Assembly (NCBI RefSeq): GCF_900631955.1 | Contig: NZ_UZWD01000009.1 | Coordinates: forward strand, 62,001 to 126,000 | Direction of reading: 5' to 3' | Length of the DNA: 64,000 nt | Source: Devosia equisanguinis | Lineage (GTDB): Bacteria; Pseudomonadota; Alphaproteobacteria; Rhizobiales; Devosiaceae | Shown: in pieces, positions 1 through 64,000 of the stretch | Numbering within the stretch: the first letter of the stretch is position 1 | Layout: every line of letters starts with the position of its first letter | Program-made: the position numbers and the translations under genes | Notes under the pieces: model-generated | What the model was told of the DNA's origin: nothing | What the model saw: only the letters and a program-made list of their open reading frames with translations | The model's database searches: none

Positions 1-1338
1 CAGCCAGGCCAAGACATCGGGGTCGAGCAGGCGCCAAGACGCACGCGGGGCCACGCGGGTGCCCGCACGCGGCGCGGCGGTGATCAATCCCTTGGCCGCA
101 AGGGTTCGCATGGCTTCACGATATGAGCCGCGTGACACCGAAAGGTCCTCACCATCGCCTTGCTCCGGATCGAGCAAGGTGCCCGGCGGGTATTTGCCGG
201 CGACGATATCGCGTCCGATGCTATGGGCAAGGGTGCCGTGCCGTCTGGTGCGCGAGGTCAGGTGTGGGGTTTCGATGCGGTGATGGCCGTGAAAATTGCC
301 CATGAGCATGGGCAATTGCACCAACTCGTCCACGGCAATGGCTTCGATGTCTCGGCCGCCGCCCATATGCTCGAAACTGCCCGGAATGCGCGAGCGGATA
401 TATTGGACGATTGACTGCGCGGCCGCAGTGACGCTGTCGACAAAGCCGACGAAATGCAGTGCACCATGGTTGATGCCGGCCCATAGCGACAGGGTGACGT
501 CGCGACCGGCGCGGGCGAGGCCTGAGTAAAGAGCCAGCGTATCGTCGAGCAGTGGGTCGCATTCGGCGCCGATGCAGAGGGTCGGCGGGAAGTCGGCGAG
601 ATCCAGCGCCAGCGGGGTGAGGCTGTCGCGCTCTTCGACCGACAGATGCGGGGCGTAGAGGTTCCAGGCCCAGGACATCTGCTTTCTCGACAGCCCGAAG
701 CGTCCATCGCCGAACAAGATGTGCGACGACAGGTTCATGCGCGGCGAATAGGCACCGTAAATGGAAATGAAACCGGCAATCCGCGCCCGCAGGGCAGGGT
801 CGAGACGCAAAAGGGCCAGGCTCATGATCTGCGCGCCGGCGCTGTCACCGGCGGTGAATACGGGCAGGCCGGTGTCTGCGAGCAACTCTTCGATGACCCC
901 TGCCACCTGTTCTATCGCATAGGGTGCCGGCCTCTCGGGAGCGAGGGCATAGTCCACCGATATCACCCTGATGCCGCAATGCTGGGCCAGCCAGCGGCAG
1001 ATATGGTCGTGGGTTTCCACATTGCCCATCAACCAGGCCCCGCCATGGGCAAAGACCATGATCGCCCCAACCGAAGCCGGCTCGTAGACGCGAACGGCGA
1101 CCCGCGCTTTGGCACTGCCGGCTTCCCGGTCTTCGGTCCGCATCGCGGGCCGGGCCGAAGCTGGAACGATGAGCGCAGCATACTCATCGAACCAGGCGCG
1201 ATAGTCCGGCACGCTCATCACGGTGTCGTCAATGACATGCGTGACCGCCAGGTTGACGCGGTCCAGCGCCGCGGCGAGGTCGTTGGTCACCCGGGCGTCG
1301 GTGCCGCCCAGGCTGGTCCTGCTGATTAACAATGCCAT
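1..1338 (-). CDS. Alpha/beta-hydrolase fused to GntR (FadR-type) DNA-binding domain, partial at window edge
   Basis: The frame from the ATG at 1338 stays open to base 1 (446 codons) and continues outside the window. Residues about 80-315 are a hormone-sensitive-lipase-type alpha/beta-hydrolase: HGG oxyanion motif (98-100), GDSAG nucleophile elbow (164-168), Asp261 and His291, so a full catalytic set is present. After a linker of about 45 residues, residues 364-446 read as a winged-helix GntR domain of the FadR type, with SVSRGSYREAMRTLAAKGLI and the LLDPDVLAW segment also seen in the GntR regulator at 30848-31612. The ligand-binding FCD domain would lie beyond the edge. It starts 19 nt after the permease stop, so it is probably the last gene of the sugar ABC operon. 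An internal ATG (309 or 303) could start a separate regulator, but no stop separates the two parts and no strong ribosome site precedes it. Confidence 0.8.
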   Translation of the reverse strand, partial: MALLISRTSLGGTDARVTNDLAAALDRVNLAVTHVIDDTVMSVPDYRAWFDEYAALIVPASARPAMRTEDREAGSAKARVAVRVYEPASVGAIMVFAHGGAWLMGNVETHDHICRWLAQHCGIRVISVDYALAPERPAPYAIEQVAGVIEELLADTGLPVFTAGDSAGAQIMSLALLRLDPALRARIAGFISIYGAYSPRMNLSSHILFGDGRFGLSRKQMSWAWNLYAPHLSVEERDSLTPLALDLADFPPTLCIGAECDPLLDDTLALYSGLARAGRDVTLSLWAGINHGALHFVGFVDSVTAAAQSIVQYIRSRIPGSFEHMGGGRDIEAIAVDELVQLPMLMGNFHGHHRIETPHLTSRTRRHGTLAHSIGRDIVAGKYPPGTLLDPEQGDGEDLSVSRGSYREAMRTLAAKGLITAAPRAGTRVAPRASWRLLDPDVLAWL

Positions 1339-1357
1339 GGCAGGCCCGGTCCCCCTT

Positions 1358-2368
1358 CTAACGCCGCGCGAATCGGCGCTTGCGCTGCACCTGGTCAAAG
1401 GCCACCGCGACCACCAGGATGACCCCGATGAAGATGTTCTGGTAGAGCGGATTGACGTTGACCACAGCCAGGCCGTTGTTGAGCACGGCAAACAGAAGCG
1501 TGCCAAGCGCCGTTCCGATAATAGAACCGGTGCCGCCGAAGAGGCTGGTACCGCCGATGATGATGGCGGTGATCACCTGGAAGGTGAGGGCCGAACCGCC
1601 AGCTGCCGGCGAGGCTGTACTGGTGCGCGCCATGAACATGATGCCAGCCAGAGCCGCGGTGGCGCCCGAAAGCGCATAAAGCTGCAGATCGAGCAGTTTC
1701 ACCCGCACGCCATTGGCCGATGCGGCCAGCCGGTTGCCGCCGGTAATCCGGGTTTCGTAGCCGAACACGGTGTGTTCCAGCAGGACGTGGAACACGATGC
1801 CGAAGATGACGGCATAGTAGACGAGGAAGGGAATGCCGAAGAGGCGACCCTGGCCCAGCACGTTGAAAGCGTCCGGAAAGCCGAAAAGATTGGTGCCACC
1901 GGTATAGACGGTGATGGCGCCGCCAATGGCAAAGAACGAGCCCAAGGTGGCAATCAGCGGTGGCACTTCGAATCGGGTAATCACCAGCGCATTGATGGCG
2001 CCGGCAAGCGCCCCCGCTCCGACCCCGAGCAGCAGAGCCAGCGGCCAGGGGAGCCCGGCCAGCATCAGCCCGCCGGCAACAATGCCCCCGAGCGGAAAGG
2101 CGGCGCCCGCGGAAAAGTCGAGCCCGCCGCCGACCAGAACCAGGGTGGCGCCACAGGCAACGATGAAATAGAGCGCGCCCGAGCGGAAAATCTCGATGAT
2201 ATTGCCCTGGCTCAGGAACACCGGGTTGAGAATCTGAAAGATGATGGCGATGAGGATGATGACGGCAAAGAGGCCGCCATTCTGCATCAGCCCGGTGAGA
2301 CGGCCACGCGCAGTGGTTTCCGAATCCAGCGAAGCGGTCGCTGCGACAGCGTCGGCATTACTTGCCAT
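1358..2368 (-). CDS. Sugar ABC transporter permease (RbsC/FrcC family)
   Basis: A 336-residue inner-membrane protein of the BPD_transp_2 family. It forms the channel for a monosaccharide importer with the ATPase and binding protein encoded just upstream. A hydrophilic N-terminus of about 35 residues is followed by about nine hydrophobic segments. The conserved PPLIATLGSFF and IIIGGTSLFGGTGSIIGTALG-type loops are visible. The start at 2368 is chosen because it overlaps the ATPase stop by 11 nt and begins the natural N-terminus; longer readings extend into a shadow frame of the ATPase. The substrate is not readable from sequence. Confidence 0.9.
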   Translation of the reverse strand: MASNADAVAATASLDSETTARGRLTGLMQNGGLFAVIILIAIIFQILNPVFLSQGNIIEIFRSGALYFIVACGATLVLVGGGLDFSAGAAFPLGGIVAGGLMLAGLPWPLALLLGVGAGALAGAINALVITRFEVPPLIATLGSFFAIGGAITVYTGGTNLFGFPDAFNVLGQGRLFGIPFLVYYAVIFGIVFHVLLEHTVFGYETRITGGNRLAASANGVRVKLLDLQLYALSGATAALAGIMFMARTSTASPAAGGSALTFQVITAIIIGGTSLFGGTGSIIGTALGTLLFAVLNNGLAVVNVNPLYQNIFIGVILVVAVAFDQVQRKRRFARR

Positions 2369-3134
2369 CGGAAGCTCCGGTGATGAGAGAAATGACTTCG
2401 TTGCGATCGGTCTGGCTGATGCTGCGCACACCAGCCACGCGGCCAAGACGCATGACCTGAACGCGGTCGGCCACATCGAACACAAAGCCCATATCGTGGC
2501 TGATGCAGATGACGGCGCAGCCCCGGTCCCGCAGCGAGCGAATGAGATTGGCGGCGTGGGCGGTTTCCCTGACGCCGAGAGCTGCCGTGGGCTCATCGAG
2601 CAGGATGACATTGGCGCCGGTACGCATGGCGCGCGCAATGGCAACGATCTGGCGTTGTCCGCCCGACAGCATGCCGATCGGCGTGCGAACCGACTTTACG
2701 GTGACCTTGAGCTCGTTGAGGAAAGAACGCGTCTCGCGCTCCATGCGGCCGCGGTCGACGAACCAGCCGCGACGCGGCAATTGGCCGATATACATATTGG
2801 TGGCAACATCCAGAACCTCGACCAGAGCGAGGTCCTGGAACACGGTGGCGATACCGGCCTGGCGGGCATCGGCGGGCGAACGAAACTGGCGGGCTTCGCC
2901 ATTGACCACGATGGTTCCGGTATCGGGACGGTGCACGCCGCTGATGGTCTTGATCAGCGTCGACTTGCCGGCGCCATTGTCGCCGACCACCGCCAGGATT
3001 TCGCCCGGGGCCACTTCGAGGTCGACATCGGTCAGGGCCTGGACCTGACCGAAGGACTTGGAAATACCCGCGAGCGAAAGGCCCCCGGCATTGCTGCCGG
3101 TGGCCTGATGGTGGGGGACCGCTTCAGCGATCAC
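2358..3134 (-). CDS. Sugar ABC transporter ATP-binding protein, single domain (FrcA-like)
   Basis: A 258-residue ATPase that powers the adjacent permease. Walker A GDNGAGKST is at 51-59, the Q-loop VFQD near 98-101, signature LSGGQRQ at 156-162, Walker B ILLDEP at 177-182 and the switch His at 213. It has one nucleotide-binding domain, as in fructose-type FrcA, not the double-domain RbsA arrangement seen in the next operon. The start overlaps the binding-protein stop by ATGA, indicating translational coupling. Confidence 0.92.
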   Translation of the reverse strand: MIAEAVPHHQATGSNAGGLSLAGISKSFGQVQALTDVDLEVAPGEILAVVGDNGAGKSTLIKTISGVHRPDTGTIVVNGEARQFRSPADARQAGIATVFQDLALVEVLDVATNMYIGQLPRRGWFVDRGRMERETRSFLNELKVTVKSVRTPIGMLSGGQRQIVAIARAMRTGANVILLDEPTAALGVRETAHAANLIRSLRDRGCAVICISHDMGFVFDVADRVQVMRLGRVAGVRSISQTDRNEVISLITGASDGK

Positions 3135-4048
3135 TGTTCTGCCTCGAGGTTTTCGGAGGTGACGAAGGTGATGCCGGTGTCGATGTTCTTCGGCACGCTC
3201 TCGCCCTTGGACAGCTTGACGATGGCGTCGACCGCACCGGAGGCCATGCCGCAGAAATTCTGCTTGCTGGTGCCGTAGATCGTGCCTTCCTTGATGCCGG
3301 CCACGACTTCGGGGGTGATGTCGTTGACCACGGCGACGACCTTGCCGACCAGGTCCTTTTCCTTGATGGCCGTGGTGATGCCGGAGACGATATTGCCTTC
3401 CCAGGACAGCACGACATTGGCTTCCGGATGGGCGGTCAGAGCGCGGGAAACCACGTCGACGGTCTGGGCCGGATCGCCCTGGTCATAGGCCTCGACCACG
3501 AGCTTGACGTTCGGATAGGCCTCGGCGCCCTTGAGGAAGCCGTCCACGAAAACGCGGTGCACGCCGGTGGGCTGATTGCCCACGATGATGACGTTCTGCT
3601 CGCCCTCGCGCTTGGCCAGGTTCTCGGCGACCAGTGCACCCTGATTGGCGTAGTCGGTGCCCAGTTGCACATCCTGGGTAGAGGTGGTGTCGCCCGTGTT
3701 CAGGGTGACCACCCACATGCCCTTTTCCTTGGCTTCCTTCATCAGCGGCTCATACATCGGCCCGTCGATCGGCACGACGATCAAGGCGTTGGAGCCGGTG
3801 GCGATATATTGCGAGATGCGGTCGAGCACGAACTGGTTGTCGACCTGCAGGCCGGTCGGGCCCGAAGTTTGCCCCTTGATGCCGGCAGCGGCAATGGCGT
3901 CGTTGAAGCATTTGTCCGCCTCGGCCCAGACCGGATAGGCGGGCAGGGGATTGGCAAAGCCAATGCTCAGCTGATCCTGCGCCAAGCTCGTGCCGCACAG
4001 GCATGCGGATGCAATCAGGGCGGACAGCGCCCAGCGACCAAATTTCAT
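3131..4048 (-). CDS. Periplasmic sugar-binding protein (Peripla_BP_4 family)
   Basis: A 305-residue exported substrate-binding protein. Residues 1-22 are a signal peptide ending near SLAQ. The mature part is a two-lobe fold of the ribose/galactose-binding type, with the ANPLPAYPVW first strand and the IVVPIDGP segment typical of the family. A strong AGGGAGGAA ribosome site precedes the ATG at 4048. It is the first gene of a four-gene operon (binding protein, ATPase, permease, hydrolase-GntR fusion). The 224-nt upstream region carries operator-like boxes. The ligand is probably a monosaccharide or polyol. Confidence 0.9.
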   Translation of the reverse strand: MKFGRWALSALIASACLCGTSLAQDQLSIGFANPLPAYPVWAEADKCFNDAIAAAGIKGQTSGPTGLQVDNQFVLDRISQYIATGSNALIVVPIDGPMYEPLMKEAKEKGMWVVTLNTGDTTSTQDVQLGTDYANQGALVAENLAKREGEQNVIIVGNQPTGVHRVFVDGFLKGAEAYPNVKLVVEAYDQGDPAQTVDVVSRALTAHPEANVVLSWEGNIVSGITTAIKEKDLVGKVVAVVNDITPEVVAGIKEGTIYGTSKQNFCGMASGAVDAIVKLSKGESVPKNIDTGITFVTSENLEAEQ

Positions 4049-4081
4049 GATTTCCTCCCTTGGCGAAACCGCCGGGAGCAA

Positions 4082-4183
4082 ACTAATTACAATTTTTTGA
4101 CACGCGCAAGCCAAAAAAGCAGACTAATTAGCCGATGAGTGCCGATGTGATCTCCAACGGTGTCAAATTAGTTGGACTAATTG
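4082..4183. promoter_or_regulatory. Three ACTAATT boxes including a perfect ATTAGT-N3-ACTAAT operator
   Basis: Upstream of the binding-protein gene, ACTAATT occurs at 4082-4088, 4123-4129 and 4176-4182. The last is the right arm of a perfect inverted repeat, ATTAGT-TGG-ACTAAT (4167-4181), flanked by GTCAA and TTGAC. The spacing resembles FadR/GntR-type operators of the form NNGT-N3-ACNN, but ROK regulators also bind A/T-rich boxes of this kind. The cognate regulator is inferred to be the downstream GntR fusion or an external factor. Confidence 0.6.
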
Positions 4184-4220
4184 ACCGTAGGCGACGTCTC
4201 AGTGCGTGGCGTGTGGTGCA

Positions 4221-4253
4221 AAAACAAAAAAGGGGCACCCGAAGGCGCCCCTT
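4221..4253 (-). terminator. Rho-independent terminator of the second sugar ABC operon
   Basis: Read on the minus strand, GGGGCGCC-TTCG-GGTGCCCC forms an 8-bp stem with a UUCG tetraloop (one G-U pair) and is followed by TTTTTTGTTTT. It lies just after the binding-protein stop at 4273. Confidence 0.9.
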
Positions 4254-4272
4254 GGTCCTCGTTGGGAAGGAC

Positions 4273-5403
4273 TTACTGGCTGCCGCCCCAGGCCTGGGGG
4301 TAGTTCGGCATGTCTTCGCAGCCGCACATGGCATAGTGCAGGGGCGGCATTTTTTCGTTGATGTACTGGTCCAGCACGTCCTGGGTGATCACCGGCTGGG
4401 GCAGGACCCATTCCGGACCGGGGACCTGTTCGCCCTTGAGCGTGTTCACAGCAGCGATGATGGCCGTGCGCCACTGATAGGTCGGGTAGGTCGGGGCGAC
4501 GCCCTTGAAGCCGATATCGCGCCACTTCTGCAGGTAATCCTGCTGGTCTTCGCCGGTGACCACCGGGACATCGAAGCCCTGGTCTTCGAAAGCCTCGACA
4601 GCGGCAACGGCGGTGGCGCCGGCATCCATCCACACCGCGTCGATGGCGCCGCGCTGCAGATAGTCTTCCACGATCGATTTGGTCTTGGCGTTGTCGCCGC
4701 CGGTGAACTCTTCGCCCAGAATGGTGAGGCCGGCTTCCTTGAACATGTTGCGGGCGCCCGAAGCGCGGGTCTCCAGCACGTCAACGCCGGGCGAGATGCG
4801 CAGCATCAACACCTTGCCGCCCGAGGCGACATTGGCGATGACGTGATCGGCTGCCTGGATGCCGAAGCCGTAGCCGCCCACCGGATGCACGAAGGTCACC
4901 GGGCAATTGGTGGTGACACCGCGGTCGAAGACGATAACAGGCAGGCCGGCCGCACAGGCCTTTTCGACCGCGGGAGTCAGCGCTGCAGTGGAGTTCGGCG
5001 AGACGATCAGCACATCGCAATTGCCGCCCGCCAAGAGGTCGTCGATATCGGCGATCTGCTTGTCGTCGGAACCTTCGGCGTCGACATGGGTGAAGGTGCC
5101 GATCTCGGGATGCAGCTTCACTTCCTCGGTCATGTCGGTATAGCCGACCACGCGCCAGGGATTGTTGACCCCTGCATTGGAGAAGCAGACGGTCCAGGGC
5201 GCATCCTTCTTGAAGCCGGAGGTGTCGACCATCGCCTCGCCCGCATATTGCAGGTAGGGCTTGTCGGCCGGGCCGTTGAAGGCGCCCGTCAGCTGTTCGC
5301 GCTGCTTGGCGAACTCGGCCGGGTCATCGAAATTCGGCGCCTGGGCAAAGCTGGCGCCGGTCAGCATGCCCAGAACGGCAGCTGCCAGGATGGTTTTCTT
5401 CAC
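4273..5403 (-). CDS. Periplasmic sugar-binding protein (ribose-type ABC importer)
   Basis: A 376-residue exported binding protein with a signal peptide ending near GASFAQ (about residue 20). The fold is Peripla_BP_4, including VIVFDRGV and the TGEDQQDYLQKW segment near the C-terminal lobe. A Cys-Gly-Cys sits near the C-terminus. The start is GTG at 5403, preceded by GAGGGAGGA; longer frames read into a shadow of the permease. It is the last gene of an operon whose order is epimerase, ATPase, permease, permease, binding protein, and it ends at a strong terminator. Confidence 0.9.
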   Translation of the reverse strand: MKKTILAAAVLGMLTGASFAQAPNFDDPAEFAKQREQLTGAFNGPADKPYLQYAGEAMVDTSGFKKDAPWTVCFSNAGVNNPWRVVGYTDMTEEVKLHPEIGTFTHVDAEGSDDKQIADIDDLLAGGNCDVLIVSPNSTAALTPAVEKACAAGLPVIVFDRGVTTNCPVTFVHPVGGYGFGIQAADHVIANVASGGKVLMLRISPGVDVLETRASGARNMFKEAGLTILGEEFTGGDNAKTKSIVEDYLQRGAIDAVWMDAGATAVAAVEAFEDQGFDVPVVTGEDQQDYLQKWRDIGFKGVAPTYPTYQWRTAIIAAVNTLKGEQVPGPEWVLPQPVITQDVLDQYINEKMPPLHYAMCGCEDMPNYPQAWGGSQ

Positions 5404-5470
5404 GGTATCCTCCCTCGTGAGATTGTCAGACCTTGTGGTGACGGGCAGCCCGGGGGCCGCGCGCCTGCGC

Positions 5471-6457
5471 TCATCGGCCGCCGCGTCGCCGCTGATAGGT
5501 GGCGAAAGCCACGGCACCGATGAGAATGAGTCCCTGCACCACCAACCGGACCGGCTGCGCCAGTCCCAGGAGGTTGAGCAGGGTGAAGATGGCTTCGAGC
5601 GCCAGGGCGCCAGCGATGGTGGCGGGCACCGAGCCGCGCCCACCGAGCAATTGTGCGCCCCCGATCACCGCGGCCGTGATGGCCTGCAATTCGAAACCCG
5701 AGCCGATATTGACCGAAACGCCGGCCCGGCCGCCGAGGATCACACCCGCCAAAACTGCGGTGAGCGAAGAGACGACGAAGGCGGAGATGCGAATGCGTTC
5801 CACCGGAACGCCGGCAAGGCGCGCCGCCTGCTGGTTGTCGCCCACCGCATGCAGCAGGCGCCCGAAATTGGTGCGATGCAGGCCCCACCACAGGATGGCG
5901 CCGAAGACCACGAGGCAGATGACTGCGATGGGCAGGATGCTGATAACCGGCAGGTCGGCAATGTTGTAGCGGCCGAAGAAGCGGAAGGTGTCGGGCAGAT
6001 AGCCGCGTGGTGCGCCGCCGGACCACATGAAGGCAACGCCATTGAGCGAGATCATCATGCCCAGCGTCGCGATCAGCGAGGGCACTTTCAAATAGCTGAC
6101 CACCAGGCCGTTGATGACCCCGATCACCACGCCAATGCCCAGCATCAGCGGAATGATCCAATAGGTGGAATTGGGATCGTTGCTGGCGAGCATGGAGGAG
6201 CCGATGACAGTCAGCGTCATGGTCGAGCCGACGCTGAGATCAAAGCCACCCGAGATGATGACATAGAGCGCGCCACCCGAGAGAATGGCGAGCGCAGCCA
6301 CGCGCTTGAGATAATTCATGTAACCGGTGGGCTCGCCAAAGGCCGGGTTCATCACCACGATGGCCAGGATAAGCACCACGACGAGTATGTAGACCGGGTT
6401 GATCTGCGGCAGGCGACGGCGCGGCTCGGCGCCCTGGGAAAGAACGTCCTGGGTCAT
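5471..6457 (-). CDS. Sugar ABC transporter permease (RbsC family), second permease
   Basis: A 328-residue BPD_transp_2 inner-membrane permease with about nine hydrophobic helices. It has the GGFDLSVGS and VPSLIATLGMM motifs of ribose/xylose-type permeases. Its ATG at 6457 overlaps the stop of the upstream permease by ATGA. Together the two permeases would form a heterodimeric channel, which is common in rhizobial sugar importers. Confidence 0.9.
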   Translation of the reverse strand: MTQDVLSQGAEPRRRLPQINPVYILVVVLILAIVVMNPAFGEPTGYMNYLKRVAALAILSGGALYVIISGGFDLSVGSTMTLTVIGSSMLASNDPNSTYWIIPLMLGIGVVIGVINGLVVSYLKVPSLIATLGMMISLNGVAFMWSGGAPRGYLPDTFRFFGRYNIADLPVISILPIAVICLVVFGAILWWGLHRTNFGRLLHAVGDNQQAARLAGVPVERIRISAFVVSSLTAVLAGVILGGRAGVSVNIGSGFELQAITAAVIGGAQLLGGRGSVPATIAGALALEAIFTLLNLLGLAQPVRLVVQGLILIGAVAFATYQRRRGGR

Positions 6458-7440
6458 GCCACCGGCCTCCTGGAACGGGCGGCATAGAAGGCAACGGCCA
6501 CCACGATGATGATGCCGCGCAGCACCTGTTTGACGAAGGCATCGACACCGAGGACGTTGAAGATGGAGTCGATCAGCGAGAAAATGATGACGCCGGCCAT
6601 GGTGCCCCAGATGCCGCCGCGTCCACCGGCCAGCACGGTGCCGCCAATGACGACGACAGCGATGGATTCGAGGTCGTAAACCCCCTCTGCACCGATCCAG
6701 GGTGCGCCGGAGCGCAGGCGCGATGCCAGGTAGATGCCGGCAATCGCGGCGCAGAGCGAGCACAGCATATGGGCGCCGATGACGACGCGCGCCGTGTTGA
6801 TGCCGGCCAGGCGGGCGGCGTCCTGATTGCCGCCCACGGCATAGATATTGGAACCGAAGCGGGTGAAGCGCAGTACGAACCAGGCGAGGCCGGCGAGCAC
6901 GAACATGAAGATAAGCGAATAGGGCACGATCCCCACCGCGCCGTAGGCGAAGATCTGGAACTCGGCGGGCACATTGCCGGCGAAATTGTTGTAATAATAG
7001 GAGAGCACGCCCTGGATGATCAGCGACATGCCGAGCGTCGCGATCAGCGGATTGACCTCGAGCTTGCTGATGACCAGCCCGTTGATGAGCCCCACAATCG
7101 CCCCCAGCGCCAAAACTGCTGATATGGCCGGGAACATCATGGCCGGATCGCCATTCATCACCACTGATGTCACCACGGCCGACGCCGAGATCAGGCTGGC
7201 GACGGAGAGGTCGATGGAGGCAACGAGAATGGCAAAAGTCTGCCCGATCGCGGTAATGCCCAGGGTGATCGAGCGTCCGAGGATGGCCACGAGATTGTCG
7301 AGCGTCAGGAACCGGGTCTGTCCCAGGGCGACGATCAGCACGATATAGAGCAGGCTCGCGGCCACCAGCAGAATGGCCGAGGCGTGGCGGTCGAAACGCA
7401 GGCGGCGTGGCCTGCTGGAAGACTGGCTGATCTCGCTCAT
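6454..7440 (-). CDS. Sugar ABC transporter permease (RbsC family), first permease
   Basis: A 328-residue permease of the ribose-type family, with ASIDLSVASLIS and VNPLIATLGMSL as the conserved loops and about nine membrane segments. It overlaps the ATPase stop at its 5' end and the second permease at its 3' end by 4 nt each, so this part of the operon is tightly coupled. Confidence 0.9.
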   Translation of the reverse strand: MSEISQSSSRPRRLRFDRHASAILLVAASLLYIVLIVALGQTRFLTLDNLVAILGRSITLGITAIGQTFAILVASIDLSVASLISASAVVTSVVMNGDPAMMFPAISAVLALGAIVGLINGLVISKLEVNPLIATLGMSLIIQGVLSYYYNNFAGNVPAEFQIFAYGAVGIVPYSLIFMFVLAGLAWFVLRFTRFGSNIYAVGGNQDAARLAGINTARVVIGAHMLCSLCAAIAGIYLASRLRSGAPWIGAEGVYDLESIAVVVIGGTVLAGGRGGIWGTMAGVIIFSLIDSIFNVLGVDAFVKQVLRGIIIVVAVAFYAARSRRPVA

Positions 7441-8951
7441 GCAGCAACCCCTTGGGCCTGGCCGGTGGCGGCCAGCATCAACTCGGCCTCGGTGGCGGTG
7501 CGGTCAAAGGTGCCGGCGATGCGGCCTTCACGCATGACCACAATGCGATCCGAGGCGCCCAGAATTTCCGGCAGGTCGGACGACACCATCATGATGGCCG
7601 TGCCGGCTCGCGCCAGCTCGCGCATCAGGTGATAAATACTGGCCTTGGCGTCGACATCGATGCCACGCGTCGGCTCGATGAAGATCAGCACCTTGGGCTT
7701 GAGCGCCAGCCAGCGGGCCACAAGCGCCTTTTGTTGGTTGCCGCCGGAGAGAAAGCGCATTTCCTGCTCATAGGAAGGCGCGCGCACCTTCATGCTGTCG
7801 AGCAGCGCATCCATACCCTTAAGATCGGTGAAGCGATTGGCATCGCGTCTGCCCAGCAGTGCAGCAAAGCTGCGGGCGCTGAGCATGGCGTTGTCGCGCA
7901 CCGATTGCATCAGCACCAGCGCCTCGCCCTTGCGGTCGCCGGGCAACAGACCGATCCCGGCGCGTATGGCGTCGCGCGGCGAGCCGAAGCGCACCTCTTG
8001 GCCGTGGAGGCTGATGCTGCCGGTGGTGAGCGGGTTGGCTCCGAACAGCGCCATGGCCAGGGCACTGCGCCCGGCGCCTTGCAGGCCGGCAAAGCCGACG
8101 ATTTCGCCTGCGCGCAACTGCAGGTCGATGTTGTGCAGCGCAGAATTGCCGCCATTGCTGACGCTGAGCACAGTCTCGCCAATGTCCGCTGCGGCAGCTG
8201 GTTCCGGATAATAGGCGGCGATGTCGCGGCCTACCATGGCGCGTACGATGGCGTCGGGAGTGGGCATGTGGTCGAAACTGGCCGCGACGGTGCCGTCCTT
8301 GATGACGGTGACGCGGTCAGCCAGTCGCGTCACTTCGCGCATGCGGTGGGTGATGTAGATGACGGCCGTGCCGGAGGCGCGCAGCCGCTCCACCAGAGCG
8401 AACAGCACCTCGCATTCCGCCTCGTTCAAGGCGGCGGTTGGCTCGTCCATGACGATGACCTTGGCATTGAGCGAAAGCGCCTTGGCGATCTCGACCATCT
8501 GCTGGCTGGCGACGTCGAGATCGGCCACCAGCGTATCAGGGGTAATGCCATGACGAATGCCGAAAAGGCCAAGCACACGGCGCGTCTCTGCATCCATTGC
8601 CCGCGCATCGATCAGCCCGTGACGCCGGGGCTCACGCCCCAAAAACAGGTTCTGCGCCACCGTGCGTTCGCGCAGCAGCGAGAACTCCTGATAGATGACC
8701 GATATGCCCGCCTCGAGTGCGGCCAGTGGATGGCGGAACTGTTGCGGCTGGCCCTCGATCAGCACCTCACCCTCATCAGGTCGATAGACGCCCGACAGGA
8801 TCTTGATCAGCGTCGACTTGCCGGCGCCGTTTTCCCCGCAGAGCGCATGCACCTCGCCGCGCCGACAGCTGAACGAGACCCCGCTCAGTGCCTTGACGGC
8901 GGGGAAGGACTTCGAGATATCGCGCATCTCGATGACGGGCGCTCCGCTCAT
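7437..8951 (-). CDS. Sugar ABC transporter ATPase, two nucleotide-binding domains (RbsA/MglA family)
   Basis: A 504-residue fused ATPase. The N-terminal domain has Walker A GENGAGKST (39-47) and Walker B VIVMDEP (165-171). The C-terminal domain has the usual degenerate GLQGAGRS loop (289-296) and LSGGNQQ signature (401-407). Its Walker B reads VLIFIEP (421-427), with Ile425 where family members carry Asp; the next Glu is kept. One site in this family is normally weak, so the transporter may still work. The start overlaps the epimerase stop by ATGA. Confidence 0.92.
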   Translation of the reverse strand: MSGAPVIEMRDISKSFPAVKALSGVSFSCRRGEVHALCGENGAGKSTLIKILSGVYRPDEGEVLIEGQPQQFRHPLAALEAGISVIYQEFSLLRERTVAQNLFLGREPRRHGLIDARAMDAETRRVLGLFGIRHGITPDTLVADLDVASQQMVEIAKALSLNAKVIVMDEPTAALNEAECEVLFALVERLRASGTAVIYITHRMREVTRLADRVTVIKDGTVAASFDHMPTPDAIVRAMVGRDIAAYYPEPAAAADIGETVLSVSNGGNSALHNIDLQLRAGEIVGFAGLQGAGRSALAMALFGANPLTTGSISLHGQEVRFGSPRDAIRAGIGLLPGDRKGEALVLMQSVRDNAMLSARSFAALLGRRDANRFTDLKGMDALLDSMKVRAPSYEQEMRFLSGGNQQKALVARWLALKPKVLIFIEPTRGIDVDAKASIYHLMRELARAGTAIMMVSSDLPEILGASDRIVVMREGRIAGTFDRTATEAELMLAATGQAQGVAA

Positions 8952-9814
8952 GCCGCACGCTCCGCCCCGGCTTCGTCCCAGGTGCGGCGGATATAGGCCG
9001 CGCTTTCGGCAAACAGGGTTTCGTAATCGGGGAACAGGGGGCGCCAGACGCGGGTGGCCGCGGCAATCGCGGGCAGGCCAGCGCCAAAGGCCTCCAGCGT
9101 CACCCAGCCATCATAGCCGGAGCGGCGGACCGCTCCGAGGATGGCGGGAAAATCGATATGGCCACGCCCGGGAATGCCGCGATCATTTTCCGACACATGC
9201 ACGATGCCCACATGCGGCGCCACGGTCTCATAGGCCTGGACCTGGTCGCGGTCTTCGATATTGGCGTGGAAGGTGTCGTACATGATCCGGCAGGCCGGGT
9301 GATCAACGCGGCGCGCATAGTCACGACACTGCGTGGTGGTGTTGAGAAAATAGGTCTCGAAACGGTTGAGGTGTTCGAGGCTGAGATAGATGCCATTGGC
9401 CTGTGCCCGCTCGGCAAGAGCGCGGTGAGCCTCGGCGCCAAAGGCGAGCTCGTCCTCGGTCGGACCGGCACCGGAGAAATGGCCGATCGGGGCATGGATG
9501 GGCCCGCCGACGCTCTGCGCCCCGAGGGCGATGGCGCAATCGAGCGCCCAGTCGAGATGGTGGCGGCCCCGTTCACGCGTCTCCGCATCGTTCGAAATCG
9601 GGCTGACATCGGGGCTGGGGATAATGGAGGTCGTGCAACGCTCGAGCCCCATGGCGTCGAGCGCGCGTCCGAGCCAGGCATAGTGATCCGGATCGCCTGA
9701 CAGCACCGGCACTTCCACGCCGTCATAGCCTTCCGCCTTGATCTTTTCGATCATCGGCAGGTGCGCTTCCGTCACCAGATCGGTCAAGCACAGCAGATTG
9801 ATGCCGAGCTTCAT
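8948..9814 (-). CDS. Ketose 3-epimerase-like sugar isomerase (D-tagatose/D-psicose 3-epimerase family TIM barrel)
   Basis: A 288-residue xylose-isomerase-like TIM barrel. The likely metal ligands are Glu147, Asp180, His206 and Glu241. The surrounding blocks LEHLNRFE, YDTFHANIED and HVSENDRGIPGRGHIDF match the D-tagatose/D-allulose 3-epimerase family closely. It is the first gene of a ribose-type ABC operon, so it probably interconverts the imported ketose in the cytoplasm. A GAGGGGGAA ribosome site precedes the ATG. The exact substrate (ketohexose, ketopentose or inositol derivative) is open. Confidence 0.82.
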   Translation of the reverse strand: MKLGINLLCLTDLVTEAHLPMIEKIKAEGYDGVEVPVLSGDPDHYAWLGRALDAMGLERCTTSIIPSPDVSPISNDAETRERGRHHLDWALDCAIALGAQSVGGPIHAPIGHFSGAGPTEDELAFGAEAHRALAERAQANGIYLSLEHLNRFETYFLNTTTQCRDYARRVDHPACRIMYDTFHANIEDRDQVQAYETVAPHVGIVHVSENDRGIPGRGHIDFPAILGAVRRSGYDGWVTLEAFGAGLPAIAAATRVWRPLFPDYETLFAESAAYIRRTWDEAGAERAA

Positions 9815-10089
9815 GCTTCCCCCTCGCGCCTGTCGTCATTGCCAGTGCGTGCAACATCATGGGTCGCATGTCGCTTTGGCAAAAAACGAACGTCGCCTTG
9901 TGCGGCGTTGCGCTCATGTCCTCCAATAGCCATCACCCATGGCGCAGCTTGATCTGCCGCATTTTCGGGCGTCTGGCGGTTCCAAACCCACCTTGCGGTT
10001 GGCTGCGGAACATGTGCATCATGGCGCAAGCAAAATGGCGATGCGTTCGAAAACGCACACTGGTAAAAATTATACGGGGGAGATCAGGC

Positions 10090-11106
10090 ATGAATGCAGA
10101 GGCGAAGGCGCGAGCCCTCTTGCGGCCGGCGGTGTTCACCGAGCCGGGTGCGCTCATGTATGCGGGCAATTGTTCGGATCTGTATGAGGCCTCGCTGGCT
10201 GGCAAGGTGATGCTCAGCGCCTGGACGCGGCGCAAATATCCCGGACGGCCCCTGGGTGATGCACTGCCGCAGGTGCTTTCCGTCGGCGGCTGGGACGCGG
10301 CGCGCATGCAGGACTGGGGCCTCAAGGAGCACTGCAATGAGGGGGTCAAGATCGCCTATATGGCGCGCGGCAGCATGATCCTCAAAATCGACGGCCAGCG
10401 CCACGAGGTCAGCGAAGGCCAGATGTTCGTGGTCCGCCCCTGGCAATTGCACCAGTTCGGCGATCCGCATGTCGGTGCCAGCCAGATCGTTTGGGTGCTG
10501 TTCGACGTCGGCGTGCGCCGCCCGCACGAAAACTGGCTGTGGCCCGACTGGATGGCCTGGTCGGAGCGCGACATCGACCGGCTCACCACGCTGCTGTCGC
10601 GCAACGAGCAGCATGTATTGACGGCCAGCCGCGAGGTCGCGCGCACCTTCCACGACATCGCCCAGATTGTTGCTGGCAACGATGTGGTGGGCAGCGAAAC
10701 CCGGATGCGGCTTTCGATCTCGACACTGTTGTTGCAGTTCATGGAACAGCTGGAAAGCCAGTCGCCCCAGCTCGATGCCGATCTCGCCAGCTCCAAGCGT
10801 ACGGTACAGATATTCCTCGATCGCCTGTCGCATGCCTTGGACGAGGATTGGACACTGGAAAACATGGCGGCTGAATGTAGCCTGTCACGCACCCAGTTTT
10901 CCCAGCATTGCCAGGCGATCACCAATATGACGCCGGTGCGCTATCTGCAGATGATCCGCCTCGAAGCGGCCAAGCGCTGGCTGAGCGAACGCGCCAATGT
11001 CTCGGTGACCGAAATTGCTTTGGAGGCGGGCTTCACGTCCAGCCAGTATTTCGCCACCTGCTACAAGCGCCGCTTCGGCCTGACGCCGCAGGAGAGCCGG
11101 CGCTGA
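10090..11106 (+). CDS. AraC-family transcriptional regulator with N-terminal cupin-like sensor
   Basis: A 338-residue regulator divergent from the epimerase/ABC operon across a 275-nt region. Residues about 75-135 form the AraC-type sugar-binding cupin. Residues about 240-338 carry two helix-turn-helix motifs, ending in the conserved AGFTSSQYFATCYKRRFG block. The ATG at 10090 follows GGGGGAGA; the longer upstream reading has no ribosome site. It most likely activates the ribose-type operon in response to its sugar. That role is inferred from position. Confidence 0.88.
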   Translation: MNAEAKARALLRPAVFTEPGALMYAGNCSDLYEASLAGKVMLSAWTRRKYPGRPLGDALPQVLSVGGWDAARMQDWGLKEHCNEGVKIAYMARGSMILKIDGQRHEVSEGQMFVVRPWQLHQFGDPHVGASQIVWVLFDVGVRRPHENWLWPDWMAWSERDIDRLTTLLSRNEQHVLTASREVARTFHDIAQIVAGNDVVGSETRMRLSISTLLLQFMEQLESQSPQLDADLASSKRTVQIFLDRLSHALDEDWTLENMAAECSLSRTQFSQHCQAITNMTPVRYLQMIRLEAAKRWLSERANVSVTEIALEAGFTSSQYFATCYKRRFGLTPQESRR

Positions 11107-11109
11107 AAT

Positions 11110-11147
11110 CATCGCCCGCCTGACGCCAAGGCACCAGGCGGGCGATG
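11110..11147. terminator. Bidirectional terminator-like hairpin between convergent genes
   Basis: A perfect 13-bp inverted repeat, CATCGCCCGCCTG (11110-11122) and CAGGCGGGCGATG (11135-11147), with a 12-nt loop. It lies between the araC-type gene and the convergent ABC ATPase remnant. The T-run is weak. Confidence 0.7.
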
Positions 11148-11154
11148 GCGTTTG

Positions 11155-11903
11155 CTAGGCCAGAGCCAGGATCAGGCATTCATGGCCGGGCAGGGTGGCC
11201 ACTTCGCCGGTGCGGAACGCTGCCCCGACCAGGGCCTCACCCGCGGGCAGATTGGCAACGCTGCGTGCCTCGTGCGAGAGATTGAGCACCACGATGCGGC
11301 TGGCCATGGTCATGGCCTCCACCTGATCATGGGTGACATAAACCATGGTGGCGCCGAGCTGGGCATGCAGAGTGGAGAGCTCCACCCGCATCTGCGTGCG
11401 CAGCGCCGCATCGAGATTGGAAAGCGGTTCGTCGAAGAGAAATACTTCCGGCGAGCGGGTGATGGCCCGACCGATGGCAACGCGCTGGCGCTGGCCGCCG
11501 GAAAGCTGCTTTGGCAGCTTGTCGAGCTGATCGGTCAGCCGCAGGATTTTGGCGGCGCGCTGCACGCCGGCCTCGATCTCCGCCTTCGGACGGCGTGCCA
11601 TGCGCAGGCCAAAGCCCATATTTTCGGCGACCGTCATATGCGGATAGAGCGCATAGGGCTGGAAATCATTGCAATGCCACGGTCACCCGGGTCGGCGTGG
11701 GTCACGTCCCGGCCATTGATGATCATCTGTCCGCCGTCGATCGACTCGAGACCGGCGATGGATTTGAGGAGGGTGGACTTGCCGCAACCGGAGGGCCCGA
11801 CCATGACGATAAACTCGCCGGGTTCCACGGTCAGGTTGATGCCGCGCAAAGCATGGTAGGCGCCATAGCGCTTTTCTATGTTGCGGAGTTCGAGACTGGA
11901 CAT
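11155..11903 (-). pseudogene. Maltose/sn-glycerol-3-phosphate-type ABC ATPase, frameshifted and shortened
   Basis: An N-terminal part (start 11903, Walker A GPSGCGKST) reads normally up to GIAM, then goes out of frame near 11664-11672, where VFQ-YALYPHM is expected. The sequence fits loss of one base in a T-run. The second part (11637-11155) continues with [30 protein letters not shown] and [11 protein letters not shown]. It then lacks most of the C-terminal TOBE domain (about 250 codons in all against about 350). Either a sequencing error plus a short C-terminus or real decay is possible; the truncated neighbour supports decay. Confidence 0.8.
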
Positions 11904-11922
11904 GATTGCTCGCTTTCTCGCC

Positions 11923-12777
11923 TTAGCCCTTCACCGCGCCCATGGTGAGGCCGGCGATGAAGTGACGTTGCATGAGGAAGAACATGATGACCGGCGGTAC
12001 CGCGACGATCACCGTGGCTGCCGAAATGGTGTTCCAGGCGGACACATACTGCCCGCGCAGATTGGCCAGGTCCGCCGTCACCGGCTTGACGCTGTCGCTG
12101 ATGGTCAGCACCACCGCCCAGAAATAGTCGTTCCAGATGAAGGTGAAGAGCAGGATGGCCAGCGCCGCCAGTGCGGGCCGGACCAGGGGCACCACCACAT
12201 GCATCAGGATCTGTGCCGGTGAGGCGCCTTCCGCACGTGCCGCATCAAAGAGTTCCTTGGGCCGCGCCGCGATGAAGTTGCGCATGAACAGGGTGGCGAA
12301 CCCGGTCTGAAACGCGGTGTGGAAGATGATCAGCGCCCAGGTGGTGTCGTAGAGCCCCAGCTTCACCATCAGGTCGCGCACCGGGATCATCATGATCTGC
12401 GCCGGCAGGAAGTTACCGCCGATGAAGATGGCGAAAAGCACCATGCTGCCGCGGAAGGTGAATTTCGACAGCACAAACCCGGCAAGGGTCGAGAGCGCCA
12501 GCACGAATACCACGGATGGTACGGTGATCAGCAGGGAGTTGACGAAGAACCGCGCCATCGGTGTCTGGGTGAACACGCCGACATAATTGTCGACGAGGCC
12601 GAATGCCGTGGGCCAACCCCACAGATTGCCGGTGGCGATATCGCTGGCGGCACGCACCGAGGTCAGCATGATGGCAAACAGGGGCGCCAGCCAAAGCAGC
12701 AGGATGGCAACCACCAGCGTCATATAGGCGGCGCGCAGGCCACGTGCGGTCTTGGGAATGGGACGTGGATACATCAT
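11923..12777 (-). CDS. Carbohydrate ABC transporter permease (MalG/UgpE family)
   Basis: A 284-residue permease with six hydrophobic helices and the EAA loop EGASPAQILMHVVVPLVRPAL near residues 185-205. The start at 12777 overlaps the stop of the upstream permease by ATGA. It looks intact, but its partners are a truncated permease and a broken ATPase and no binding-protein gene is adjacent, so the transporter is probably non-functional or assembled with distant subunits. Confidence 0.88.
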   Translation of the reverse strand: MMYPRPIPKTARGLRAAYMTLVVAILLLWLAPLFAIMLTSVRAASDIATGNLWGWPTAFGLVDNYVGVFTQTPMARFFVNSLLITVPSVVFVLALSTLAGFVLSKFTFRGSMVLFAIFIGGNFLPAQIMMIPVRDLMVKLGLYDTTWALIIFHTAFQTGFATLFMRNFIAARPKELFDAARAEGASPAQILMHVVVPLVRPALAALAILLFTFIWNDYFWAVVLTISDSVKPVTADLANLRGQYVSAWNTISAATVIVAVPPVIMFFLMQRHFIAGLTMGAVKG

Positions 12778-13415
12778 GCGCTCCGATCTTCGGCCTGCAT
12801 GATCCGGCCCAGATACCACAGGATGAACACCAGCATGATGGCGAACAGAACCGTGGCGATGGCCGCGCCATAACCGAAGCGATAGGAAAAGATGGATTGC
12901 TCGTACATCTGATAGGCGAGCACCTGCGAGGAGCCGAACGGGCCGCCCTGGGTCATCACTGACACCATGTCGAACGATCGCAAGGCGCCAATGGCCGTGA
13001 TGGCGATGGCGATGAAGGTTACCTGGGTGAGCTGCGGCAAGACGACATGGCGCAGCATGTCCCAGCCCTTGGCACCATCGACGCGACCAGCACCGATGAG
13101 ATCATCGGACAGGCTGTTGAGGCCGGCCAGATAGAGCACCATGCAGAAGGCGATCTGCGGCCAGAGCGCAGCGAAAACCACCGCAAAGGTGACGAGGTTT
13201 TCGTCTGAAAGCAAAGCTGGTGCCGTGGCGCCGAACGCCTTGAAGACGATTGCCAGGAGACCGAGCTCGGGGGTGTAGACCCAGGTCAACACAACGCCGA
13301 CCGCCACCGAGGCCAGTACCAGGGGGACGAAGAACAGCGACTTGACGATGCGCATGCCTCGGATCTGCTGGTTCACCAGCAAGGCGATTGCCAGCCCGGC
13401 AGGCGGCGCCAGCAT
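12774..13415 (-). CDS. Carbohydrate ABC transporter permease (MalF/UgpA family), N-terminally truncated
   Basis: A 213-residue permease fragment. It has the EAA-type loop (DGAKGWDMLRHVVLPQL) and the C-terminal helices, but it lacks the first transmembrane helix and periplasmic loop, about 80-90 residues. Permease-like coding continues upstream in frame to about 13460 without any start codon, then meets a stop inside the start of the ROK gene. This looks like a deletion or rearrangement breakpoint that also removed the expected binding-protein gene. Confidence 0.75.
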   Translation of the reverse strand: MLAPPAGLAIALLVNQQIRGMRIVKSLFFVPLVLASVAVGVVLTWVYTPELGLLAIVFKAFGATAPALLSDENLVTFAVVFAALWPQIAFCMVLYLAGLNSLSDDLIGAGRVDGAKGWDMLRHVVLPQLTQVTFIAIAITAIGALRSFDMVSVMTQGGPFGSSQVLAYQMYEQSIFSYRFGYGAAIATVLFAIMLVFILWYLGRIMQAEDRSA

Positions 13416-13467
13416 GAAGACGATCAGCCAGATGACATTTACAAAACTAATAAACGAGGCTTTGGCG

Positions 13468-14634
13468 ATGAAGATTGATCAGGGGACCGCCCGCGCCTTG
13501 AACCGGCGCCTGATCCTGAACCTGCTGCGGGAGCGCGGGGCTCTCAGTCGCGCCGAAATCGCTGCGGCGGTAGGGTTGAGCGGAGCGACCGTGACCTTCG
13601 CGGTGGGCGATCTCATCGAAGAGGGCCTGCTGGTCGAAGGGCCACCCAGCAAGGGCGCCACCGGTCGCCGACCGATTCCGGTCGAGATCAACTATTCCGG
13701 CCTGCTTGCGGTGGGCCTCAAGGTCATGGTCGGTAGCGTGGAATGCGTCCTGACCGACCTCTCGACCACCCCGCTTCTGACCCGGACCTTTTCTCTTCCC
13801 GACCAGGCGCCGGAGACGGTTGCGGATATCTGTGCCCGGGCTGTGCAGGCCCTGCTCGCCGAAGGCGGTTCTGAAGCATCGCGGTTGATCGGCATCGGCA
13901 TCGCGGTGCCGGGGTCGGTGCAGGATGGGATCTGTCGGGAAAGCCATCGCTTTGGCTGGCGCAATGTCCCCATTGCCAGCATGCTTGCGGAGCGCGTGCA
14001 TGTGCCCGTCTGGGCGGAGGATGACACCAACGCCTTTGCCCTGGCGCAGCAATTGTTTCGCCTTGGACTTCATCACAAGACGGTCGGCGCTCTGGCGATC
14101 GTGGCCGGCATCGGTTGCGCGGTAATCATCGAAGGGGCGGTGCATCATGGCTTCACCGGTTCCGCAGGCAAGATTGGCCATACCAATCACGATCCATCTG
14201 GCCTCACATGTGAGTGCGGCCGTCGGGGCTGTCTGCAGGCCCATTTTGCCGAGCCGGCCATAGTTGCGCGCTGGCAGAAGGCCTCCGGCCAGTCACCTGG
14301 CGTGACGCGGTTCGACATGGTTGCAGCGGCTCAGGCCGGCGACACTCTGGCCAAGGACATTTTGGCCGAGGCGGGTCGCGGCATTGGTCGTGTGCTCGCT
14401 GTCTATTGCCATGTGATCGATCCGGAAATCATCGTGGTCGGTGGCGAGGCCGTGGCCTTCGGAGACTTCCTGTTCGACCCGATGCGCCAAGCGCTGGCCG
14501 AAGGCATGCTGTGGACGCCGCCGCCGATCATGCCGGACTGGGTCGACAATTCCTGGGCGCAGGGCGCCGCGGCTCTGGCTACCAGGCAGATTTTTGACTT
14601 CGCGGCGCAGGACGGCGCCACCAAGCTGGAGTGA
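13468..14634 (+). CDS. ROK-family transcriptional repressor
   Basis: A 388-residue protein. Residues about 10-70 form a winged helix (LSRAEIAAAVGLSGATVT). The rest is a ROK sugar-kinase-like fold with DDTNAFALA and the zinc motif CECGRRGCLQA. NagC/XylR-type regulators sense sugars this way. The start at 13468 is preceded by GAGG at 8 nt spacing; longer readings run into the divergent permease remnant. It lies head-to-head with that remnant, so it probably once controlled the decayed transporter. Confidence 0.88.
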   Translation: MKIDQGTARALNRRLILNLLRERGALSRAEIAAAVGLSGATVTFAVGDLIEEGLLVEGPPSKGATGRRPIPVEINYSGLLAVGLKVMVGSVECVLTDLSTTPLLTRTFSLPDQAPETVADICARAVQALLAEGGSEASRLIGIGIAVPGSVQDGICRESHRFGWRNVPIASMLAERVHVPVWAEDDTNAFALAQQLFRLGLHHKTVGALAIVAGIGCAVIIEGAVHHGFTGSAGKIGHTNHDPSGLTCECGRRGCLQAHFAEPAIVARWQKASGQSPGVTRFDMVAAAQAGDTLAKDILAEAGRGIGRVLAVYCHVIDPEIIVVGGEAVAFGDFLFDPMRQALAEGMLWTPPPIMPDWVDNSWAQGAAALATRQIFDFAAQDGATKLE

Positions 14635-14710
14635 GCGGCAAAGAATATAGATGCGCACCCATATTTAGAGGTGGCGAGCCCGCAGCGCCCGCCAATACTG
14701 GATAGGTCTG

Positions 14711-14737
14711 GGCGTCAGCCGTGATGCGGCTGACGCC
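14711..14737. terminator. Hairpin between convergent ROK and MFS genes
   Basis: An 11-bp perfect stem, GGCGTCAGCCG (14711-14721) and CGGCTGACGCC (14727-14737), with a TGATG loop. It lies between two convergent genes and could terminate transcription from both sides. Confidence 0.65.
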
Positions 14738-14753
14738 TTCGCTTGCCCACCAA

Positions 14754-16262
14754 TCACGCCGGTTTGCGATAGCTCGCCAAAAGGAAATAGACGGCGATCG
14801 CAAGCACGGCAATCACGCTCGCTGCAACGCTCAGTAAGGTGACGTGAGCGGCGCTGAAGGCCGCCTTCCCTGCAGCAATCAGGGCCGCCGCCTGTTCGGC
14901 AGGGAGTTGGCTCGCCACCAGATAGGTATCGCCGATCGAGCGGCTCGCCTGTTGCGCCAAGTGCTGCGTCAGGTCCGGTGGCACCTGCAATGCCTGGCTG
15001 AAGACGCTCGCCATGAACACGCCGAAAAGCGTGATGCCGAGGCCGGTGCCAAGTTCGTAGCCCGTGCCTTCCAGCGCCCCTGCGGCACTGCCCTTTTCGG
15101 GCTCAACCGAGCCCATAATGGCAATGGACGACGCGGTCAGGCCGATGCTGAGCGTTAGGCCGACAACAGCCAGAGCGAGCGGAACCAACAGGCCTGGGTC
15201 ATGAAAATCCGCCCTGCCGAGAAATGCCAGCGCCGCTGCCCCAACCAACAGCGAAGCGGTGGCCACCAGGCGCAGGCCGAACATGTTGGAGAGGAAGCCC
15301 GCGATCGGCCCCCCGATACCCGCGGCGACCATGATCGGGATCATGAACAGGCCGGCATCGAGCGGCGTCTTGCCGATGACATATTGCAGTTCCTGAGCCA
15401 GGGTCAGTTCCACACCGGCAAGGGCGCCGGTGGCCACCAGGGCCATGACCATGCCGGCGACGATTGCCGGATGGGAGAACAGGGAGAGATCGAGCATCGG
15501 ATTGTCCGAACGAAGCTGCTTTCTGGCGAAGAGCCAGAGCATGGCCAGGCCGAACGCCACGATCGGCAGCAGGATGACCATAGGCTGGCTACCGCTAAAA
15601 CCTGCTTTCACGGCATAGACGAGCGAGATCATTCCGGCGATGAGCAGCAGAGCCTGGCCAAGCGCCCACTTCCCGCTCGATGTCGGCTCATGGCGCGACA
15701 GCAGCATGTAGCATGTGGGGGCGACCAGCAGCATGACCGGGACATTGATGAGGAAGACCGAGCCCCACCAGAAGTGCTCGAGGAGGCCGCCACCGACCAA
15801 CGGGCCTACGGCGGCTCCTGCCGAGCCGACCGTGCCCCACATGCCCAATGCGATTGCGCGCTCGCTATCATCCTCGAAGGTGCGCCTGATGGTCCCCAGT
15901 ACACAGGGCACGATCATGGAGCCGCCGAGCGCCAGCAGCACACGCGCCGCGATCAGCATCGAAGCGCTTTGTGAAAATGCAGCGATAACCGAGGCCGTGC
16001 CAAAGATGGTGAGACCGGTCAGCAACACCTTGCGGTTGCCGATCCGATCGGCGAGCGTTCCCATCGGAACCAGCAGGCCCGCCATCAGCAGCGGATAAAT
16101 GTCGATGATCCAGAGCACTTCCGTGCTGGATGCGCCCAATGACTGTGTCAGAGTGGGCACGGCAACATGAAGGACGGTCATATCGATGACGACCGGAAGA
16201 AACGCCAACATGACAGCGATGAGGACCAGCCAGCGCTTGGGGTCGCGGTAATGGGCAGACAT
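14754..16262 (-). CDS. MFS drug exporter, DHA2 family with 14 helices (SmvA/QacA-like)
   Basis: A 502-residue inner-membrane proton-coupled exporter. Features are the DHA2 N-terminus (PVVIDMTVLHVAVPTL), motif A GTLADRIGNRKVLL and motif C-type GPLVGGGLLEHFWW. The length and about 14 hydrophobic segments fit the SmvA/QacA group that exports quaternary ammonium compounds and dyes. A TetR gene is divergent, separated by a short operator region, so export is probably inducer-controlled. The start at 16262 is chosen over an upstream frame running into the promoter. Confidence 0.88.
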   Translation of the reverse strand: MSAHYRDPKRWLVLIAVMLAFLPVVIDMTVLHVAVPTLTQSLGASSTEVLWIIDIYPLLMAGLLVPMGTLADRIGNRKVLLTGLTIFGTASVIAAFSQSASMLIAARVLLALGGSMIVPCVLGTIRRTFEDDSERAIALGMWGTVGSAGAAVGPLVGGGLLEHFWWGSVFLINVPVMLLVAPTCYMLLSRHEPTSSGKWALGQALLLIAGMISLVYAVKAGFSGSQPMVILLPIVAFGLAMLWLFARKQLRSDNPMLDLSLFSHPAIVAGMVMALVATGALAGVELTLAQELQYVIGKTPLDAGLFMIPIMVAAGIGGPIAGFLSNMFGLRLVATASLLVGAAALAFLGRADFHDPGLLVPLALAVVGLTLSIGLTASSIAIMGSVEPEKGSAAGALEGTGYELGTGLGITLFGVFMASVFSQALQVPPDLTQHLAQQASRSIGDTYLVASQLPAEQAAALIAAGKAAFSAAHVTLLSVAASVIAVLAIAVYFLLASYRKPA

Positions 16263-16293
16263 TGAATCACCAGATTGAAAAAACCAGAGCGCT

Positions 16294-16315
16294 CCATATA
16301 AATACATACGTATGG
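16294..16315. promoter_or_regulatory. Palindromic candidate TetR operator
   Basis: The 93-nt divergent region between the MFS and TetR genes contains CATACGTATG (16305-16314), a perfect palindrome, enclosed by CCATA (16294-16298) and TATGG (16311-16315). It is a plausible site for the adjacent TetR. Confidence 0.5.
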
Positions 16316-16355
16316 AATGCAATCGTGCCGAACGACGCTCTCAAGGGAAAAATGC

Positions 16356-16922
16356 ATGGGCAGAAAACCGACAATCAGCCGGGACGGCCTGCTGACTATT
16401 GCCGAGGAAATCGTCAATGCGGACGGGCCTCAAACACTGACGATCGACGCTCTGGCCAAGGCAGCGGGCATCTCCAAGGGTGGGGTTCAGTACGCCTTCG
16501 CCTCGAAGGATGATCTGATCCGGGCGCTTGTCGATCGGTGGACCACGCAATTTGACGCACTGATTCCAGACGTTCAGACGGTCGGGCCGATCGGGTTCGT
16601 ACGCGCCTACATTGCCGCAATGCGCTCTTCGCAGGCTGTCATTGGCGCAAAGATGGCGGGCCTGATGATCGCTTACATGCAGAACCCCAAGAACCGCTTG
16701 TCCACGGTGCAATGGTACAGTGCGATCCTCGAAAAGATGGGGGACACGCAGGAGGCCCGAACCGCCAAGGCGGCTTTCCTCGCGGTCGAGGGCCTCTTTG
16801 CCTTGCGCATCTGGGGCGTCGAAAGCAATCTGGACTGGCAGTCTCAGCTGGATGACATCGAAGCCATTTTCCTGGACCACACGTTCGGCAAGGACCAGCA
16901 ATCGCCCCAGCCAGATCGATGA
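16356..16922 (+). CDS. TetR-family transcriptional regulator
   Basis: A 188-residue protein. The helix-turn-helix is at residues about 10-55 (LTIDALAKAAGISKGGVQYAFASKDDL). The rest is a helical ligand-binding domain resembling TetR_C_37-like regulators of efflux genes. AGGGA precedes the ATG at 16356. It is divergent from the DHA2 exporter and most likely represses it and itself. Confidence 0.87.
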   Translation: MGRKPTISRDGLLTIAEEIVNADGPQTLTIDALAKAAGISKGGVQYAFASKDDLIRALVDRWTTQFDALIPDVQTVGPIGFVRAYIAAMRSSQAVIGAKMAGLMIAYMQNPKNRLSTVQWYSAILEKMGDTQEARTAKAAFLAVEGLFALRIWGVESNLDWQSQLDDIEAIFLDHTFGKDQQSPQPDR

Positions 16923-16923
16923 T

Positions 16924-16950
16924 CGGCGGGGAATACGATCGTCCCCGCCG
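16924..16950. terminator. Terminator-like hairpin between TetR and RND genes
   Basis: CGGCGGGGA (16924-16932) and TCCCCGCCG (16942-16950) form a 9-bp stem with a 9-nt loop between convergent genes. No long T-run follows. Confidence 0.6.
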
Positions 16951-16958
16951 TGTCGCCT

Positions 16959-19900
16959 TCATGATGCGCTCGCCTCAATCTCCGCTGATGCCGCAGTTGC
17001 CATAACCTTGCGACGTTCCCACTGCAGCAGCATGGAGAATGCCGCCGGCAGCAGGGTCAGCGTCAGGAAGGTGGCTATCGCCAGCCCGCCGATGATGGCG
17101 AAGGCCATGGGTCCGAAAAACACGCTGGTGGCGATTGGGATCATACCCAACACCGCTGCGCAGGCAGTCAGCACGATCGGGCGTGCCCGATGCAGCGACG
17201 CCGCCCGGATCGCCGCATCAGGCTCCATTCCGTTGGCAATATTGGTGTCGACCTCCTCGATGAGGATCACAGCATTGCGGATGATCATCCCGGCCAGCGC
17301 GATAATGCCGAGCTGGGCGACGAAACCCATGGCCACCCCGGTGGCCAGCAAGGCAATGACCACGCCGATCAGCCCGAAAGGCGCCATGAAGATGGCGAGG
17401 GCCATGCGCGCCAGACTGCGCAGTTGGATCATCAGCAGCGTCATCATGATCAGCAGGGTCGCGGGCAGCATGGCGAAGACTGACTCGCTGCCCTTGGCGG
17501 ATTCCTCCACCACCCCGCCAATGTCCACAGCATAGCCGGCGGGCAGTCCGGCCTGGAAGTCGGCGATGGCGGGCCGCATCTGCTCGACGACCGTGGCCGC
17601 CTTCATGTCCGGCGCCACATCGGCCTGGACAACGATCATCGCCTGGCGGTTGCGACGCCAGATAATGGGGTCTTCGACGCCGTGACTCACCGTGGCAATG
17701 GAGCGGAGCGGCACCGAGCGGTTGTTGGGAGCGGAGATCTGGAGATTGTCGATGGTGGCGAGGTCCGAACGGTCGGTGGTGTCGCCGCGCACGATCACTT
17801 CGATCTGCTGGTCGCCTTCGCGCAACTGGGTGAGAGGCGCGCCGGTATAGACGGTGGCGGTCAGCGAGGCGATGTCCTTGGAGGAGATGCCCAAGGCGCG
17901 GGCGCGAACCTGGTCGATCTCGATGTCCACGCTGCGCTGGGGTTCGCCGGCGGTCAGGTTGATGCCGCGCGTCGAGGGGTTTTCTGCCAGCAGATTGGCG
18001 AACTGCATCGATAGGTCACGCACCATGGCATGGTCGGGCCCGGTGATGCGGAACTTCAGCGGCCAGCCCACCGGCGGTCCGAGTTCGAGTGGCGATGCGC
18101 GCGAAATCGCTTCGGGAAATTCGCTCTCGAGATAGTTCGCGAGCCGCGCCTGCAGCCGGTCTCGCGCCTCCAGGCCTTTGGCGACGACGACAAATTCGGT
18201 GACGTTGTCATTGGTGAGCAGGAGGTCCATCGGTAGATAGAAGCGGATGGCGCCAGAACCGATATAGGTGGAGAAATGGTCCACATCGGCGTCGTCCAAA
18301 AGGAATGCTTCGAGCTTTTGGGCATCCGCGTCGGTGGCCGCATAGGAGGCGTTCTGCGGCAAGGTCAGGCTCACCATCAGCTCCGGGCGGTCGGCTGTTG
18401 GGAAAAACTGCTCCTCGATCTGGGTAAAGCCGACCAGCGAGGCGCCGAAGGCCAGTACGGCAAGCGACAGGGTCGCCAGCCTGTGCTTGAGAGCGAGGTC
18501 CAGTATACGCGCATAGCCGCGCATGATCCTGCCGCCGCCTTCCTTGTGTGGCTTGACGGTCTTGGGCAGGATCCAAACGCCCAGAAGCGGTGCGAACACC
18601 ACTGCGACGATCCATGAGGTGCTGAGGGCAATCAGCACCACCATGAAGAGGGAATAGCAATATTCCCCCGCGCTGGAGGCGGCAAAGCCCACCGGAACGA
18701 AGCCGGCGATCATCACCAGCGTGCCGGTGAGCATCGGAAAGGCGGTGGTTTCATAGGCATAGGTTGCGGCGCGGGACTTTTCCCAGCCATGCTCGAGCCT
18801 GCCAACCATTGCCTCGACCGTGATCATGGCGTCATCGACCAGAAGCCCCAGTGCGATGATCAGTGCCCCCAGCGAAATGCGCTGGAGCCCGATGCCGGCC
18901 AGTTCCATGCCGATGAAGGTCATGGCCAGAACCAAAGGAATCGACACGGTGACTACCAGGCCCGCGCGCGTGCCGAGGGAGAGGAATGACACGGCCAGCA
19001 CGATGGCGATGGCTTCCAGCAGCACTTTGATGAAGTGCTCGATGGCGTGGTCCACCACTTCGGTCTGGTCGGCCACCTTCACCACATCGATGCCGTAAGG
19101 CAGGTCGGGAGTTACTTCGGCCATCACCGCGTCGATCTCCTTGCCGAATTTGAGCACGTCTGCGCCCTCGGCCACCGAGATGGCGAGCCCGATGGCCGGC
19201 TTGCCGTTGACGCGATAGCCGGGCGATGGTGGATCGATTGGCCCACGAGAAACCTCGGCAATGTCGGTGAGCGGCACGAAGCGGTTGTCGACACGCAGCA
19301 CCACCTTGCGGATGCTGTCTTCGCTGGTGAAGGCCCCATCGACTGTGACAGCGATTTTTTCCGATGCGGTTTCGATGGTGCCGGCCGGCGCCACAGCATT
19401 CTGTTCCTGCAGGCTGGCGATCACTGCATCGATATTGAGGTTGAGCGCGGCGAGCTTGCGGGTCTGGAAGGCAATGGTGATCTGTTCGGGCTGCACGCCG
19501 ATCAGTTCGATCTTGCCGACATCGGGCACCGCCATCAGGCGTGTCCGCACGTTATCGACGCGCTGGCGGATGTCTCCGGCGCTGAACCCTTCGTACTGGA
19601 AACCGTAAATGATGCCAAAAGTGTCGGCGAACTCATCATTGAGGAACGGGCCGCGCACGCCCTCGGGCAGGCGCGGCACGAGATCGTCCATCTTCTTGCG
19701 CACCTGATACCAGGCATCCGTCACCTGGGCCGGCTTGGTGTCGTCGCGCAGATAGACGAACACCACAGCTTCTCCCGGCCGCGAATAGCTTTGTACGTGA
19801 TCGAGGTTCGGGGTCTCCTCCAGCTTTTTCTCGATGAGATTGGTGAGGAGACTCGCAGTATCCTGCATGGTCGCGCCCGGCCAGGCTGCCGAAACCACCA

Positions 19901-20066
19901 TGGTCTTGATGGTGAAGGGCGGATCTTCACCGCGGGACAGGTTGAGGAAGCTGAAGGTGCCAGCCAGCACCGTCAGCAGCATGAGGAAGACAACGAAGGA
20001 CTGGTTGTTGAGCGCCCAGCTTGAAAGATTGAAGCCCTGCTTGGGCTTTTGTGGCTGGCTCATCAC
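16959..20066 (-). CDS. RND-family efflux pump inner-membrane transporter (AcrB/HAE1-like)
   Basis: A 1035-residue proton-driven exporter. The N-terminal helix follows ALNNQSF. Two periplasmic porter loops lie between residues about 45-335 and 560-870. The proton-relay pair Asp411-Asp412 sits in GLLVDDAMITVEAM. It resembles the smaller HAE1-type pumps in which the adaptor is a lipoprotein. Its ATG overlaps the adaptor stop by ATGA. No outer-membrane channel gene is adjacent, so a shared TolC-type channel is expected. Confidence 0.92.
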   Translation of the reverse strand: MMSQPQKPKQGFNLSSWALNNQSFVVFLMLLTVLAGTFSFLNLSRGEDPPFTIKTMVVSAAWPGATMQDTASLLTNLIEKKLEETPNLDHVQSYSRPGEAVVFVYLRDDTKPAQVTDAWYQVRKKMDDLVPRLPEGVRGPFLNDEFADTFGIIYGFQYEGFSAGDIRQRVDNVRTRLMAVPDVGKIELIGVQPEQITIAFQTRKLAALNLNIDAVIASLQEQNAVAPAGTIETASEKIAVTVDGAFTSEDSIRKVVLRVDNRFVPLTDIAEVSRGPIDPPSPGYRVNGKPAIGLAISVAEGADVLKFGKEIDAVMAEVTPDLPYGIDVVKVADQTEVVDHAIEHFIKVLLEAIAIVLAVSFLSLGTRAGLVVTVSIPLVLAMTFIGMELAGIGLQRISLGALIIALGLLVDDAMITVEAMVGRLEHGWEKSRAATYAYETTAFPMLTGTLVMIAGFVPVGFAASSAGEYCYSLFMVVLIALSTSWIVAVVFAPLLGVWILPKTVKPHKEGGGRIMRGYARILDLALKHRLATLSLAVLAFGASLVGFTQIEEQFFPTADRPELMVSLTLPQNASYAATDADAQKLEAFLLDDADVDHFSTYIGSGAIRFYLPMDLLLTNDNVTEFVVVAKGLEARDRLQARLANYLESEFPEAISRASPLELGPPVGWPLKFRITGPDHAMVRDLSMQFANLLAENPSTRGINLTAGEPQRSVDIEIDQVRARALGISSKDIASLTATVYTGAPLTQLREGDQQIEVIVRGDTTDRSDLATIDNLQISAPNNRSVPLRSIATVSHGVEDPIIWRRNRQAMIVVQADVAPDMKAATVVEQMRPAIADFQAGLPAGYAVDIGGVVEESAKGSESVFAMLPATLLIMMTLLMIQLRSLARMALAIFMAPFGLIGVVIALLATGVAMGFVAQLGIIALAGMIIRNAVILIEEVDTNIANGMEPDAAIRAASLHRARPIVLTACAAVLGMIPIATSVFFGPMAFAIIGGLAIATFLTLTLLPAAFSMLLQWERRKVMATAASAEIEASAS

Positions 20067-21151
20067 TTCTGGCCGTCCTCGAGCCGCACGCTTTGGCCGG
20101 GCCGCAATTTGCTGACCCCGGCAGTGACCACCAGGTCTCCTTGGTTGAGGCCATCTCCGACAATGATTTGCGCGCTGGTCTGCTGCGCCAGCGCCACAGG
20201 CTTGCGCTCGAGCGTCAGCGTCTCGGGGTCGACCACGAACACTGCCGGTCTGCCGTCCTGGCTGGTGATGGCGCTGGACGGCAGGCGGAAAACATCGCCA
20301 CCGCCGAGGTCGATGGTGCCAGTCACGGCGGCGCCCAGGAACATCTGCTCCGGTGCGCCCGTCAGCTCCACCAGCACTCGGTAGGTTCGGGTGGTCGGGT
20401 CGGCAATCGGGCTCACTTCGCGGATATGGGAGGAGAAGCGAATGTCGGGATATGACAACAACGCCACCTCCACGGCGGCCGCGGAGAATTTGGGCTCGAG
20501 CAATTGCTCGGGTATATCGAAGGCAGCGTCACGCTGGTCGTTCGAGGCAATCATCACCACCGGCTGGCCGGCCGCAACAACCTGCCCGACATTGCCGTCA
20601 ATCTGGGTCACCACACCGGCGGCGGTGGCCTTGAGTTCGGTCTGCTTGAGATTTTCCCGCACGATGTCCAGCGCCGCTTCGGCATTGGTGACGCGCGCCT
20701 TTGCGGCGTTGAATTCGAGCTCAACAGCCTCGAACTGCGCCCGGGTGATCACGCCATTGCCGAACAGGGTCTGCTGGCGGTTGAAGGCGGCCTGGGCAGT
20801 GTCGCGGCCCGCCTCGGCGCTGGCCAAATCGGCCTCGCTGCTGCGCAACTGGTTTTCGATATCGATCGGGTCGAGTCGGGCGAGCACATCGCCGGGCGCC
20901 ACTGTGCTGCCGACATCCACCAGCCGCTCGATCAGCCTGCCGCCCATCTTGAAGCCGAAGCCGGTTTGCGTGCGTGGCAGAACTTCGCCGGTATAGACGA
21001 GGTTTGCGGTAGCCGCTGAGCGCGTTGCAACCACTATGCGCACCGGCCGCACGTGCTCGGCCACTGCATCGCTATGCTCATCGGACTGCGCGGAACACCC
21101 CGCCAGCGCCAGGCTCAGCGCGGCAAGGCATACAAAACCGATCTTCTTCAT
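20063..21151 (-). CDS. RND efflux periplasmic adaptor (membrane fusion protein, lipoprotein)
   Basis: A 362-residue adaptor with a lipobox LAGC at residues 16-19, so it is predicted to be anchored to the inner membrane by lipid. Barrel-sandwich, alpha-hairpin (residues about 100-170, Ala/Glu-rich) and beta-barrel domains follow in order. It couples the RND transporter to an outer-membrane channel. It overlaps both the TetR stop and the RND start by 4 nt, making a three-gene coupled operon. Confidence 0.9.
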   Translation of the reverse strand: MKKIGFVCLAALSLALAGCSAQSDEHSDAVAEHVRPVRIVVATRSAATANLVYTGEVLPRTQTGFGFKMGGRLIERLVDVGSTVAPGDVLARLDPIDIENQLRSSEADLASAEAGRDTAQAAFNRQQTLFGNGVITRAQFEAVELEFNAAKARVTNAEAALDIVRENLKQTELKATAAGVVTQIDGNVGQVVAAGQPVVMIASNDQRDAAFDIPEQLLEPKFSAAAVEVALLSYPDIRFSSHIREVSPIADPTTRTYRVLVELTGAPEQMFLGAAVTGTIDLGGGDVFRLPSSAITSQDGRPAVFVVDPETLTLERKPVALAQQTSAQIIVGDGLNQGDLVVTAGVSKLRPGQSVRLEDGQK

Positions 21152-21771
21152 GTGTTGATGCTCTCAGAACGCAGTCCGCGCAGGACCGTCGAAATGCCCA
21201 TTTCAAAGAAGGCCTGGCTGTCGCCGATCTCGATCTCGGTGATCGTGCTCCACAGGCTCACCAGACCATGCGCACAGGCCCACAAGACCAGGGTCGCCGC
21301 GCGCGCCGACGGCGCCTCAAAGTCGCCGCTGTCCAGGCAGAGCTGCACCTGCCGCTCTGCCAGTGCAAAAGCCTCTTCCACGCTGGGTGCGGGAGAGCGC
21401 GTGCTGCAGCGCGCCGCTTCTTCTGCTTCGTGGGAAAACAGCACGCGGAACCGATCGGGGTCCTCGGCACAGAAGCGGCAATATTCGAGCAGCATGGCGC
21501 GTGCGGTTTGCACGGGTGGCAGGGATGCGCTGGCAATTGATTGCAGCCGCGCAGTCATGTCCTCGACCGCTTCGGAAGCATGGGCAGCCAGAACCTCCTG
21601 CTTGCTGGCGAAATAACGATAGAGGGCGCCAGGCGACAGCCCGACTTCCAGCGCCAGCGTGCGCATCGATAGAGCGCTATAGCCGCGGGCCGCGATAATG
21701 CGCGCGGCTTGCAGCAGGATAGTGCTGCGCATCGCGCGCTCTTCCGCATCGGTCAGTGCTGGCCTGGCCAT
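21148..21771 (-). CDS. TetR-family repressor of the RND operon
   Basis: A 207-residue protein. The N-terminal helix-turn-helix is at residues about 15-60 (LSMRTLALEVGLSPGALYRYF). The C-terminal domain resembles TetR_C_13/WHG-type regulators. It is the first gene of the TetR-adaptor-RND operon and sits next to a perfect inverted repeat, so autoregulation of the whole operon is likely. Confidence 0.88.
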   Translation of the reverse strand: MARPALTDAEERAMRSTILLQAARIIAARGYSALSMRTLALEVGLSPGALYRYFASKQEVLAAHASEAVEDMTARLQSIASASLPPVQTARAMLLEYCRFCAEDPDRFRVLFSHEAEEAARCSTRSPAPSVEEAFALAERQVQLCLDSGDFEAPSARAATLVLWACAHGLVSLWSTITEIEIGDSQAFFEMGISTVLRGLRSESINT

Positions 21772-21785
21772 TCATCCGCCTCTTG

Positions 21786-21822
21786 TTTAACTAAACGCGT
21801 TTAATATACGCGTTTAGTTAAA
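21786..21822. promoter_or_regulatory. Perfect 15-bp inverted-repeat operator upstream of TetR-RND operon
   Basis: TTTAACTAAACGCGT (21786-21800) and its exact reverse complement ACGCGTTTAGTTAAA (21808-21822) flank a 7-nt spacer. The site begins 15 nt upstream of the TetR start codon, so it would overlap the promoter or leader. It most likely binds the TetR protein encoded next to it. Confidence 0.85.
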
Positions 21823-21857
21823 TGTCAAGCGGCGCTGCCTGCAGTGTGGGAAGCCAT

Positions 21858-22919
21858 TTAATGGGAGCGTAGGCGCCGGCCCTCTGCGTCGAAAAGCAGG
21901 ACATTGGCGGGGTCGAAGGCGCATCGCAGCGCCTCGCCCGCTTTGGTCCGGACTGCGCCGCGCTGTTCGACCAATATGATCTGGCCGTCGGGCAGGGCGC
22001 AGTGGACAATGGACGTCCCGCCGAGATTCTCGACCACCTGCGCTGTCACGGCAAAACCATGGGGCGCGGTAACAGGCGCATCGAACTGTTCAGGTCGGAT
22101 GCCGACGGTGACACTGCCGGATGGAAGCGCCAGGCCGGCAAAGTCGAGGGTGATGCCGCCAGCCGAAACAATTCTGCCATCGCTGGTGGCATTGATGAGG
22201 TTCATCTTGGGCGAGCCAATGAAGCCGGCAACGAAGATGTTGTCGGGGTCGGCATAAAGCTGCGCCGGGCTGCCGATCTGCTCGATGCGCCCTGAACGCA
22301 GCACCACGATCTTGTCGGCCAGAGTCATGGCCTCGACCTGGTCGTGGGTGACATAGATCATGGTGGCGCCAAGATCCTGATGCAGCTTGGCAATCTCGAC
22401 CCGCATCTGCACCCGCAATTCGGCGTCGAGATTGCTGAGCGGCTCATCGAACAGGAAGGCGCGCGGCTGGCGGACGATGGCGCGGCCGATGGCGACGCGC
22501 TGGCGCTGGCCGCCTGACAACTGCGCCGGCTTGCGGCGCATCAACTGGTCGAGTTGCAGGATGCGGGCGGCCTCGGCAACGCGCTTTTTGGTTTCGTCCT
22601 TCGACGTGCCGGTCATGCGCAGGCCGAAGCTCATATTCTGCTCGACACTCATATGTGGGTAGAGCGCGTAGGATTGAAACACCATGGCCAGCTTGCGTGA
22701 TGCAGGTTCGATATCGTTGACCACGCTGCCATCGATCAAGACGTCACCGGCCGAGACGTCTTCAAGCCCGGCGATCATGCGCAGCAAGGTGGACTTGCCG
22801 CAGCCCGAGGGGCCGACAAACACCACGAACTCCCCGTTTTCGATCGCAAGGTCGACACCGTGGATGATGGCGACACCACCAAAGTTTTTTCGGACATCGC
22901 GCAGCTCGATAGCGGTCAT
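21858..22919 (-). CDS. Carbohydrate ABC transporter ATPase (MalK/UgpC family)
   Basis: A 353-residue ATPase with Walker A GPSGCGKST near residue 36, VFQSYALYPHM Q-loop, LSGGQRQR signature, [12 protein letters not shown] Walker B and a full C-terminal TOBE/OB domain (residues about 235-350). It energises the maltose-type permeases encoded at 26998-28754. Its ATG overlaps the glycosidase stop by ATGA. It is the intact counterpart of the broken ATPase at 11155-11903. Confidence 0.93.
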   Translation of the reverse strand: MTAIELRDVRKNFGGVAIIHGVDLAIENGEFVVFVGPSGCGKSTLLRMIAGLEDVSAGDVLIDGSVVNDIEPASRKLAMVFQSYALYPHMSVEQNMSFGLRMTGTSKDETKKRVAEAARILQLDQLMRRKPAQLSGGQRQRVAIGRAIVRQPRAFLFDEPLSNLDAELRVQMRVEIAKLHQDLGATMIYVTHDQVEAMTLADKIVVLRSGRIEQIGSPAQLYADPDNIFVAGFIGSPKMNLINATSDGRIVSAGGITLDFAGLALPSGSVTVGIRPEQFDAPVTAPHGFAVTAQVVENLGGTSIVHCALPDGQIILVEQRGAVRTKAGEALRCAFDPANVLLFDAEGRRLRSH

Positions 22920-25621
22920 TGGGTGATCCTTTCGAACCAGGTTTGAACGGCGTCTGGGGTAAGCTGCGGGGCGGCAGCGGGGTACTGCAGATAGGTTGCG
23001 AGCGCTGTGCGCATGGCCCGCGCCACCGGTCGGCTCTCGAGCGCACCTGAAAGGTCGATAGCCGAGATGATCAGCCGGCCTCTGCCGACCTGCGCCTCGC
23101 CGAGCAGCAGCAGGTCGCGGTTCTCGTTCCAGTCGTCGACGACGCGAACGATGGCGCGGAAGGCCGTGCCGGCGATATCGAGTGCCCGGCGGCGGAAGCT
23201 GAGCTCAAACCAGTGCCAGTCGGTGTGGGTCGCCGAGGGGAAATTCCGGAACAGCGGATGGCTGGTATCGTTCAGCAGCCCCAGCGTGTGCGGTGCCTGC
23301 CCATCGGTCCAGAGCGTATTCCAGAAGGCGGCGGTATGGCCGAGAATGGCATTGGGTTTTAGCGCCTCGGGAGGAGGCGTCAACACCAGGGTTTCGCCCG
23401 CAGCAAGCCTGGCGAGAGCGTCAGCGTCCAGCGCCGAAATGATCGGCAGGGGGAGAGCCTCTCCGGGCGCAGGCATGGTCCAGAGTGCCCAGCGATTGCG
23501 GTAGTCGGTGCCCGGCAAGTCGATCACCACCTCATATCGCGCCGGGGCATGCAATCCGGCGGTGTCAATCTCGATGGTTCCGAGATCGTGCAGGGCACCG
23601 CTGGCGAGACCATGATGAGCAAGGGTGCCTTCACGTGCAGCAACGCCATCCGCATCAATGAGGCGCCAGCGCAGCTGTCCAGCCGGCAACGGGACCGCAT
23701 GGAATTGGGCGAGTTGTACCTTTGCGGCAAAACACTGACCCTCACTGAGCACGAAGCGCTCGGCGCGGAGAAGGGGCACGATCGGCGCGCAGAATTCGCG
23801 GAACTGGTCCGGCGTCACATAGGGTTTTTCGTCCCAGAAGGCGTCGACCACGCCCACCAGCGCCGTGCCCTGGCCAGGGAAATCCTGCAGGCCGAGAAGC
23901 TGAACTCCGGCCATGTCCGGTGTGCGCAGCGCCGCCTCCATCTCTTCCTTGTAGAGTTGGCTTTGCAGCGCGCCGCTTGCCATCATCAAGGCGTGCGCGA
24001 GATTTGCCAGCCCCTTGGCCTCGAGATCGGCCTTCACCATCTCGAAATTGCGGGCTTCGAGCACGCCCGTATATTTGGCGATTTCTTCAAGATCGGGATA
24101 GACGCACCACTGGCCGATTTCATGGCTGACCAGCGGCATGGGCACGGCATCCACCCACTCACTCCAGTCGGTCATGGTTTCCAGCGGCCGGGCATTCAGC
24201 CGGCCATCGAGGCCCTCGCCCCAGCGCTGATTACGCGGCTCGGGTTTGGAAATGTAGTCGGCGCGCTTGACCGTGGGCCAGCCCGACCCGCCGGTATAGA
24301 GGCGTCGCGGATCCTGGGCCTGCCACTTGTCGATAAAGCGTTCGAGAAAGCTGTGGGTCCCTGAGCCGTTCACTTCATTGCCAACGCAGAGCATGACGAA
24401 GCTGGGGTGGTTTCCATAGTCTCGCACGATGCGCTCGGCCTCGGCATGGATGTAGCGATCAAGCGCGGGATCGGCGCCGAGAACCGGCCAGACGGGGGTT
24501 TCGACATGCAGCAAGATCCCCATTCTGTCTGCCACCTCGAAGGCCGCCTTTGGCGGACACCAGGAGTGGTAGCGAATGTGGTTGAGCCCATAGGCCCTGG
24601 CCGTGCCGAACACCTTCTCCCAGCCTGCGTGATCGGTTGGTGGGTAGCCGGTGAGCGGAAAAATGGCGCAGTCGAGCGTGCCGCGCAGAAACACGCGTCG
24701 TCCATTGAGCACGAGGTGCCGACCGTCCCTCGTAAAATCGCGGATGCCGAAGGCGGTCTCGTACCGATCCTGCAATTGTCCGTCACGATACCATTCGACG
24801 CGCAGCGCGTGCACGACCGGATCGAATTCGTCCCATAGCCGCGCGCGTTCGGGAAGGTTGACCTCGAGCGAGAGCTTGGTGAAACCGCTATCGACGGCGA
24901 TCGGCTGACGGACTTCCAGCGGCGTGTCCTCACCCGCGAAAGTGAAGGTCAGCACCAGTTCATTGTCGTGCTCGCCCTGCCACCAGGTGGGCCAGCGATT
25001 GTCGGCGTCGAAGACGTCGAGTTCGATATCGATTTTCGCCTTATGGCTGCGGGCATCGACATCGACGCGGGCGATCTGCTGCCTTGCCGCCTCGACACGC
25101 AAATAGCCGACAACACCGTTCCAATTGGTCTGGGTGTGATCGGTCTTGGAATGGGCGACGTCGCCCATCAGGGCATGGTCGCGAATGATGGCTTCGCCAA
25201 CTGCCTCGAAGCGGGAATTGTCGATCATCATCACCAGCGAATGTGACCCGGCGGAGAGCTTGCCGGCGAGCATGCGCACAGCGGTCGACAGGCTCTCGTC
25301 GCGGCCGAGCTTATAGCCATCGAGCCAGATATTGACCTCGCCATGCGGACGCTCGAGAGCGATGTGGAAGAAATGGTCTTCCAGCCCCTCCGGCACGTCG
25401 AACCGGCGCGCATACCAGGCTTTGCCAATATAGGGGTGGCGCCGGCTGAGATGGGCCATGGTCCGGAAGCGCGAAAGTGGCGTCTTTTTCGCCTCGTCGA
25501 CGCTGCCGGGCAGGGAAATGGTGTCCACGAGGTCACGCTGGAACCATTGCTCGGCTTCGCCCCGATTGTCGGGGTCCAAGGCAAAGGCCCATTCGCCTTC
25601 AAGCGGGATGGAAGTAAGCAT
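22916..25621 (-). CDS. Glycoside hydrolase family 2 protein (intracellular beta-glycosidase)
   Basis: A 901-residue protein with the GH2 layout: sugar-binding jelly roll (about 5-180), immunoglobulin-like domain (about 185-295), catalytic TIM barrel (about 300-600) and a long C-terminal region. The acid/base is Glu416 in CVGNEVNG and the likely nucleophile is Glu501 in SHEIGQW. No signal peptide is seen, so it would cut a glycoside imported by the surrounding ABC transporter. The specificity (galactoside, glucuronide or galacturonide) cannot be told here. The start at 25621 begins the conserved domain but lacks a strong ribosome site. Confidence 0.85.
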   Translation of the reverse strand: MLTSIPLEGEWAFALDPDNRGEAEQWFQRDLVDTISLPGSVDEAKKTPLSRFRTMAHLSRRHPYIGKAWYARRFDVPEGLEDHFFHIALERPHGEVNIWLDGYKLGRDESLSTAVRMLAGKLSAGSHSLVMMIDNSRFEAVGEAIIRDHALMGDVAHSKTDHTQTNWNGVVGYLRVEAARQQIARVDVDARSHKAKIDIELDVFDADNRWPTWWQGEHDNELVLTFTFAGEDTPLEVRQPIAVDSGFTKLSLEVNLPERARLWDEFDPVVHALRVEWYRDGQLQDRYETAFGIRDFTRDGRHLVLNGRRVFLRGTLDCAIFPLTGYPPTDHAGWEKVFGTARAYGLNHIRYHSWCPPKAAFEVADRMGILLHVETPVWPVLGADPALDRYIHAEAERIVRDYGNHPSFVMLCVGNEVNGSGTHSFLERFIDKWQAQDPRRLYTGGSGWPTVKRADYISKPEPRNQRWGEGLDGRLNARPLETMTDWSEWVDAVPMPLVSHEIGQWCVYPDLEEIAKYTGVLEARNFEMVKADLEAKGLANLAHALMMASGALQSQLYKEEMEAALRTPDMAGVQLLGLQDFPGQGTALVGVVDAFWDEKPYVTPDQFREFCAPIVPLLRAERFVLSEGQCFAAKVQLAQFHAVPLPAGQLRWRLIDADGVAAREGTLAHHGLASGALHDLGTIEIDTAGLHAPARYEVVIDLPGTDYRNRWALWTMPAPGEALPLPIISALDADALARLAAGETLVLTPPPEALKPNAILGHTAAFWNTLWTDGQAPHTLGLLNDTSHPLFRNFPSATHTDWHWFELSFRRRALDIAGTAFRAIVRVVDDWNENRDLLLLGEAQVGRGRLIISAIDLSGALESRPVARAMRTALATYLQYPAAAPQLTPDAVQTWFERITQ

Positions 25622-25665
25622 GGTCGATCTCGGGGCTGGTCCGGTGGTGGATAGGGCGGGGTGGA

Positions 25666-25681
25666 GCGGGCCGTAGCCCGC
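25666..25681 (-). terminator. Intra-operon hairpin after the binding-protein gene
   Basis: GCGGGC-CGTA-GCCCGC forms a short GC-rich stem just after the binding-protein stop and before the GH2 gene. Such hairpins often raise the level of the binding protein over downstream genes by blocking mRNA decay. That role is inferred. Confidence 0.4.
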
Positions 25682-25691
25682 CCCCGTCGCC

Positions 25692-26972
25692 TTACATCTG
25701 GGCTTCGACTTCGGCCTTGATGGCGGCCAGGGCATCATCAACCGACTGAACGCCGCGTGCCACATTGTTGATGGCCGTGCCGAGTGCCGTATAGACGTTG
25801 TTGTCCAGGGCGTTGAGCGTGAAGGGCGTCATCTCGGCCTGCACCGGGGCGAAAATGGTGTTGACGTTTTCGCCGGCATAATAGGGATCTTCGAAGTTGA
25901 TCCAGTCGGCGGTGCCGGCAGGCGTATAGGCCGGGTAGAGGTCGTCGTTCTGGTACTGCTGCTTGAGGCTTTCGTCGTTGGTGACGAGCCATTTCACAAA
26001 GGCCCAGGCCGCTTCCTTGTTCTGCGAGCCTTCCAGGATGCCGATATAATCGCCGCCCGAGTTGAACGAGCGCTTGCCATCGACGCCAGGGGCCTGGGTC
26101 ACGGCCCATTTGCCGGACTGGTCGGTGGCATAGGCGCGCTTGAGCAGGCCGCCAAACCAGTTGCCATAGAGCACGGTGGCCAGCTGGCCGCGCTGGAAGG
26201 CACCCTGCCATTCCGGACTCCAGGCGGTGAAGGGCGAAATCAGACCAGCTTCGCCGGCGGTCTTGACCAGTTCGAGCGCTTCGCGGAAGGCGGGATCGTC
26301 GAGTTGCAACTGGCCATCGGCGTTGAAATAGGACACGCCCTTCTGCGCGATATAGGCACGCACGATTTCTTCGCCATTGCCGATGAGCCAGCGCTCATTG
26401 GGCACAGCCAGCTTATTGCCTTCCTCGAGGAACGTATTCCAGTCGGCAAACAGCGCGCTGACTTCGGTCGGATCGGTCGGCAGCCCCGCTTCGCCGAAGA
26501 TATCGGAGCGATAGAACATGCCACCCGGACCGGTATGCTTAGGGAGGGCCGAAATCTTGCCATCGGGCAGCGTGACATTGGCGACCGTAAAGCCAGCGAA
26601 GTCGTTGATGAACTCACCCGCATTATACGGCGCCTGGGCCAGGTCGACCCATTGCGGCTTGTCGCGCAGCAGTGCCATCATGCCGATCTCGATCATGGCG
26701 ACATCGGTGCCGCCGCCCGCGAGCATGGCGCGCTGAACGGCGTTGAGATAGGCATTGTTGGCCTGGGGAATGCCCTGGATGTTGACGGTGATATTGGGAT
26801 AGGCCGCGTTGAAAGCGGGCAGCAGGGCCTGGAACGTGCGATCGTTGTTGGGCCAGGTCAGCACGTTGATCGTGCCGGAAATCGATGTGTCTGGCGCGTC
26901 CTGGGCCAGAGCGGGCAGGCTGATAGCGCCGGCGAGCGCCATGGCAGCGAGCCCCTTGAGAACGGTCTTCAT
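25692..26972 (-). CDS. Extracellular solute-binding protein, family 1 (carbohydrate)
   Basis: A 426-residue exported binding protein with a signal peptide of about 23 residues (ends LPALAQ). The mature part has the family-1 layout with TWPNNDRTFQALLPAFNAAYPNI at the start and the WSPEWQGAFQRGQLATVLYG block in the ligand-cleft lobe. Family-1 proteins of this size usually bind oligosaccharides or glycosides, in keeping with the adjacent intracellular GH2 enzyme. Confidence 0.9.
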   Translation of the reverse strand: MKTVLKGLAAMALAGAISLPALAQDAPDTSISGTINVLTWPNNDRTFQALLPAFNAAYPNITVNIQGIPQANNAYLNAVQRAMLAGGGTDVAMIEIGMMALLRDKPQWVDLAQAPYNAGEFINDFAGFTVANVTLPDGKISALPKHTGPGGMFYRSDIFGEAGLPTDPTEVSALFADWNTFLEEGNKLAVPNERWLIGNGEEIVRAYIAQKGVSYFNADGQLQLDDPAFREALELVKTAGEAGLISPFTAWSPEWQGAFQRGQLATVLYGNWFGGLLKRAYATDQSGKWAVTQAPGVDGKRSFNSGGDYIGILEGSQNKEAAWAFVKWLVTNDESLKQQYQNDDLYPAYTPAGTADWINFEDPYYAGENVNTIFAPVQAEMTPFTLNALDNNVYTALGTAINNVARGVQSVDDALAAIKAEVEAQM

Positions 26973-26997
26973 AGCAAATCCTCCATTTGCATAGGCG

Positions 26998-27840
26998 TCA
27001 TTTGACGGAACCGGCGGTCAGGCCGGCGATGAACTGGCGGCTTAGCAGCGCGAACAGGATAAAGACGGGGACGAGACCCATCAGCGTTGCCAACATCACC
27101 GCCGGCATGTCGGAATAGTGGGTGGTGGAGAGCGTGGTCAGTGCCAGCGGAACGGTGAATTTGGTGCCGTCGCTGATGACGACGAGCGGGATCTGGAAGT
27201 CGTTCCAGGTGCTGATCAGCGTCCAGACCGCGAGTGCGGCAAGGCCCGGGCGGATGATGGGTAGAACCACGAAGACGAAGGTCGCCAGGCCCTTGGCACC
27301 GTCCATTTCCGAGGCCTCGTACAGCTCCCTGGGCACCGTGGAGCCGATATAGGTGTACATCCAGACCACGCCGAAGCCCGATGCCAGGGCGGGCAGGATC
27401 AACGGCCAATAGGTATTGAGCCAGCCGATGGCGTTCATCTGCAGGAAGAACGGGATCAGCGCCAGAGATGGCGGGAAGAACAGCGTCGCGAAGGTGACGA
27501 CCAGCACGGTTTTGTGCCCCGGCGCGCGGGTATAGCGGGAGAGCCCGTAGCCGGCGAGGGCGCTGACCAGTACCAGGCCCACAGTCTTGGGAATGGCAAC
27601 GATCAGCGAATTGATGATCGGACGGAAAGGGGGAAACACCGCCTCGATATTCTTGTAGTTCTGCACCAGATTATCGCCGAACCACAGCGGTGGCGGGAAC
27701 TGGAACACCTCGCCGATGGTGCGGGTCGCAAAAACAGCAGTCCAATAGATCGGCAGGATGAACACGATGCTGAGCAAGACGAGCGCCAGGGTGACGACAA
27801 GATTGAACCGCTTTTCGCGATTGATGAGGGAGCGGATCAT
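26998..27840 (-). CDS. Carbohydrate ABC transporter permease (MalG/UgpE family)
   Basis: A 280-residue permease with six membrane helices and the EAA loop (MDGAKGLATFVFVVLPIIRPGL) about two-thirds along. It pairs with the MalF-type permease whose stop overlaps its start by ATGA, and it is followed by the binding-protein gene 25 nt downstream. Confidence 0.9.
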   Translation of the reverse strand: MIRSLINREKRFNLVVTLALVLLSIVFILPIYWTAVFATRTIGEVFQFPPPLWFGDNLVQNYKNIEAVFPPFRPIINSLIVAIPKTVGLVLVSALAGYGLSRYTRAPGHKTVLVVTFATLFFPPSLALIPFFLQMNAIGWLNTYWPLILPALASGFGVVWMYTYIGSTVPRELYEASEMDGAKGLATFVFVVLPIIRPGLAALAVWTLISTWNDFQIPLVVISDGTKFTVPLALTTLSTTHYSDMPAVMLATLMGLVPVFILFALLSRQFIAGLTAGSVK

Positions 27841-28754
27841 GCCGAGGCTCCCCGCAGGCGTTTCAGGCCAGCCTGGTAAAGCAGGGTGAGAATGACAACC
27901 GCAGCAAAAATGTACCAGGAAACAGCGGAGCCGACGCCGAAATTGAGGCGGGTGAACGCGGTGGCGAAGAGATACATGCCCAAGGTCGTTGCCGAATTGT
28001 TGGTGCCACCCAGCCCCTGCGTCAGCACATAGGGCTCGTCGAACATCTGCAATCCGCCCAGCGTCGCGGTAATTGCCGCAAAGGCGACGGAGGGCAGCAG
28101 CAGCGGCAGGGTAATGCGGCTGAAAATGGCCCAGCGGCCAACGCCATCCATTCGGGCAGCCTCATAGATGTCGCGGGGGATGGACTGCAGCGCAGCCATG
28201 AAGATGATGATGTACCAGCCGGTCCAGCGCCACACGACAAGCAGAACGACCAGCGGCTTGATGAAGGCCTCGGAGCCGAGCCAGTCGAAATAGCTCGGCG
28301 TGCCAGTCATCGCCCCCGAGAGCAGGTTGACGATGCCGCCATTGGCCGAAAAGAACACCCTCAGCACGATGGCTGCGATCGCCGGCGCCACAAGCAGCGG
28401 CAGCAGGAACACCATGCGGAAGTAGCTTTTGCCGAAGGCGACATAGTCGTTGATCAGCACCGAAATGCCCAGCGCCAGGCCGATGGTGACCACGCTGGAC
28501 CAGAACCACAGATAGATTGTGTTGCCGATGGCCTTCTGGAACACCGGATCGCGCAGCGCCCGGCCATAATTCTCGAGCCCGACCCATTGCGGATCGGTGA
28601 AGCCGTCCCAGCGATTGAAGCCGAGATAGAGCGAGAACAGCACCGGAAAAACGGAAAAGACCAGGAAGATCAAAAGGAACGGCGCCACCGACCAGTAGAA
28701 GGCGGTGTCGCGGCGCATACGATGCAGGGTCTTGCCAGCGCGGCCAGTGGCCAT
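27837..28754 (-). CDS. Carbohydrate ABC transporter permease (MalF/UgpA family)
   Basis: A 305-residue permease with six predicted helices, the periplasmic loop DPQWVGLENYGRALRD and EAA loop MDGVGRWAIFSRITLPLLLP. It is the first gene of the minus-strand operon permease-permease-binding protein-GH2-ATPase. The ATG at 28754 follows GGAGGA; a longer upstream frame lies in the regulatory region and is not supported. Confidence 0.9.
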   Translation of the reverse strand: MATGRAGKTLHRMRRDTAFYWSVAPFLLIFLVFSVFPVLFSLYLGFNRWDGFTDPQWVGLENYGRALRDPVFQKAIGNTIYLWFWSSVVTIGLALGISVLINDYVAFGKSYFRMVFLLPLLVAPAIAAIVLRVFFSANGGIVNLLSGAMTGTPSYFDWLGSEAFIKPLVVLLVVWRWTGWYIIIFMAALQSIPRDIYEAARMDGVGRWAIFSRITLPLLLPSVAFAAITATLGGLQMFDEPYVLTQGLGGTNNSATTLGMYLFATAFTRLNFGVGSAVSWYIFAAVVILTLLYQAGLKRLRGASA

Positions 28755-28774
28755 GCTTATCCTCCGTTTTATGA

Positions 28775-28864
28775 ATTTAATAATCTGATGTTTAATGGCG
28801 CTGTCAAGATAAATTCGGCGACTTGACCGTTTCGGCTGGTGCATCTAGCATTTAATAATCTGAT
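28775..28864. promoter_or_regulatory. Two exact copies of a 15-bp operator-like sequence in a divergent promoter
   Basis: ATTTAATAATCTGAT occurs at 28775-28789 and again at 28850-28864, 75 bp apart, one copy near each divergent start codon. The core AATCTGAT(T) is nearly palindromic. The copies are much more A/T-rich than their surroundings. The likely ligand is the FCD-type GntR regulator at 30848, which would let one repressor control both the transport and the catabolic operon. Confidence 0.7.
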
Positions 28865-28877
28865 TTATGGGTGACGC

Positions 28878-30050
28878 GTGAAAATCACAGCCATCACGAC
28901 CCGCGTGGTCAATGCCGAAATGCGGAACTGGGTTTTCGTCAAGGTTGAAACCGACGAGCCCGGTCTTTTCGGCTGGGGCGAGGCAACGCTCGAATGGAAG
29001 ACGCGCGCCGTTGTCGGCGCAGTCGACGACCTTACGCCGCTTCTGCTGGGCCGGGACCCGCGCGACATCGAGCAGGCGGTGCGCGTCATGACCAAGCAAA
29101 GCTTCTGGCGTCTCGGTGCAGTGGGCATGAGCGCGGTGTCAGGCATTGAGCTGGCGCTGTGGGATATCCTGGGCAAGCACCTTGATGTCCCGGTCTGGCG
29201 ACTGCTCGGTGGCAAAGTCCGCGACAAGGTGGGCGTCTACACCCATCTCGGCATGGGCGATATGCGGGCCGTCTACGAGACCGATTCCATCGACCCGATC
29301 GTTGAGCGCGCTCGCGAAGTGGTTGAAAACGGCTATCGCGCCTTCAAGGCGGTGTTTGTCCCCTATACCCACTATCACGCACCGCTGCCGCAGGTGGACA
29401 AGGTCGCCCGCATGATGGAAGCAATGCGCGCGGCCGTGGGCGATGAGATCGAGATCATGGTGGATTTCCATGGTCGCCCGGCCTCTGCCGGAGCCGCACT
29501 GGCCTATATCGAGGCCTTGGCGCCAGCGCGTCCGATGTTCGTCGAAGAACCGGTCCCACCCGCCGATTTCGAAAGCCTCAAGCGCCTCGCCGGGCAGACC
29601 AGCGTGCCGCTGGCAACCGGTGAGCGACTGATCGACCGTACCGATTTCGAAGTGCTGTTCGCGACGGGAGCCATCGATATCGTGCAGCCCGATATCTGCC
29701 ATTGTGGCGGTCTGCTCGAGGCCAAGAAAGTCGCCGCCCGTGCCGAAACGCTGGGCATCGGTGTGGCGCCGCATAACCCGCTCGGTCCCATTGCCGGCGT
29801 CGCCGCGCTGCACTTTGCCGTTTCGACCCCGAACCATGTCATCCAAGAAGAAATGGTGGGGGCAGTGCCGTGGTATTTCGATGTCGTCCAGGGCCCGATC
29901 CGCATGGTCGACGGCTTCTGGCAGGTGCCGGATGCGCCCGGTCTCGGCATCGTTGTTGACGAGACCGAATGTGCCAAGCACCCTTTCGCCCAGGAAGTCC
30001 TGCACACCCAGAACGCCGTCATGCCCGACGGCACCATCGTGGATTGGTAA
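28878..30050 (+). CDS. Enolase-superfamily sugar-acid dehydratase, D-galactonate-dehydratase-like
   Basis: A 390-residue enzyme of the mandelate racemase/muconate lactonising group. The expected magnesium ligands are Asp196, Glu223 and Glu249. His198 (in VDFHGR) and His299 (in APHNPLGP) match the two catalytic histidines of DgoD-type galactonate dehydratases. It would convert an aldonate to a 2-keto-3-deoxy acid. The GTG start at 28878 fits the natural N-terminus MKITAITT. It opens the plus-strand catabolic operon and faces the glycoside importer. Related aldonates are possible substrates. Confidence 0.82.
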   Translation: MKITAITTRVVNAEMRNWVFVKVETDEPGLFGWGEATLEWKTRAVVGAVDDLTPLLLGRDPRDIEQAVRVMTKQSFWRLGAVGMSAVSGIELALWDILGKHLDVPVWRLLGGKVRDKVGVYTHLGMGDMRAVYETDSIDPIVERAREVVENGYRAFKAVFVPYTHYHAPLPQVDKVARMMEAMRAAVGDEIEIMVDFHGRPASAGAALAYIEALAPARPMFVEEPVPPADFESLKRLAGQTSVPLATGERLIDRTDFEVLFATGAIDIVQPDICHCGGLLEAKKVAARAETLGIGVAPHNPLGPIAGVAALHFAVSTPNHVIQEEMVGAVPWYFDVVQGPIRMVDGFWQVPDAPGLGIVVDETECAKHPFAQEVLHTQNAVMPDGTIVDW

Positions 30051-30051
30051 C

Positions 30052-30813
30052 ATGCGTCTCAGCGGCAAGATCGCCATCATCACCGGAGCGGGCAGGGGTA
30101 TCGGCGCCGCCATAGCCGAGGCCTTCATGCGCGAAGGTGCCGCGGTCGTCATTGCCGAACTGGATGAGACAAGCGGCAAGGCGACTGCGGCGCGGCTTGG
30201 GGGCGCTGCCTGGTTCATCCGCACCGATGTCACTCTCAATCAGTCGGTATCCGATTGTGTGAGCCAGGTGCTCGAGCGGTATGGCCGCATCGATATTCTG
30301 GTCAACAATGCCGGGATCAATGTCTTCCACGAGCCCTTGGAAACCTCAGATGCAGAATGGCAGCGCTGCATGGCCGTCGACCTTGAAGGCGTCTGGCGCA
30401 TGTGTCGGGCAGTGCTACCTGGCATGGTGGCGCAGCAAGCCGGCAGCATCGTCAATATCGCGTCCTCCCACAGCAGCACAATCATCCCCCATACCTTCCC
30501 CTATCCGGTCGCCAAGCATGGGCTTCTGGGGCTGACGCGGGCGCTCGGGATTGAATATGCTGGCGCCAATATTCGGGTGAACGCCATTGCGCCGGGCTAT
30601 ATCGAAACCGATCTTGCGGTGGATTACTGGAACACCTTTGCCAATCCGGCGGCGGAGCGGCAGCGCACCTATGATCTGCATCCGCCCAAGCGCATCGGCA
30701 AGCCGATGGAAGTGGCGATGACGGCGGTATTTCTCGCCAGTGACGAGGCGCCGTTCATCAATGCCACATCGATTGCCATCGACGGCGGCCGCTCTGTTCT
30801 CTACCACGAATAG
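30052..30813 (+). CDS. SDR-family oxidoreductase
   Basis: A 253-residue classical short-chain dehydrogenase: TGAGRGIG cofactor loop at about 11-18, NNAG near residue 84, and the Tyr-x-x-x-Lys pair in YPVAKHG. It starts 1 nt after the dehydratase stop. In this setting it probably oxidises a sugar to its lactone or reduces a keto intermediate; the direction cannot be read from sequence. Confidence 0.87.
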   Translation: MRLSGKIAIITGAGRGIGAAIAEAFMREGAAVVIAELDETSGKATAARLGGAAWFIRTDVTLNQSVSDCVSQVLERYGRIDILVNNAGINVFHEPLETSDAEWQRCMAVDLEGVWRMCRAVLPGMVAQQAGSIVNIASSHSSTIIPHTFPYPVAKHGLLGLTRALGIEYAGANIRVNAIAPGYIETDLAVDYWNTFANPAAERQRTYDLHPPKRIGKPMEVAMTAVFLASDEAPFINATSIAIDGGRSVLYHE

Positions 30814-30847
30814 CTGTGTCGCCCTGCGTGCCGAGAAAGGTCGCCTG

Positions 30848-31612
30848 ATGATCGAGGAAACCGTCAAGCCATTGCTGAAGCCACGCGTGCATCGACACGT
30901 GGTCAAGACGCTGGCGCAACGGATCCTGGGCAATGAGATCGCGCCCGGAGCAGTCATGCCGCCCGAGCCCGATCTCTGCCTCGATTTCAATATCAGCCGC
31001 AGTGCCGTGCGCGAGGCCATCAAGGTGCTGGGCTCCAAGGGCCTGGTGACCACGCGCCCGCGAGTCGGCACGGTGGTGCAGCCACGCGAGGCCTGGAATC
31101 TGCTCGATCCCGATCTCCTTGCCTGGTCGATGGAGCTGCAGCCCAGCGCCGAGCTCGTACTCAGCCTCATCGAAGCCCGGCAGGTGATCGAACCCGCCGC
31201 CGCGCGCTTCGCTGCCCTGAGGGCCACGGCGACCGATATTGCACCCCTAGAAGATGCTTTCGCCCGCATGAGCCGGTTCAAGGCGAACCAGGATTTCGAG
31301 GCGTTCAACAAGGCCGATATCGATTTTCACACGGCGCTGCTGCGCGCCAGCGGCAACATCGTCTTCCAGCAATTGTCCAATACTATCGGTGCGGCGCTGG
31401 CCTATTCCTTCCGCCTGACCATTTCGCGGGCGCGCGAGCCAGGCGCCTCGCTGCCCAATCATGGCGAGGTCATCGACCGTATCCGCATGCGCGACAGCGA
31501 GGGTGCCTATAATTCCATGGCTCGGCTGCTCAATATCGCCATCATCGACCTTGGCATCGGCCAGGCGGCGCCGCGGCCTGCACTCGGAGACGCATATGGG
31601 CCATCTGTTTGA
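30848..31612 (+). CDS. GntR-family transcriptional regulator, FadR/FCD type
   Basis: A 254-residue regulator. The winged helix spans residues about 15-80 (ISRSAVREAIKVLGSKGLV). The C-terminal FCD domain carries the Asp/His positions used for metal or ligand binding (IDFHTALL, LPNHGEV). The LLDPDLLAW segment joining the domains is shared with the GntR part of the fusion at 1-1338. It is embedded in the catabolic operon and is the natural candidate for the twin 15-bp sites upstream. Confidence 0.88.
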   Translation: MIEETVKPLLKPRVHRHVVKTLAQRILGNEIAPGAVMPPEPDLCLDFNISRSAVREAIKVLGSKGLVTTRPRVGTVVQPREAWNLLDPDLLAWSMELQPSAELVLSLIEARQVIEPAAARFAALRATATDIAPLEDAFARMSRFKANQDFEAFNKADIDFHTALLRASGNIVFQQLSNTIGAALAYSFRLTISRAREPGASLPNHGEVIDRIRMRDSEGAYNSMARLLNIAIIDLGIGQAAPRPALGDAYGPSV

Positions 31613-32327
31613 AGCCAAGACCGCCGTCGTCACCGGCGCGGCATCCGGGATTGGTCTTGCCACCAGCAAGGCTCTGTTGGCCGAGGGCGCCCGGGTCGTG
31701 ATCGTCGATCGCAACGAGGGCGCCATGCGCGATCTCGCCGCCGAACTCGGTCCCAACTGCCTTTTTCAGGTCACGGATCTGCTCGATCCGGCAAGCTGTG
31801 CGCGCATGGTGCCCGAGATCCTTGCCGCGGTTGGCCAGATCGATATCTTGCACTGCAATGCCGGCACCTATATCGGCGGCGATCTGTCCGAGACGACACC
31901 TGAAGCCATCGACCGCATGCTCAATCTCAACGTCAATGCGGTGATGAAGAACGTGCATGCGGCCGTTCCACACATGATCGAACGCGGCGCCGGCGACATC
32001 GTGGTCACCTGTTCGGTCGCTGGCCATTTCCCGACCTATTGGGAGCCAGTCTATTCGGGATCAAAGTGGGCCATTACCAGCTTCGTCCAGGGTATGCGCC
32101 GACAATTGCTGCCGCATGGCATCAGGGTTGCCCAAATCTCGCCTGGTCCGGTGGTCTCGGCTCTGCTTGCCGATTGGCCCGCCGAAAACCTGCGCAAGGC
32201 CCGAGAAGCGGGTGGTCTCATCGAACCAGAGGATGTTGCCGAAGCCATCGTCTTCATGCTGAGCCGCAGGCGCGCCGTGACGATCCGGGACATGATTATC
32301 CTGCCGAGCAACTTCGATCGCGTCTGA
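31596..32327 (+). CDS. SDR oxidoreductase, ribitol 2-dehydrogenase-like
   Basis: A 243-residue short-chain dehydrogenase. It has TGAASGIG (about 13-20), HCNAG in place of NNAG, a Tyr-x-x-x-Lys pair in YSGSKWA, and a C-terminus (GPVVSALLADWP, RDMIILPSNFD) that closely resembles ribitol 2-dehydrogenases. It would oxidise a polyol or sugar with NAD. It overlaps the GntR gene by 17 nt, so it belongs to the same operon. Confidence 0.8.
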   Translation: MGHLFEAKTAVVTGAASGIGLATSKALLAEGARVVIVDRNEGAMRDLAAELGPNCLFQVTDLLDPASCARMVPEILAAVGQIDILHCNAGTYIGGDLSETTPEAIDRMLNLNVNAVMKNVHAAVPHMIERGAGDIVVTCSVAGHFPTYWEPVYSGSKWAITSFVQGMRRQLLPHGIRVAQISPGPVVSALLADWPAENLRKAREAGGLIEPEDVAEAIVFMLSRRRAVTIRDMIILPSNFDRV

Positions 32328-32512
32328 TGAGGCGGTTGGGGCGCCCTGACCATGGTCATCGCCTCATCCAGTTGAATGAGGCGACAGGCCAAAAATCGGT
32401 CTAGCATCACGCCGCGGCGATGTTCGACCAGGCGCTCGCGCGTCTTTCGTGCCAATAGTGGTGCGCGCGCGCAGTGGGCTGCCAGCCTGTGGTCCGGACG
32501 GCGGAGATTTTG

Positions 32513-33487
32513 ATGAACAAGCATTTTGTCTCCATGGTCACGGCCATCATGCTGCTGATCGGCAGCATGATGGCGCTTCCCGCTTGGGCGCAGGACCGCA
32601 TTGTGGAGGCGGCTGAGGCATTCGTCGCGGCCGAGGGTTTCGAGGTGATGCCCCTGGAGCATATCGAGGGCGCGCTGGGCGATCTGCTCGGTGGCGATCC
32701 CAATGCGATGGTGCCGCTCGATGCCGATATTTCGCCGCTTGAGAAGGCCCTGTTGCTGACCGATCTGCAGGAAGAACCGCTGCCGCGTCTGCGCTACCTG
32801 CTGCGCTACAATCAGCAGACCGTCGATGGCGTCGTGCTCTCGCTGATCAGCGTCGAACGCTTCAATCTCGGCCCGGCCATTCGCGTGGAAACGGCCTTGG
32901 CCTATGGCGAGGAGAACACCGCGCCCCCCGAGGCCTTTGGTGTGGGCCCCAGCGTCATCTGGCGTTTCGTCACCCAGCCGACCGCCAAGTCCGCGGCATT
33001 GTTGCTGGCGGCGAGCCGGCGGGAGCTGACCGAGAAGTCGGCGACGCGGCGCAATTGTCTGATCCGCGCCTGCCTTTCGCTCGATACGATCGACGCGCTT
33101 GCCGACTGGCGTGAATGGCAGCCGCTCGACGCCGCACTGCCTGAGGTCGCTTATCCGCCGCTGACACCGTCGACCTTCTCGGAAGGCGAAGAGGAGTTGC
33201 GCCCGGCGGTTCTGGCGCTGCAAGTTGCCCTGGCCGCGGGCCTAGCCAGCCAAGACGCCGAAGGCATTGTGTGGAACATGCCCGAGCGCCAGGGTGGCGA
33301 GAACGAGACGCCGCTCATCGCGCTGCTGATCGATCGCAATCTCGGTCAGGATATCATGACCGACGCAGCGCTTGGTGTCGGCAAAATGGGCCTCGACAGC
33401 GAGGAATATTGGACGCGCATCGCCGGGGGCTATTTCGGCGGTCAGACCCAGTGGCAGATCACCACCGCGCAGGGCCCGTTGCGATAG
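32513..33487 (+). CDS. Uncharacterised secreted protein
   Basis: A 324-residue protein with a clear signal peptide (about 26 residues, ending PAWAQ). The mature part is acidic and has a LEKALLLTDLQEEPLPRLRY region but no family I recognise. GGAG precedes the ATG at 32513. It begins a block of uncharacterised exported proteins. The 185-nt gap before it shows no clear feature. Confidence 0.75.
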   Translation: MNKHFVSMVTAIMLLIGSMMALPAWAQDRIVEAAEAFVAAEGFEVMPLEHIEGALGDLLGGDPNAMVPLDADISPLEKALLLTDLQEEPLPRLRYLLRYNQQTVDGVVLSLISVERFNLGPAIRVETALAYGEENTAPPEAFGVGPSVIWRFVTQPTAKSAALLLAASRRELTEKSATRRNCLIRACLSLDTIDALADWREWQPLDAALPEVAYPPLTPSTFSEGEEELRPAVLALQVALAAGLASQDAEGIVWNMPERQGGENETPLIALLIDRNLGQDIMTDAALGVGKMGLDSEEYWTRIAGGYFGGQTQWQITTAQGPLR

Positions 33488-33493
33488 TCTCGC

Positions 33494-33817
33494 CTAGGGT
33501 TCGCTGCTTCTCAAATATTCCTGCAGATCGACGAGCGCATAGCTCATGGCGGCGATAAAGAGCATCAGGCTCAGCCAGATGAGTTGCAGGAGCAAGCCTT
33601 GCAGCGGCCAGCGTTGCCAGCGGCAAATGCCCCAGGCGATGATGAGCAACTGATAGCTGGCCGGATAGAGAAACAGCGCCACCACGCCAACATTATAGCC
33701 CCGCGCGCCGGCGTCACCCTGGATCGCCGAAGCCCCCATGATCCAAGGCGCCAGCAGCAACCCGGCGCCGATGGCGACAATAAGCGGAATGCCGTGAACG
33801 ATGGCGCCGCGCCCCAT
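33494..33817 (-). CDS. Small hypothetical membrane protein
   Basis: A 107-residue protein with three hydrophobic segments (IPLIVAIGAGLLLAPWIM, VVALFLYPASYQLLIIAW, LIWLSLMLFIAAM). The ATG at 33817 has AGGA at 8 nt spacing; an ATG at 33826 is possible but has no usable spacing. It is convergent with the preceding secreted protein. No family is recognised. Confidence 0.6.
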   Translation of the reverse strand: MGRGAIVHGIPLIVAIGAGLLLAPWIMGASAIQGDAGARGYNVGVVALFLYPASYQLLIIAWGICRWQRWPLQGLLLQLIWLSLMLFIAAMSYALVDLQEYLRSSEP

Positions 33818-33992
33818 GAAGCTCATCCTTTACTGTCGTTTCGCCGCCTGGCCCTCGCGGCCAAGTCGCGGTCTGCCGAGATAGGACGCCTGGCATCCTC
33901 AAAACCTTGGTCGGTTTTTGCACCAAGGTTTGGCTTACCCGATGCGTCTCATCTGAAACCGATCGGTTTGATGTGATGCAGAGGAATTCTTG

Positions 33993-34526
33993 ATGACCAT
34001 GCATTTTATGCCCTTGCACCGCCGGTTGGTCGCTTTCGTCTTTCCCCTGCTGGTGGTGATCATGGCTGGCGCCTCGACGCCGGGATTTGTCGAAGCCGGT
34101 CTGCCTTTGTGGCCGCTATTCATCTTCGCGCTGCCGGCTCTGCTGTCCCTCATCATCTGCAGCGACTACTGGAATGCCGCCATAGGTTTCAGTCAGGGGC
34201 ATATGCATTTCCGGTCCGTAGGCTATGACATTGTCGCGCCCATGCAGAAGGTGACCGAGCGGCAAAGCGGTGGCAAGGTGGTGCTCTCTGTCAGCGATTG
34301 CGAACCGCGCTATTCGTGGTGGCTGGCGCCCATGCAGGCGGTGCTCGGGGTGTTGATGCCGGGTCGTTCCCGCTATGCACACGGGCTGATGGCGACCGTG
34401 CCACTTTACAGCTTCTCGACAGCGCCGAACGATGCGGTGATGAAGGCCTATCGCCAGGCAGCCGACCTCTCGGCCGGGGCACTGAGTCACGCCCCACCGG
34501 AACCACGCCATGATCCCTCTATCTAA
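33993..34526 (+). CDS. Hypothetical membrane protein
   Basis: A 177-residue protein with two N-terminal hydrophobic segments (residues about 14-30 and 40-58) and a hydrophilic remainder. AGAGGAA precedes the ATG. It overlaps the next gene by 17 nt, forming an apparent three-gene operon to 36002. No family is recognised. Confidence 0.6.
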   Translation: MTMHFMPLHRRLVAFVFPLLVVIMAGASTPGFVEAGLPLWPLFIFALPALLSLIICSDYWNAAIGFSQGHMHFRSVGYDIVAPMQKVTERQSGGKVVLSVSDCEPRYSWWLAPMQAVLGVLMPGRSRYAHGLMATVPLYSFSTAPNDAVMKAYRQAADLSAGALSHAPPEPRHDPSI

Positions 34527-35082
34527 CCGCAACGCGTTGCGCGGCATTGCATTGGCGTTCGTGATCTCGCCAGCACTTTTGACCACGCCAGCCATGACCA
34601 AGGAAGATACGGCCATGTTTAAGCGACTTTTCCCAGGCGTCGGCAAGGCCGAATCTGTGCCTGACCTCATTGCCCTGCAAGCTGCGGCCGTAAAAGCCGT
34701 CGCTGCCGACGTCACCGATCTGCAGGATGGCACTTGGGAGGATCGCGACTGGGTCTATCTTGCGGTCAATCACGAGGTGCTGGTCGAGGACGGACGCCGC
34801 TCCAGCACCCAGGCTTCGGTCCTCGCGCGCAAGCAAGGCGCTCCCCTGGAAGATCTCGACTTTCGCCTCAGCATGAGCAGTAAGTCCCATCTGCTTGCCC
34901 TGCGGGATGCCATGGCCGCGACAGATGGTCGAACCTGGACAGTACTGGACCTGACGGTTGAACGTAGCGGACGGTATGATTTCGCCTTCAGCTATGATCC
35001 GTCACCGCGTCTCGGCGGCAATCTGCTACATTCGCCCCTCACCGGACTTCTGGACCGTTATCTCAGGGAACACGCGAAGTGA
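34510..35082 (+). CDS. Hypothetical protein resembling YezG/DUF600 immunity-like proteins
   Basis: A 190-residue protein whose C-terminal half (YDFAFSYDP followed by GNLLHSPLTG) resembles the YezG/DUF600 family, some members of which are immunity proteins. The N-terminus may be a signal-like segment, or the true start may be the ATG at 34615 (MFKRLFPG). The coding overlaps upstream and downstream favour translation coupled to its neighbours. No toxin gene is adjacent. The family match is by eye only. Confidence 0.5.
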   Translation: MIPLSNRNALRGIALAFVISPALLTTPAMTKEDTAMFKRLFPGVGKAESVPDLIALQAAAVKAVAADVTDLQDGTWEDRDWVYLAVNHEVLVEDGRRSSTQASVLARKQGAPLEDLDFRLSMSSKSHLLALRDAMAATDGRTWTVLDLTVERSGRYDFAFSYDPSPRLGGNLLHSPLTGLLDRYLREHAK

Positions 35083-36002
35083 GCCAGCCAACAGCGGCAC
35101 CACTGGCCAGCGGCGTCGAGCGCGGTACGGTCGACGCCATTTTGACCGCAGCCGAGCCTCGCCGCCTGCACACTCTTTCATCCGCCCTCAACCTGTCCCT
35201 GGCTACGTTTTTGACCCTGGGAGCGGGCCCGGCGCTTGATGGCAGCCTGGTCTGGCCCATCGCGGCAGCCATGGTGGCTGTTGCGCTCTGGCAGCTTTCG
35301 CAAAGGCTCTGGCGCGATCTCGCCATTGCGGTACTTGCACCTGCAATTGGAGGGCGCTGGGGCCAGGCCGATTTTTCCGCGGGCTGGGGCGCGGTGGACG
35401 TCGAGCGGTGGTTCGCAGATCTGTTCAGCCCTGAAGGGGCCCGCTTCACCGCCTGGCGCAGCCAAGGACGCTACCACGACGTCGACTATCGGCTGAGTGA
35501 GATGACAATCTGGCGCAAGCGTGTGAGCAACCGGCCGCGCCAGCTCGACTACGTGATGTCGGTAGAGGTGGCAGTGCCACAGGCCTTTTCTGGTCGTGTG
35601 GACCTGGTGCCACGTTCAGGTTTTGCCGGCAGAATTGACGATCTGATACGACAGGTCTCGGGCACCACCGCGCAGCGCCTTGAGGTCGATCCTGTCTTTG
35701 ACCGCGTCTTCGACACCATTGCCAACCAGTCGGCTTCCGCCGAAACCCTGCTGACGCCCGCATTTCGACAGGCCATGCTGACCCTGGCCGCTCGCCATCC
35801 CGGCCTCTATCTGACGGCGCGTTTCGAGCATGGCTGGTTCAGCCTGCGCCTGCCCATTCCGCACCTGGTCTTTGCGAGGGCGAGCCTTCTGCGCCCGCTA
35901 ACCGAAATGGCCGAGGATGCCGATGCTCTGTGGTGGGATCTCACCGTGCCGCACCGGCTTATCGAGGCGCTTATGGGCGAGCGCGATGGTCCGCTGCGCT
36001 AG
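35079..36002 (+). CDS. DUF3137 family protein
   Basis: A 307-residue protein with two hydrophobic segments near residues 38-72. The central region (DYRLSEMTIWRKR, FSGRVDLVPRSGF, LEVDPVFDRVFDT and LLTPAFRQAML) matches the DUF3137 pattern seen in predicted membrane proteins. The GTG start at 35079 overlaps the preceding stop as GTGA. The function is unknown. Confidence 0.7.
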   Translation: MSQPTAAPLASGVERGTVDAILTAAEPRRLHTLSSALNLSLATFLTLGAGPALDGSLVWPIAAAMVAVALWQLSQRLWRDLAIAVLAPAIGGRWGQADFSAGWGAVDVERWFADLFSPEGARFTAWRSQGRYHDVDYRLSEMTIWRKRVSNRPRQLDYVMSVEVAVPQAFSGRVDLVPRSGFAGRIDDLIRQVSGTTAQRLEVDPVFDRVFDTIANQSASAETLLTPAFRQAMLTLAARHPGLYLTARFEHGWFSLRLPIPHLVFARASLLRPLTEMAEDADALWWDLTVPHRLIEALMGERDGPLR

Positions 36003-36018
36003 CGGCAAGCCAGCGGGG

Positions 36019-36771
36019 TCAGGGCGCCGCGAGGCGCCTGTTCACCTCGGCTTTGTCGGGCGCGTCCGAAACCAGCTTTGAACGCTCCGGGTCGCGCGCG
36101 AATGTCCCGTCGAGCTTGCTGTATAGACGCCAGAAGCGCACATCGTTGACCCGGAACTGCACAGCGATGAGAGCGCCATCCGGCGTGGCGAAGGCCGACA
36201 GGATTTCTACGGTTTCGCCCGGCATCACACTCTGGACGTCGATGGTCCGCTCGCCTGAGATTTCAGGCAGGTAGATTTCGAGGGCAGTGGCATCGAGCCG
36301 CGTGCCGATGACGATGCCATCGCCCTGGAAAGATGACACCACTTGCGGCGACGGCGCTCCGGGCGTCGGCATGGCCCAGGGCGTCGGCTGTGCGCCCATG
36401 CGGGTGCCGCCGTCTTGCGGTACGGTCTCGGTAACCGGGTCTCGTCCGCGCGATAGGGTTGGCGCGCTGGGCTGGGGCTCCTGCGAAACATCGGCCACCA
36501 TATCGTGGCCTTCGGTGGCAGTGCGGCTGAAATTGGGTGCCACCACGATGACCGCGGCAATCGAAGCCGCCAAGGCCCCCGCAGCAATCACCCAGGTGGT
36601 CGAGCGCCTGAGCCAGCGCGACAGCGAAAATCCATCAACGGCCCGGGCGCGGCCATGCCGATTGGCAAAAGCCTCCCGGCTCTGGGCGATAACGGCATGC
36701 ATCACCACTGGATCGGGTTCCGGATCGATAAAGCCGGGGAGCAGTTCCAGGGGGTCACGATCTGTGCTCAT
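36019..36771 (-). CDS. Membrane protein encoded with ECF sigma factor, probable anti-sigma factor
   Basis: A 250-residue protein. A cytoplasmic N-terminus of about 70 residues is followed by one membrane helix (TWVIAAGALAASIAAVIVV), a Pro/Thr-rich stretch and a periplasmic domain. It overlaps the sigma-factor stop by ATGA. This layout is typical of anti-sigma factors, though no zinc-binding HxxxCxxC motif is seen. Confidence 0.65.
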   Translation of the reverse strand: MSTDRDPLELLPGFIDPEPDPVVMHAVIAQSREAFANRHGRARAVDGFSLSRWLRRSTTWVIAAGALAASIAAVIVVAPNFSRTATEGHDMVADVSQEPQPSAPTLSRGRDPVTETVPQDGGTRMGAQPTPWAMPTPGAPSPQVVSSFQGDGIVIGTRLDATALEIYLPEISGERTIDVQSVMPGETVEILSAFATPDGALIAVQFRVNDVRFWRLYSKLDGTFARDPERSKLVSDAPDKAEVNRRLAAP

Positions 36772-37346
36772 AGCAAGTCCTTCAGCGACTTGCGTGCATT
36801 GTGGATGTGCCAGGAAACTGTCACTTCCTTGCATCCCATGATCACGGCTGCTTCCGCCTGCGAGAGTTGTTCGCCATAGACCAGCAGGACGGCGTCCCGC
36901 TGTTTCTCCGGCAATTGCCGCACTATACGCCAGATATCGTTGACGCGCAGTCGGTCTTCCTGGTTAGCGTCGATTTCCTCGCGGGTCACGACCGACACAG
37001 CGGCGATCTGCTTGCCCTGTCGCTGGTGGCTGCGTTGCAGGTCGCGGACGGCGTTGAGGGTGACACTATAAAGCCAGCTGGTGAATTTCGAGCGCCCGTC
37101 AAACCGGTGCATGGCGTCGGCAAGTCGGAGGCAAACCGACTGCGTGACGTCTTCGGCATCACTCTTATGGCCCAGCCAGCGAAATGCCGTCTTGTAGATG
37201 AAGCGATAGTGCTCCGAGACCAACCGCTCGAATGCCCTAGTGTCGCCCGCCTTGACCCGTTCGATAAGCTGTTCGGTCGTGTCGGACGGTTCGGAATTGT
37301 CCCCGTCAACAAGTCGCACCCTGCCCAAAACTCCCCGCTGGCCCAT
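36768..37346 (-). CDS. RNA polymerase ECF-type sigma factor
   Basis: A 192-residue sigma-70 protein. Region 2 spans about residues 35-100 (WLGHKSDAEDVTQSVCLRLAD) and region 4 about 135-190 (LPEKQRDAVLLVYGEQLSQAEAAVIMGCKEVTVSWHI). The start is uncertain: the ATG at 37346 lacks a ribosome site, and a GTG at 37319 would give a slightly shorter form. It is co-transcribed with a membrane anti-sigma-like protein and sits amid exported proteins it may control. Confidence 0.85.
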   Translation of the reverse strand: MGQRGVLGRVRLVDGDNSEPSDTTEQLIERVKAGDTRAFERLVSEHYRFIYKTAFRWLGHKSDAEDVTQSVCLRLADAMHRFDGRSKFTSWLYSVTLNAVRDLQRSHQRQGKQIAAVSVVTREEIDANQEDRLRVNDIWRIVRQLPEKQRDAVLLVYGEQLSQAEAAVIMGCKEVTVSWHIHNARKSLKDLL

Positions 37347-37480
37347 AGCGATAATGCCAGTGAAGCAAAATGGTTGTGGCGAAAGTGAGTTTTTTGTCGT
37401 TCTGCCCAGCCATTTAGCCCTCATGGCGGGGCGCATGGGGTCCGAAGAACTTTGGGATAGCGCGCCTGCGAGCAGGGTCA

Positions 37481-39079
37481 TTACTCGTCCTGCTTCAGCC
37501 AGTGCACCTGGCCATTGATGAGGATTTCGTCGGGGCGGCCGGCCTCCTGTCCATCGATCAACGCAAAGAAGTGCCGTTCCTGCCCTTCGGGTCCGTCGAC
37601 CAGCAAGGTGAATCCATCAAAATCATAGGCTGCGGTGGAAATGTCCTCATCTCCTCCGACCACGATGATGTAGGACGTTCCAAAGGCGCCGGCCACGAAG
37701 CCGCTGCGTGAATACTGCACCTGGCCGTCTGCTGCGAAGACATATTCGCGATCGCTGCGGCCGCCACCCATGCCAATGTTGAGATAGTAATAGGTTTCGT
37801 CGAGCCTCAGTCCTTTGGGAGCCGGCGTCAGCCGCCGGGCGTCAGACACATCGATCTCGGTGCCCTGGTCCGGCCCGCCGCTCTGGATCAGCGTGACCTC
37901 GCCACGACGATCCTGCCAGGTGAACCAGCGTTCGGGCTCGCGCAGACGGGACAGGTCGAGATTGAGATCGGTGAAGGCAAAGTTCCACTTGTGGCGATAG
38001 GCAGTCCCATCGCGCAACAGCACATAGATGTCCTCGTCACGCTGCGTGTAGCCATTGCCGAAGCCATCGAGACGATTGGTGAAATCAGCGTCATAAAGCA
38101 CCCGGTCCACTGCATCAGGCGCAATGCCTTGCCCAGGTCCGGCAAACGCCTCGTCATAGTCCAGTGGCCGCAGCATCAAACCGGCACTATCGTCTGCCGG
38201 GCCCAACAATGCCAAGCTGTCGCCGGCATCCGCAAGGACCCGGCAATCGTCCAGGCTGAGTTCGCCACCTTGCCGCAGGTCGCGGACCCAGCGGATATCG
38301 CCGACAACAACGCGGTTCTCACCGAGATCGCGCGCCATTGCGGACTCCTGATCGTCACTGGCAAATGACCGGCAGGTGAGGAGGAACGACGACTGCTGGT
38401 CGCCTCGCCATTCGCGCAAGCCATTGTCTGTAACGATGCGACCAAGGACCGCCAGGGTTGGGCGTTGCTTGAGCCACGCCTCGGCATGCTCTTCGCGCGC
38501 GCTGCGCAGATTGCGATCCTCCTGGGCCCCGGATTTGGACCCGATCTCGTCCATCTTGTCCTCAAGTTGGGCAGAGAGGGCGATCAGCGGGACCACCGCC
38601 TCGTCCTGGTTCGCCGACGCAGTAGGGGCTTCAGGAACCACGACGCCGAAGTCTTCGGCATTGCGCAGCAAATAACGGATTGGAGGAGCGATATCGAACA
38701 TGGCATTGCCCTCGAGCGTGGCGCGCAGATCGCTGCACACGGCGGCGTTTTCCGCGACATCGGCATCGACCAGCGCCTGAGCTCGGGCGCGATTGTCCTC
38801 GAGCTCCGCTTCGAGCGTATTTATCACCGCATAGGCGGCGTCGAGAAACCGCTCATAGCCCGCCAGGTTTACCCGGTGGCTCCAACCGGCAAGGGCGTCC
38901 CGGCGCCCCTGTTGACCATCTGGGGCGTGCTTGTCGCAGGCCTCGATATAGGCCCGGGCAACGATGGCCCCCGTCGCCGCCTGGCCCAACGCATCGGTGA
39001 AATCGGAGATGTCGTCGGCAAGTGCCGATGGGGCCAGCACTGCACAGAGGGCGAGAGCGAGGGCGAGTCGCTGGGTCAT
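37481..39079 (-). CDS. Uncharacterised secreted protein
   Basis: A 532-residue exported protein with a signal peptide (about 20 residues, ends PSALAD). No recognised domain. It is acidic, with a helical N-terminal half (residues about 20-230) and a beta-rich C-terminal half. Its ATG overlaps the upstream stop by ATGA. Confidence 0.7.
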   Translation of the reverse strand: MTQRLALALALCAVLAPSALADDISDFTDALGQAATGAIVARAYIEACDKHAPDGQQGRRDALAGWSHRVNLAGYERFLDAAYAVINTLEAELEDNRARAQALVDADVAENAAVCSDLRATLEGNAMFDIAPPIRYLLRNAEDFGVVVPEAPTASANQDEAVVPLIALSAQLEDKMDEIGSKSGAQEDRNLRSAREEHAEAWLKQRPTLAVLGRIVTDNGLREWRGDQQSSFLLTCRSFASDDQESAMARDLGENRVVVGDIRWVRDLRQGGELSLDDCRVLADAGDSLALLGPADDSAGLMLRPLDYDEAFAGPGQGIAPDAVDRVLYDADFTNRLDGFGNGYTQRDEDIYVLLRDGTAYRHKWNFAFTDLNLDLSRLREPERWFTWQDRRGEVTLIQSGGPDQGTEIDVSDARRLTPAPKGLRLDETYYYLNIGMGGGRSDREYVFAADGQVQYSRSGFVAGAFGTSYIIVVGGDEDISTAAYDFDGFTLLVDGPEGQERHFFALIDGQEAGRPDEILINGQVHWLKQDE

Positions 39080-39408
39080 GGGCACTCACCCACGATCGCG
39101 TCGATCCGCAATTGGCTATCGATCAGCGCGCCGTCAACCAACAGGCACCCGTCGGCGTCCCAGGCCGTCCTGATCGCATCGGCATCGTCGGCGCGCGCGA
39201 TCAACGGTGGCAGCTGTTGTCGCGACCACATCAGGTCTGCTGGCCCGTGTCTGTCGGCATCTGCAGGCGCGATGCCGCGCCAGGGACAAGGCGCCTTGAC
39301 GCAGAATATATTGGTCTTGCCGACGCTGAGGCGTTGGATTTCTGCGGCCTCTATGGGTGCGGCAAGGGCCAGCATCGCGGTTACCAGCGCAAGTGCGTGA
39401 AGGCGCAT
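39076..39408 (-). CDS. Small uncharacterised secreted protein
   Basis: A 110-residue protein with a signal peptide (about 20 residues). Three or four cysteines (FCVKAPCPWRG, DGCLLV, GECP) suggest disulfides in the periplasm. It is coupled to the 532-residue protein downstream and follows the 174-residue protein by 10 nt, making a three-gene operon. Confidence 0.62.
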   Translation of the reverse strand: MRLHALALVTAMLALAAPIEAAEIQRLSVGKTNIFCVKAPCPWRGIAPADADRHGPADLMWSRQQLPPLIARADDADAIRTAWDADGCLLVDGALIDSQLRIDAIVGECP

Positions 39409-39418
39409 GGGACCAGCC

Positions 39419-39943
39419 TCACCGATTTTCGAGGCCGTTTGCCTCGCGTTCCTTGGGAATGCTGTCGCGATTGCTTTCCACATCGGCCATCAAGCGTTTG
39501 AGCCCGTCGCGAACTTGGGTGAGCGCGTCGGCATGATCGGTCTTGGAGGTGATAGTGTTGTCGTTGGTCGCATCCCAATCGAGTGCCCATTGCATGGCGG
39601 CGAGCCACTCGTCGACATCGCCGGCAATATACTCGTTGACGGGTCGGCCCACCTGTTCGCTGAGCGCGCTAAACAGCACCTCCTCCTTGCGCGCGGCCTC
39701 GCCGCCGGCCGTGATCAGGAAGCGATAGCGCAGTTGGCCGGCATACATCCAATTGGCCGCGTCCTGGCCTTCGCCGGCCGACAAGAGGCGAGCCGACAGT
39801 ATATAGAGGGCGGAGGGATGCAGATCGGCGGCTTGCGCAACGATTTCCGCATTGCTGAGCTGTTCGGGATTCGGCGCTTCTTGCGCGGGAGCGGCGACGG
39901 ACAGGGCGGTCGCCATGAGGAGAGAAAGCAGCACGCGTTTCAT
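39419..39943 (-). CDS. Uncharacterised secreted protein
   Basis: A 174-residue exported protein with a signal peptide (about 20 residues, ends VAAPAQ). The mature part is helical and contains Sel1/TPR-like spacing (ALYILSARLLSAGEGQDAANW, YAGQLRYRF). AAGGAAGGA precedes the ATG. It is divergent from the 371-residue secreted protein at 40098. Confidence 0.65.
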   Translation of the reverse strand: MKRVLLSLLMATALSVAAPAQEAPNPEQLSNAEIVAQAADLHPSALYILSARLLSAGEGQDAANWMYAGQLRYRFLITAGGEAARKEEVLFSALSEQVGRPVNEYIAGDVDEWLAAMQWALDWDATNDNTITSKTDHADALTQVRDGLKRLMADVESNRDSIPKEREANGLENR

Positions 39944-40097
39944 GATCCAGGTCCTTCCTTTGTTGCTGATAGGACGTGTGGTGTCGATCCGACCTTGGTG
40001 CCGCTGGTGAAAAACCTGCAAAAAGCGCGAACCCGGACCAAGGTGAGCCGTCGCTGGCGCGTCTGACCTACAGAACCAATGTATGAAGGAGACATCC

Positions 40098-41213
40098 ATG
40101 CGCCGGAGCGCCATCGCCGCCAGCCTGTTGCTCGCAACCTCGATCCCCGCACTCGCAGGCAGCCTTGATGCCTTGCGCGACAGTCTCGACCACCTGCCGG
40201 CTACGCTGATGTTCGAGGATAGAGGCGATCTCGCCTATTTCATCGATATTCGGGCGGTTTTGGCGCTGTCGCCAGGCGAGGGCGAGGCACAGCCGTACAT
40301 GCGTCTCATGCATGGCGCTCAGATTCCGGCACTGGAGAGCCTGCAATACTCCGCCCCGGCCGAATGGGAAGCCAAGGCTGGCACGACGCTGGACCAAGTG
40401 CGCTATTTCACCGGCTATGGCCGCCCACCCGAAGTCTATAGCTTCTGGGGGCTCGCTGACGAAGCGGCTGCAACCGAAATGATCGTGGCGCTAGAGGGGC
40501 TCGGCTTCGAGAGCGCGGCCGCGGGCGTTGTCGGCAATGGTGAGCCATTGCGAATGGACCCGGCGAAGCGCAACCCTGCCGATCCCTGGCGTACCGGGAT
40601 CGGTGCGGCGCAGTTCGCCGCGGCCAAGGGGAGCAACATCGTCCAGACCGGCACGCCGCAAACGGCCATGCTCGCCGCTGCGCAGCAGCCCGGACTAAGT
40701 GAGAACGCAATCATCGAAACGGCTCTGGCCGGGCTCGACCAGTCGGTCGGTGACAACACTGTGGTTCAGGCTCTGGTGATTTCCCCGCTCTTCGGCATGG
40801 CGGGGATTGATCATGGGGCCCTGCTGTCCGGTTCTCCAGATATCGAGGCGACCAAAAAACGTATCGAGGAGCAGATGGCGGCGCTGGACAAAGGCATTCC
40901 GCCTTATCTCGGCGGCATCGCTGCCGATGTGCAGGGCGAACAGCCAGGCGTCGATATCGCCCTGACCTATCCCGACTGCGGCAGTGCCGAGGATGCCGTC
41001 GGCAAGATCGCAGCGCGGTGGGCTGATATGGCCGGTGACACGGCGCAGGGCAATGTTTCTACGACAACGGTTGAAGGCGTGGACGGGCTTTGCGCCGCGA
41101 CATTTTCCGTCACCATCAATAGCGACGGTGTCGACCAAAACCCCGCCTATCGCGCTCTGATCGAGCCGATGTTCCGCGGCCAGGCCGGCGTCCTGCAGAT
41201 CGGAGCCAGCTAG
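40098..41213 (+). CDS. Uncharacterised secreted protein
   Basis: A 371-residue exported protein with a signal peptide of about 20 residues (ends ALAG). No family is recognised. The ATG at 40098 follows AAGGAGA. It is monocistronic, with a strong terminator 9 nt after the stop. Confidence 0.7.
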   Translation: MRRSAIAASLLLATSIPALAGSLDALRDSLDHLPATLMFEDRGDLAYFIDIRAVLALSPGEGEAQPYMRLMHGAQIPALESLQYSAPAEWEAKAGTTLDQVRYFTGYGRPPEVYSFWGLADEAAATEMIVALEGLGFESAAAGVVGNGEPLRMDPAKRNPADPWRTGIGAAQFAAAKGSNIVQTGTPQTAMLAAAQQPGLSENAIIETALAGLDQSVGDNTVVQALVISPLFGMAGIDHGALLSGSPDIEATKKRIEEQMAALDKGIPPYLGGIAADVQGEQPGVDIALTYPDCGSAEDAVGKIAARWADMAGDTAQGNVSTTTVEGVDGLCAATFSVTINSDGVDQNPAYRALIEPMFRGQAGVLQIGAS

Positions 41214-41221
41214 GCGACTTT

Positions 41222-41250
41222 GGCTCCGGGGCGCTGAACACCCCGGAGCC
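41222..41250 (+). terminator. Rho-independent terminator
   Basis: GGCTCCGGGG (41222-41231) and CCCCGGAGCC (41241-41250) form a perfect 10-bp stem with a 9-nt loop, followed by TTGCTTT. It terminates the 371-residue gene and may also serve the convergent gene. Confidence 0.85.
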
Positions 41251-41255
41251 TTGCT

Positions 41256-41720
41256 TTAGTGAGATCCCCAGGTGAGATTGCAGATGCCGATATCGACCGA
41301 ATTGGTCAGCCGGACGACGTTGACACCATCGTCCCAATTATAAATGGCCGTCGAGCCGAACCCGCTCGGCTCGGTCGATCCGTGGATGGCAGCAAGCTCT
41401 TGAGCCAGAGCATCGCATTGGGTGAGGTCCGTCGGGCTGAACGCCACAAACTGCAATGCCTTGTCGCTGTCGAAAAGCAATGCGGCTTCGCCGGCAATGC
41501 CGCCGATGCTGTGCTCCGTTATGACCAGCGGATCGTATTTGGCGCCGTCAAACTCGAATATTTCAGATGCAGCCGGTTGATGCGCCTGCGCACCCTCCAT
41601 AACGGACAGCGCAGCCTCAGGCGACATGCCCCATTGTGTGCCTTCCCAATCCGCGTGGGTCGAAACGACGGAGGCCGCGAGGAATACCAAAGCGAGTGCG
41701 GGGCGAATGGCCGGTGTCAT
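41256..41720 (-). CDS. Small uncharacterised secreted protein
   Basis: A 154-residue exported protein. The signal peptide ends near VSTHA and is followed by WEGTQWGMSPEAAL, an opening shared by a group of small alphaproteobacterial periplasmic proteins of unknown role. The ATG at 41720 has GGAG at 6 nt; ATGs at 41726 and 41747 are alternatives, the last overlapping the upstream stop. It follows the 195-residue gene. Confidence 0.62.
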   Translation of the reverse strand: MTPAIRPALALVFLAASVVSTHADWEGTQWGMSPEAALSVMEGAQAHQPAASEIFEFDGAKYDPLVITEHSIGGIAGEAALLFDSDKALQFVAFSPTDLTQCDALAQELAAIHGSTEPSGFGSTAIYNWDDGVNVVRLTNSVDIGICNLTWGSH

Positions 41721-41743
41721 CGTCATCTCCAGGTGCTGAAACG

Positions 41744-42331
41744 TCATTTCAGCTCGGGGAGGTCGGCACTGGTCAGATCCACCAGCCGCTGCGCCTTGAA
41801 ATCACGCAGATTTTTGAGGAATTCTTCGGAGGCAGCATTGCCATAAGCACGTTCGCTGACCGCAAACAGCAACGCACCTTGCTGCCCCTCGAACTCACCT
41901 GCGGCATAGCGATAGCCGTTCCATTCGAGAATGAATTCGCCCTTCTCGTCCTTGGCGGAGAGCAGGAAATCCAGCAGGATTTCGTCACTGTCCGGATTGT
42001 TGAAGATGGCCATGTTGGCAACCGGATCGGTCGCCTTGCGCTGCTCGATCATCGACGCCTGGGCCGAGACGACATCGGTCAGCGGCATGTCGGTGCTCAG
42101 GAATTCGACGATGACCATGCTTTTGTAACTTTCGGGCGCACTGCCCTCTGGCAGGTATTCCTGCTTGAAATAGCCTGGCTGCGGATTGGACGACCAGGCC
42201 AGCTCATAGCGCGTTTCGCCGACTGTGATCGGGCCGGGAATGCCGAGATAGTCCGTTACAGGCTGGGCATGGGCCGGCGCGATGGACATCAGCCCCAGCA
42301 ATGCGGTAGCGGCGATGGTTTGGCGAAACAT
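41744..42331 (-). CDS. Uncharacterised secreted protein
   Basis: A 195-residue exported protein with a signal peptide of about 22 residues (ends PAHAQ). The mature domain has no recognised family. AGGAG precedes the ATG at 42331. It is the first gene of a two-gene operon. Confidence 0.68.
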   Translation of the reverse strand: MFRQTIAATALLGLMSIAPAHAQPVTDYLGIPGPITVGETRYELAWSSNPQPGYFKQEYLPEGSAPESYKSMVIVEFLSTDMPLTDVVSAQASMIEQRKATDPVANMAIFNNPDSDEILLDFLLSAKDEKGEFILEWNGYRYAAGEFEGQQGALLFAVSERAYGNAASEEFLKNLRDFKAQRLVDLTSADLPELK

Positions 42332-42504
42332 GGGTCAACTCCTGCGTCAGGCAAAAGGCCTTGCTGTTGATGAGACGATGCCGGGCCCCCCGACCTTGGT
42401 CGCAAGCGAGACTTTTTCGGCAACGCACAGTCATGGCTGCCATGGACCAAGATTTCAGCGAGATGAGGCGTCCCATCATCGAGGATAGATGAAGAGGTGG
42501 GACC

Positions 42505-42954
42505 ATGTTCGGGTCAACTTGCACACGAAACCCAGGACGTAGGAATAAGCTCGCAACGCCGCGCGTCATGATCGCACTTCTCGGCGCGATAGCAATGCCG
42601 GCTTTTGCCGACGAGCCGTTTGCGCGCGAGCTCGATGCCTATTGCGTCACTGCAGACGGCACCCGTACTGGCGTTGCTGCCAGCCAGGATGGCGCCACCA
42701 ATATCTATGTCTGGCAGCCGCGTGCGGAACCGATAATCATACGCAGTGTCCATAGCCGCAGAACGGTGTCCCAATGGCATCGCCTGCTGGACGAAGCCAA
42801 GCTCGACGCCATGCCAACCTCAGAGGTGCCGGCACCGTACTGCGCCATCGAGCGCACCGAGCGGGGCCGATTGCACAGTGTCAGATGGGAACTCGGCGCA
42901 GGCCCCCAGTCACTGGCCCCAATCTTCGGCGCCATCCCAGCTGCAAAGCTCTAG
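42505..42954 (+). CDS. Small uncharacterised secreted protein
   Basis: A 149-residue protein. The ATG at 42505 has GAGG upstream, but the signal peptide looks as if it starts at the internal ATG at 42568 (MIALLGAIAMPAFAD), which lacks a ribosome site. Two cysteines in the mature part may form a disulfide. The 173-nt gap before it shows nothing clear. It is the last gene of the orphan secreted block. Confidence 0.55.
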   Translation: MFGSTCTRNPGRRNKLATPRVMIALLGAIAMPAFADEPFARELDAYCVTADGTRTGVAASQDGATNIYVWQPRAEPIIIRSVHSRRTVSQWHRLLDEAKLDAMPTSEVPAPYCAIERTERGRLHSVRWELGAGPQSLAPIFGAIPAAKL

Positions 42955-42965
42955 AAATAGAGAAA

Positions 42966-43039
42966 TGGAGCGGGTGAAGGGAATCGAACCCTCGTCATCA
43001 GCTTGGGAAGCTGCTTCTCTACCATTGAGATACACCCGC
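42966..43039 (-). tRNA. tRNA-Gly (anticodon CCC)
   Basis: Read on the minus strand, the acceptor arms GCGGGTG and CACCCGC pair perfectly and the CCA end is encoded. The D-arm (TCTC-AATGGTA-GAGA), anticodon loop TTCCCAA and T-arm (GAGGG-TTCGATT-CCCTT) are all present. The anticodon is CCC, decoding GGG glycine codons. Confidence 0.95.
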
Positions 43040-43095
43040 AACGGCGCGATAGATGCGGCAAATCGGGCGGGGCGTCAAGCCGTTGTGATGACGCC

Positions 43096-44199
43096 TCAGC
43101 CGAAGGGCTTGAAGTGCTTCGAGAGCTTGAGTGTCTGCGCCTGATAGTTGGAGCCGAGATCGGTGCCATAGAGGCGGTCCGGTTTTTCGGCGAGCTCTTC
43201 ATAGATCAACCGGCCAATGATCTGCCCATGCCCGAGCAGGAACGGCACTTCGCGGCTGCGCACCTCAAGTACGGCGCGGCTGCCGGTACCACCGGCGGCG
43301 GAATGACCAAAGCCGGGGTCGAAAAAGCCCGCATAATGCACGCGGAACTCGCCGACCAGCGGGTCGAAAGGCACCATTTCGGCGGCATGGGTGGGCGGAA
43401 CGTGCACGGCCTCGAGGCTGACGAGGATATAGAATTCATCGGGGTCGAGGATCAGCTCGCTGCGGCCGCGCGCATAAAGTGGCTCCCAGAAATCGAGCAC
43501 GTCCAGCGCCGCCTTCTTGTCGACATCGATGACGGCGGTGTGGCGCTTTGAGCGGAAGCCGATGAGCCCATCGCGGCCCTGGCCCAGGAGGTCGATGGAC
43601 AGCGCCACGCCGTGATCGACCGGCTGGTCGCCACCGATCACCAGGGTGTCGCTGGCATGCAGCGCCTGGTGTTCGTCGACCGACAGGCGACTATCGCCGG
43701 CCCGGAATCGCATCTGGCTGAGACGCGAGCCGGTACGGACCAGGATCGGGAAGGTGCGCGGGCTGATTTCGAGATAGAGCGGGCCATTGTAGCCATGGGG
43801 CAATTGATCGAAGCCCCGCGCCCGATCGCCGATGACGCGGGTAAAGACGTCGAGGCGACCGGTGGAGCTCTTGGGATTGGCCGAGGCGCTGACGCCCGCT
43901 GGCAGGGCGAGGCTTTCCTCTAGGGGAACGAGATAGACGCAGCCGCGCTCCAGCACGGCGCCCCTGGAGAGGTCGATCTCATGCAGCTTGAGCGCTTCGA
44001 TGCGTTCGGCCACCGAATGGGAGGGGCCGGGCAAAAAGCTCGAGCGCACGCGGAAGGCGGTCTTGCCCAGTCGAAGGTCAAGGCTGGCGGGTTGCACCTG
44101 GTCGTGGTCGAACGGGCGCACCGAGCTTATGGCGCCCTCCTGATGCAGCTGTTCGATCATTCGCGCCGGAAAGACGCCCTTGGGCCAAGCCTGGCTCAT
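43096..44199 (-). CDS. dcd: 2'-deoxycytidine 5'-triphosphate deaminase, long alphaproteobacterial form
   Basis: A 367-residue enzyme that deaminates dCTP to dUTP to feed thymidylate synthesis. It is about twice the length of the enterobacterial enzyme and reads as two tandem dUTPase-like barrels, as in the alphaproteobacterial family. Key blocks are QPASLDLRLG, NPKSSTGRLDVFTRV and GGTGSRAVLEVRS. It lies next to tRNA-Gly and divergent from metZ. Confidence 0.9.
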   Translation of the reverse strand: MSQAWPKGVFPARMIEQLHQEGAISSVRPFDHDQVQPASLDLRLGKTAFRVRSSFLPGPSHSVAERIEALKLHEIDLSRGAVLERGCVYLVPLEESLALPAGVSASANPKSSTGRLDVFTRVIGDRARGFDQLPHGYNGPLYLEISPRTFPILVRTGSRLSQMRFRAGDSRLSVDEHQALHASDTLVIGGDQPVDHGVALSIDLLGQGRDGLIGFRSKRHTAVIDVDKKAALDVLDFWEPLYARGRSELILDPDEFYILVSLEAVHVPPTHAAEMVPFDPLVGEFRVHYAGFFDPGFGHSAAGGTGSRAVLEVRSREVPFLLGHGQIIGRLIYEELAEKPDRLYGTDLGSNYQAQTLKLSKHFKPFG

Positions 44200-44285
44200 G
44201 CAACTTACTCACGATGCTCGTCGGCTTTCCCTAGCAAACCATCACGATTGACGCCATGGCCCCTATGTCGTTAAATCCGCTCGTC

Positions 44286-44336
44286 CAGTGGTGATTTGGC
44301 CGGTCGCTTGCAGCCACTTAAAAGAAATAGCTAAAG
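44286..44336 (+). ncRNA. SAM-II riboswitch
   Basis: The segment contains the SAM-II core GTGGTGATTTGG, then TTGCAGCCACTTAAAA and AGCTAAAGA, which form the P1 stem and the H-type pseudoknot that binds S-adenosylmethionine. It lies 58 nt upstream of metZ on the same strand, the usual alphaproteobacterial position. Confidence 0.93.
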
Positions 44337-44346
44337 ACCGTTTGGG

Positions 44347-44378
44347 AACCGGCCGCCTTTCGCGTGCCGGTTTTTTGT
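44347..44378 (+). terminator. Intrinsic terminator between SAM-II aptamer and metZ
   Basis: AACCGGC (44347-44353) and GCCGGTT (44366-44372) form a stem extended by inner CGC/GCG pairs, followed by TTTTTTGTTTT. It sits between the aptamer and the metZ start at 44395, so SAM could act by transcription termination. Confidence 0.8.
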
Positions 44379-44394
44379 TTTGAAAGCGTGATCC

Positions 44395-45603
44395 ATGTCC
44401 AAGACCAACAATCCCCTGCACGACCCGCAAAAGCTCTCTCCGGCAACGCAGATGGTCCATGGCGGCGGCATGCGGACACCCTTCAACGAAACCAGCGAAG
44501 CGCTGTTCCTCAATTCCGGCTATACCTATCCCAGTTCCGAACATGCCGAACTCCTGTTCCAGAACAAGATCCCGGGCGGTCACAATTATTCGCGCTTTGC
44601 CAATCCCACCGTCGACATGTTCGAGGATCGCATGGCGCTGCTCGAAGGCGCCGAGGCCGGAAAGGCCTTTGCCTCCGGCATGGCGGCGGTAACCAATGCG
44701 GTCATGAGCCAGCTGCGGGCAGGAGACCACATCGTCGCGGCCCAGGCGCTGTTTGGAGGCTGTCGTTATGTGGTGGAAGATTACGCACCCCGTTTCGGCG
44801 TCCAGTCGACGCTGGCCGATGGCCGGGACCCCGAGAACTTCGCCCGCGCCATGCGCCCCAACACCAAGGTAGTCTTCATCGAGACGCCGACCAATCCGAC
44901 GCTGGAGCTGGTCGATATCAGGGCGGTTGCCGAGATCGCCCATGCGCATGGCGCCAAGCTCATCGTCGACAATGTTTTTTCTACCGCACTTTACCAGAAG
45001 CCACTGGAACTGGGCGCGGATCTCGTCACCTATTCGGCGACCAAGCATATCGACGGGCAGGGCAGGGTGCTTGGCGGCATCGTTCTGGGGTCCAAGGAAC
45101 TGATCGAAGGCGATGTGCACATGTTCCTGCGTCAGACGGGCGCGACGCTCAGTGCCTTCAACGCCTGGGTGCTGCTCAAGGGGCTGGAAAGCTATGCCCT
45201 GCGCGTCGAACGCATGACCGACAGCGCGGAAAAGGTGGCGGCGGCGCTGGCCGGCCATCCCAAGGTGGAGCGGGTCATCTATCCGCACCACCCCTCCCAT
45301 CCGCAATATGAATTGGCCAAGCGGCAGATGAAGCGGGGGTCGACCCTGCTCGCCATTGACGTCAAGAACGGGCAGCAGGGCGCTTTTGCGCTCTCCGACA
45401 ACCTGGCGGTGATCCTGATTTCCAACAATCTGGGCGATGCCAAATCGCTGATCACCCATCCGCGCACCACCACCCACGCGCGGCTCAGCGAGGAGGTGCG
45501 TTTGGAAACCGGCGTCACCCCGGGCCTGTTGCGGCTCTCGGTGGGCCTCGAAGATCCGGACGATCTGATCGCCGATCTGATGTATGGGCTGGATCAGGTC
45601 TGA
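44395..45603 (+). CDS. metZ: O-succinylhomoserine sulfhydrylase
   Basis: A 402-residue PLP enzyme that makes homocysteine from O-succinylhomoserine and sulfide in methionine synthesis. The PLP-binding Lys217 lies in SATKHIDGQGR, Asp192 in VDNVFSTAL, and ETPTNPTLE is the substrate-site block. The SAM-II riboswitch upstream supports a methionine role. Its stop overlaps an ATG of the next reading frame (TGATG). Confidence 0.95.
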   Translation: MSKTNNPLHDPQKLSPATQMVHGGGMRTPFNETSEALFLNSGYTYPSSEHAELLFQNKIPGGHNYSRFANPTVDMFEDRMALLEGAEAGKAFASGMAAVTNAVMSQLRAGDHIVAAQALFGGCRYVVEDYAPRFGVQSTLADGRDPENFARAMRPNTKVVFIETPTNPTLELVDIRAVAEIAHAHGAKLIVDNVFSTALYQKPLELGADLVTYSATKHIDGQGRVLGGIVLGSKELIEGDVHMFLRQTGATLSAFNAWVLLKGLESYALRVERMTDSAEKVAAALAGHPKVERVIYPHHPSHPQYELAKRQMKRGSTLLAIDVKNGQQGAFALSDNLAVILISNNLGDAKSLITHPRTTTHARLSEEVRLETGVTPGLLRLSVGLEDPDDLIADLMYGLDQV

Positions 45604-45642
45604 TGAAAGGCGTGGCCACCAAGGTGCATGCAATGCGCTGGC

Positions 45643-45728
45643 CGTCACCCTCGGGCCTGACCCGAGGGCCTTTCACTTTGCTTGCTCTCGCTAAGAACAG
45701 TCCGCTCGGGTCAGGCCCGAGGGTGACG
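45643..45728. repeat. REP-like nested palindrome, 24-bp perfect inverted repeat
   Basis: The 24-nt arms at 45643-45666 and 45705-45728 are exact reverse complements with a 38-nt loop. Each arm contains its own palindrome (CCCTCGGG-N5-CCCGAGGG type). It lies between metZ and the amino-acid binding-protein gene and overlaps the possible 5' end of the latter. The form is that of an interspersed repetitive extragenic palindrome. Confidence 0.85.
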
Positions 45729-46571
45729 CGCGGCGAAAGCGTCAAGCGTTTTGCCAAGTGGTGGCGAGCGCTTGCAGCTACGGCCACGGCACTCCTCCTC
45801 GCCGCGCCCGCCTTCGCGCAGCCCATTCCCTATCATGCCGATCCCGATGCGCGGGAAATCCTGCCCAACCTGCAGCCGGTTCCCGCGATCCGCTTCCTGA
45901 CCACCACGGATTTCCCCCCCTTCAACTTCCGCGATGCCAGCGGAGAGCTTGTCGGCTTCAATGTCGATCTGGCGCGGCGCATCTGTGTCGAAGTCAATGT
46001 GGCCTGTACGCTCCAGGCCTGGCCCTGGGACCAGGCCGCCAACGCTTTGTCCGACCGGCAGGGCGATGCGTTGATTGCGGGGCTCGCGATTACCCCGGAC
46101 AATGGTGCGCTGTTCGACTTCTCATCCACCTATCTGGCGCTGCCGGGGCGTTTCGTTACGCGGGCGGTGGATATTCCGAGTTTTTCGGCCACCGCTCTGG
46201 CCAACAAGACCGTGGCGGTGCGCGCCGGCAGTGCCCACGCCCAGTTCATGGCGAAATATCTGCCACAGGCGGAAGTGACGACATTTGCCAGTGAAATCGA
46301 GGCTCTGGATGCGGTGCGCACCGGCCGCGTCGATGCCTTTTTCGGCGATGCCATGCGGGCGGCTTTCTGGCTCAACGACAATGTCGCCTGCTGCGGTTTT
46401 GCTGGAGACCCCTATTTCCGGCCCGACCTGTTCGGCGAGGGGCTGACCATCGCCGTGCCGGCGGGGAATGACGCCATCCGTCATGCCATCGATTGGGCGC
46501 TGGTGCGCCTCAAGAGCAATGGCACGCTCGACGAACTCTACCTGCGGTGGTTCCCGGTGGGGTTCTACTAG
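45723..46571 (+). CDS. Periplasmic amino-acid-type substrate-binding protein
   Basis: A 282-residue exported protein from the GTG at 45723; the signal peptide ends near APAFAQ. The mature part is a family-3 (polar amino acid) binding fold: TTTDFPPFNFRD, GFNVDLARRIC, ALIAGLAITPD and AVRAGSAHAQFM. No permease or ATPase is adjacent, so it may serve a distant transporter or a sensor. An upstream ATG (45603) overlapping the metZ stop would translate through the palindromic repeat and is less likely. Confidence 0.82.
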   Translation: MTRGESVKRFAKWWRALAATATALLLAAPAFAQPIPYHADPDAREILPNLQPVPAIRFLTTTDFPPFNFRDASGELVGFNVDLARRICVEVNVACTLQAWPWDQAANALSDRQGDALIAGLAITPDNGALFDFSSTYLALPGRFVTRAVDIPSFSATALANKTVAVRAGSAHAQFMAKYLPQAEVTTFASEIEALDAVRTGRVDAFFGDAMRAAFWLNDNVACCGFAGDPYFRPDLFGEGLTIAVPAGNDAIRHAIDWALVRLKSNGTLDELYLRWFPVGFY

Positions 46572-46981
46572 GCCGGCAGCTTGCGATGCCGGGCGCGGGC
46601 AGCCACTTCGATGGCGGCGGTGGTGAGGCGGTCTAGGCTCAGCCGATCGCGCAGCATTTCGAGGAAACGCAGTTCTTCCTGCTCGAGGAAGAGATCGACC
46701 GCCGTGACCTCAACAGCGAGGGCATAGGCGGTGTCCTGCAGCTTGACGGGAATTGCGGCGACGGCGTCGTCCAGCACCAGGTCCAGCCCGTCCAGACCAT
46801 TGAGCTTGTCGGCGCAGCGATTGGCGACCTCTTCCAGCCGGCTCTTGTCAAAGCCTTCGAACACCGGCAACCGGCCGATCAGGGCTTCGATGCGGGTCAA
46901 TTCCTTCTCGGTGATGGCGCTGTCGGATGTGGCGGCAACGATCATGATGTCGATCAGGGCGTCTTGTGCGGCAGAGGTCAT
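46568..46981 (-). CDS. Tellurite-resistance TerB-like protein
   Basis: A 137-residue helical cytoplasmic protein with the TerB-type start (ALIDIMIVAATSDSAITEKE) and EEVANRCADKL repeats of acidic helices. TerB-like proteins are implicated in stress responses and metal binding, but a lone copy gives no direct function. It overlaps the end of the convergent binding-protein gene by 4 nt. The start at 46981 begins the conserved domain. Confidence 0.75.
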   Translation of the reverse strand: MTSAAQDALIDIMIVAATSDSAITEKELTRIEALIGRLPVFEGFDKSRLEEVANRCADKLNGLDGLDLVLDDAVAAIPVKLQDTAYALAVEVTAVDLFLEQEELRFLEMLRDRLSLDRLTTAAIEVAARARHRKLPA

Positions 46982-47127
46982 CGGTCGGTCCGGTTTGCGA
47001 GCGCTATCTATGAGAACTAGGCTCTGACCGCCGCTGGCGCAACCACCTGCGACATTGACGCCGCACATCAGAACGTGCACTTACCCGTGCTCATCTTTCC
47101 CTTCCGTCCCGAAAGGCTGCTCTGCCA

Positions 47128-48774
47128 GTGTCTTCTGCCGCTTTGCCCGCCCTTGATCCGTCGTTTTTCGAGCCCGCGCAGACCGCGCGCGCCTGGCCAT
47201 TCGAGGAAGCGCGCAAGATCGTCAAACGGCTAGAAAAATCGGGCAAGGGTGAGGCCCTGTTCGAAACCGGCTATGGCCCATCGGGCCTGCCCCATATCGG
47301 CACCTTTGGCGAAGTCGCCCGCACCACCATGGTGCGCACGGCCTTTCGCCTGCTGACACGCGACCAGATCCCGACCCGGCTTCTGTGCTTTTCCGACGAT
47401 CTCGACGGCATGCGCAAGATCCCCGACACCGTTCCCTCCAAGGAGGCGATGGAGCCGCATCTGCAAAAGCCGCTGACCGCGGTGCCGGACCCCTGGACCA
47501 ATGAATATCCGAGCTTCGGCGCCCACAACAATGCCATGCTCCGCCGCTTCCTCGATACGTTCGGGTTTGACTACGAATTCGCCAGCGCCACCGACTATTA
47601 TCGCTCCGGCAAGTTCGACACCGTGCTCCGCCGCGCCGCCGAGCGCTATGACGACATCATGGGCGTCATGCTCCCCACGCTGGGCGCCGAGCGTCAGGCT
47701 ACCTATTCGCCCTTCCTGCCGATTTCTCCGATTTCGGGCCGGGTCCTCTACGTGCCGATGAAGGAAGTCAACGCCAAGGACGGCACGGTGACCTTCACCG
47801 ACGAAGATGGCCGCGATACCACCGTTCCGGTCACTGGCGGCCATGTGAAGCTGCAGTGGAAGCCGGATTTCGGCATGCGGTGGGCTGCACTCGGCGTCGA
47901 TTTCGAAATGTTCGGCAAGGACCACCAGACCAACCAGAATATTTACGACCGCATTTGCGCCATCCTCGGCGGCACCCCGCCCGAGCATTACGTCTATGAG
48001 CTGTTCCTCGACAGCGAAGGCCAGAAGATTTCGAAGTCCAAGGGCAATGGCCTGACGATCGATGAATGGCTGACCTATGCGCCGACCGAAAGCCTGGGGC
48101 TCTACATGTTCCAGAAGCCGCGCGTCGCCAAGCGCCTGCATTTCGATGTCATCCCGCGCGCGGTGGACGAGTATTTCGCGCATGTGGCTGCCTATGAAAA
48201 GCAGGATGTGGCCGCGCGCCTCGAGAACCCGGCTTTCCACGTTCACTACGGCAATGTGCCCAAGGTGGACATGCCGGTCACCTTCGCGCTGCTGCTCAAT
48301 CTGGCCACAGCATCCAACCCGGAAACGCCAGAGGTCATGTGGGGCTATATCTCGGCCTATGCGCCTGGCATTTCGGCCAGGACCCATCCGCATCTCGATG
48401 CGCTGGTCGGCTACGCCATGCGCTACTTCCGCGACTTCGTGAAGAAGAGCTATCGGGCGCCCGACGAGGTCGAGCGCGCTGCGCTCGAGGGGCTGTCGGC
48501 CGCCTTCGCCAGACTGCCTGCCGATGCCGATAACGAAACCATCCAAGCTGCTGCGCTGGATGTGGCGCGTGAGATCGAGCGTTATCAGGACCACACCAAG
48601 AAGAGCCCGACGGGCGGCCCTGGCGTCTCCGGCGATTTCTTCCAGATGCTTTATCAGGTCCTGATCGGCCAGGAACGCGGTCCGCGCTTCGGCTCCTTCG
48701 CCGCGCTTTACGGCATCGACAATACCCGCCGCCTGATCGCCGATGCCCTGGCGGGCAAGATGCTGGCCAAATGA
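47128..48774 (+). CDS. lysK: Lysyl-tRNA synthetase, class I
   Basis: A 548-residue class I synthetase that charges tRNA-Lys. The HIGH-type motif is HIGT at 56-59 and the KMSKS-type motif is KISKSKG at 300-306. Blocks such as [14 protein letters not shown] and [15 protein letters not shown] mark the archaeal/alphaproteobacterial class I enzyme, not the class II LysRS of most bacteria. The start is GTG. The next gene overlaps by ATGA. Confidence 0.95.
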
Positions 48775-49178
48775 GTGAAGAAGCGCATCGCGGTCACTGC
48801 CTCTGCGGCGCAGTACGCTTCGAAGTCTCCGGTACCATGCCGGAGGCATCCGCCTGCCATTGTTCGATCTGCCGGCGCACGACCGGGCACTACGAAGCCG
48901 GCGTCGATGTCGGCAGGGACCAGCTGACGATCAGCGGCGAAGAGGCGGTGCGCTGGTATCGCTCCTCGCCCGAGGTTCGCCGCGGCTTCTGCGCCACCTG
49001 CGGATCGCCGCTGTTCTTCGATCGTGACGGTGCCGACTGGATTGGCATCAATCTCGGCGCCTTCGACACGCCCACCGGTACCCGTCTCGCCCAGCATATT
49101 TTCGTCGGCGACAAAGGCGACTATTACGAGATCGCCGACGGTCTGCCGCAATACCGGACTGTGCCCGGTGCGGATTAG
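48771..49178 (+). CDS. GFA (glutathione-dependent formaldehyde-activating) family protein
   Basis: A 135-residue zinc-binding protein. Cysteines in [18 protein letters not shown] and CATCGSPLF are the metal ligands of the Mss4-like fold. The family includes formaldehyde-glutathione enzymes, but most members are uncharacterised. Its ATG overlaps the LysRS stop. Confidence 0.87.
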
Positions 49179-49384
49179 CGCTCGTCCTCGAATACGAGGA
49201 TGTCGCCAGGTTGGCAGTTGAGGTAGCGACACACCGCCTCGAGCGTGTCGAAGCGGATACCCTTCACCTTGCCCTGCTTGAGCAGACTGAGATTGGCTTC
49301 AGTGATACCGATATATTCGGCGAGGTCTTTCGACTTCACATTCTGCTGCGCCAGGACCACGGCCAAGTTTACCTTGATCCCCAT
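49175..49384 (-). CDS. Small Cro/CI-type HTH regulator (YozG-like)
   Basis: A 69-residue DNA-binding protein that is almost entirely helix-turn-helix (SKDLAEYIGITEANLSLLKQGKVKGIRFDTLEAVCRYL). It is 2 nt downstream of a DUF2975 membrane protein. This pairing is widespread, and the HTH protein is thought to regulate its own operon. Confidence 0.87.
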   Translation of the reverse strand: MGIKVNLAVVLAQQNVKSKDLAEYIGITEANLSLLKQGKVKGIRFDTLEAVCRYLNCQPGDILVFEDER

Positions 49385-49386
49385 CT

Positions 49387-49953
49387 TTAGATGAACTGCC
49401 GATTTTCTTCGGCGATGGCAGCAGCCTTTTCCAGGGCCCAGGCGAGCGCAGCTATGGTGCCGGCGAACAAAGCCAATAACATGGTGTTGCTGTCCAATTG
49501 TATGGATACCTGCTTGTGGCCGGGTGCGGCTGTCCAGGTAAGGACCAGGCTCATCGCCGTCTGGCCGATTGCCTGAGCAAGCGCAGCGATAAGGCCGCCC
49601 AGGGCGAAATCGCGCAGGCCGGCAATCCCTTCGGAAGCAAATGGGCGTCCGGCAGCAAAGCTCACAAGGCAAGTCCGTAGCCGCGCCATGCCCCAAGCCA
49701 GCGGAAGAACCGACAACAAGGCCACCAGCGCCGCCGCCAGTCTTTGCGGCAGGGTGATATCAGGCAGCAATTCCGGTCCTAGCGCCGTCATCTTGCGCAC
49801 CGAATCCGGATCAATCAGCAGCCAGTAGCAAACTGTGGTGATCGGCAGCAGAGCCGCCAGCGCTACGCCCGCCACACCCAGTCCATTGAACAGCAGCGCC
49901 ATGCGCGGTTCCACTGGCACCTGGCCGGTTTCCTGAAATGCCGGATATGTCAT
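49387..49953 (-). CDS. DUF2975 membrane protein
   Basis: A 188-residue protein with four hydrophobic segments. The FAAGRPFASEGIAGLRDFALG block is characteristic of DUF2975, and FNGLGVAGVALAALLPI starts the first helix. The function is unknown. It is co-transcribed with the YozG-like regulator and divergent from the gene at 50071. The ATG at 49953 is chosen over an upstream one lying in the operator region. Confidence 0.8.
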   Translation of the reverse strand: MTYPAFQETGQVPVEPRMALLFNGLGVAGVALAALLPITTVCYWLLIDPDSVRKMTALGPELLPDITLPQRLAAALVALLSVLPLAWGMARLRTCLVSFAAGRPFASEGIAGLRDFALGGLIAALAQAIGQTAMSLVLTWTAAPGHKQVSIQLDSNTMLLALFAGTIAALAWALEKAAAIAEENRQFI

Positions 49954-50001
49954 CTGCTGCGTCTCGCCTTCATCGATGCTGCACTTATAGTGGTGCAAAA
50001 A

Positions 50002-50060
50002 TTATCGTTTGACAATAAGAAAATTTTGAATGAGGTGTAGAAATTATCGCAAAACAATAA
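50002..50060. promoter_or_regulatory. Tandem TTATCG-N5-ACAATAA-type operators
   Basis: TTATCGTTTGACAATAA (50002-50018) and TTATCGCAAAACAATAA (50044-50060) are 17-bp near-palindromic copies whose starts are 42 bp apart, four helical turns. They lie between the divergent DUF2975/HTH operon and the gene at 50071. The YozG-like regulator is the likely ligand. Confidence 0.72.
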
Positions 50061-50070
50061 GGAATGTTCA

Positions 50071-50442
50071 ATGCGTATCGGAACTGCTCTAGCCCTTTCC
50101 GCCCTGATGGTCTTGCCCGTTCATGCGGCGCCGACCACCAGCACCGGACGCATTTCGGTGACCCAGGTCATGGAAATGGTCGACCTGGCCCGCACCGACG
50201 CCAAGGCCCGCAACACCATCATCGCCTATCTCGCCGGCATTGGCGAAACCGCGGGAATGATGGTGTCTGAGGCGGTGGCGCGTGGCGCCCGGCCCGTCAA
50301 CTGCACCAAAAGCTTCAATCTCTCGGAAGATGTGGCGGTGGCCGCACTCAAGGCGGGAGCGCCGGATGGCGCCAACTGGAACGAAACCCCTGCGACGCCG
50401 CTAATCCTGGCCGATCTGTTCGCCCGCGCGGGGTGCAACTAG
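50071..50442 (+). CDS. Small secreted protein resembling Rap1a/Tai immunity fold
   Basis: A 123-residue exported protein with a signal peptide of about 19 residues. The mature helical domain (AYLAGIGETAG, two cysteines, C-terminal LADLFARAGC) resembles Rap1a/Tai-type proteins, some of which are periplasmic immunity proteins against type VI effectors. No effector gene is adjacent, and the match is by eye. AAGGAA precedes the ATG. Confidence 0.6.
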   Translation: MRIGTALALSALMVLPVHAAPTTSTGRISVTQVMEMVDLARTDAKARNTIIAYLAGIGETAGMMVSEAVARGARPVNCTKSFNLSEDVAVAALKAGAPDGANWNETPATPLILADLFARAGCN

Positions 50443-50450
50443 CTCCATAG

Positions 50451-50488
50451 TAGCCTTGCGGTGGCGCATCGGTGCCACCGCGAGGCTA
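50451..50488. terminator. Bidirectional terminator-like hairpin
   Basis: TAGCCTTGCGGTGGC (50451-50465) pairs with GCCACCGCGAGGCTA (50474-50488) over 15 positions with one G-U pair, between two convergent genes. Confidence 0.8.
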
Positions 50489-50932
50489 GGCCAGCGTCTT
50501 CCTGAAAAACACCACGCGTTGCGTTTCGGCAAAACCGAGCGCTGTGTGCATGGCGTGGCTGGACGTGTTGGCAATGCCTGCGTCGGAAGCGAATTCGGTG
50601 CATCCCTGGTCGCGCCCCCAGGCCGCCACCGCGTCGACCAGCCGTCGCGCTACGCCTTGGCCGCGTGCGTCCGGATGGACGAAAATGCCTTCGAGGAAAA
50701 GCACCGGCGAGGTCTTGCAGCCATTGACATAGTCGTGCCGCAGCGCCGCCTCTGCAAAACCAAGGGCTCGCCCGTCCTGGTCGCGCGCGATCAGGTTGAT
50801 GGTAGTGCCAGCATCGACCAGAAGCTCTGCGATTTCGGCGGCGTGCTCGCCATTGGCACTGCTCGGCCACAGCGCGGAGCGCATGGCACACCAGTCCGCT
50901 TCGTCCTCTTTCCGGGCGGGCGCTATCCTCAC
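50486..50932 (-). CDS. GNAT acetyltransferase, aminoglycoside 6'-N-acetyltransferase-like
   Basis: A 148-residue GNAT. The CoA-binding loop is ARGQGVARRLV near residues 90-100. Blocks such as ALRHDYVNG, TSPVLFLEGIFV, GCTEFASDAGIANTSSHAMH and ALGFAETQRVVFFRK match AAC(6')-I enzymes, which acetylate aminoglycosides. Chromosomal relatives may have other amine substrates. The GTG start at 50932 overlaps the repressor stop as GTGA. Confidence 0.82.
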   Translation of the reverse strand: MRIAPARKEDEADWCAMRSALWPSSANGEHAAEIAELLVDAGTTINLIARDQDGRALGFAEAALRHDYVNGCKTSPVLFLEGIFVHPDARGQGVARRLVDAVAAWGRDQGCTEFASDAGIANTSSHAMHTALGFAETQRVVFFRKTLA

Positions 50933-51576
50933 TGGCTGGCCCAGATGATGCGCGCCACCCATTCCACGTCGGCCAGATCGAGCACGCGCGGTTCATAGGC
51001 GGGGTTGATCGAATGCAGTTCCATCTGCCGGGCGGTCTGGCGGTGGAGGATTTTCGCCATCACTTCACCCTCTCGCGTTCTGACCACGACGCGGTCGCCG
51101 CGACGCACCTGCTCGGTGGGGGAGACGACGATGCGGTCACCCTCACGATAGAGCGGCTCCATGCTGTCGCCGGTCACCTCAAGCGCATAGATGCCATTAT
51201 CCGCCGGCGTCGGCAGCACGATTTCGTCCCAGCCCTGACCGACCGGAAAACCGGCGCTGTCGAAGAAACCACCGGCCCCGGCCTGGGCAAGCCCCAAAAG
51301 CGGCACCGTCCGCTGCGCCGGCTCGGCAAAGCCCGAGGTTTGCATATAGGCGCCGGTGCCGGACAGAAAGGTGTCAAAACCTTCCCCGGTCGCTTCCAAA
51401 ATCTTGGCGATGCTTTCGGTGGACGGCCAGCGCTCCCGACCGTCCTTGCTGACGCGTTTGGACACGTTAAACGCCGTAGCGTCGAGGCCAGCCAGCCGCG
51501 CTAACGCCGAAACCGAATGGCCGTGCCGACGCGCCATGGCGTCGATGCCGTCCCAAATGGCCCTATGTGACAACAT
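50929..51576 (-). CDS. LexA/CI-like S24-family transcriptional regulator
   Basis: A 215-residue protein: N-terminal helix-turn-helix (residues about 15-70, SVSALARLAGLDATAFNVSKR), then an S24 peptidase-like domain with the catalytic Ser in GDSMEP and Lys in EVMAKIL. An Ala-Gly bond in AQAGAGGFF could be the self-cleavage site. It is coupled to the acetyltransferase. A DNA-damage or stress role is plausible by family. Confidence 0.87.
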   Translation of the reverse strand: MLSHRAIWDGIDAMARRHGHSVSALARLAGLDATAFNVSKRVSKDGRERWPSTESIAKILEATGEGFDTFLSGTGAYMQTSGFAEPAQRTVPLLGLAQAGAGGFFDSAGFPVGQGWDEIVLPTPADNGIYALEVTGDSMEPLYREGDRIVVSPTEQVRRGDRVVVRTREGEVMAKILHRQTARQMELHSINPAYEPRVLDLADVEWVARIIWASQ

Positions 51577-51753
51577 GAAAGGATCCCCGAAAGGAAATGA
51601 GTCTCGAACAAGGAATGATGTCCTACCGTATTCATCCCCATGGGTCTTGTAAAGCTATCCTTTACCTTTGGCTCTGCGCTTATCCGGTTGTCTTTCCGGG
51701 CAAAGCCGATCAAAACCGCTGCGCGTATTCCCGTTCACCCGCAGGGCCGCCCG

Positions 51754-52122
51754 ATGTCGACAGCCTCCACCCAGCCGGAATTCATCTACAAGATCGCCAC
51801 TGCCAGCGCTTATGCGCCGGCGCGCCAGTCCGGCAGTTTCTCCGGCATGCCCATCGATGCGACGGATGGCTACATGCACTTTTCGACGGCGGCACAACTG
51901 GCGGAGACACTGCGCCTGCATTTCAAGGGTCAGTCGGACCTGGTGCTTCTGGCGGTGCGTATCGCTGATCTGGGCACTGGTCTGGTCTGGGAGCCATCGC
52001 GCGGCGGGCAGATGTTTCCCCATCTCTATGGTGGTCCGCTCAAGCTGAGCAGCATTGCCTGGGAGCGACCCATCAGCGTCTCGGCGGACGGGGATTGTGT
52101 ACTGCCGGAGGACGTAAAGTGA
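51754..52122 (+). CDS. DUF952 family protein
   Basis: A 122-residue cytoplasmic protein with the DUF952 core (GMPIDATDGYMHFSTAAQL, LRLHFKGQSDLVLLAV). The family resembles ADP-ribosyltransferase-like folds, but its function is unknown. It overlaps pyrD, a pairing common in Hyphomicrobiales. The start at 51754 matches the domain; longer frames extend into the promoter. Confidence 0.85.
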   Translation: MSTASTQPEFIYKIATASAYAPARQSGSFSGMPIDATDGYMHFSTAAQLAETLRLHFKGQSDLVLLAVRIADLGTGLVWEPSRGGQMFPHLYGGPLKLSSIAWERPISVSADGDCVLPEDVK

Positions 52123-53225
52123 TCTTTTCGGCCTTCTCTCCGCTGCTGCGTCTACCGGGCCTGCAGACCCTGACCCGCGATACACTGCTGCGCATGGATG
52201 CCGAAACCGCCCATGGCGCGACCATCGCTGCGCTGCGCCTGGGGCTGGCGCCCCAGCAGGAGCACCAGGATCCGCCTGAGCTGGCAACCCAGCTTTGCGG
52301 CCTCGACCTGGCCAACCCCGTGGGTATGGCAGCCGGCTTCGACAAGAATGCCGAAGTCCCCCGCCAACTGGCCTTGATGGGTTTCGGCATGACCGAAATC
52401 GGCACGGTGACGCCGCGCCCGCAATCGGGCAATGACAAGCCGCGCCTGTTCCGCATTCCTGCGGCCGAAGGCGTCATCAATCGCATGGGCTTTAACAATG
52501 AGGGCCATGATGCCGCTTTCGAGCGGCTCAAGGGGCTGCGCGTTCCTGCGGCCCTTGGTGTCAATATCGGAGCCAACAAGGACAGCGATGACTTCGTCGC
52601 CGACTATGTGCTTGGGGTCAGCCGCTTTGCCGATCTCGCCGACTATCTCACCGTCAACATCTCCTCGCCCAATACGCCAGGCCTGAGAAACCTTCAGGCC
52701 GATGAAGCGCTGCGCCGACTGCTGGGCGAAGTCCTTTCGGCCCGCGCCAAGGCGAAAACCCGCGTTCCCGTCCTGCTCAAGATCGCGCCTGATCTCGACG
52801 AAGCCGGCATGGACACCATCGCCCGCGTGATCCTTGCTACCGACCTCGATGGACTTATCGTCTCCAACACCACCATCGGCCGCGATGCGGTGGCTGGAAT
52901 GGAGAATGCCGGAGAAACTGGCGGGCTCTCGGGCAAGCCGCTTTTTACACTCTCAACCCAGCGCCTGGCGCAGATGCGTCAGCGCGTCGGTGCCCTACCG
53001 CTGATCGGGGTTGGGGGCATCCACTCACCGCAGACCGCGCTGGCCAAATTCGAGGCCGGCGCCAACGCCATCCAGCTCTATTCGGCCCTGGTGTTCGGTG
53101 GGCTCGACCTGCTGGATCGGATCAAACGGGGCCTGGTATCGGGCGTGCGTGCCGCCGGCAAGACCAATATTTCCGAATTGGTCGGCACCAAGGTCGAAGA
53201 GTGGGCATCAGGCCGGGTCGAATAA
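52119..53225 (+). CDS. pyrD: Dihydroorotate dehydrogenase (quinone), class 2
   Basis: A 368-residue flavoenzyme that oxidises dihydroorotate to orotate with quinone in pyrimidine synthesis. Typical blocks are GMAAGFDKNAEV, GFNNEGHD, NISSPNTPGLRNLQ, SNTTIGRD and GVGGIHS. The N-terminal helical extension that contacts the membrane is present. The GTG start at 52119 overlaps the DUF952 stop as GTGA. Confidence 0.95.
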   Translation: MIFSAFSPLLRLPGLQTLTRDTLLRMDAETAHGATIAALRLGLAPQQEHQDPPELATQLCGLDLANPVGMAAGFDKNAEVPRQLALMGFGMTEIGTVTPRPQSGNDKPRLFRIPAAEGVINRMGFNNEGHDAAFERLKGLRVPAALGVNIGANKDSDDFVADYVLGVSRFADLADYLTVNISSPNTPGLRNLQADEALRRLLGEVLSARAKAKTRVPVLLKIAPDLDEAGMDTIARVILATDLDGLIVSNTTIGRDAVAGMENAGETGGLSGKPLFTLSTQRLAQMRQRVGALPLIGVGGIHSPQTALAKFEAGANAIQLYSALVFGGLDLLDRIKRGLVSGVRAAGKTNISELVGTKVEEWASGRVE

Positions 53226-54554
53226 ACCGGCCGTCTTGCGCTCCAGCGCCCAGAAATAGATGAGGCCGCGCGCCACGAACCAGCAATGGAGCGCGCCCCA
53301 CAATCCCCAATTGCCGAAAGCGGGTTGTAGCACCGCAGCGACAGCGAGGAACACCACCAGCGAGGCGATCATGCCATTGCGCATGACGACGTTCTGCGTC
53401 GTGCCGATGAGGATGCCGTCATAGACAAACGCCGGCATGAAGGTGAAGGCGCAGAGCGCCGCGATGGGCAGATAGGCCAAGGCGTAGCTGCGCACCTCCT
53501 CATTGGTGGTCATGAAGCCGATGATCCACGGTCCGGACACGTACCAGACCAGGCCTAGACCCAGCGCAATCACCAGGCCCCACAGCATGGAGAGCCGATA
53601 GGCCCGATCGAATGCGGAGCGCCAATTTGCCCCGACGGCCTTCCCCGTCAGCTGCTCGGCCGCCTGGGCAATGCCGTCGAGGAAATAGCCTACGACCATC
53701 AACAGGTTGAGCAGCACTGCATTGGCTGCCAATGGCACCTCGCCCATGCGCGAGCCCTGGGCGGCGAACCAGGCATAGGCGCCCATCAGCGCCATGGAGC
53801 GGATCATCAAGTCGCGGCTGAGCCCGAACATGCGGCGGATCGCTGTGGCATCGCGCAATTCGCCCGGCGCGATCCGGGCCATGATGGCGCCAACGCCACC
53901 ATAATGGCGTGCTACGAGCGAGAGGCCGACCCCAGCCGCCACCGCTTGACCGATCACCGTGCCAAAGGCTGCACCCGGTACGCCCCAGCCCAGACCGTGC
54001 ACGAACCAGATGGAGAGCGTGATGTCGAACAGATGCAGCAGCAATTGCAGCATCATGCCGGTTTTGGCGGCCGCCCGGCCATAGAACCAGCCGAGCAGGG
54101 CATAGTTGATCAGCGAAAATGGCGCCGACCAGATGCGCCAGTAGAAATAGTCGGATAGCGCGGTTTCGACGCGGGCCTCAGGCGCGAGCAAATGCACCGC
54201 CAGCCATAGGGTGGGGATTGCCAGGGCGATCATCAGCAGCCCGATGCCGACCCCAAGGATCAACGCACGGCTGAGATGCAGGAGCCCGTCGCGCGGGTCA
54301 CGGGCGCCCACGGACTGCGCCACGAGGCCGGCAGTGCCGATACGCAGGAAAAACGCCAGCGAAAACAAGACGTCGAATACCAAAGCGCCCAGCACCAGCC
54401 CGCCGAGCATGCCGGCATCGCCCAATCTGCCGATGACGGTAATATCGACCAGCCCCACCATGGGTTCGGTGATGAAGGCGATGGAGGCGGGGAGGGCGAT
54501 TTTCCAGATGTCAGCGGAGCGGACATCAAAGGGATGCTGTGGACGGGAGGACAT
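53208..54554 (-). CDS. MATE-family efflux transporter (DinF-like)
   Basis: A 448-residue inner-membrane cation-coupled exporter with about 12 helices. ALPASIAFITEPMVGLVDITVIGRLGD at the N-terminus and GWFYGRAAAKTGMMLQLLLHL resemble the DinF branch. It overlaps the 3' end of the convergent pyrD by 18 nt. The substrate is unknown. Confidence 0.9.
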   Translation of the reverse strand: MSSRPQHPFDVRSADIWKIALPASIAFITEPMVGLVDITVIGRLGDAGMLGGLVLGALVFDVLFSLAFFLRIGTAGLVAQSVGARDPRDGLLHLSRALILGVGIGLLMIALAIPTLWLAVHLLAPEARVETALSDYFYWRIWSAPFSLINYALLGWFYGRAAAKTGMMLQLLLHLFDITLSIWFVHGLGWGVPGAAFGTVIGQAVAAGVGLSLVARHYGGVGAIMARIAPGELRDATAIRRMFGLSRDLMIRSMALMGAYAWFAAQGSRMGEVPLAANAVLLNLLMVVGYFLDGIAQAAEQLTGKAVGANWRSAFDRAYRLSMLWGLVIALGLGLVWYVSGPWIIGFMTTNEEVRSYALAYLPIAALCAFTFMPAFVYDGILIGTTQNVVMRNGMIASLVVFLAVAAVLQPAFGNWGLWGALHCWFVARGLIYFWALERKTAGLFDPA

Positions 54555-54670
54555 CGGGAGACTCGGACGGACAATCGGAGACAGCTTTGCCCTGTCACGC
54601 GGCAAGTCTCAATCTCCTCATGTCATGCAGCACGTGCCATTCGTGTGACAGTACGGCTTCGATGCGGCGC

Positions 54671-55345
54671 TTAGCGCTCGACGTCCATTTCGAAGATCAC
54701 GTCGGCCCGGTCGCGTGAGGTTTCAACCAGATCGTAATTGGGCAAATCATTGCGCTCGATATGGGCGCGGTTACGTTCCTCGGTGAAAAGCCCTTCCTCG
54801 CCGTGGCGCTTCAGCAGCCGCGCCTGAACGATGTCCCGCGGCACATGCACGAACACCGCATAGTCGAGCAGAGCCTTGACGCCGGCCCAGGGCCCTTCGG
54901 TCAGCAACAGGTAATTGCCTTCGACCACCAGTACTCGCACATCAGCCGGCACGGTAAAGGCATCATCGACCGTATCTTCGATCTTGCGGCTATAACCCGG
55001 GCCGCTGACCGGGCCATTGGCATGCTTGAGCTGATGCAGGAAGCTGACAAAGGCCGCCCCCTCGAAGGTGTGCGGCGCGCCCTTGCGGTCCGTAGCGCCC
55101 ATGGCCTCGATCTTGGCATGCTTCATGTGGAAGCCGTCCATGGGCACCAGTGCCGCGCTGCCGGGGCGCACGGCATTGAGCATGGTCACCAGCTCCGCCG
55201 CCAGCGTCGACTTGCCAGTGCCCGGGCCGCCTGCCATGCCAATAGCGATGCGGCGCCCATCAGCCTGACTTTCCATTTCGAGAATATGCGGCACAAGTCG
55301 CGCCAAAGCGGTCTGCGGCGTCAGGTGAATGGTCTGTGCGGTCAT
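54671..55345 (-). CDS. Uridine-kinase-like P-loop kinase (nucleoside or sugar kinase)
   Basis: A 224-residue kinase of the uridine kinase/phosphoribulokinase/pantothenate kinase fold: P-loop GGPGTGKST near residues 39-47, MDGFHMKHAKIE substrate block and VVEGNYLLL Walker-B-type strand. Relatives in rhizobia act on fructose or nucleosides. It starts 2 nt after the small membrane protein gene. Confidence 0.85.
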   Translation of the reverse strand: MTAQTIHLTPQTALARLVPHILEMESQADGRRIAIGMAGGPGTGKSTLAAELVTMLNAVRPGSAALVPMDGFHMKHAKIEAMGATDRKGAPHTFEGAAFVSFLHQLKHANGPVSGPGYSRKIEDTVDDAFTVPADVRVLVVEGNYLLLTEGPWAGVKALLDYAVFVHVPRDIVQARLLKRHGEEGLFTEERNRAHIERNDLPNYDLVETSRDRADVIFEMDVER

Positions 55346-55347
55346 TT

Positions 55348-55635
55348 TCAGCGTGCCCTTGTCAGACGCATGATCAGCCAGATCGGAACGACGACGGCAG
55401 CGCCGGTCAGGATATAGCCGCCCATGCCGCGGAACATGCCGAACCCGTCGCGCAAAGCGTCGCGGAACACTCTCATGCCGGTGCGAACCAGATCGCCGAC
55501 ATTGAGGTCGAAGAACGACATGATGAAGCCGACGACAAGGGAAAGCAGGAGCAGCCTGATGATCACGGCCACCGGGCTGCCGCCCATAAAGCGCACCAGC
55601 GGGGAACGCTGTTCGGGGCGATAGTCTTCTGTCAT
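55348..55635 (-). CDS. Small conserved membrane protein (DUF6460-like)
   Basis: A 95-residue protein with two hydrophobic segments (VAVIIRLLLLSLVVGFIMSF and YILTGAAVVVPIWLIMRL) and the FDLNVGDLVRTGMRVFRD loop found in a conserved Hyphomicrobiales family. Function unknown. It is co-transcribed with the kinase. The 220-nt gap between it and the divergent helicase shows no clear feature. Confidence 0.75.
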   Translation of the reverse strand: MTEDYRPEQRSPLVRFMGGSPVAVIIRLLLLSLVVGFIMSFFDLNVGDLVRTGMRVFRDALRDGFGMFRGMGGYILTGAAVVVPIWLIMRLTRAR

Positions 55636-55855
55636 CGGTCCACTCCATTTGGCAGGCGCAAGCCCATCATATAGGTTTGTTGGTGATTTGTATTAGGTGC
55701 TCCTTGGCAAGTTTATCGCCATCCCTTTCAGCCCGACCGAGTGCGCAAGCGCGCTTTCGGTGTGCCGCAGGCCACCGTCTGGACGAGACCAAGGCGCATC
55801 GGGAAGTGCCCGGCATGGCGTCACCTGTTGTCGGCCGAGACGGGTAAGGGCAAGC

Positions 55856-58351
55856 ATGTCTCAGGCGCCAACCCTCCCGCCCATCATCGCCGAATGGTTT
55901 GACTCTCGAAGCTGGGCGCCGCGCGAACACCAATTGGCCGTGCTCAGCTCTTATCAATCCGGCGCCAGTCAGCTTCTCATCGCCCCCACCGGCGCCGGAA
56001 AAACCCTGGCCGGCTTCCTGCCCACACTGGCCGATCTCGTTGATGGCGACTTCGAGGGCCTGCACACGCTCTACATTTCGCCGCTCAAGGCGCTGGCGGT
56101 TGACGTGCAGCGCAATCTCTCGACCCCCATCGCCGAAATGGGCCTGCCGATCCGGGTCGAGGCGCGCACCGGTGATACCTCTGCCGCCAAGCGGGCGCGC
56201 CAGCGCGTCAAGCCACCGCAGATTCTGCTAACCACGCCCGAGCAACTGGCGCTGCTCATTTCCCATCCGCATGCGGAACTGATGTTCGGGACGCTGCGCC
56301 GTGTCGTGCTGGACGAGCTCCATGCCCTGGTGACCAGCAAGCGTGGCGACCTTCTGGCGCTGGGGTTAGCGCGGCTGGCCAAGCTGGCGCCGGATATGCG
56401 CATCACCGCGCTTTCCGCCACCGTTGCCCGCCCCGATCTCCTGCGCGACTGGATCGCTCAGCCCCTGCCGCAGCGGCAGACAGAATTGCTGCGCATGATC
56501 GGCGGCGCCCCGCCGGAATTGGCCATTCTCCAAACCGAGGAGCGGCTGCCCTGGGCCGGGCATTCGGCCAATTACGCGCATCGCGAACTCTACGAGGTGA
56601 TCAAGCGGCACAAGACGACACTGCTTTTCGTCAATACCCGCAGCCAGGCGGAAATGCTGTTCCAGGGCCTTTGGGACATCAATGAGGACATGCTGCCCAT
56701 TGCCCTCCATCATGGCTCGCTTTCGGTCGAACAGCGGCGAAAGGTAGAGGCGGCCATGGCGGCCGGTAGACTCAAGGCCGTGGTCTGCACCTCGACGCTC
56801 GATCTGGGCATCGACTGGGGCGATGTCGATCTCGTGGTGCAGGTGGGGGCGCCCAAGGGCTCCTCGCGCATGTTGCAGCGCATCGGCCGCGCCAATCATA
56901 GGCTCGATGATCCATCCCAAGCGCTGTTGGTGCCGTCCAACCGCTTCGAGGTGCTGGAATGCGAGGCCGCTGTGGAGGCGGTGGCCGAAGGCCACCAGGA
57001 TAGCGAAGACCCTCTGCCCGGCGGCTATGACGTCCTGGCCCAGCACGTGCTCGGCATGGCTTGCGCCGATGCTTTTTCCGCCGATGACCTCTTTGCTGAA
57101 GTCACCCGTGCCTGGCCCTATCGTGACCTGCCGCGCAGCCAGTTCGACCGGGTCCTCGATTTCGTCGCCACTGGTGGCTATGCCTTGCGCGCCTACGAGC
57201 GTTATGCACGGCTCAAGCAGACGCCGGACGGCACCTGGCGTATCGCCAATCCGCAGGTGGCCCAGCAATACCGGCTCAATATCGGCACCATCATCGAAGA
57301 GCCGATGGTGCGGGTACGCCTGGTGCGCAGCAAGGAGCAGAAGACAGGACGCACCACCGGTCCTATCGGGGCAGGGGGGCGCGTGCTTGGGGAAATGGAA
57401 GAGTATTTCTTCGGCACGCTGTCCTTGGGTGATACCTTCATGTTCGGCGGCGAGATCGTCGCTTTCGAAGGCATGAAGGATAACGAGGCCTTCGTGTCGC
57501 GGGCCTTTTCGAAAGACCCCAAGATTCCGTCCTATATGGGCGGCAAATTCCCGCTCTCCACCTATCTGGCCGAGCGGGTGCGCCGCATCATGGACAGCCC
57601 CGGCGAATGGCCCAAACTGCCCGATCAGGTCTCCGACTGGCTGCGCCTGCAGCAGCAGATTTCCGTGCTGCCCAAACGCGACAGCCTCCTGGTCGAAACC
57701 TTCCCGCGTGGCACGCAGAACTATCTCGTTTGCTATCCCTTCGAGGGTCGGTTGGCGCATCAGACGCTGGGCATGCTGCTGACCCGACGCCTCGAGCGCA
57801 TGCGAGCGCGGCCGCTGGGGTTCGTCGCCTCCGAATATGCCTTGGCGGTCTGGGGGCTGGGCGATCTATCGGCTCTGATCCGCACCGGTCGGCTTTCGCT
57901 CGATGAGCTGTTTTCCGAGGATATGCTGGGCGATGACCTCGAGGCCTGGCTCGATGAATCGGCGCTGATGAAACGCACCTTCCGCAACTGCGCCATTATT
58001 GCCGGCCTCATTGAACGGCGTCACCCCGGCAAGGAGAAGACCGGGCGGCAGATCACCATGAGTTCGGACCTGATCTATGACGTGCTCTACCAGCACGAGC
58101 CTGACCATATCCTGATCCAGGCCACGAGGCGCGACGCTGCGCGTGGTCTGCTCGATATCGAGCGACTAGGCCAGATGCTGGCGCGCGTGCGCTCACATAT
58201 CGTCCATAAACCCCTGGCGCAGATTTCACCGCTGGCCGTGCCGGTAATGCTCGATATCGGCAAGGAACCGATTTTCGGAGAGGGTCGAGAATCCGCCATG
58301 GAAGACGCCGCCGAGGAATTGCTGCGCGAATCCCTCGGCACGCGTGCGTGA
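55856..58351 (+). CDS. Ligase-associated DNA damage response DEXH-box helicase (Lhr-like)
   Basis: An 831-residue helicase. Motif I is APTGAGKT near residue 42, motif II is DELH, motif III SAT, and motif VI is QRIGRANHR. The C-terminal DEAD-associated region is complete. Such Lhr-like proteins form a DNA-repair set with an ATP-dependent ligase, an exonuclease and the phosphoesterase PdeM. Here pdeM is found 2.3 kb downstream, after a two-gene dehydrogenase insert; no ligase or exonuclease is in the window. Confidence 0.92.
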   Translation: MSQAPTLPPIIAEWFDSRSWAPREHQLAVLSSYQSGASQLLIAPTGAGKTLAGFLPTLADLVDGDFEGLHTLYISPLKALAVDVQRNLSTPIAEMGLPIRVEARTGDTSAAKRARQRVKPPQILLTTPEQLALLISHPHAELMFGTLRRVVLDELHALVTSKRGDLLALGLARLAKLAPDMRITALSATVARPDLLRDWIAQPLPQRQTELLRMIGGAPPELAILQTEERLPWAGHSANYAHRELYEVIKRHKTTLLFVNTRSQAEMLFQGLWDINEDMLPIALHHGSLSVEQRRKVEAAMAAGRLKAVVCTSTLDLGIDWGDVDLVVQVGAPKGSSRMLQRIGRANHRLDDPSQALLVPSNRFEVLECEAAVEAVAEGHQDSEDPLPGGYDVLAQHVLGMACADAFSADDLFAEVTRAWPYRDLPRSQFDRVLDFVATGGYALRAYERYARLKQTPDGTWRIANPQVAQQYRLNIGTIIEEPMVRVRLVRSKEQKTGRTTGPIGAGGRVLGEMEEYFFGTLSLGDTFMFGGEIVAFEGMKDNEAFVSRAFSKDPKIPSYMGGKFPLSTYLAERVRRIMDSPGEWPKLPDQVSDWLRLQQQISVLPKRDSLLVETFPRGTQNYLVCYPFEGRLAHQTLGMLLTRRLERMRARPLGFVASEYALAVWGLGDLSALIRTGRLSLDELFSEDMLGDDLEAWLDESALMKRTFRNCAIIAGLIERRHPGKEKTGRQITMSSDLIYDVLYQHEPDHILIQATRRDAARGLLDIERLGQMLARVRSHIVHKPLAQISPLAVPVMLDIGKEPIFGEGRESAMEDAAEELLRESLGTRA

Positions 58352-58363
58352 GATAGTCCCGTC

Positions 58364-59980
58364 CTAAGCGCCCAACTGCTTCCTGATCGCCTCAGCCGCC
58401 CGCAGGCTGAGTGCAGCGATGGTGAGAGTGGGGTTGGCGGTGGCCGATGTCGGAAACACGGACGAGCCGGCGATGAACAGATTGTCGTGATCGTGGGCAC
58501 GCAGTTCAGCGTCGACAACCGACTTGGCCGGGTCATTGCCCATGCGGCAGGTGCCGATAATGTGCCCTGAGCCGTTGAATGCCTCGGCGTGGTGCACTTC
58601 GCTGGTGCCAAGCGCGGCGAAGATGTCGTCATGTGCGGCAGCCGCAGCCTCGAGGCCTGCCTGCACATAGGTGTCGACGGAATAGTGGATCTGCGGCAGC
58701 GGGACGCCGTATCGGTCCGTCTCGCTTGGATGCAGGGTGATGCGATTTTCCGGGTCGGGCAATTGCTCCACCAACGCCGCCAGGCGGACATGGCGCGACG
58801 TATCGTGACGCAGGCGCGCATCGAGTTCGCTGCCGCGCAATCCCTCGGTAGCGAGTTTGGCCGCTGTGCTGAGCGGCGCTCCGGTGGGCCAGCTGTGCCC
58901 GTCATTGCCAATCTCGATGCGAAACGCTCCCCGGTCGGCACGGAAGGCTCCGGTGCCGAGGTTCTCAATGCCCGAGGTCGACAGCGGGCCGCGATAGGGC
59001 CAGACCGGGTCGGTGGTCACTGCCCAGCTGAGCTGGCTGGGGTGATCCATCAGATTGCGTCCGACCTGGTCCGAGCTGTTGGCCACACCCTGCGGGGCAT
59101 GCTCACCAGCCGAGGCCAGCAACAGGCGCGGTGTCTCCATGGCATGGGCGGCCAGCACATAGAGCCTGCCCGCGGCCGTGCCGGTCGTGCCATCGCGGCG
59201 GCTAAACTGGATGCCACCGACCCGACCATCGGCGCCGATCTCCACGCGGGTCACCGTGATCGCCGCGTGCAGTTCGGCGCCCTTGCTCACGGCGCGGTCG
59301 ACATGCACGGTGGCATCATATTTGGCCTGCACCGGGCAGACGGGAATGCAGCTGCCGCTGCCACAGCAGCCGGGTCGATCGTCACGGTCGATGGAGTTGC
59401 GCGCCTGGGGCGTGGGGGTGACGATATACTCGGTTCCCGCCAGCCTTTCGGCAAACACCTTGTCGAGATAGGTCTGCGGAATGGGAGGCATTGGAAAACC
59501 GGCCGACCGATGGGCGGTCGGCGGCGAGCCCTCAGCGCCCGAAACGCCAAGCTCTTCCTCGGCGCGGACATAGTAGGGTTCGAGATCGTCGTAACTCAAG
59601 GGCCAGTCCTCACCCCGGCCATGCAGGCTCTTGAGTTCAAAATCCTCGGGCGACATGCGGATGGCGGTACCCAGCCAATGCCAGGTCGTGCCGCCCACCA
59701 CCTTCACATAGGTGCTCTTGAATTTATCCGGACCGGTCTGGCGATAGTAATAGTCGGGGTTCCAGGCCAGAGGATGGTCGACATCCGGCCCCACAGGATA
59801 GGCAGATTCAGGGGTCTTGATGGCGGCGGCGTGGAATGTGTCCACCGCTTCCGCCCGGTCGACCGGATCACCCGCTTCCAGAATTGCAACGCTGACGCCT
59901 GCTGCGGCCAGCTGGTGGGCAATCAAGGCGCCGGCGACACCGGACCCTACGATGATAACATCCGCCATAATGTCGGCCAT
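58364..59980 (-). CDS. GMC-family FAD dehydrogenase, glucose/gluconate/sorbitol dehydrogenase-type large subunit
   Basis: A 538-residue flavoprotein. The FAD-binding GSGVAGALIA loop is at residues 12-21. A Cys-Cys-x4-Cys-x3-Cys motif at 205, 206, 211 and 215 matches the 3Fe-4S ligand pattern of bacterial FAD-glucose dehydrogenases. The C-terminal GMC block contains GTCRMG and NPTLTI. It would oxidise a sugar or polyol at the periplasmic face. Its small subunit is 3 nt upstream; no cytochrome c subunit is adjacent. Confidence 0.88.
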   Translation of the reverse strand: MADIMADVIIVGSGVAGALIAHQLAAAGVSVAILEAGDPVDRAEAVDTFHAAAIKTPESAYPVGPDVDHPLAWNPDYYYRQTGPDKFKSTYVKVVGGTTWHWLGTAIRMSPEDFELKSLHGRGEDWPLSYDDLEPYYVRAEEELGVSGAEGSPPTAHRSAGFPMPPIPQTYLDKVFAERLAGTEYIVTPTPQARNSIDRDDRPGCCGSGSCIPVCPVQAKYDATVHVDRAVSKGAELHAAITVTRVEIGADGRVGGIQFSRRDGTTGTAAGRLYVLAAHAMETPRLLLASAGEHAPQGVANSSDQVGRNLMDHPSQLSWAVTTDPVWPYRGPLSTSGIENLGTGAFRADRGAFRIEIGNDGHSWPTGAPLSTAAKLATEGLRGSELDARLRHDTSRHVRLAALVEQLPDPENRITLHPSETDRYGVPLPQIHYSVDTYVQAGLEAAAAAHDDIFAALGTSEVHHAEAFNGSGHIIGTCRMGNDPAKSVVDAELRAHDHDNLFIAGSSVFPTSATANPTLTIAALSLRAAEAIRKQLGA

Positions 59981-59983
59981 GGC

Positions 59984-60418
59984 TCAAGCCTCCCCTTCGG
60001 GCGCATCGGCCCAATAGCCCGTTTCCCCGCCGCACCAGCCCATGGGCTTGGTATAGTCGAGTGCCTCCCACATCAGCGCATCGGTATAGGTGACGACGGT
60101 GTCGTCGGCGGCAAGGCCGGTGTACCACTGGCCAATGATGCGGCTTTCGAGTGTGCTGTCGCTGCCGCCTTTCGCGAGTGCGGCGAGGTCGGCCCCAAGT
60201 CCCTCGTCCAGCAGGTGTTGGAGATAATCGGCACCATACTGATCCGATGGGCTTGCGCCGCCGCCCAACAGGCGCTCGGACAAGGCCATGAATTCATCCA
60301 GGCTCACCTCTTCGGCAGCGAACCCGCCCTGTGCCAGGACGAGACCGAGGGCGGTGCCACTGCCCCAGGCCAGAACTTGCCGCCGCGTGAGGCTGCCGGC
60401 GCGATGATAGCGTATCAT
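59984..60418 (-). CDS. Small (hitch-hiker) subunit of FAD dehydrogenase with Tat signal
   Basis: A 144-residue protein with a twin-arginine signal (LTRRQVLAWGSGTALGL) and a conserved C-terminus (YTDALMWEALDYTKPMGWCGGETGYWAD) matching the small subunit of sorbitol/gluconate/glucose dehydrogenases. In this family the small subunit carries the Tat signal that exports the folded large subunit with it. GGGAGA precedes the ATG. Confidence 0.88.
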   Translation of the reverse strand: MIRYHRAGSLTRRQVLAWGSGTALGLVLAQGGFAAEEVSLDEFMALSERLLGGGASPSDQYGADYLQHLLDEGLGADLAALAKGGSDSTLESRIIGQWYTGLAADDTVVTYTDALMWEALDYTKPMGWCGGETGYWADAPEGEA

Positions 60419-60610
60419 GCTGTCGTCTCCCTTTTGGCCAAGGCTATGCGCTTGCCCGCCTCGAATTGGTAAAGATGATTGCGGCAATGCACACCTCGTT
60501 TGAGAACATAAGGCGAATCTGCTAGATGCGGGAAAGGCTCGGGGCCACAGTGATTTGCGCAGGCGCGGTTGAACTACTCCTATTCCATAGCCGAACAGAC
60601 GGAGACCGCC

Positions 60611-61276
60611 TTGCTGCGCTTTGCCGGGCAGAACTTTGAGCCGCTGCCCTCGGGCGGGCTGTTCTGGCACGCCCAATCCACTCTCCTTGTCGCCGACCTT
60701 CATTTCGAGAAAATGGCCAGCTTTGCCCGCCGCGGGCAGATGCTGCCGCCCTATGATACCGGCATGACGCTCAGTCGGCTGGAAGCCGACATGCGGCGCA
60801 CCGGCGCCCGACGCCTGGTGTCGCTGGGCGACACGTTCCATCGCGCCGATTCCAGCGCCTTGTTGACCCAGGCCGACCGGCTGCGGCTTGATACGCTGGT
60901 AGAGACCGCCGAGTGCATCTGGCTGTCGGGCAATCATGATCCGGCGCCGCACGCCATCGGCGGCACCTGCCTGCCGGAGCTGACGCTCTCCGGCCTCACC
61001 TTCGTGCACGAGCCGCGCAAGGGCCAGACGGGAGTCATTTCAGGCCATCTGCACCCCGCCGCGCGTATCGCCGTTGAGGGACGCTCGACGCGAAAGCCAT
61101 GCTTCGTACATGACAACAGGCTGATGATCCTGCCCGCTTACGGCGCTTCGACCGGGGCAATCAACATCATGTCGCCGCCCTTTGTCGGGCTTTTTCACTG
61201 GCCGGCGCTGGAAGTGACCATGCTGGGTCGAGACCGCACCTATCCGGTGCCGATCAAGCGCCTGGTACGGGGATAA
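60611..61276 (+). CDS. pdeM: Ligase-associated DNA damage response endonuclease PdeM
   Basis: A 221-residue metallophosphoesterase. The metal motifs are ADLHFEK, GDTFH, GNHDP and GHLHP, in order. The TTG at 60611 with GGAGA 6 nt upstream is the preferred start; a TTG at 60569 would add 14 residues that do not match the family N-terminus. It normally follows the Lhr-like helicase directly, but here the GMC pair on the other strand separates them. Confidence 0.88.
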   Translation: MLRFAGQNFEPLPSGGLFWHAQSTLLVADLHFEKMASFARRGQMLPPYDTGMTLSRLEADMRRTGARRLVSLGDTFHRADSSALLTQADRLRLDTLVETAECIWLSGNHDPAPHAIGGTCLPELTLSGLTFVHEPRKGQTGVISGHLHPAARIAVEGRSTRKPCFVHDNRLMILPAYGASTGAINIMSPPFVGLFHWPALEVTMLGRDRTYPVPIKRLVRG

Positions 61277-61285
61277 GCGCAGGTC

Positions 61286-62044
61286 TCAGCGCCTGAAGAT
61301 CACGCCGCCTAGCCAGCCGGTAAACAGCGCCAGCGCCACGCAGGCGAGGCCGTAAAGCAACGGAAACTGCGTCGCCGATTGCGCGAGGAAACGCTCGAAG
61401 CCGATCTTGCGCACGGCAAAGCCCTCCGACTTGCGGGCAATGATCTCGCCATTCTTGAACACATAGGTCTGGGCGATATAGGGCCCGGGCGGCGCATTGC
61501 TGGGCAGGGTCAGCTGGGCGGAATAGAAGGTGTCGGACAGAAAGTTCACGCCGCTTTCCTGCACGCCGAAGAGCTGTTCCTGCGTCATCAGGCGAATGAG
61601 CTCGCGACCGAAGGTCAGGGTTTTGACCAGTCCGGATGCGTTCGGCGCCATGGCGTAGGATTCGGGCAGGATCAGATTGTCAGTCAGCGTGGTGAGCGTC
61701 GTGATATCGCCCAGGCGGGTGCTGGACAGAACGTGGAAATAGCTTGGAAACCGGCGGAACGTCACCTGGTCGGTGTTGAGCCAGATGCCAAAATTGTGGG
61801 TCTTTTCGCGCGCCACCCTGTCCTGCGTCGGTCCGAGAATGACCACGACCACATGAAACGGGCCTTCGACGTAACGCTGTTCGGCTCCCGCGTCGGGCGC
61901 GATATTGCCGAAAAACGTCATGCGCTCGCCATCGAAGCTGGAGGTGATTTCGACGGTTTCGTTGGACAGCGTCGAGACGAGCCGCGCCGCGGTGGCGGGC
62001 AAGCTGAGACAAAGGCCGAAAAGCAGGACCAGCAGCGCTCTCAT
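61286..62044 (-). CDS. TIGR02186 family conserved membrane-anchored protein
   Basis: A 252-residue protein with a signal peptide (about 20 residues) and a C-terminal membrane helix (FPLLYGLACVALALFTGWLGGVIF). The ITSSFDGERMTFFGNI and VVVVILGP blocks are characteristic of the TIGR02186 family that accompanies TauE/SafE-type exporters. It overlaps the exporter stop by ATGA, so the two probably act together. Confidence 0.85.
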   Translation of the reverse strand: MRALLVLLFGLCLSLPATAARLVSTLSNETVEITSSFDGERMTFFGNIAPDAGAEQRYVEGPFHVVVVILGPTQDRVAREKTHNFGIWLNTDQVTFRRFPSYFHVLSSTRLGDITTLTTLTDNLILPESYAMAPNASGLVKTLTFGRELIRLMTQEQLFGVQESGVNFLSDTFYSAQLTLPSNAPPGPYIAQTYVFKNGEIIARKSEGFAVRKIGFERFLAQSATQFPLLYGLACVALALFTGWLGGVIFRR

Positions 62045-62985
62045 CGCGCCCCTCCGATCACCGCCATGCTGAACACATCGCTTGGCGTCAGCGTCAGCGA
62101 CAGGCCGAAGCGAATAGCGACGGCCAGAACCAGCAGCGCCAAGAGTCCGCGCAATTGCTCGCCGCGCAGATGCTTGCCGGCAGCGGCGCCGAACTGCGCG
62201 CCGGCCGTGCCCCCCACCATCAGGCAGAAGGCGAGCAGAATATCGACGCTCTGGCTCTGCACGGCATGGAGCACGGTGGTTACCGCCATCATCGCCACGA
62301 CTTGGGCCAGCGAGGTGCCAATCACCACATTGCCCGGTACGCGCAGCAGATAGACCAGTGCCGGCACCATGATGAAGCCGCCGCCAATCCCCAGCAATGC
62401 GCCGACAAAGCCGATGAAGACGCCGATAACCAATACCGGCAGCACGCTGATATAGAGCCGGCTCTTCTTGAAACGCACGCGCCATGGCAGGCCATGGATC
62501 CAGCTGTGCTGGTTGGGCAGGCGCTCGCGCACCACAATGCCCTTGCGCTGCTTGATCAGCGAGCGCACCGATTCCTGCAGCATCAGCACGCCGACGAAGC
62601 CGAGCAGGATGAGGAAGCCCAGAGAAATGAACAGGTCGAGCTGGCCGGCACTGCTCAAGAGCGAGAAGGCGGCTACGCCCCCGAAGGCTCCCAGAATACT
62701 GGACAGGATCAGATACATTGCCAGATGCAGGTCGATGCCGCCGCGTCGATAATGGCTCAGCGCACCCGAGGAGGAGGCCGCCACCACCTGGCCGGTCACC
62801 GAGGCGACGGCCACCGAAGTCGGCACACCCGAAAAGATCAGCAGTGGGGTCAACAGGAATCCGCCACCGACGCCAAACAGGCCCGACAGGAAGCCGACCG
62901 CCCCTCCAATCCCCACGAGAAAGAAGAGGTTCACGGAAAGCTCGGCGATTGGCAGATAGATCTGCAAACCCTTGGGTCCCGTCAA
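62041..62985 (-). CDS. TauE/SafE family sulfite/organosulfonate exporter-type permease
   Basis: A 314-residue inner-membrane protein with about eight helices and the two signature loops GLFGVGGGFLLTPLL and LGIGGGFIMVPALVY. Members move sulfite or sulfonates; the substrate here is unproven. The TTG at 62985 lacks a clear ribosome site; a TTG at 62967 is the alternative and begins at the conserved LQIYLPIAE. Confidence 0.88.
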   Translation of the reverse strand: MTGPKGLQIYLPIAELSVNLFFLVGIGGAVGFLSGLFGVGGGFLLTPLLIFSGVPTSVAVASVTGQVVAASSSGALSHYRRGGIDLHLAMYLILSSILGAFGGVAAFSLLSSAGQLDLFISLGFLILLGFVGVLMLQESVRSLIKQRKGIVVRERLPNQHSWIHGLPWRVRFKKSRLYISVLPVLVIGVFIGFVGALLGIGGGFIMVPALVYLLRVPGNVVIGTSLAQVVAMMAVTTVLHAVQSQSVDILLAFCLMVGGTAGAQFGAAAGKHLRGEQLRGLLALLVLAVAIRFGLSLTLTPSDVFSMAVIGGAR

Positions 62986-63049
62986 AATGCGTTACGGCGG
63001 CCATCTTAGGAGATGGTCCGTCAACAAGAGGTCAAGGCCCCGGCGAATA

Positions 63050-63081
63050 TAAGAAAAATGACCCGAACCGAGGTTCGGGTC
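63050..63081 (-). terminator. Rho-independent terminator of the Sel1-repeat gene
   Basis: On the minus strand GACCCGAACC and GGTTCGGGTC form a 10-bp stem with a tiny loop, followed by ATTTTTCTT. It lies between the Sel1 gene stop (63208) and the TauE start. Confidence 0.85.
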
Positions 63082-63207
63082 ACGGTCGGCTCATGTTAGA
63101 TCGGTTCGTATGGACACCGCAACCGTCCGGGCGCTTAAAACGCGTCGAAACAAGGATTTAACGTATTCCTGTCGCCATTGCCGACGACAGGAAAGCGCCT
63201 TTCCCGC

Positions 63208-64000
63208 TTACACCGGCTGGCTGCCGAGAACGGCCAGAAGGCGCGGATTGACCTTGCCGCTTTCGCTCATGCCGGTACCGCGCTCGAAGTCGCGGATGGC
63301 CTGCATCGTCTTGGGGCCTGGAAGTCCATCGGGCGAGCCAACATCAAAACCGAGGCGGTTCAGCGCCTGCTGAACGCGCAGTACCACGTCCTTGTTGGCA
63401 ATGGCTTCGCCCGGATCAAACGTGCTCATCCAGGTGCCGATGGGTGCAAAGTTGGCCGCCAGCTCGATGGATTGCGGACTCCAGGCCTTGACCGTGTCGT
63501 TGACCCGGCCGACGGCCTCGGCGGTCAGTGACTTGGCGATATCGTCGCGGGCCTGCGCGGCATCCTTGTCGCCGCTGCGGGCGGCCAGCGAGAACCACTT
63601 GTAGGACTGCTCGAAATCCTGCTCCACGCCCAAACCGCGCGCATAGAGCATGCCCAGGTTGAACTGGCTGTCGGTCATGCCCCGGTTTGCGGCCTGGGTA
63701 AACCACTCGGCGGCGGACTCGAACTGCTGGTCACCCAGTTGCCCGCCGGCATAGAGCGCCGCCAGATTGTGCATGGCCATGCGGTTGCCCGCTTCCGCCG
63801 CACGCTGGTACCAGAGACGGGCCTGCTCGACATCCTTCTCGACGCCCGTACCGGCCTCGTAAAGATTGCCCAGCCGATATTGCGCGGGCACGAAACCCTG
63901 CGCGGCGGAGCGCTCATACCATTTGGCGGCCTCGCCATAATTCTGCTCGACCGCGCGGCCCTCCGTGTAGATGGCAGCGATCTCGAACTGGGCGCGGGCG
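63208..64000 (-). CDS. Sel1-repeat and peptidoglycan-binding protein, PodJ-like C-terminus (partial)
   Basis: The reading frame is open from the window edge to the stop at 63208 (264 codons visible). It shows four to five Sel1 repeats (for example AQYRLGNLYEAGTGV and SQFNLGMLYARGLGV) followed by a peptidoglycan-binding type 1 domain (VLRVQQALNRLGFDVGSPDG and KTMQAIRDFERGTGM). Sel1 repeats plus this domain at the C-terminus fit PodJ-like polar organisers. The N-terminal part is outside the window. Confidence 0.8.
   Translation of the reverse strand, partial: ARAQFEIAAIYTEGRAVEQNYGEAAKWYERSAAQGFVPAQYRLGNLYEAGTGVEKDVEQARLWYQRAAEAGNRMAMHNLAALYAGGQLGDQQFESAAEWFTQAANRGMTDSQFNLGMLYARGLGVEQDFEQSYKWFSLAARSGDKDAAQARDDIAKSLTAEAVGRVNDTVKAWSPQSIELAANFAPIGTWMSTFDPGEAIANKDVVLRVQQALNRLGFDVGSPDGLPGPKTMQAIRDFERGTGMSESGKVNPRLLAVLGSQPV

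Follow-up and report, generated by a model that had tools for sequence, protein, structure and literature searches.

A gene at the edge of the window (the whole stretch of DNA that was analyzed, 64,000 nucleotides) encodes an alpha/beta hydrolase joined in a single reading frame to a GntR/FCD transcription regulator. Judged by its sequence in this and four other species, the fusion is a real, conserved architecture. It is the last gene of an ABC importer operon, and through it the cell can probably sense or process the cargo of that importer. The window corresponds to G000:C45:62001-126000 of a 4.1-Mb draft genome, and the frame could therefore be traced beyond window base 1. Its minus-strand start is the ATG at window 1338; no stop interrupts it down to window 1, and it ends in a TAG at G000:C45:61539, a stop codon that lies 461 bases outside the window. 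The single frame of at least 446 codons described in the original prediction was thus borne out and proved to be 599 amino acids long; its calculated mass is 64.4 kDa, not the approximately 70 kDa that had been expected of the product. The features of the gene, in window coordinates, are as follows.

1..1338, minus strand: first 446 codons of the fusion gene, which in full spans G000:C45:61539-63338 and encodes 599 aa
385..1338, minus strand: alpha/beta-hydrolase half, residues 1-318 (Abhydrolase_3 at 94-293)
1039..1047, minus strand: HGG, residues 98-100, oxyanion-hole motif, invariant in 5/5 fusions
835..849, minus strand: GDSAG, residues 164-168, nucleophile elbow with S166, invariant in 5/5 fusions
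556..558, minus strand: Asp261, predicted catalytic, D in 5/5 fusions
466..468, minus strand: His291, predicted catalytic, H in 5/5 fusions
271..384, minus strand: linker, residues 319-356, variable in length, Pro-rich in G086
52..231, minus strand: GntR winged helix, residues 370-429
1..18, minus strand: final six in-window codons, 441-446; FCD (458-581) is beyond the window, in L002

A Pfam scan of the window fusion protein placed Abhydrolase_3 at residues 94-293 (E=3.6e-42, exceeding the gathering score), GntR at residues 370-429 (E=3.2e-09, 36.8 bits against a cut-off of 27), and a complete FCD domain at residues 458-581 (E=6.9e-15, 56 bits against a cut-off of 24.3). Frame and Pfam together confirm that a GntR winged helix follows the hydrolase with no intervening stop, and the FCD domain that was to be sought past base 1 is present and complete. 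Pfam also finds a GntR winged helix followed by FCD in the fusions of G086, G840, and G843. The hydrolase catalytic set had been located correctly: HGG at 98-100, GDSAG at 164-168, Asp261, and His291 all stand at those positions in the translation. The hallmarks of the HSL family (Abhydrolase_3), namely, HGG, GxSAG, Asp, and His, are present in the expected order, with HGGA as the oxyanion motif of the window fusion and HGGG in G086, G412, G840, and G843. Bacterial HSL-family esterases (PDB 2yh2 and 1jji) have the same order of HGG, GDSAG, Asp, and His, and the hydrolase half matches solved HSL-family chains with E values reaching 5.1e-28. Those chains, however, stand alone at about 310 aa, whereas the hydrolase of the fusion does not.

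Could the fusion be an artefact, in which neighboring genes have lost a stop, the sequence or assembly is in error, or a normal GntR protein is started internally? The linker is poorly conserved, and it offers possible starts: two in-frame ATGs, codons 344 and 346 (window 309 and 303), have Shine-Dalgarno matches of 3/6 and 2/6, while the best linker start candidates in the window, GTG340 and TTG342, each have a 4/6 Shine-Dalgarno match. However, four other species encode the fusion in one frame, uninterrupted by a stop. Hence, the lost stop codon that had been put forward as an alternative is rejected, as is a sequencing or assembly slip. Production of a separate GntR protein from the internal starts at 309 or 303, the other alternative put forward, is unlikely as the normal state because no start codon is conserved in the linker; in the G843 homologue, no ATG, GTG, or TTG codon was found in the scanned linker stretch. 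All five fusions can begin with MALL, where we assigned the start (longer upstream open frames exist in G000 and G843). Among the matches listed from a 61-genome relatives search and a 397-genome order search, no genome had a split pair, that is, hydrolase and GntR matches within 20 kb. We regard an artefact of any of these kinds as highly improbable.

The same two-domain architecture, which we had been advised to look for in related genomes, recurs in four other species, and the carriers belong to two families, including that of the window. The four proteins are 43-50% identical to the window protein (49, 43, 50, and 47%). Full-length, one-frame matches came from G086, of the same genus (44% over residues 1-588), and from G412, of another family in the same order (50% over residues 1-592); G840 and G843 emerged from searches of the genus (2/14 genomes) and the family (3/28, including G412) of G412. 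A full-length fusion was found in 2 of 75 genomes of the window's genus and in 2 of 397 genomes of its order, the window's own genome included in both cases. The search of its family gave 2 of 136, and the first relatives search, covering 61 genomes, found the fusion in the window's own genome alone. Draws of 385 genomes from the class (E up to 1e-45) and 299 from the phylum (E up to 1e-90) each returned one genome, the window's own, and nothing else. Since the genome draws overlap, these counts are not additive. None of 15 genomes from the family of G377 carried the fusion, in a search that had no positive control. Of 1,044 matching plasmid records, 0 had a place covering 80% of the fusion query, and no fusion relative stood among 37 pattern matches in viral contigs. 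Six exact octapeptide patterns, an insensitive probe, picked out 2 loci in a contig collection of 84,980 species, both of them hydrolase matches only.

The five fusions form one clade in a tree of the GntR half (47 rows, support 100/99) and again in a tree of the hydrolase half (13 rows, support 100/100). The GntR tree groups the window copy, on a branch flagged as long, with G412 and G840 and not with the congeneric G086; the hydrolase tree leaves its placement between these two undecided.

Both the hydrolase and the regulator halves are under purifying selection, as estimated by the Nei-Gojobori method from the close pair G412-G840 (90% amino acid identity). In this pair, dN/dS is 0.08 for the hydrolase, 0.09 for the linker, 0.04 for the winged helix, 0.05 for the FCD domain, and 0.49 for the C-terminal tail, so that the two regulator domains have lower values than the hydrolase. 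Between distant members, identity is 57-67% in the hydrolase core (residues 91-318), 48-67% in the winged helix, and 37-58% in FCD; conservation of the core is thus no lower than that of the winged helix and higher than that of FCD. Residues 1-90, at the start of the hydrolase half, are only 26-43% identical between distant members. The linker aligns with gaps; there the window protein shares 6-16% identity with the other four, and the value rises to 38% for G840-G843. Since conservation is high in the domains and low in the linker, we conclude that the protein consists of two folded, constrained domains on a loose linker.

The prediction that the fusion adjoins a sugar-type ABC operon was confirmed, and the fusion is the last gene of that operon. 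On the minus strand, the order is substrate-binding protein (SBP), ATPase, permease, and fusion, and successive genes either overlap or, between the end of the permease and the start codon of the fusion, are separated by a 19-base gap.

1358..2368, minus strand: ABC importer permease, BPD_transp_2, 73% identical to that of G412; start codon chosen by us
2358..3134, minus strand: ABC importer ATPase, 75% identical to the G412 ATPase
3131..4048, minus strand: SBP, Peripla_BP_4, 75% identical to the G412 SBP
4079..4088, minus strand: half-site-like repeat AATTAGTYYR in the promoter region
4120..4129, minus strand: half-site-like repeat AATTAGTYYR in the same promoter region
4166..4182: perfect GT-N3-AC palindrome AATTAGTNNNACTAATT upstream of the operon, a candidate operator
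4230..4253, minus strand: terminator-like hairpin with a T run, by consensus match; one found, 0.9 expected in shuffles

The hairpin separates the fusion operon from the upstream SBP gene of a second importer. That importer, directly upstream on the same strand (window 4273-9814), is also of the Peripla_BP_4 type (SBP and permease- and ATPase-like frames) and is accompanied by a TIM-barrel sugar epimerase-like protein. In window 3900-4500, a search for a sigma-70-like promoter found none. Just outside the window and convergent with the fusion, translation reading shows one more sugar-type ABC set, with a DJ-1/PfpI-family gene after it (L002:7222-11454), and about 10 kb from the fusion a hydrolase of the Abhydrolase_3/BD-FAE type lies beside aldehyde- and alcohol-dehydrogenase-like genes (L002:1865-2698).

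G412 has the same four genes in identical order, flanked, by translation reading, by parE-like and DEAD-box helicase-like genes, and G840 also carries the four-gene SBP-ATPase-permease-fusion operon. An SBP orthologue (E up to 1e-60) was present in 2 of the 397 genomes of the order, G000 and G412, both of them fusion carriers, and at the same threshold none was found in plasmids. The G843 fusion and another Peripla_BP_4 SBP gene, not orthologous to that of the window, run divergently, and the SBP gene is followed by permease- and ATPase-like frames (translation reading). A glutamine-synthetase-family gene and an SBP_bac_8 protein adjoin the G843 fusion as a separate-looking cluster (L062:12264-14981). 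The G086 fusion has an FMN_dh gene on one side and, on the other, a divergent importer consisting of an SBP_bac_8 protein and a BPD_transp_1 permease. An importer therefore adjoins the fusion in all five species, and the importers are of three kinds. Because those of G086 and G843 differ in type from that of the window, a substrate common to all the fusions is unlikely. For the window SBP itself we name no substrate, because its four NCBIfam matches (rhizopine, xylose, and galactofuranose models; 42-49 bits) are far below their cut-offs of 390-510 and its PDB matches are mixed, being mostly sugar binders of many kinds.

The best solved-structure match of the C-terminal half is DgoR, the E. coli D-galactonate repressor of the FadR subfamily (PDB 7C7E, E=9.6e-26, residues 17-224 of 246). 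DgoR shares with the fusion the winged helix followed by FCD and the equivalent of His150, and it lacks the 318-aa hydrolase that stands in front. In the excerpt of PMC7674646, Asp146, His150, and His195 of DgoR are described as holding a divalent metal required for D-galactonate binding, and FadR itself is described as having no metal site. Alignment to 7C7E gives V507, H511, and Y557 as the equivalents in the window protein. At residue 507, four fusions carry V and G086 carries A, so that Asp146 is replaced in 5/5; of 42 relatives that have no hydrolase, 41 have D (among them all 12 of the nearest clade), and L012, the exception, has A. The His at 511 is common to all 47 proteins, fusions and relatives alike. 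At position 557, the Tyr of the window copy gives way to H in the other four fusions and in 41/42 relatives, and the equivalent of DgoR Arg102 is R in four fusions, L in G843, and R in 42/42 relatives. In the winged helix, R403 and R407 are R in all 47, and residue 411 is R in the fusions and mostly K in the 42 relatives. Our reading of these alignments is that the fusions have kept the DNA-binding residues and changed the chemistry of FCD. The pocket appears altered and not erased, because the equivalents of His150 (5/5), His195 (4/5), and Arg102 (4/5) are retained, and since the five fusions form one clade, loss of the metal Asp may have been a single event.

None of the 42 GntR relative loci has a same-frame BLAST match to the hydrolase half; L013 aligns into the linker of another fusion. 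In the FadR subfamily the winged helix is at the protein N terminus, whereas in 5/5 fusions hydrolase and linker precede it. A different joining is seen in L006 (G050:C13:255017-256468), a 498-aa single frame with two tandem GntR-FCD matches, apparently a head-to-tail fusion of regulators. The fusion operon holds an importer and not dgo genes. Some 28 kb away, at window 28878-31609, is a galactonate dehydratase gene (346 bits against a cut-off of 311) followed by a hydrolase-free DgoR-type GntR/FCD regulator (30854-31609), in whose translation the stretches ADIDFH and NHGEV supply the Asp and both His residues. With its metal-binding residues intact, this regulator is a useful control from the same window.

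What might the hydrolase contribute to the regulator? By a slight balance of probability, the sequences point to an enzyme-type one-component regulator, in which an HSL-family hydrolase would bind, and probably cut, an imported ester or lactone and signal through a DgoR-like GntR/FCD half to the importer operon. The importer would supply the small ester or lactone; the hydrolase domain would bind it, cutting it slowly or at a normal rate; and binding or turnover would alter the arrangement of the FCD/winged-helix dimer on its operator. With the candidate operator at 4166-4182 lying upstream of the importer genes, the operon would control itself. The hydrolase, instead of the metal-dependent FCD pocket, would take over at least part of the sensing and would account for most of the chemical recognition. 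The original suggestion that the hydrolase processes or senses the inducer is thus favored indirectly, by the intact triad, the well-conserved core, and the lost metal Asp. We assign it this role because its core and triad are conserved, it is the sole enzyme of the operon, and the metal Asp is lost. Import, the first catabolic step, and regulation would then fit in four genes, since the fused hydrolase is the only operon enzyme in G000, G412, and G840. Weighing against this reading are the low identity of the first 90 hydrolase residues, the lower dN/dS of the winged helix and FCD in the close pair, the pocket residues retained in FCD, the possibly single loss of the Asp, operator candidates that differ in sequence between members, the other importer types at G086 and G843, and the promoter search that found no sigma-70-like site. 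In a stronger version, which we think rather less likely than not, the active HSL-type hydrolase would have displaced the metal-dependent FCD pocket and become the sensor itself, so that the same polypeptide would read ester or lactone binding or cleavage at the promoter.

The strongest competing explanation is that a plain enzyme has been tethered to a product-sensing, metal-free FCD domain. Here the protein would be bifunctional, with its activities unlinked: the hydrolase would be the first catabolic enzyme, tethered for co-production, and FCD would sense the sugar-acid product in the manner of FadR, which is still a regulator although it has no metal site (PMC7674646, in excerpt). The FCD fold is intact and under purifying selection (dN/dS 0.05), most of the His150, His195, and Arg102 equivalents are retained, hydrolase-free relatives adjoin dehydratase-, lactonase-, and FMN hydroxyacid dehydrogenase-like genes (translation reading), and an FMN_dh gene adjoins the G086 fusion, all of which would suit this arrangement. 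It fits less well with the loss of the Asp146 equivalent in 5/5 fusions, with domains that remain joined in five species though split genes would suffice, and with a hydrolase core whose conservation between distant members equals or exceeds that of the winged helix. We consider it a serious contender, though one with the odds against it.

To our knowledge, enzyme-fold sensors in GntR regulators are known mainly from MocR proteins. These, including GabR and PdxR, resemble the fusion in that a GntR winged helix is joined to a sensing enzyme fold; as described in excerpts of PMC6917764 and PMC5320631, however, the MocR enzyme domain is C-terminal and of the aminotransferase fold, whereas the fusion carries an alpha/beta hydrolase at its N terminus and keeps the FCD domain in full. 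The Pfam scan detected no aminotransferase domain in the window protein, and its NCBIfam match to PdxR (26.3 bits) spans residues 370-433 only, that is, the winged helix.

Chains named acetyl esterase, 4krx and 3ga7, which we take to be Aes, are among the solved-structure matches of the hydrolase half. MalT, the partner of Aes, is a STAND-family regulator. According to the excerpted text of PMC10427625, E. coli Aes, an acetyl esterase, inhibits MalT by direct contact; in that case a related hydrolase acts on the transcription factor of a sugar regulon, but Aes and MalT are separate proteins and the fusion is one chain. Perhaps the hydrolase is likewise a built-in protein inhibitor or docking module whose catalysis is incidental? 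The NCBIfam acetyl esterase model does match the window protein, at 130.6 bits, but this is far below the equivalog cut-off of 389, and the triad is invariant over five divergent members, which docking alone would not need. We think such a role improbable.

For the favored reading, in which the hydrolase senses an imported ester or lactone, both the Aes-MalT contact and plant hormone receptors offer precedents. An HSL origin has been proposed for GID1, and DAD2 acts as hydrolase and receptor alike, as stated in the excerpt of PMC3531792. GID1 and DAD2/D14/KAI2 have the alpha/beta hydrolase fold in common with the receptor candidate of the fusion. However, the plant receptors signal via partner proteins, whereas the fusion would combine DNA binding and the receptor candidate in one bacterial chain with the triad intact. 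If the stronger version holds, in which the hydrolase has displaced the FCD pocket as sensor, the fusion would be the bacterial, single-protein equivalent of the GID1/D14 hydrolase receptors and would offer an alternative to MocR. Here another enzyme fold, its catalytic set preserved, is attached to a full FadR-type regulator whose metal site is broken; this would be a clean natural case of enzyme-to-sensor evolution, and the compact import-hydrolyze-regulate operon could act as an ester or lactone biosensor. The parts of the fusion are ordinary; it is their combination that differs from MocR and Aes-MalT. No description of a hydrolase-GntR/FCD fusion was found in the openly licensed literature, which is weak evidence of absence; in the excerpt of PMC11878206, GntR is named merely as a gene neighbor.

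The candidate operator AATTAGTNNNACTAATT is unique in the 4.1-Mb genome at zero mismatches. With up to 2 mismatches it occurs at 2 places genome-wide, against 1 for the reversed control, and so only the exact copy stands out. Within the 64-kb window, 2 copies were found with up to 3 mismatches where 0.17 was expected, a count reached by 2 of 100 shuffles. The repeat AATTAGTYYR, a pattern picked after inspection, has all three of its copies in the window in the stretch upstream of the SBP gene (0.21 expected; 0/100 shuffles). Sites of the FadR subfamily typically have a GT-AC spacing of 3, with a reported box of TKGT/ACMA (PMC4494728, in excerpt); the box of the window palindrome, TAGT/ACTA, differs from it. 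Palindrome scans and motif counts showed that the window palindrome is not common to the other fusion members, and AATTAGTNNNACTAATT is for this reason a candidate only.

As an operator shared by the family, TTGTCNGACAA could not be established: its best matches at G412, G840, G843, and G000 were reached by 40, 41, 282, and 348 of 500 shuffles, respectively, and the looser form of it was selected after the sequences had been inspected. At G086, TTGTCNGACAA occurs as a perfect palindrome on either side of the fusion gene's start, at L056:10384-10394 and 10529-10539; these two copies, separated by 145 bp, are likely an operator pair.
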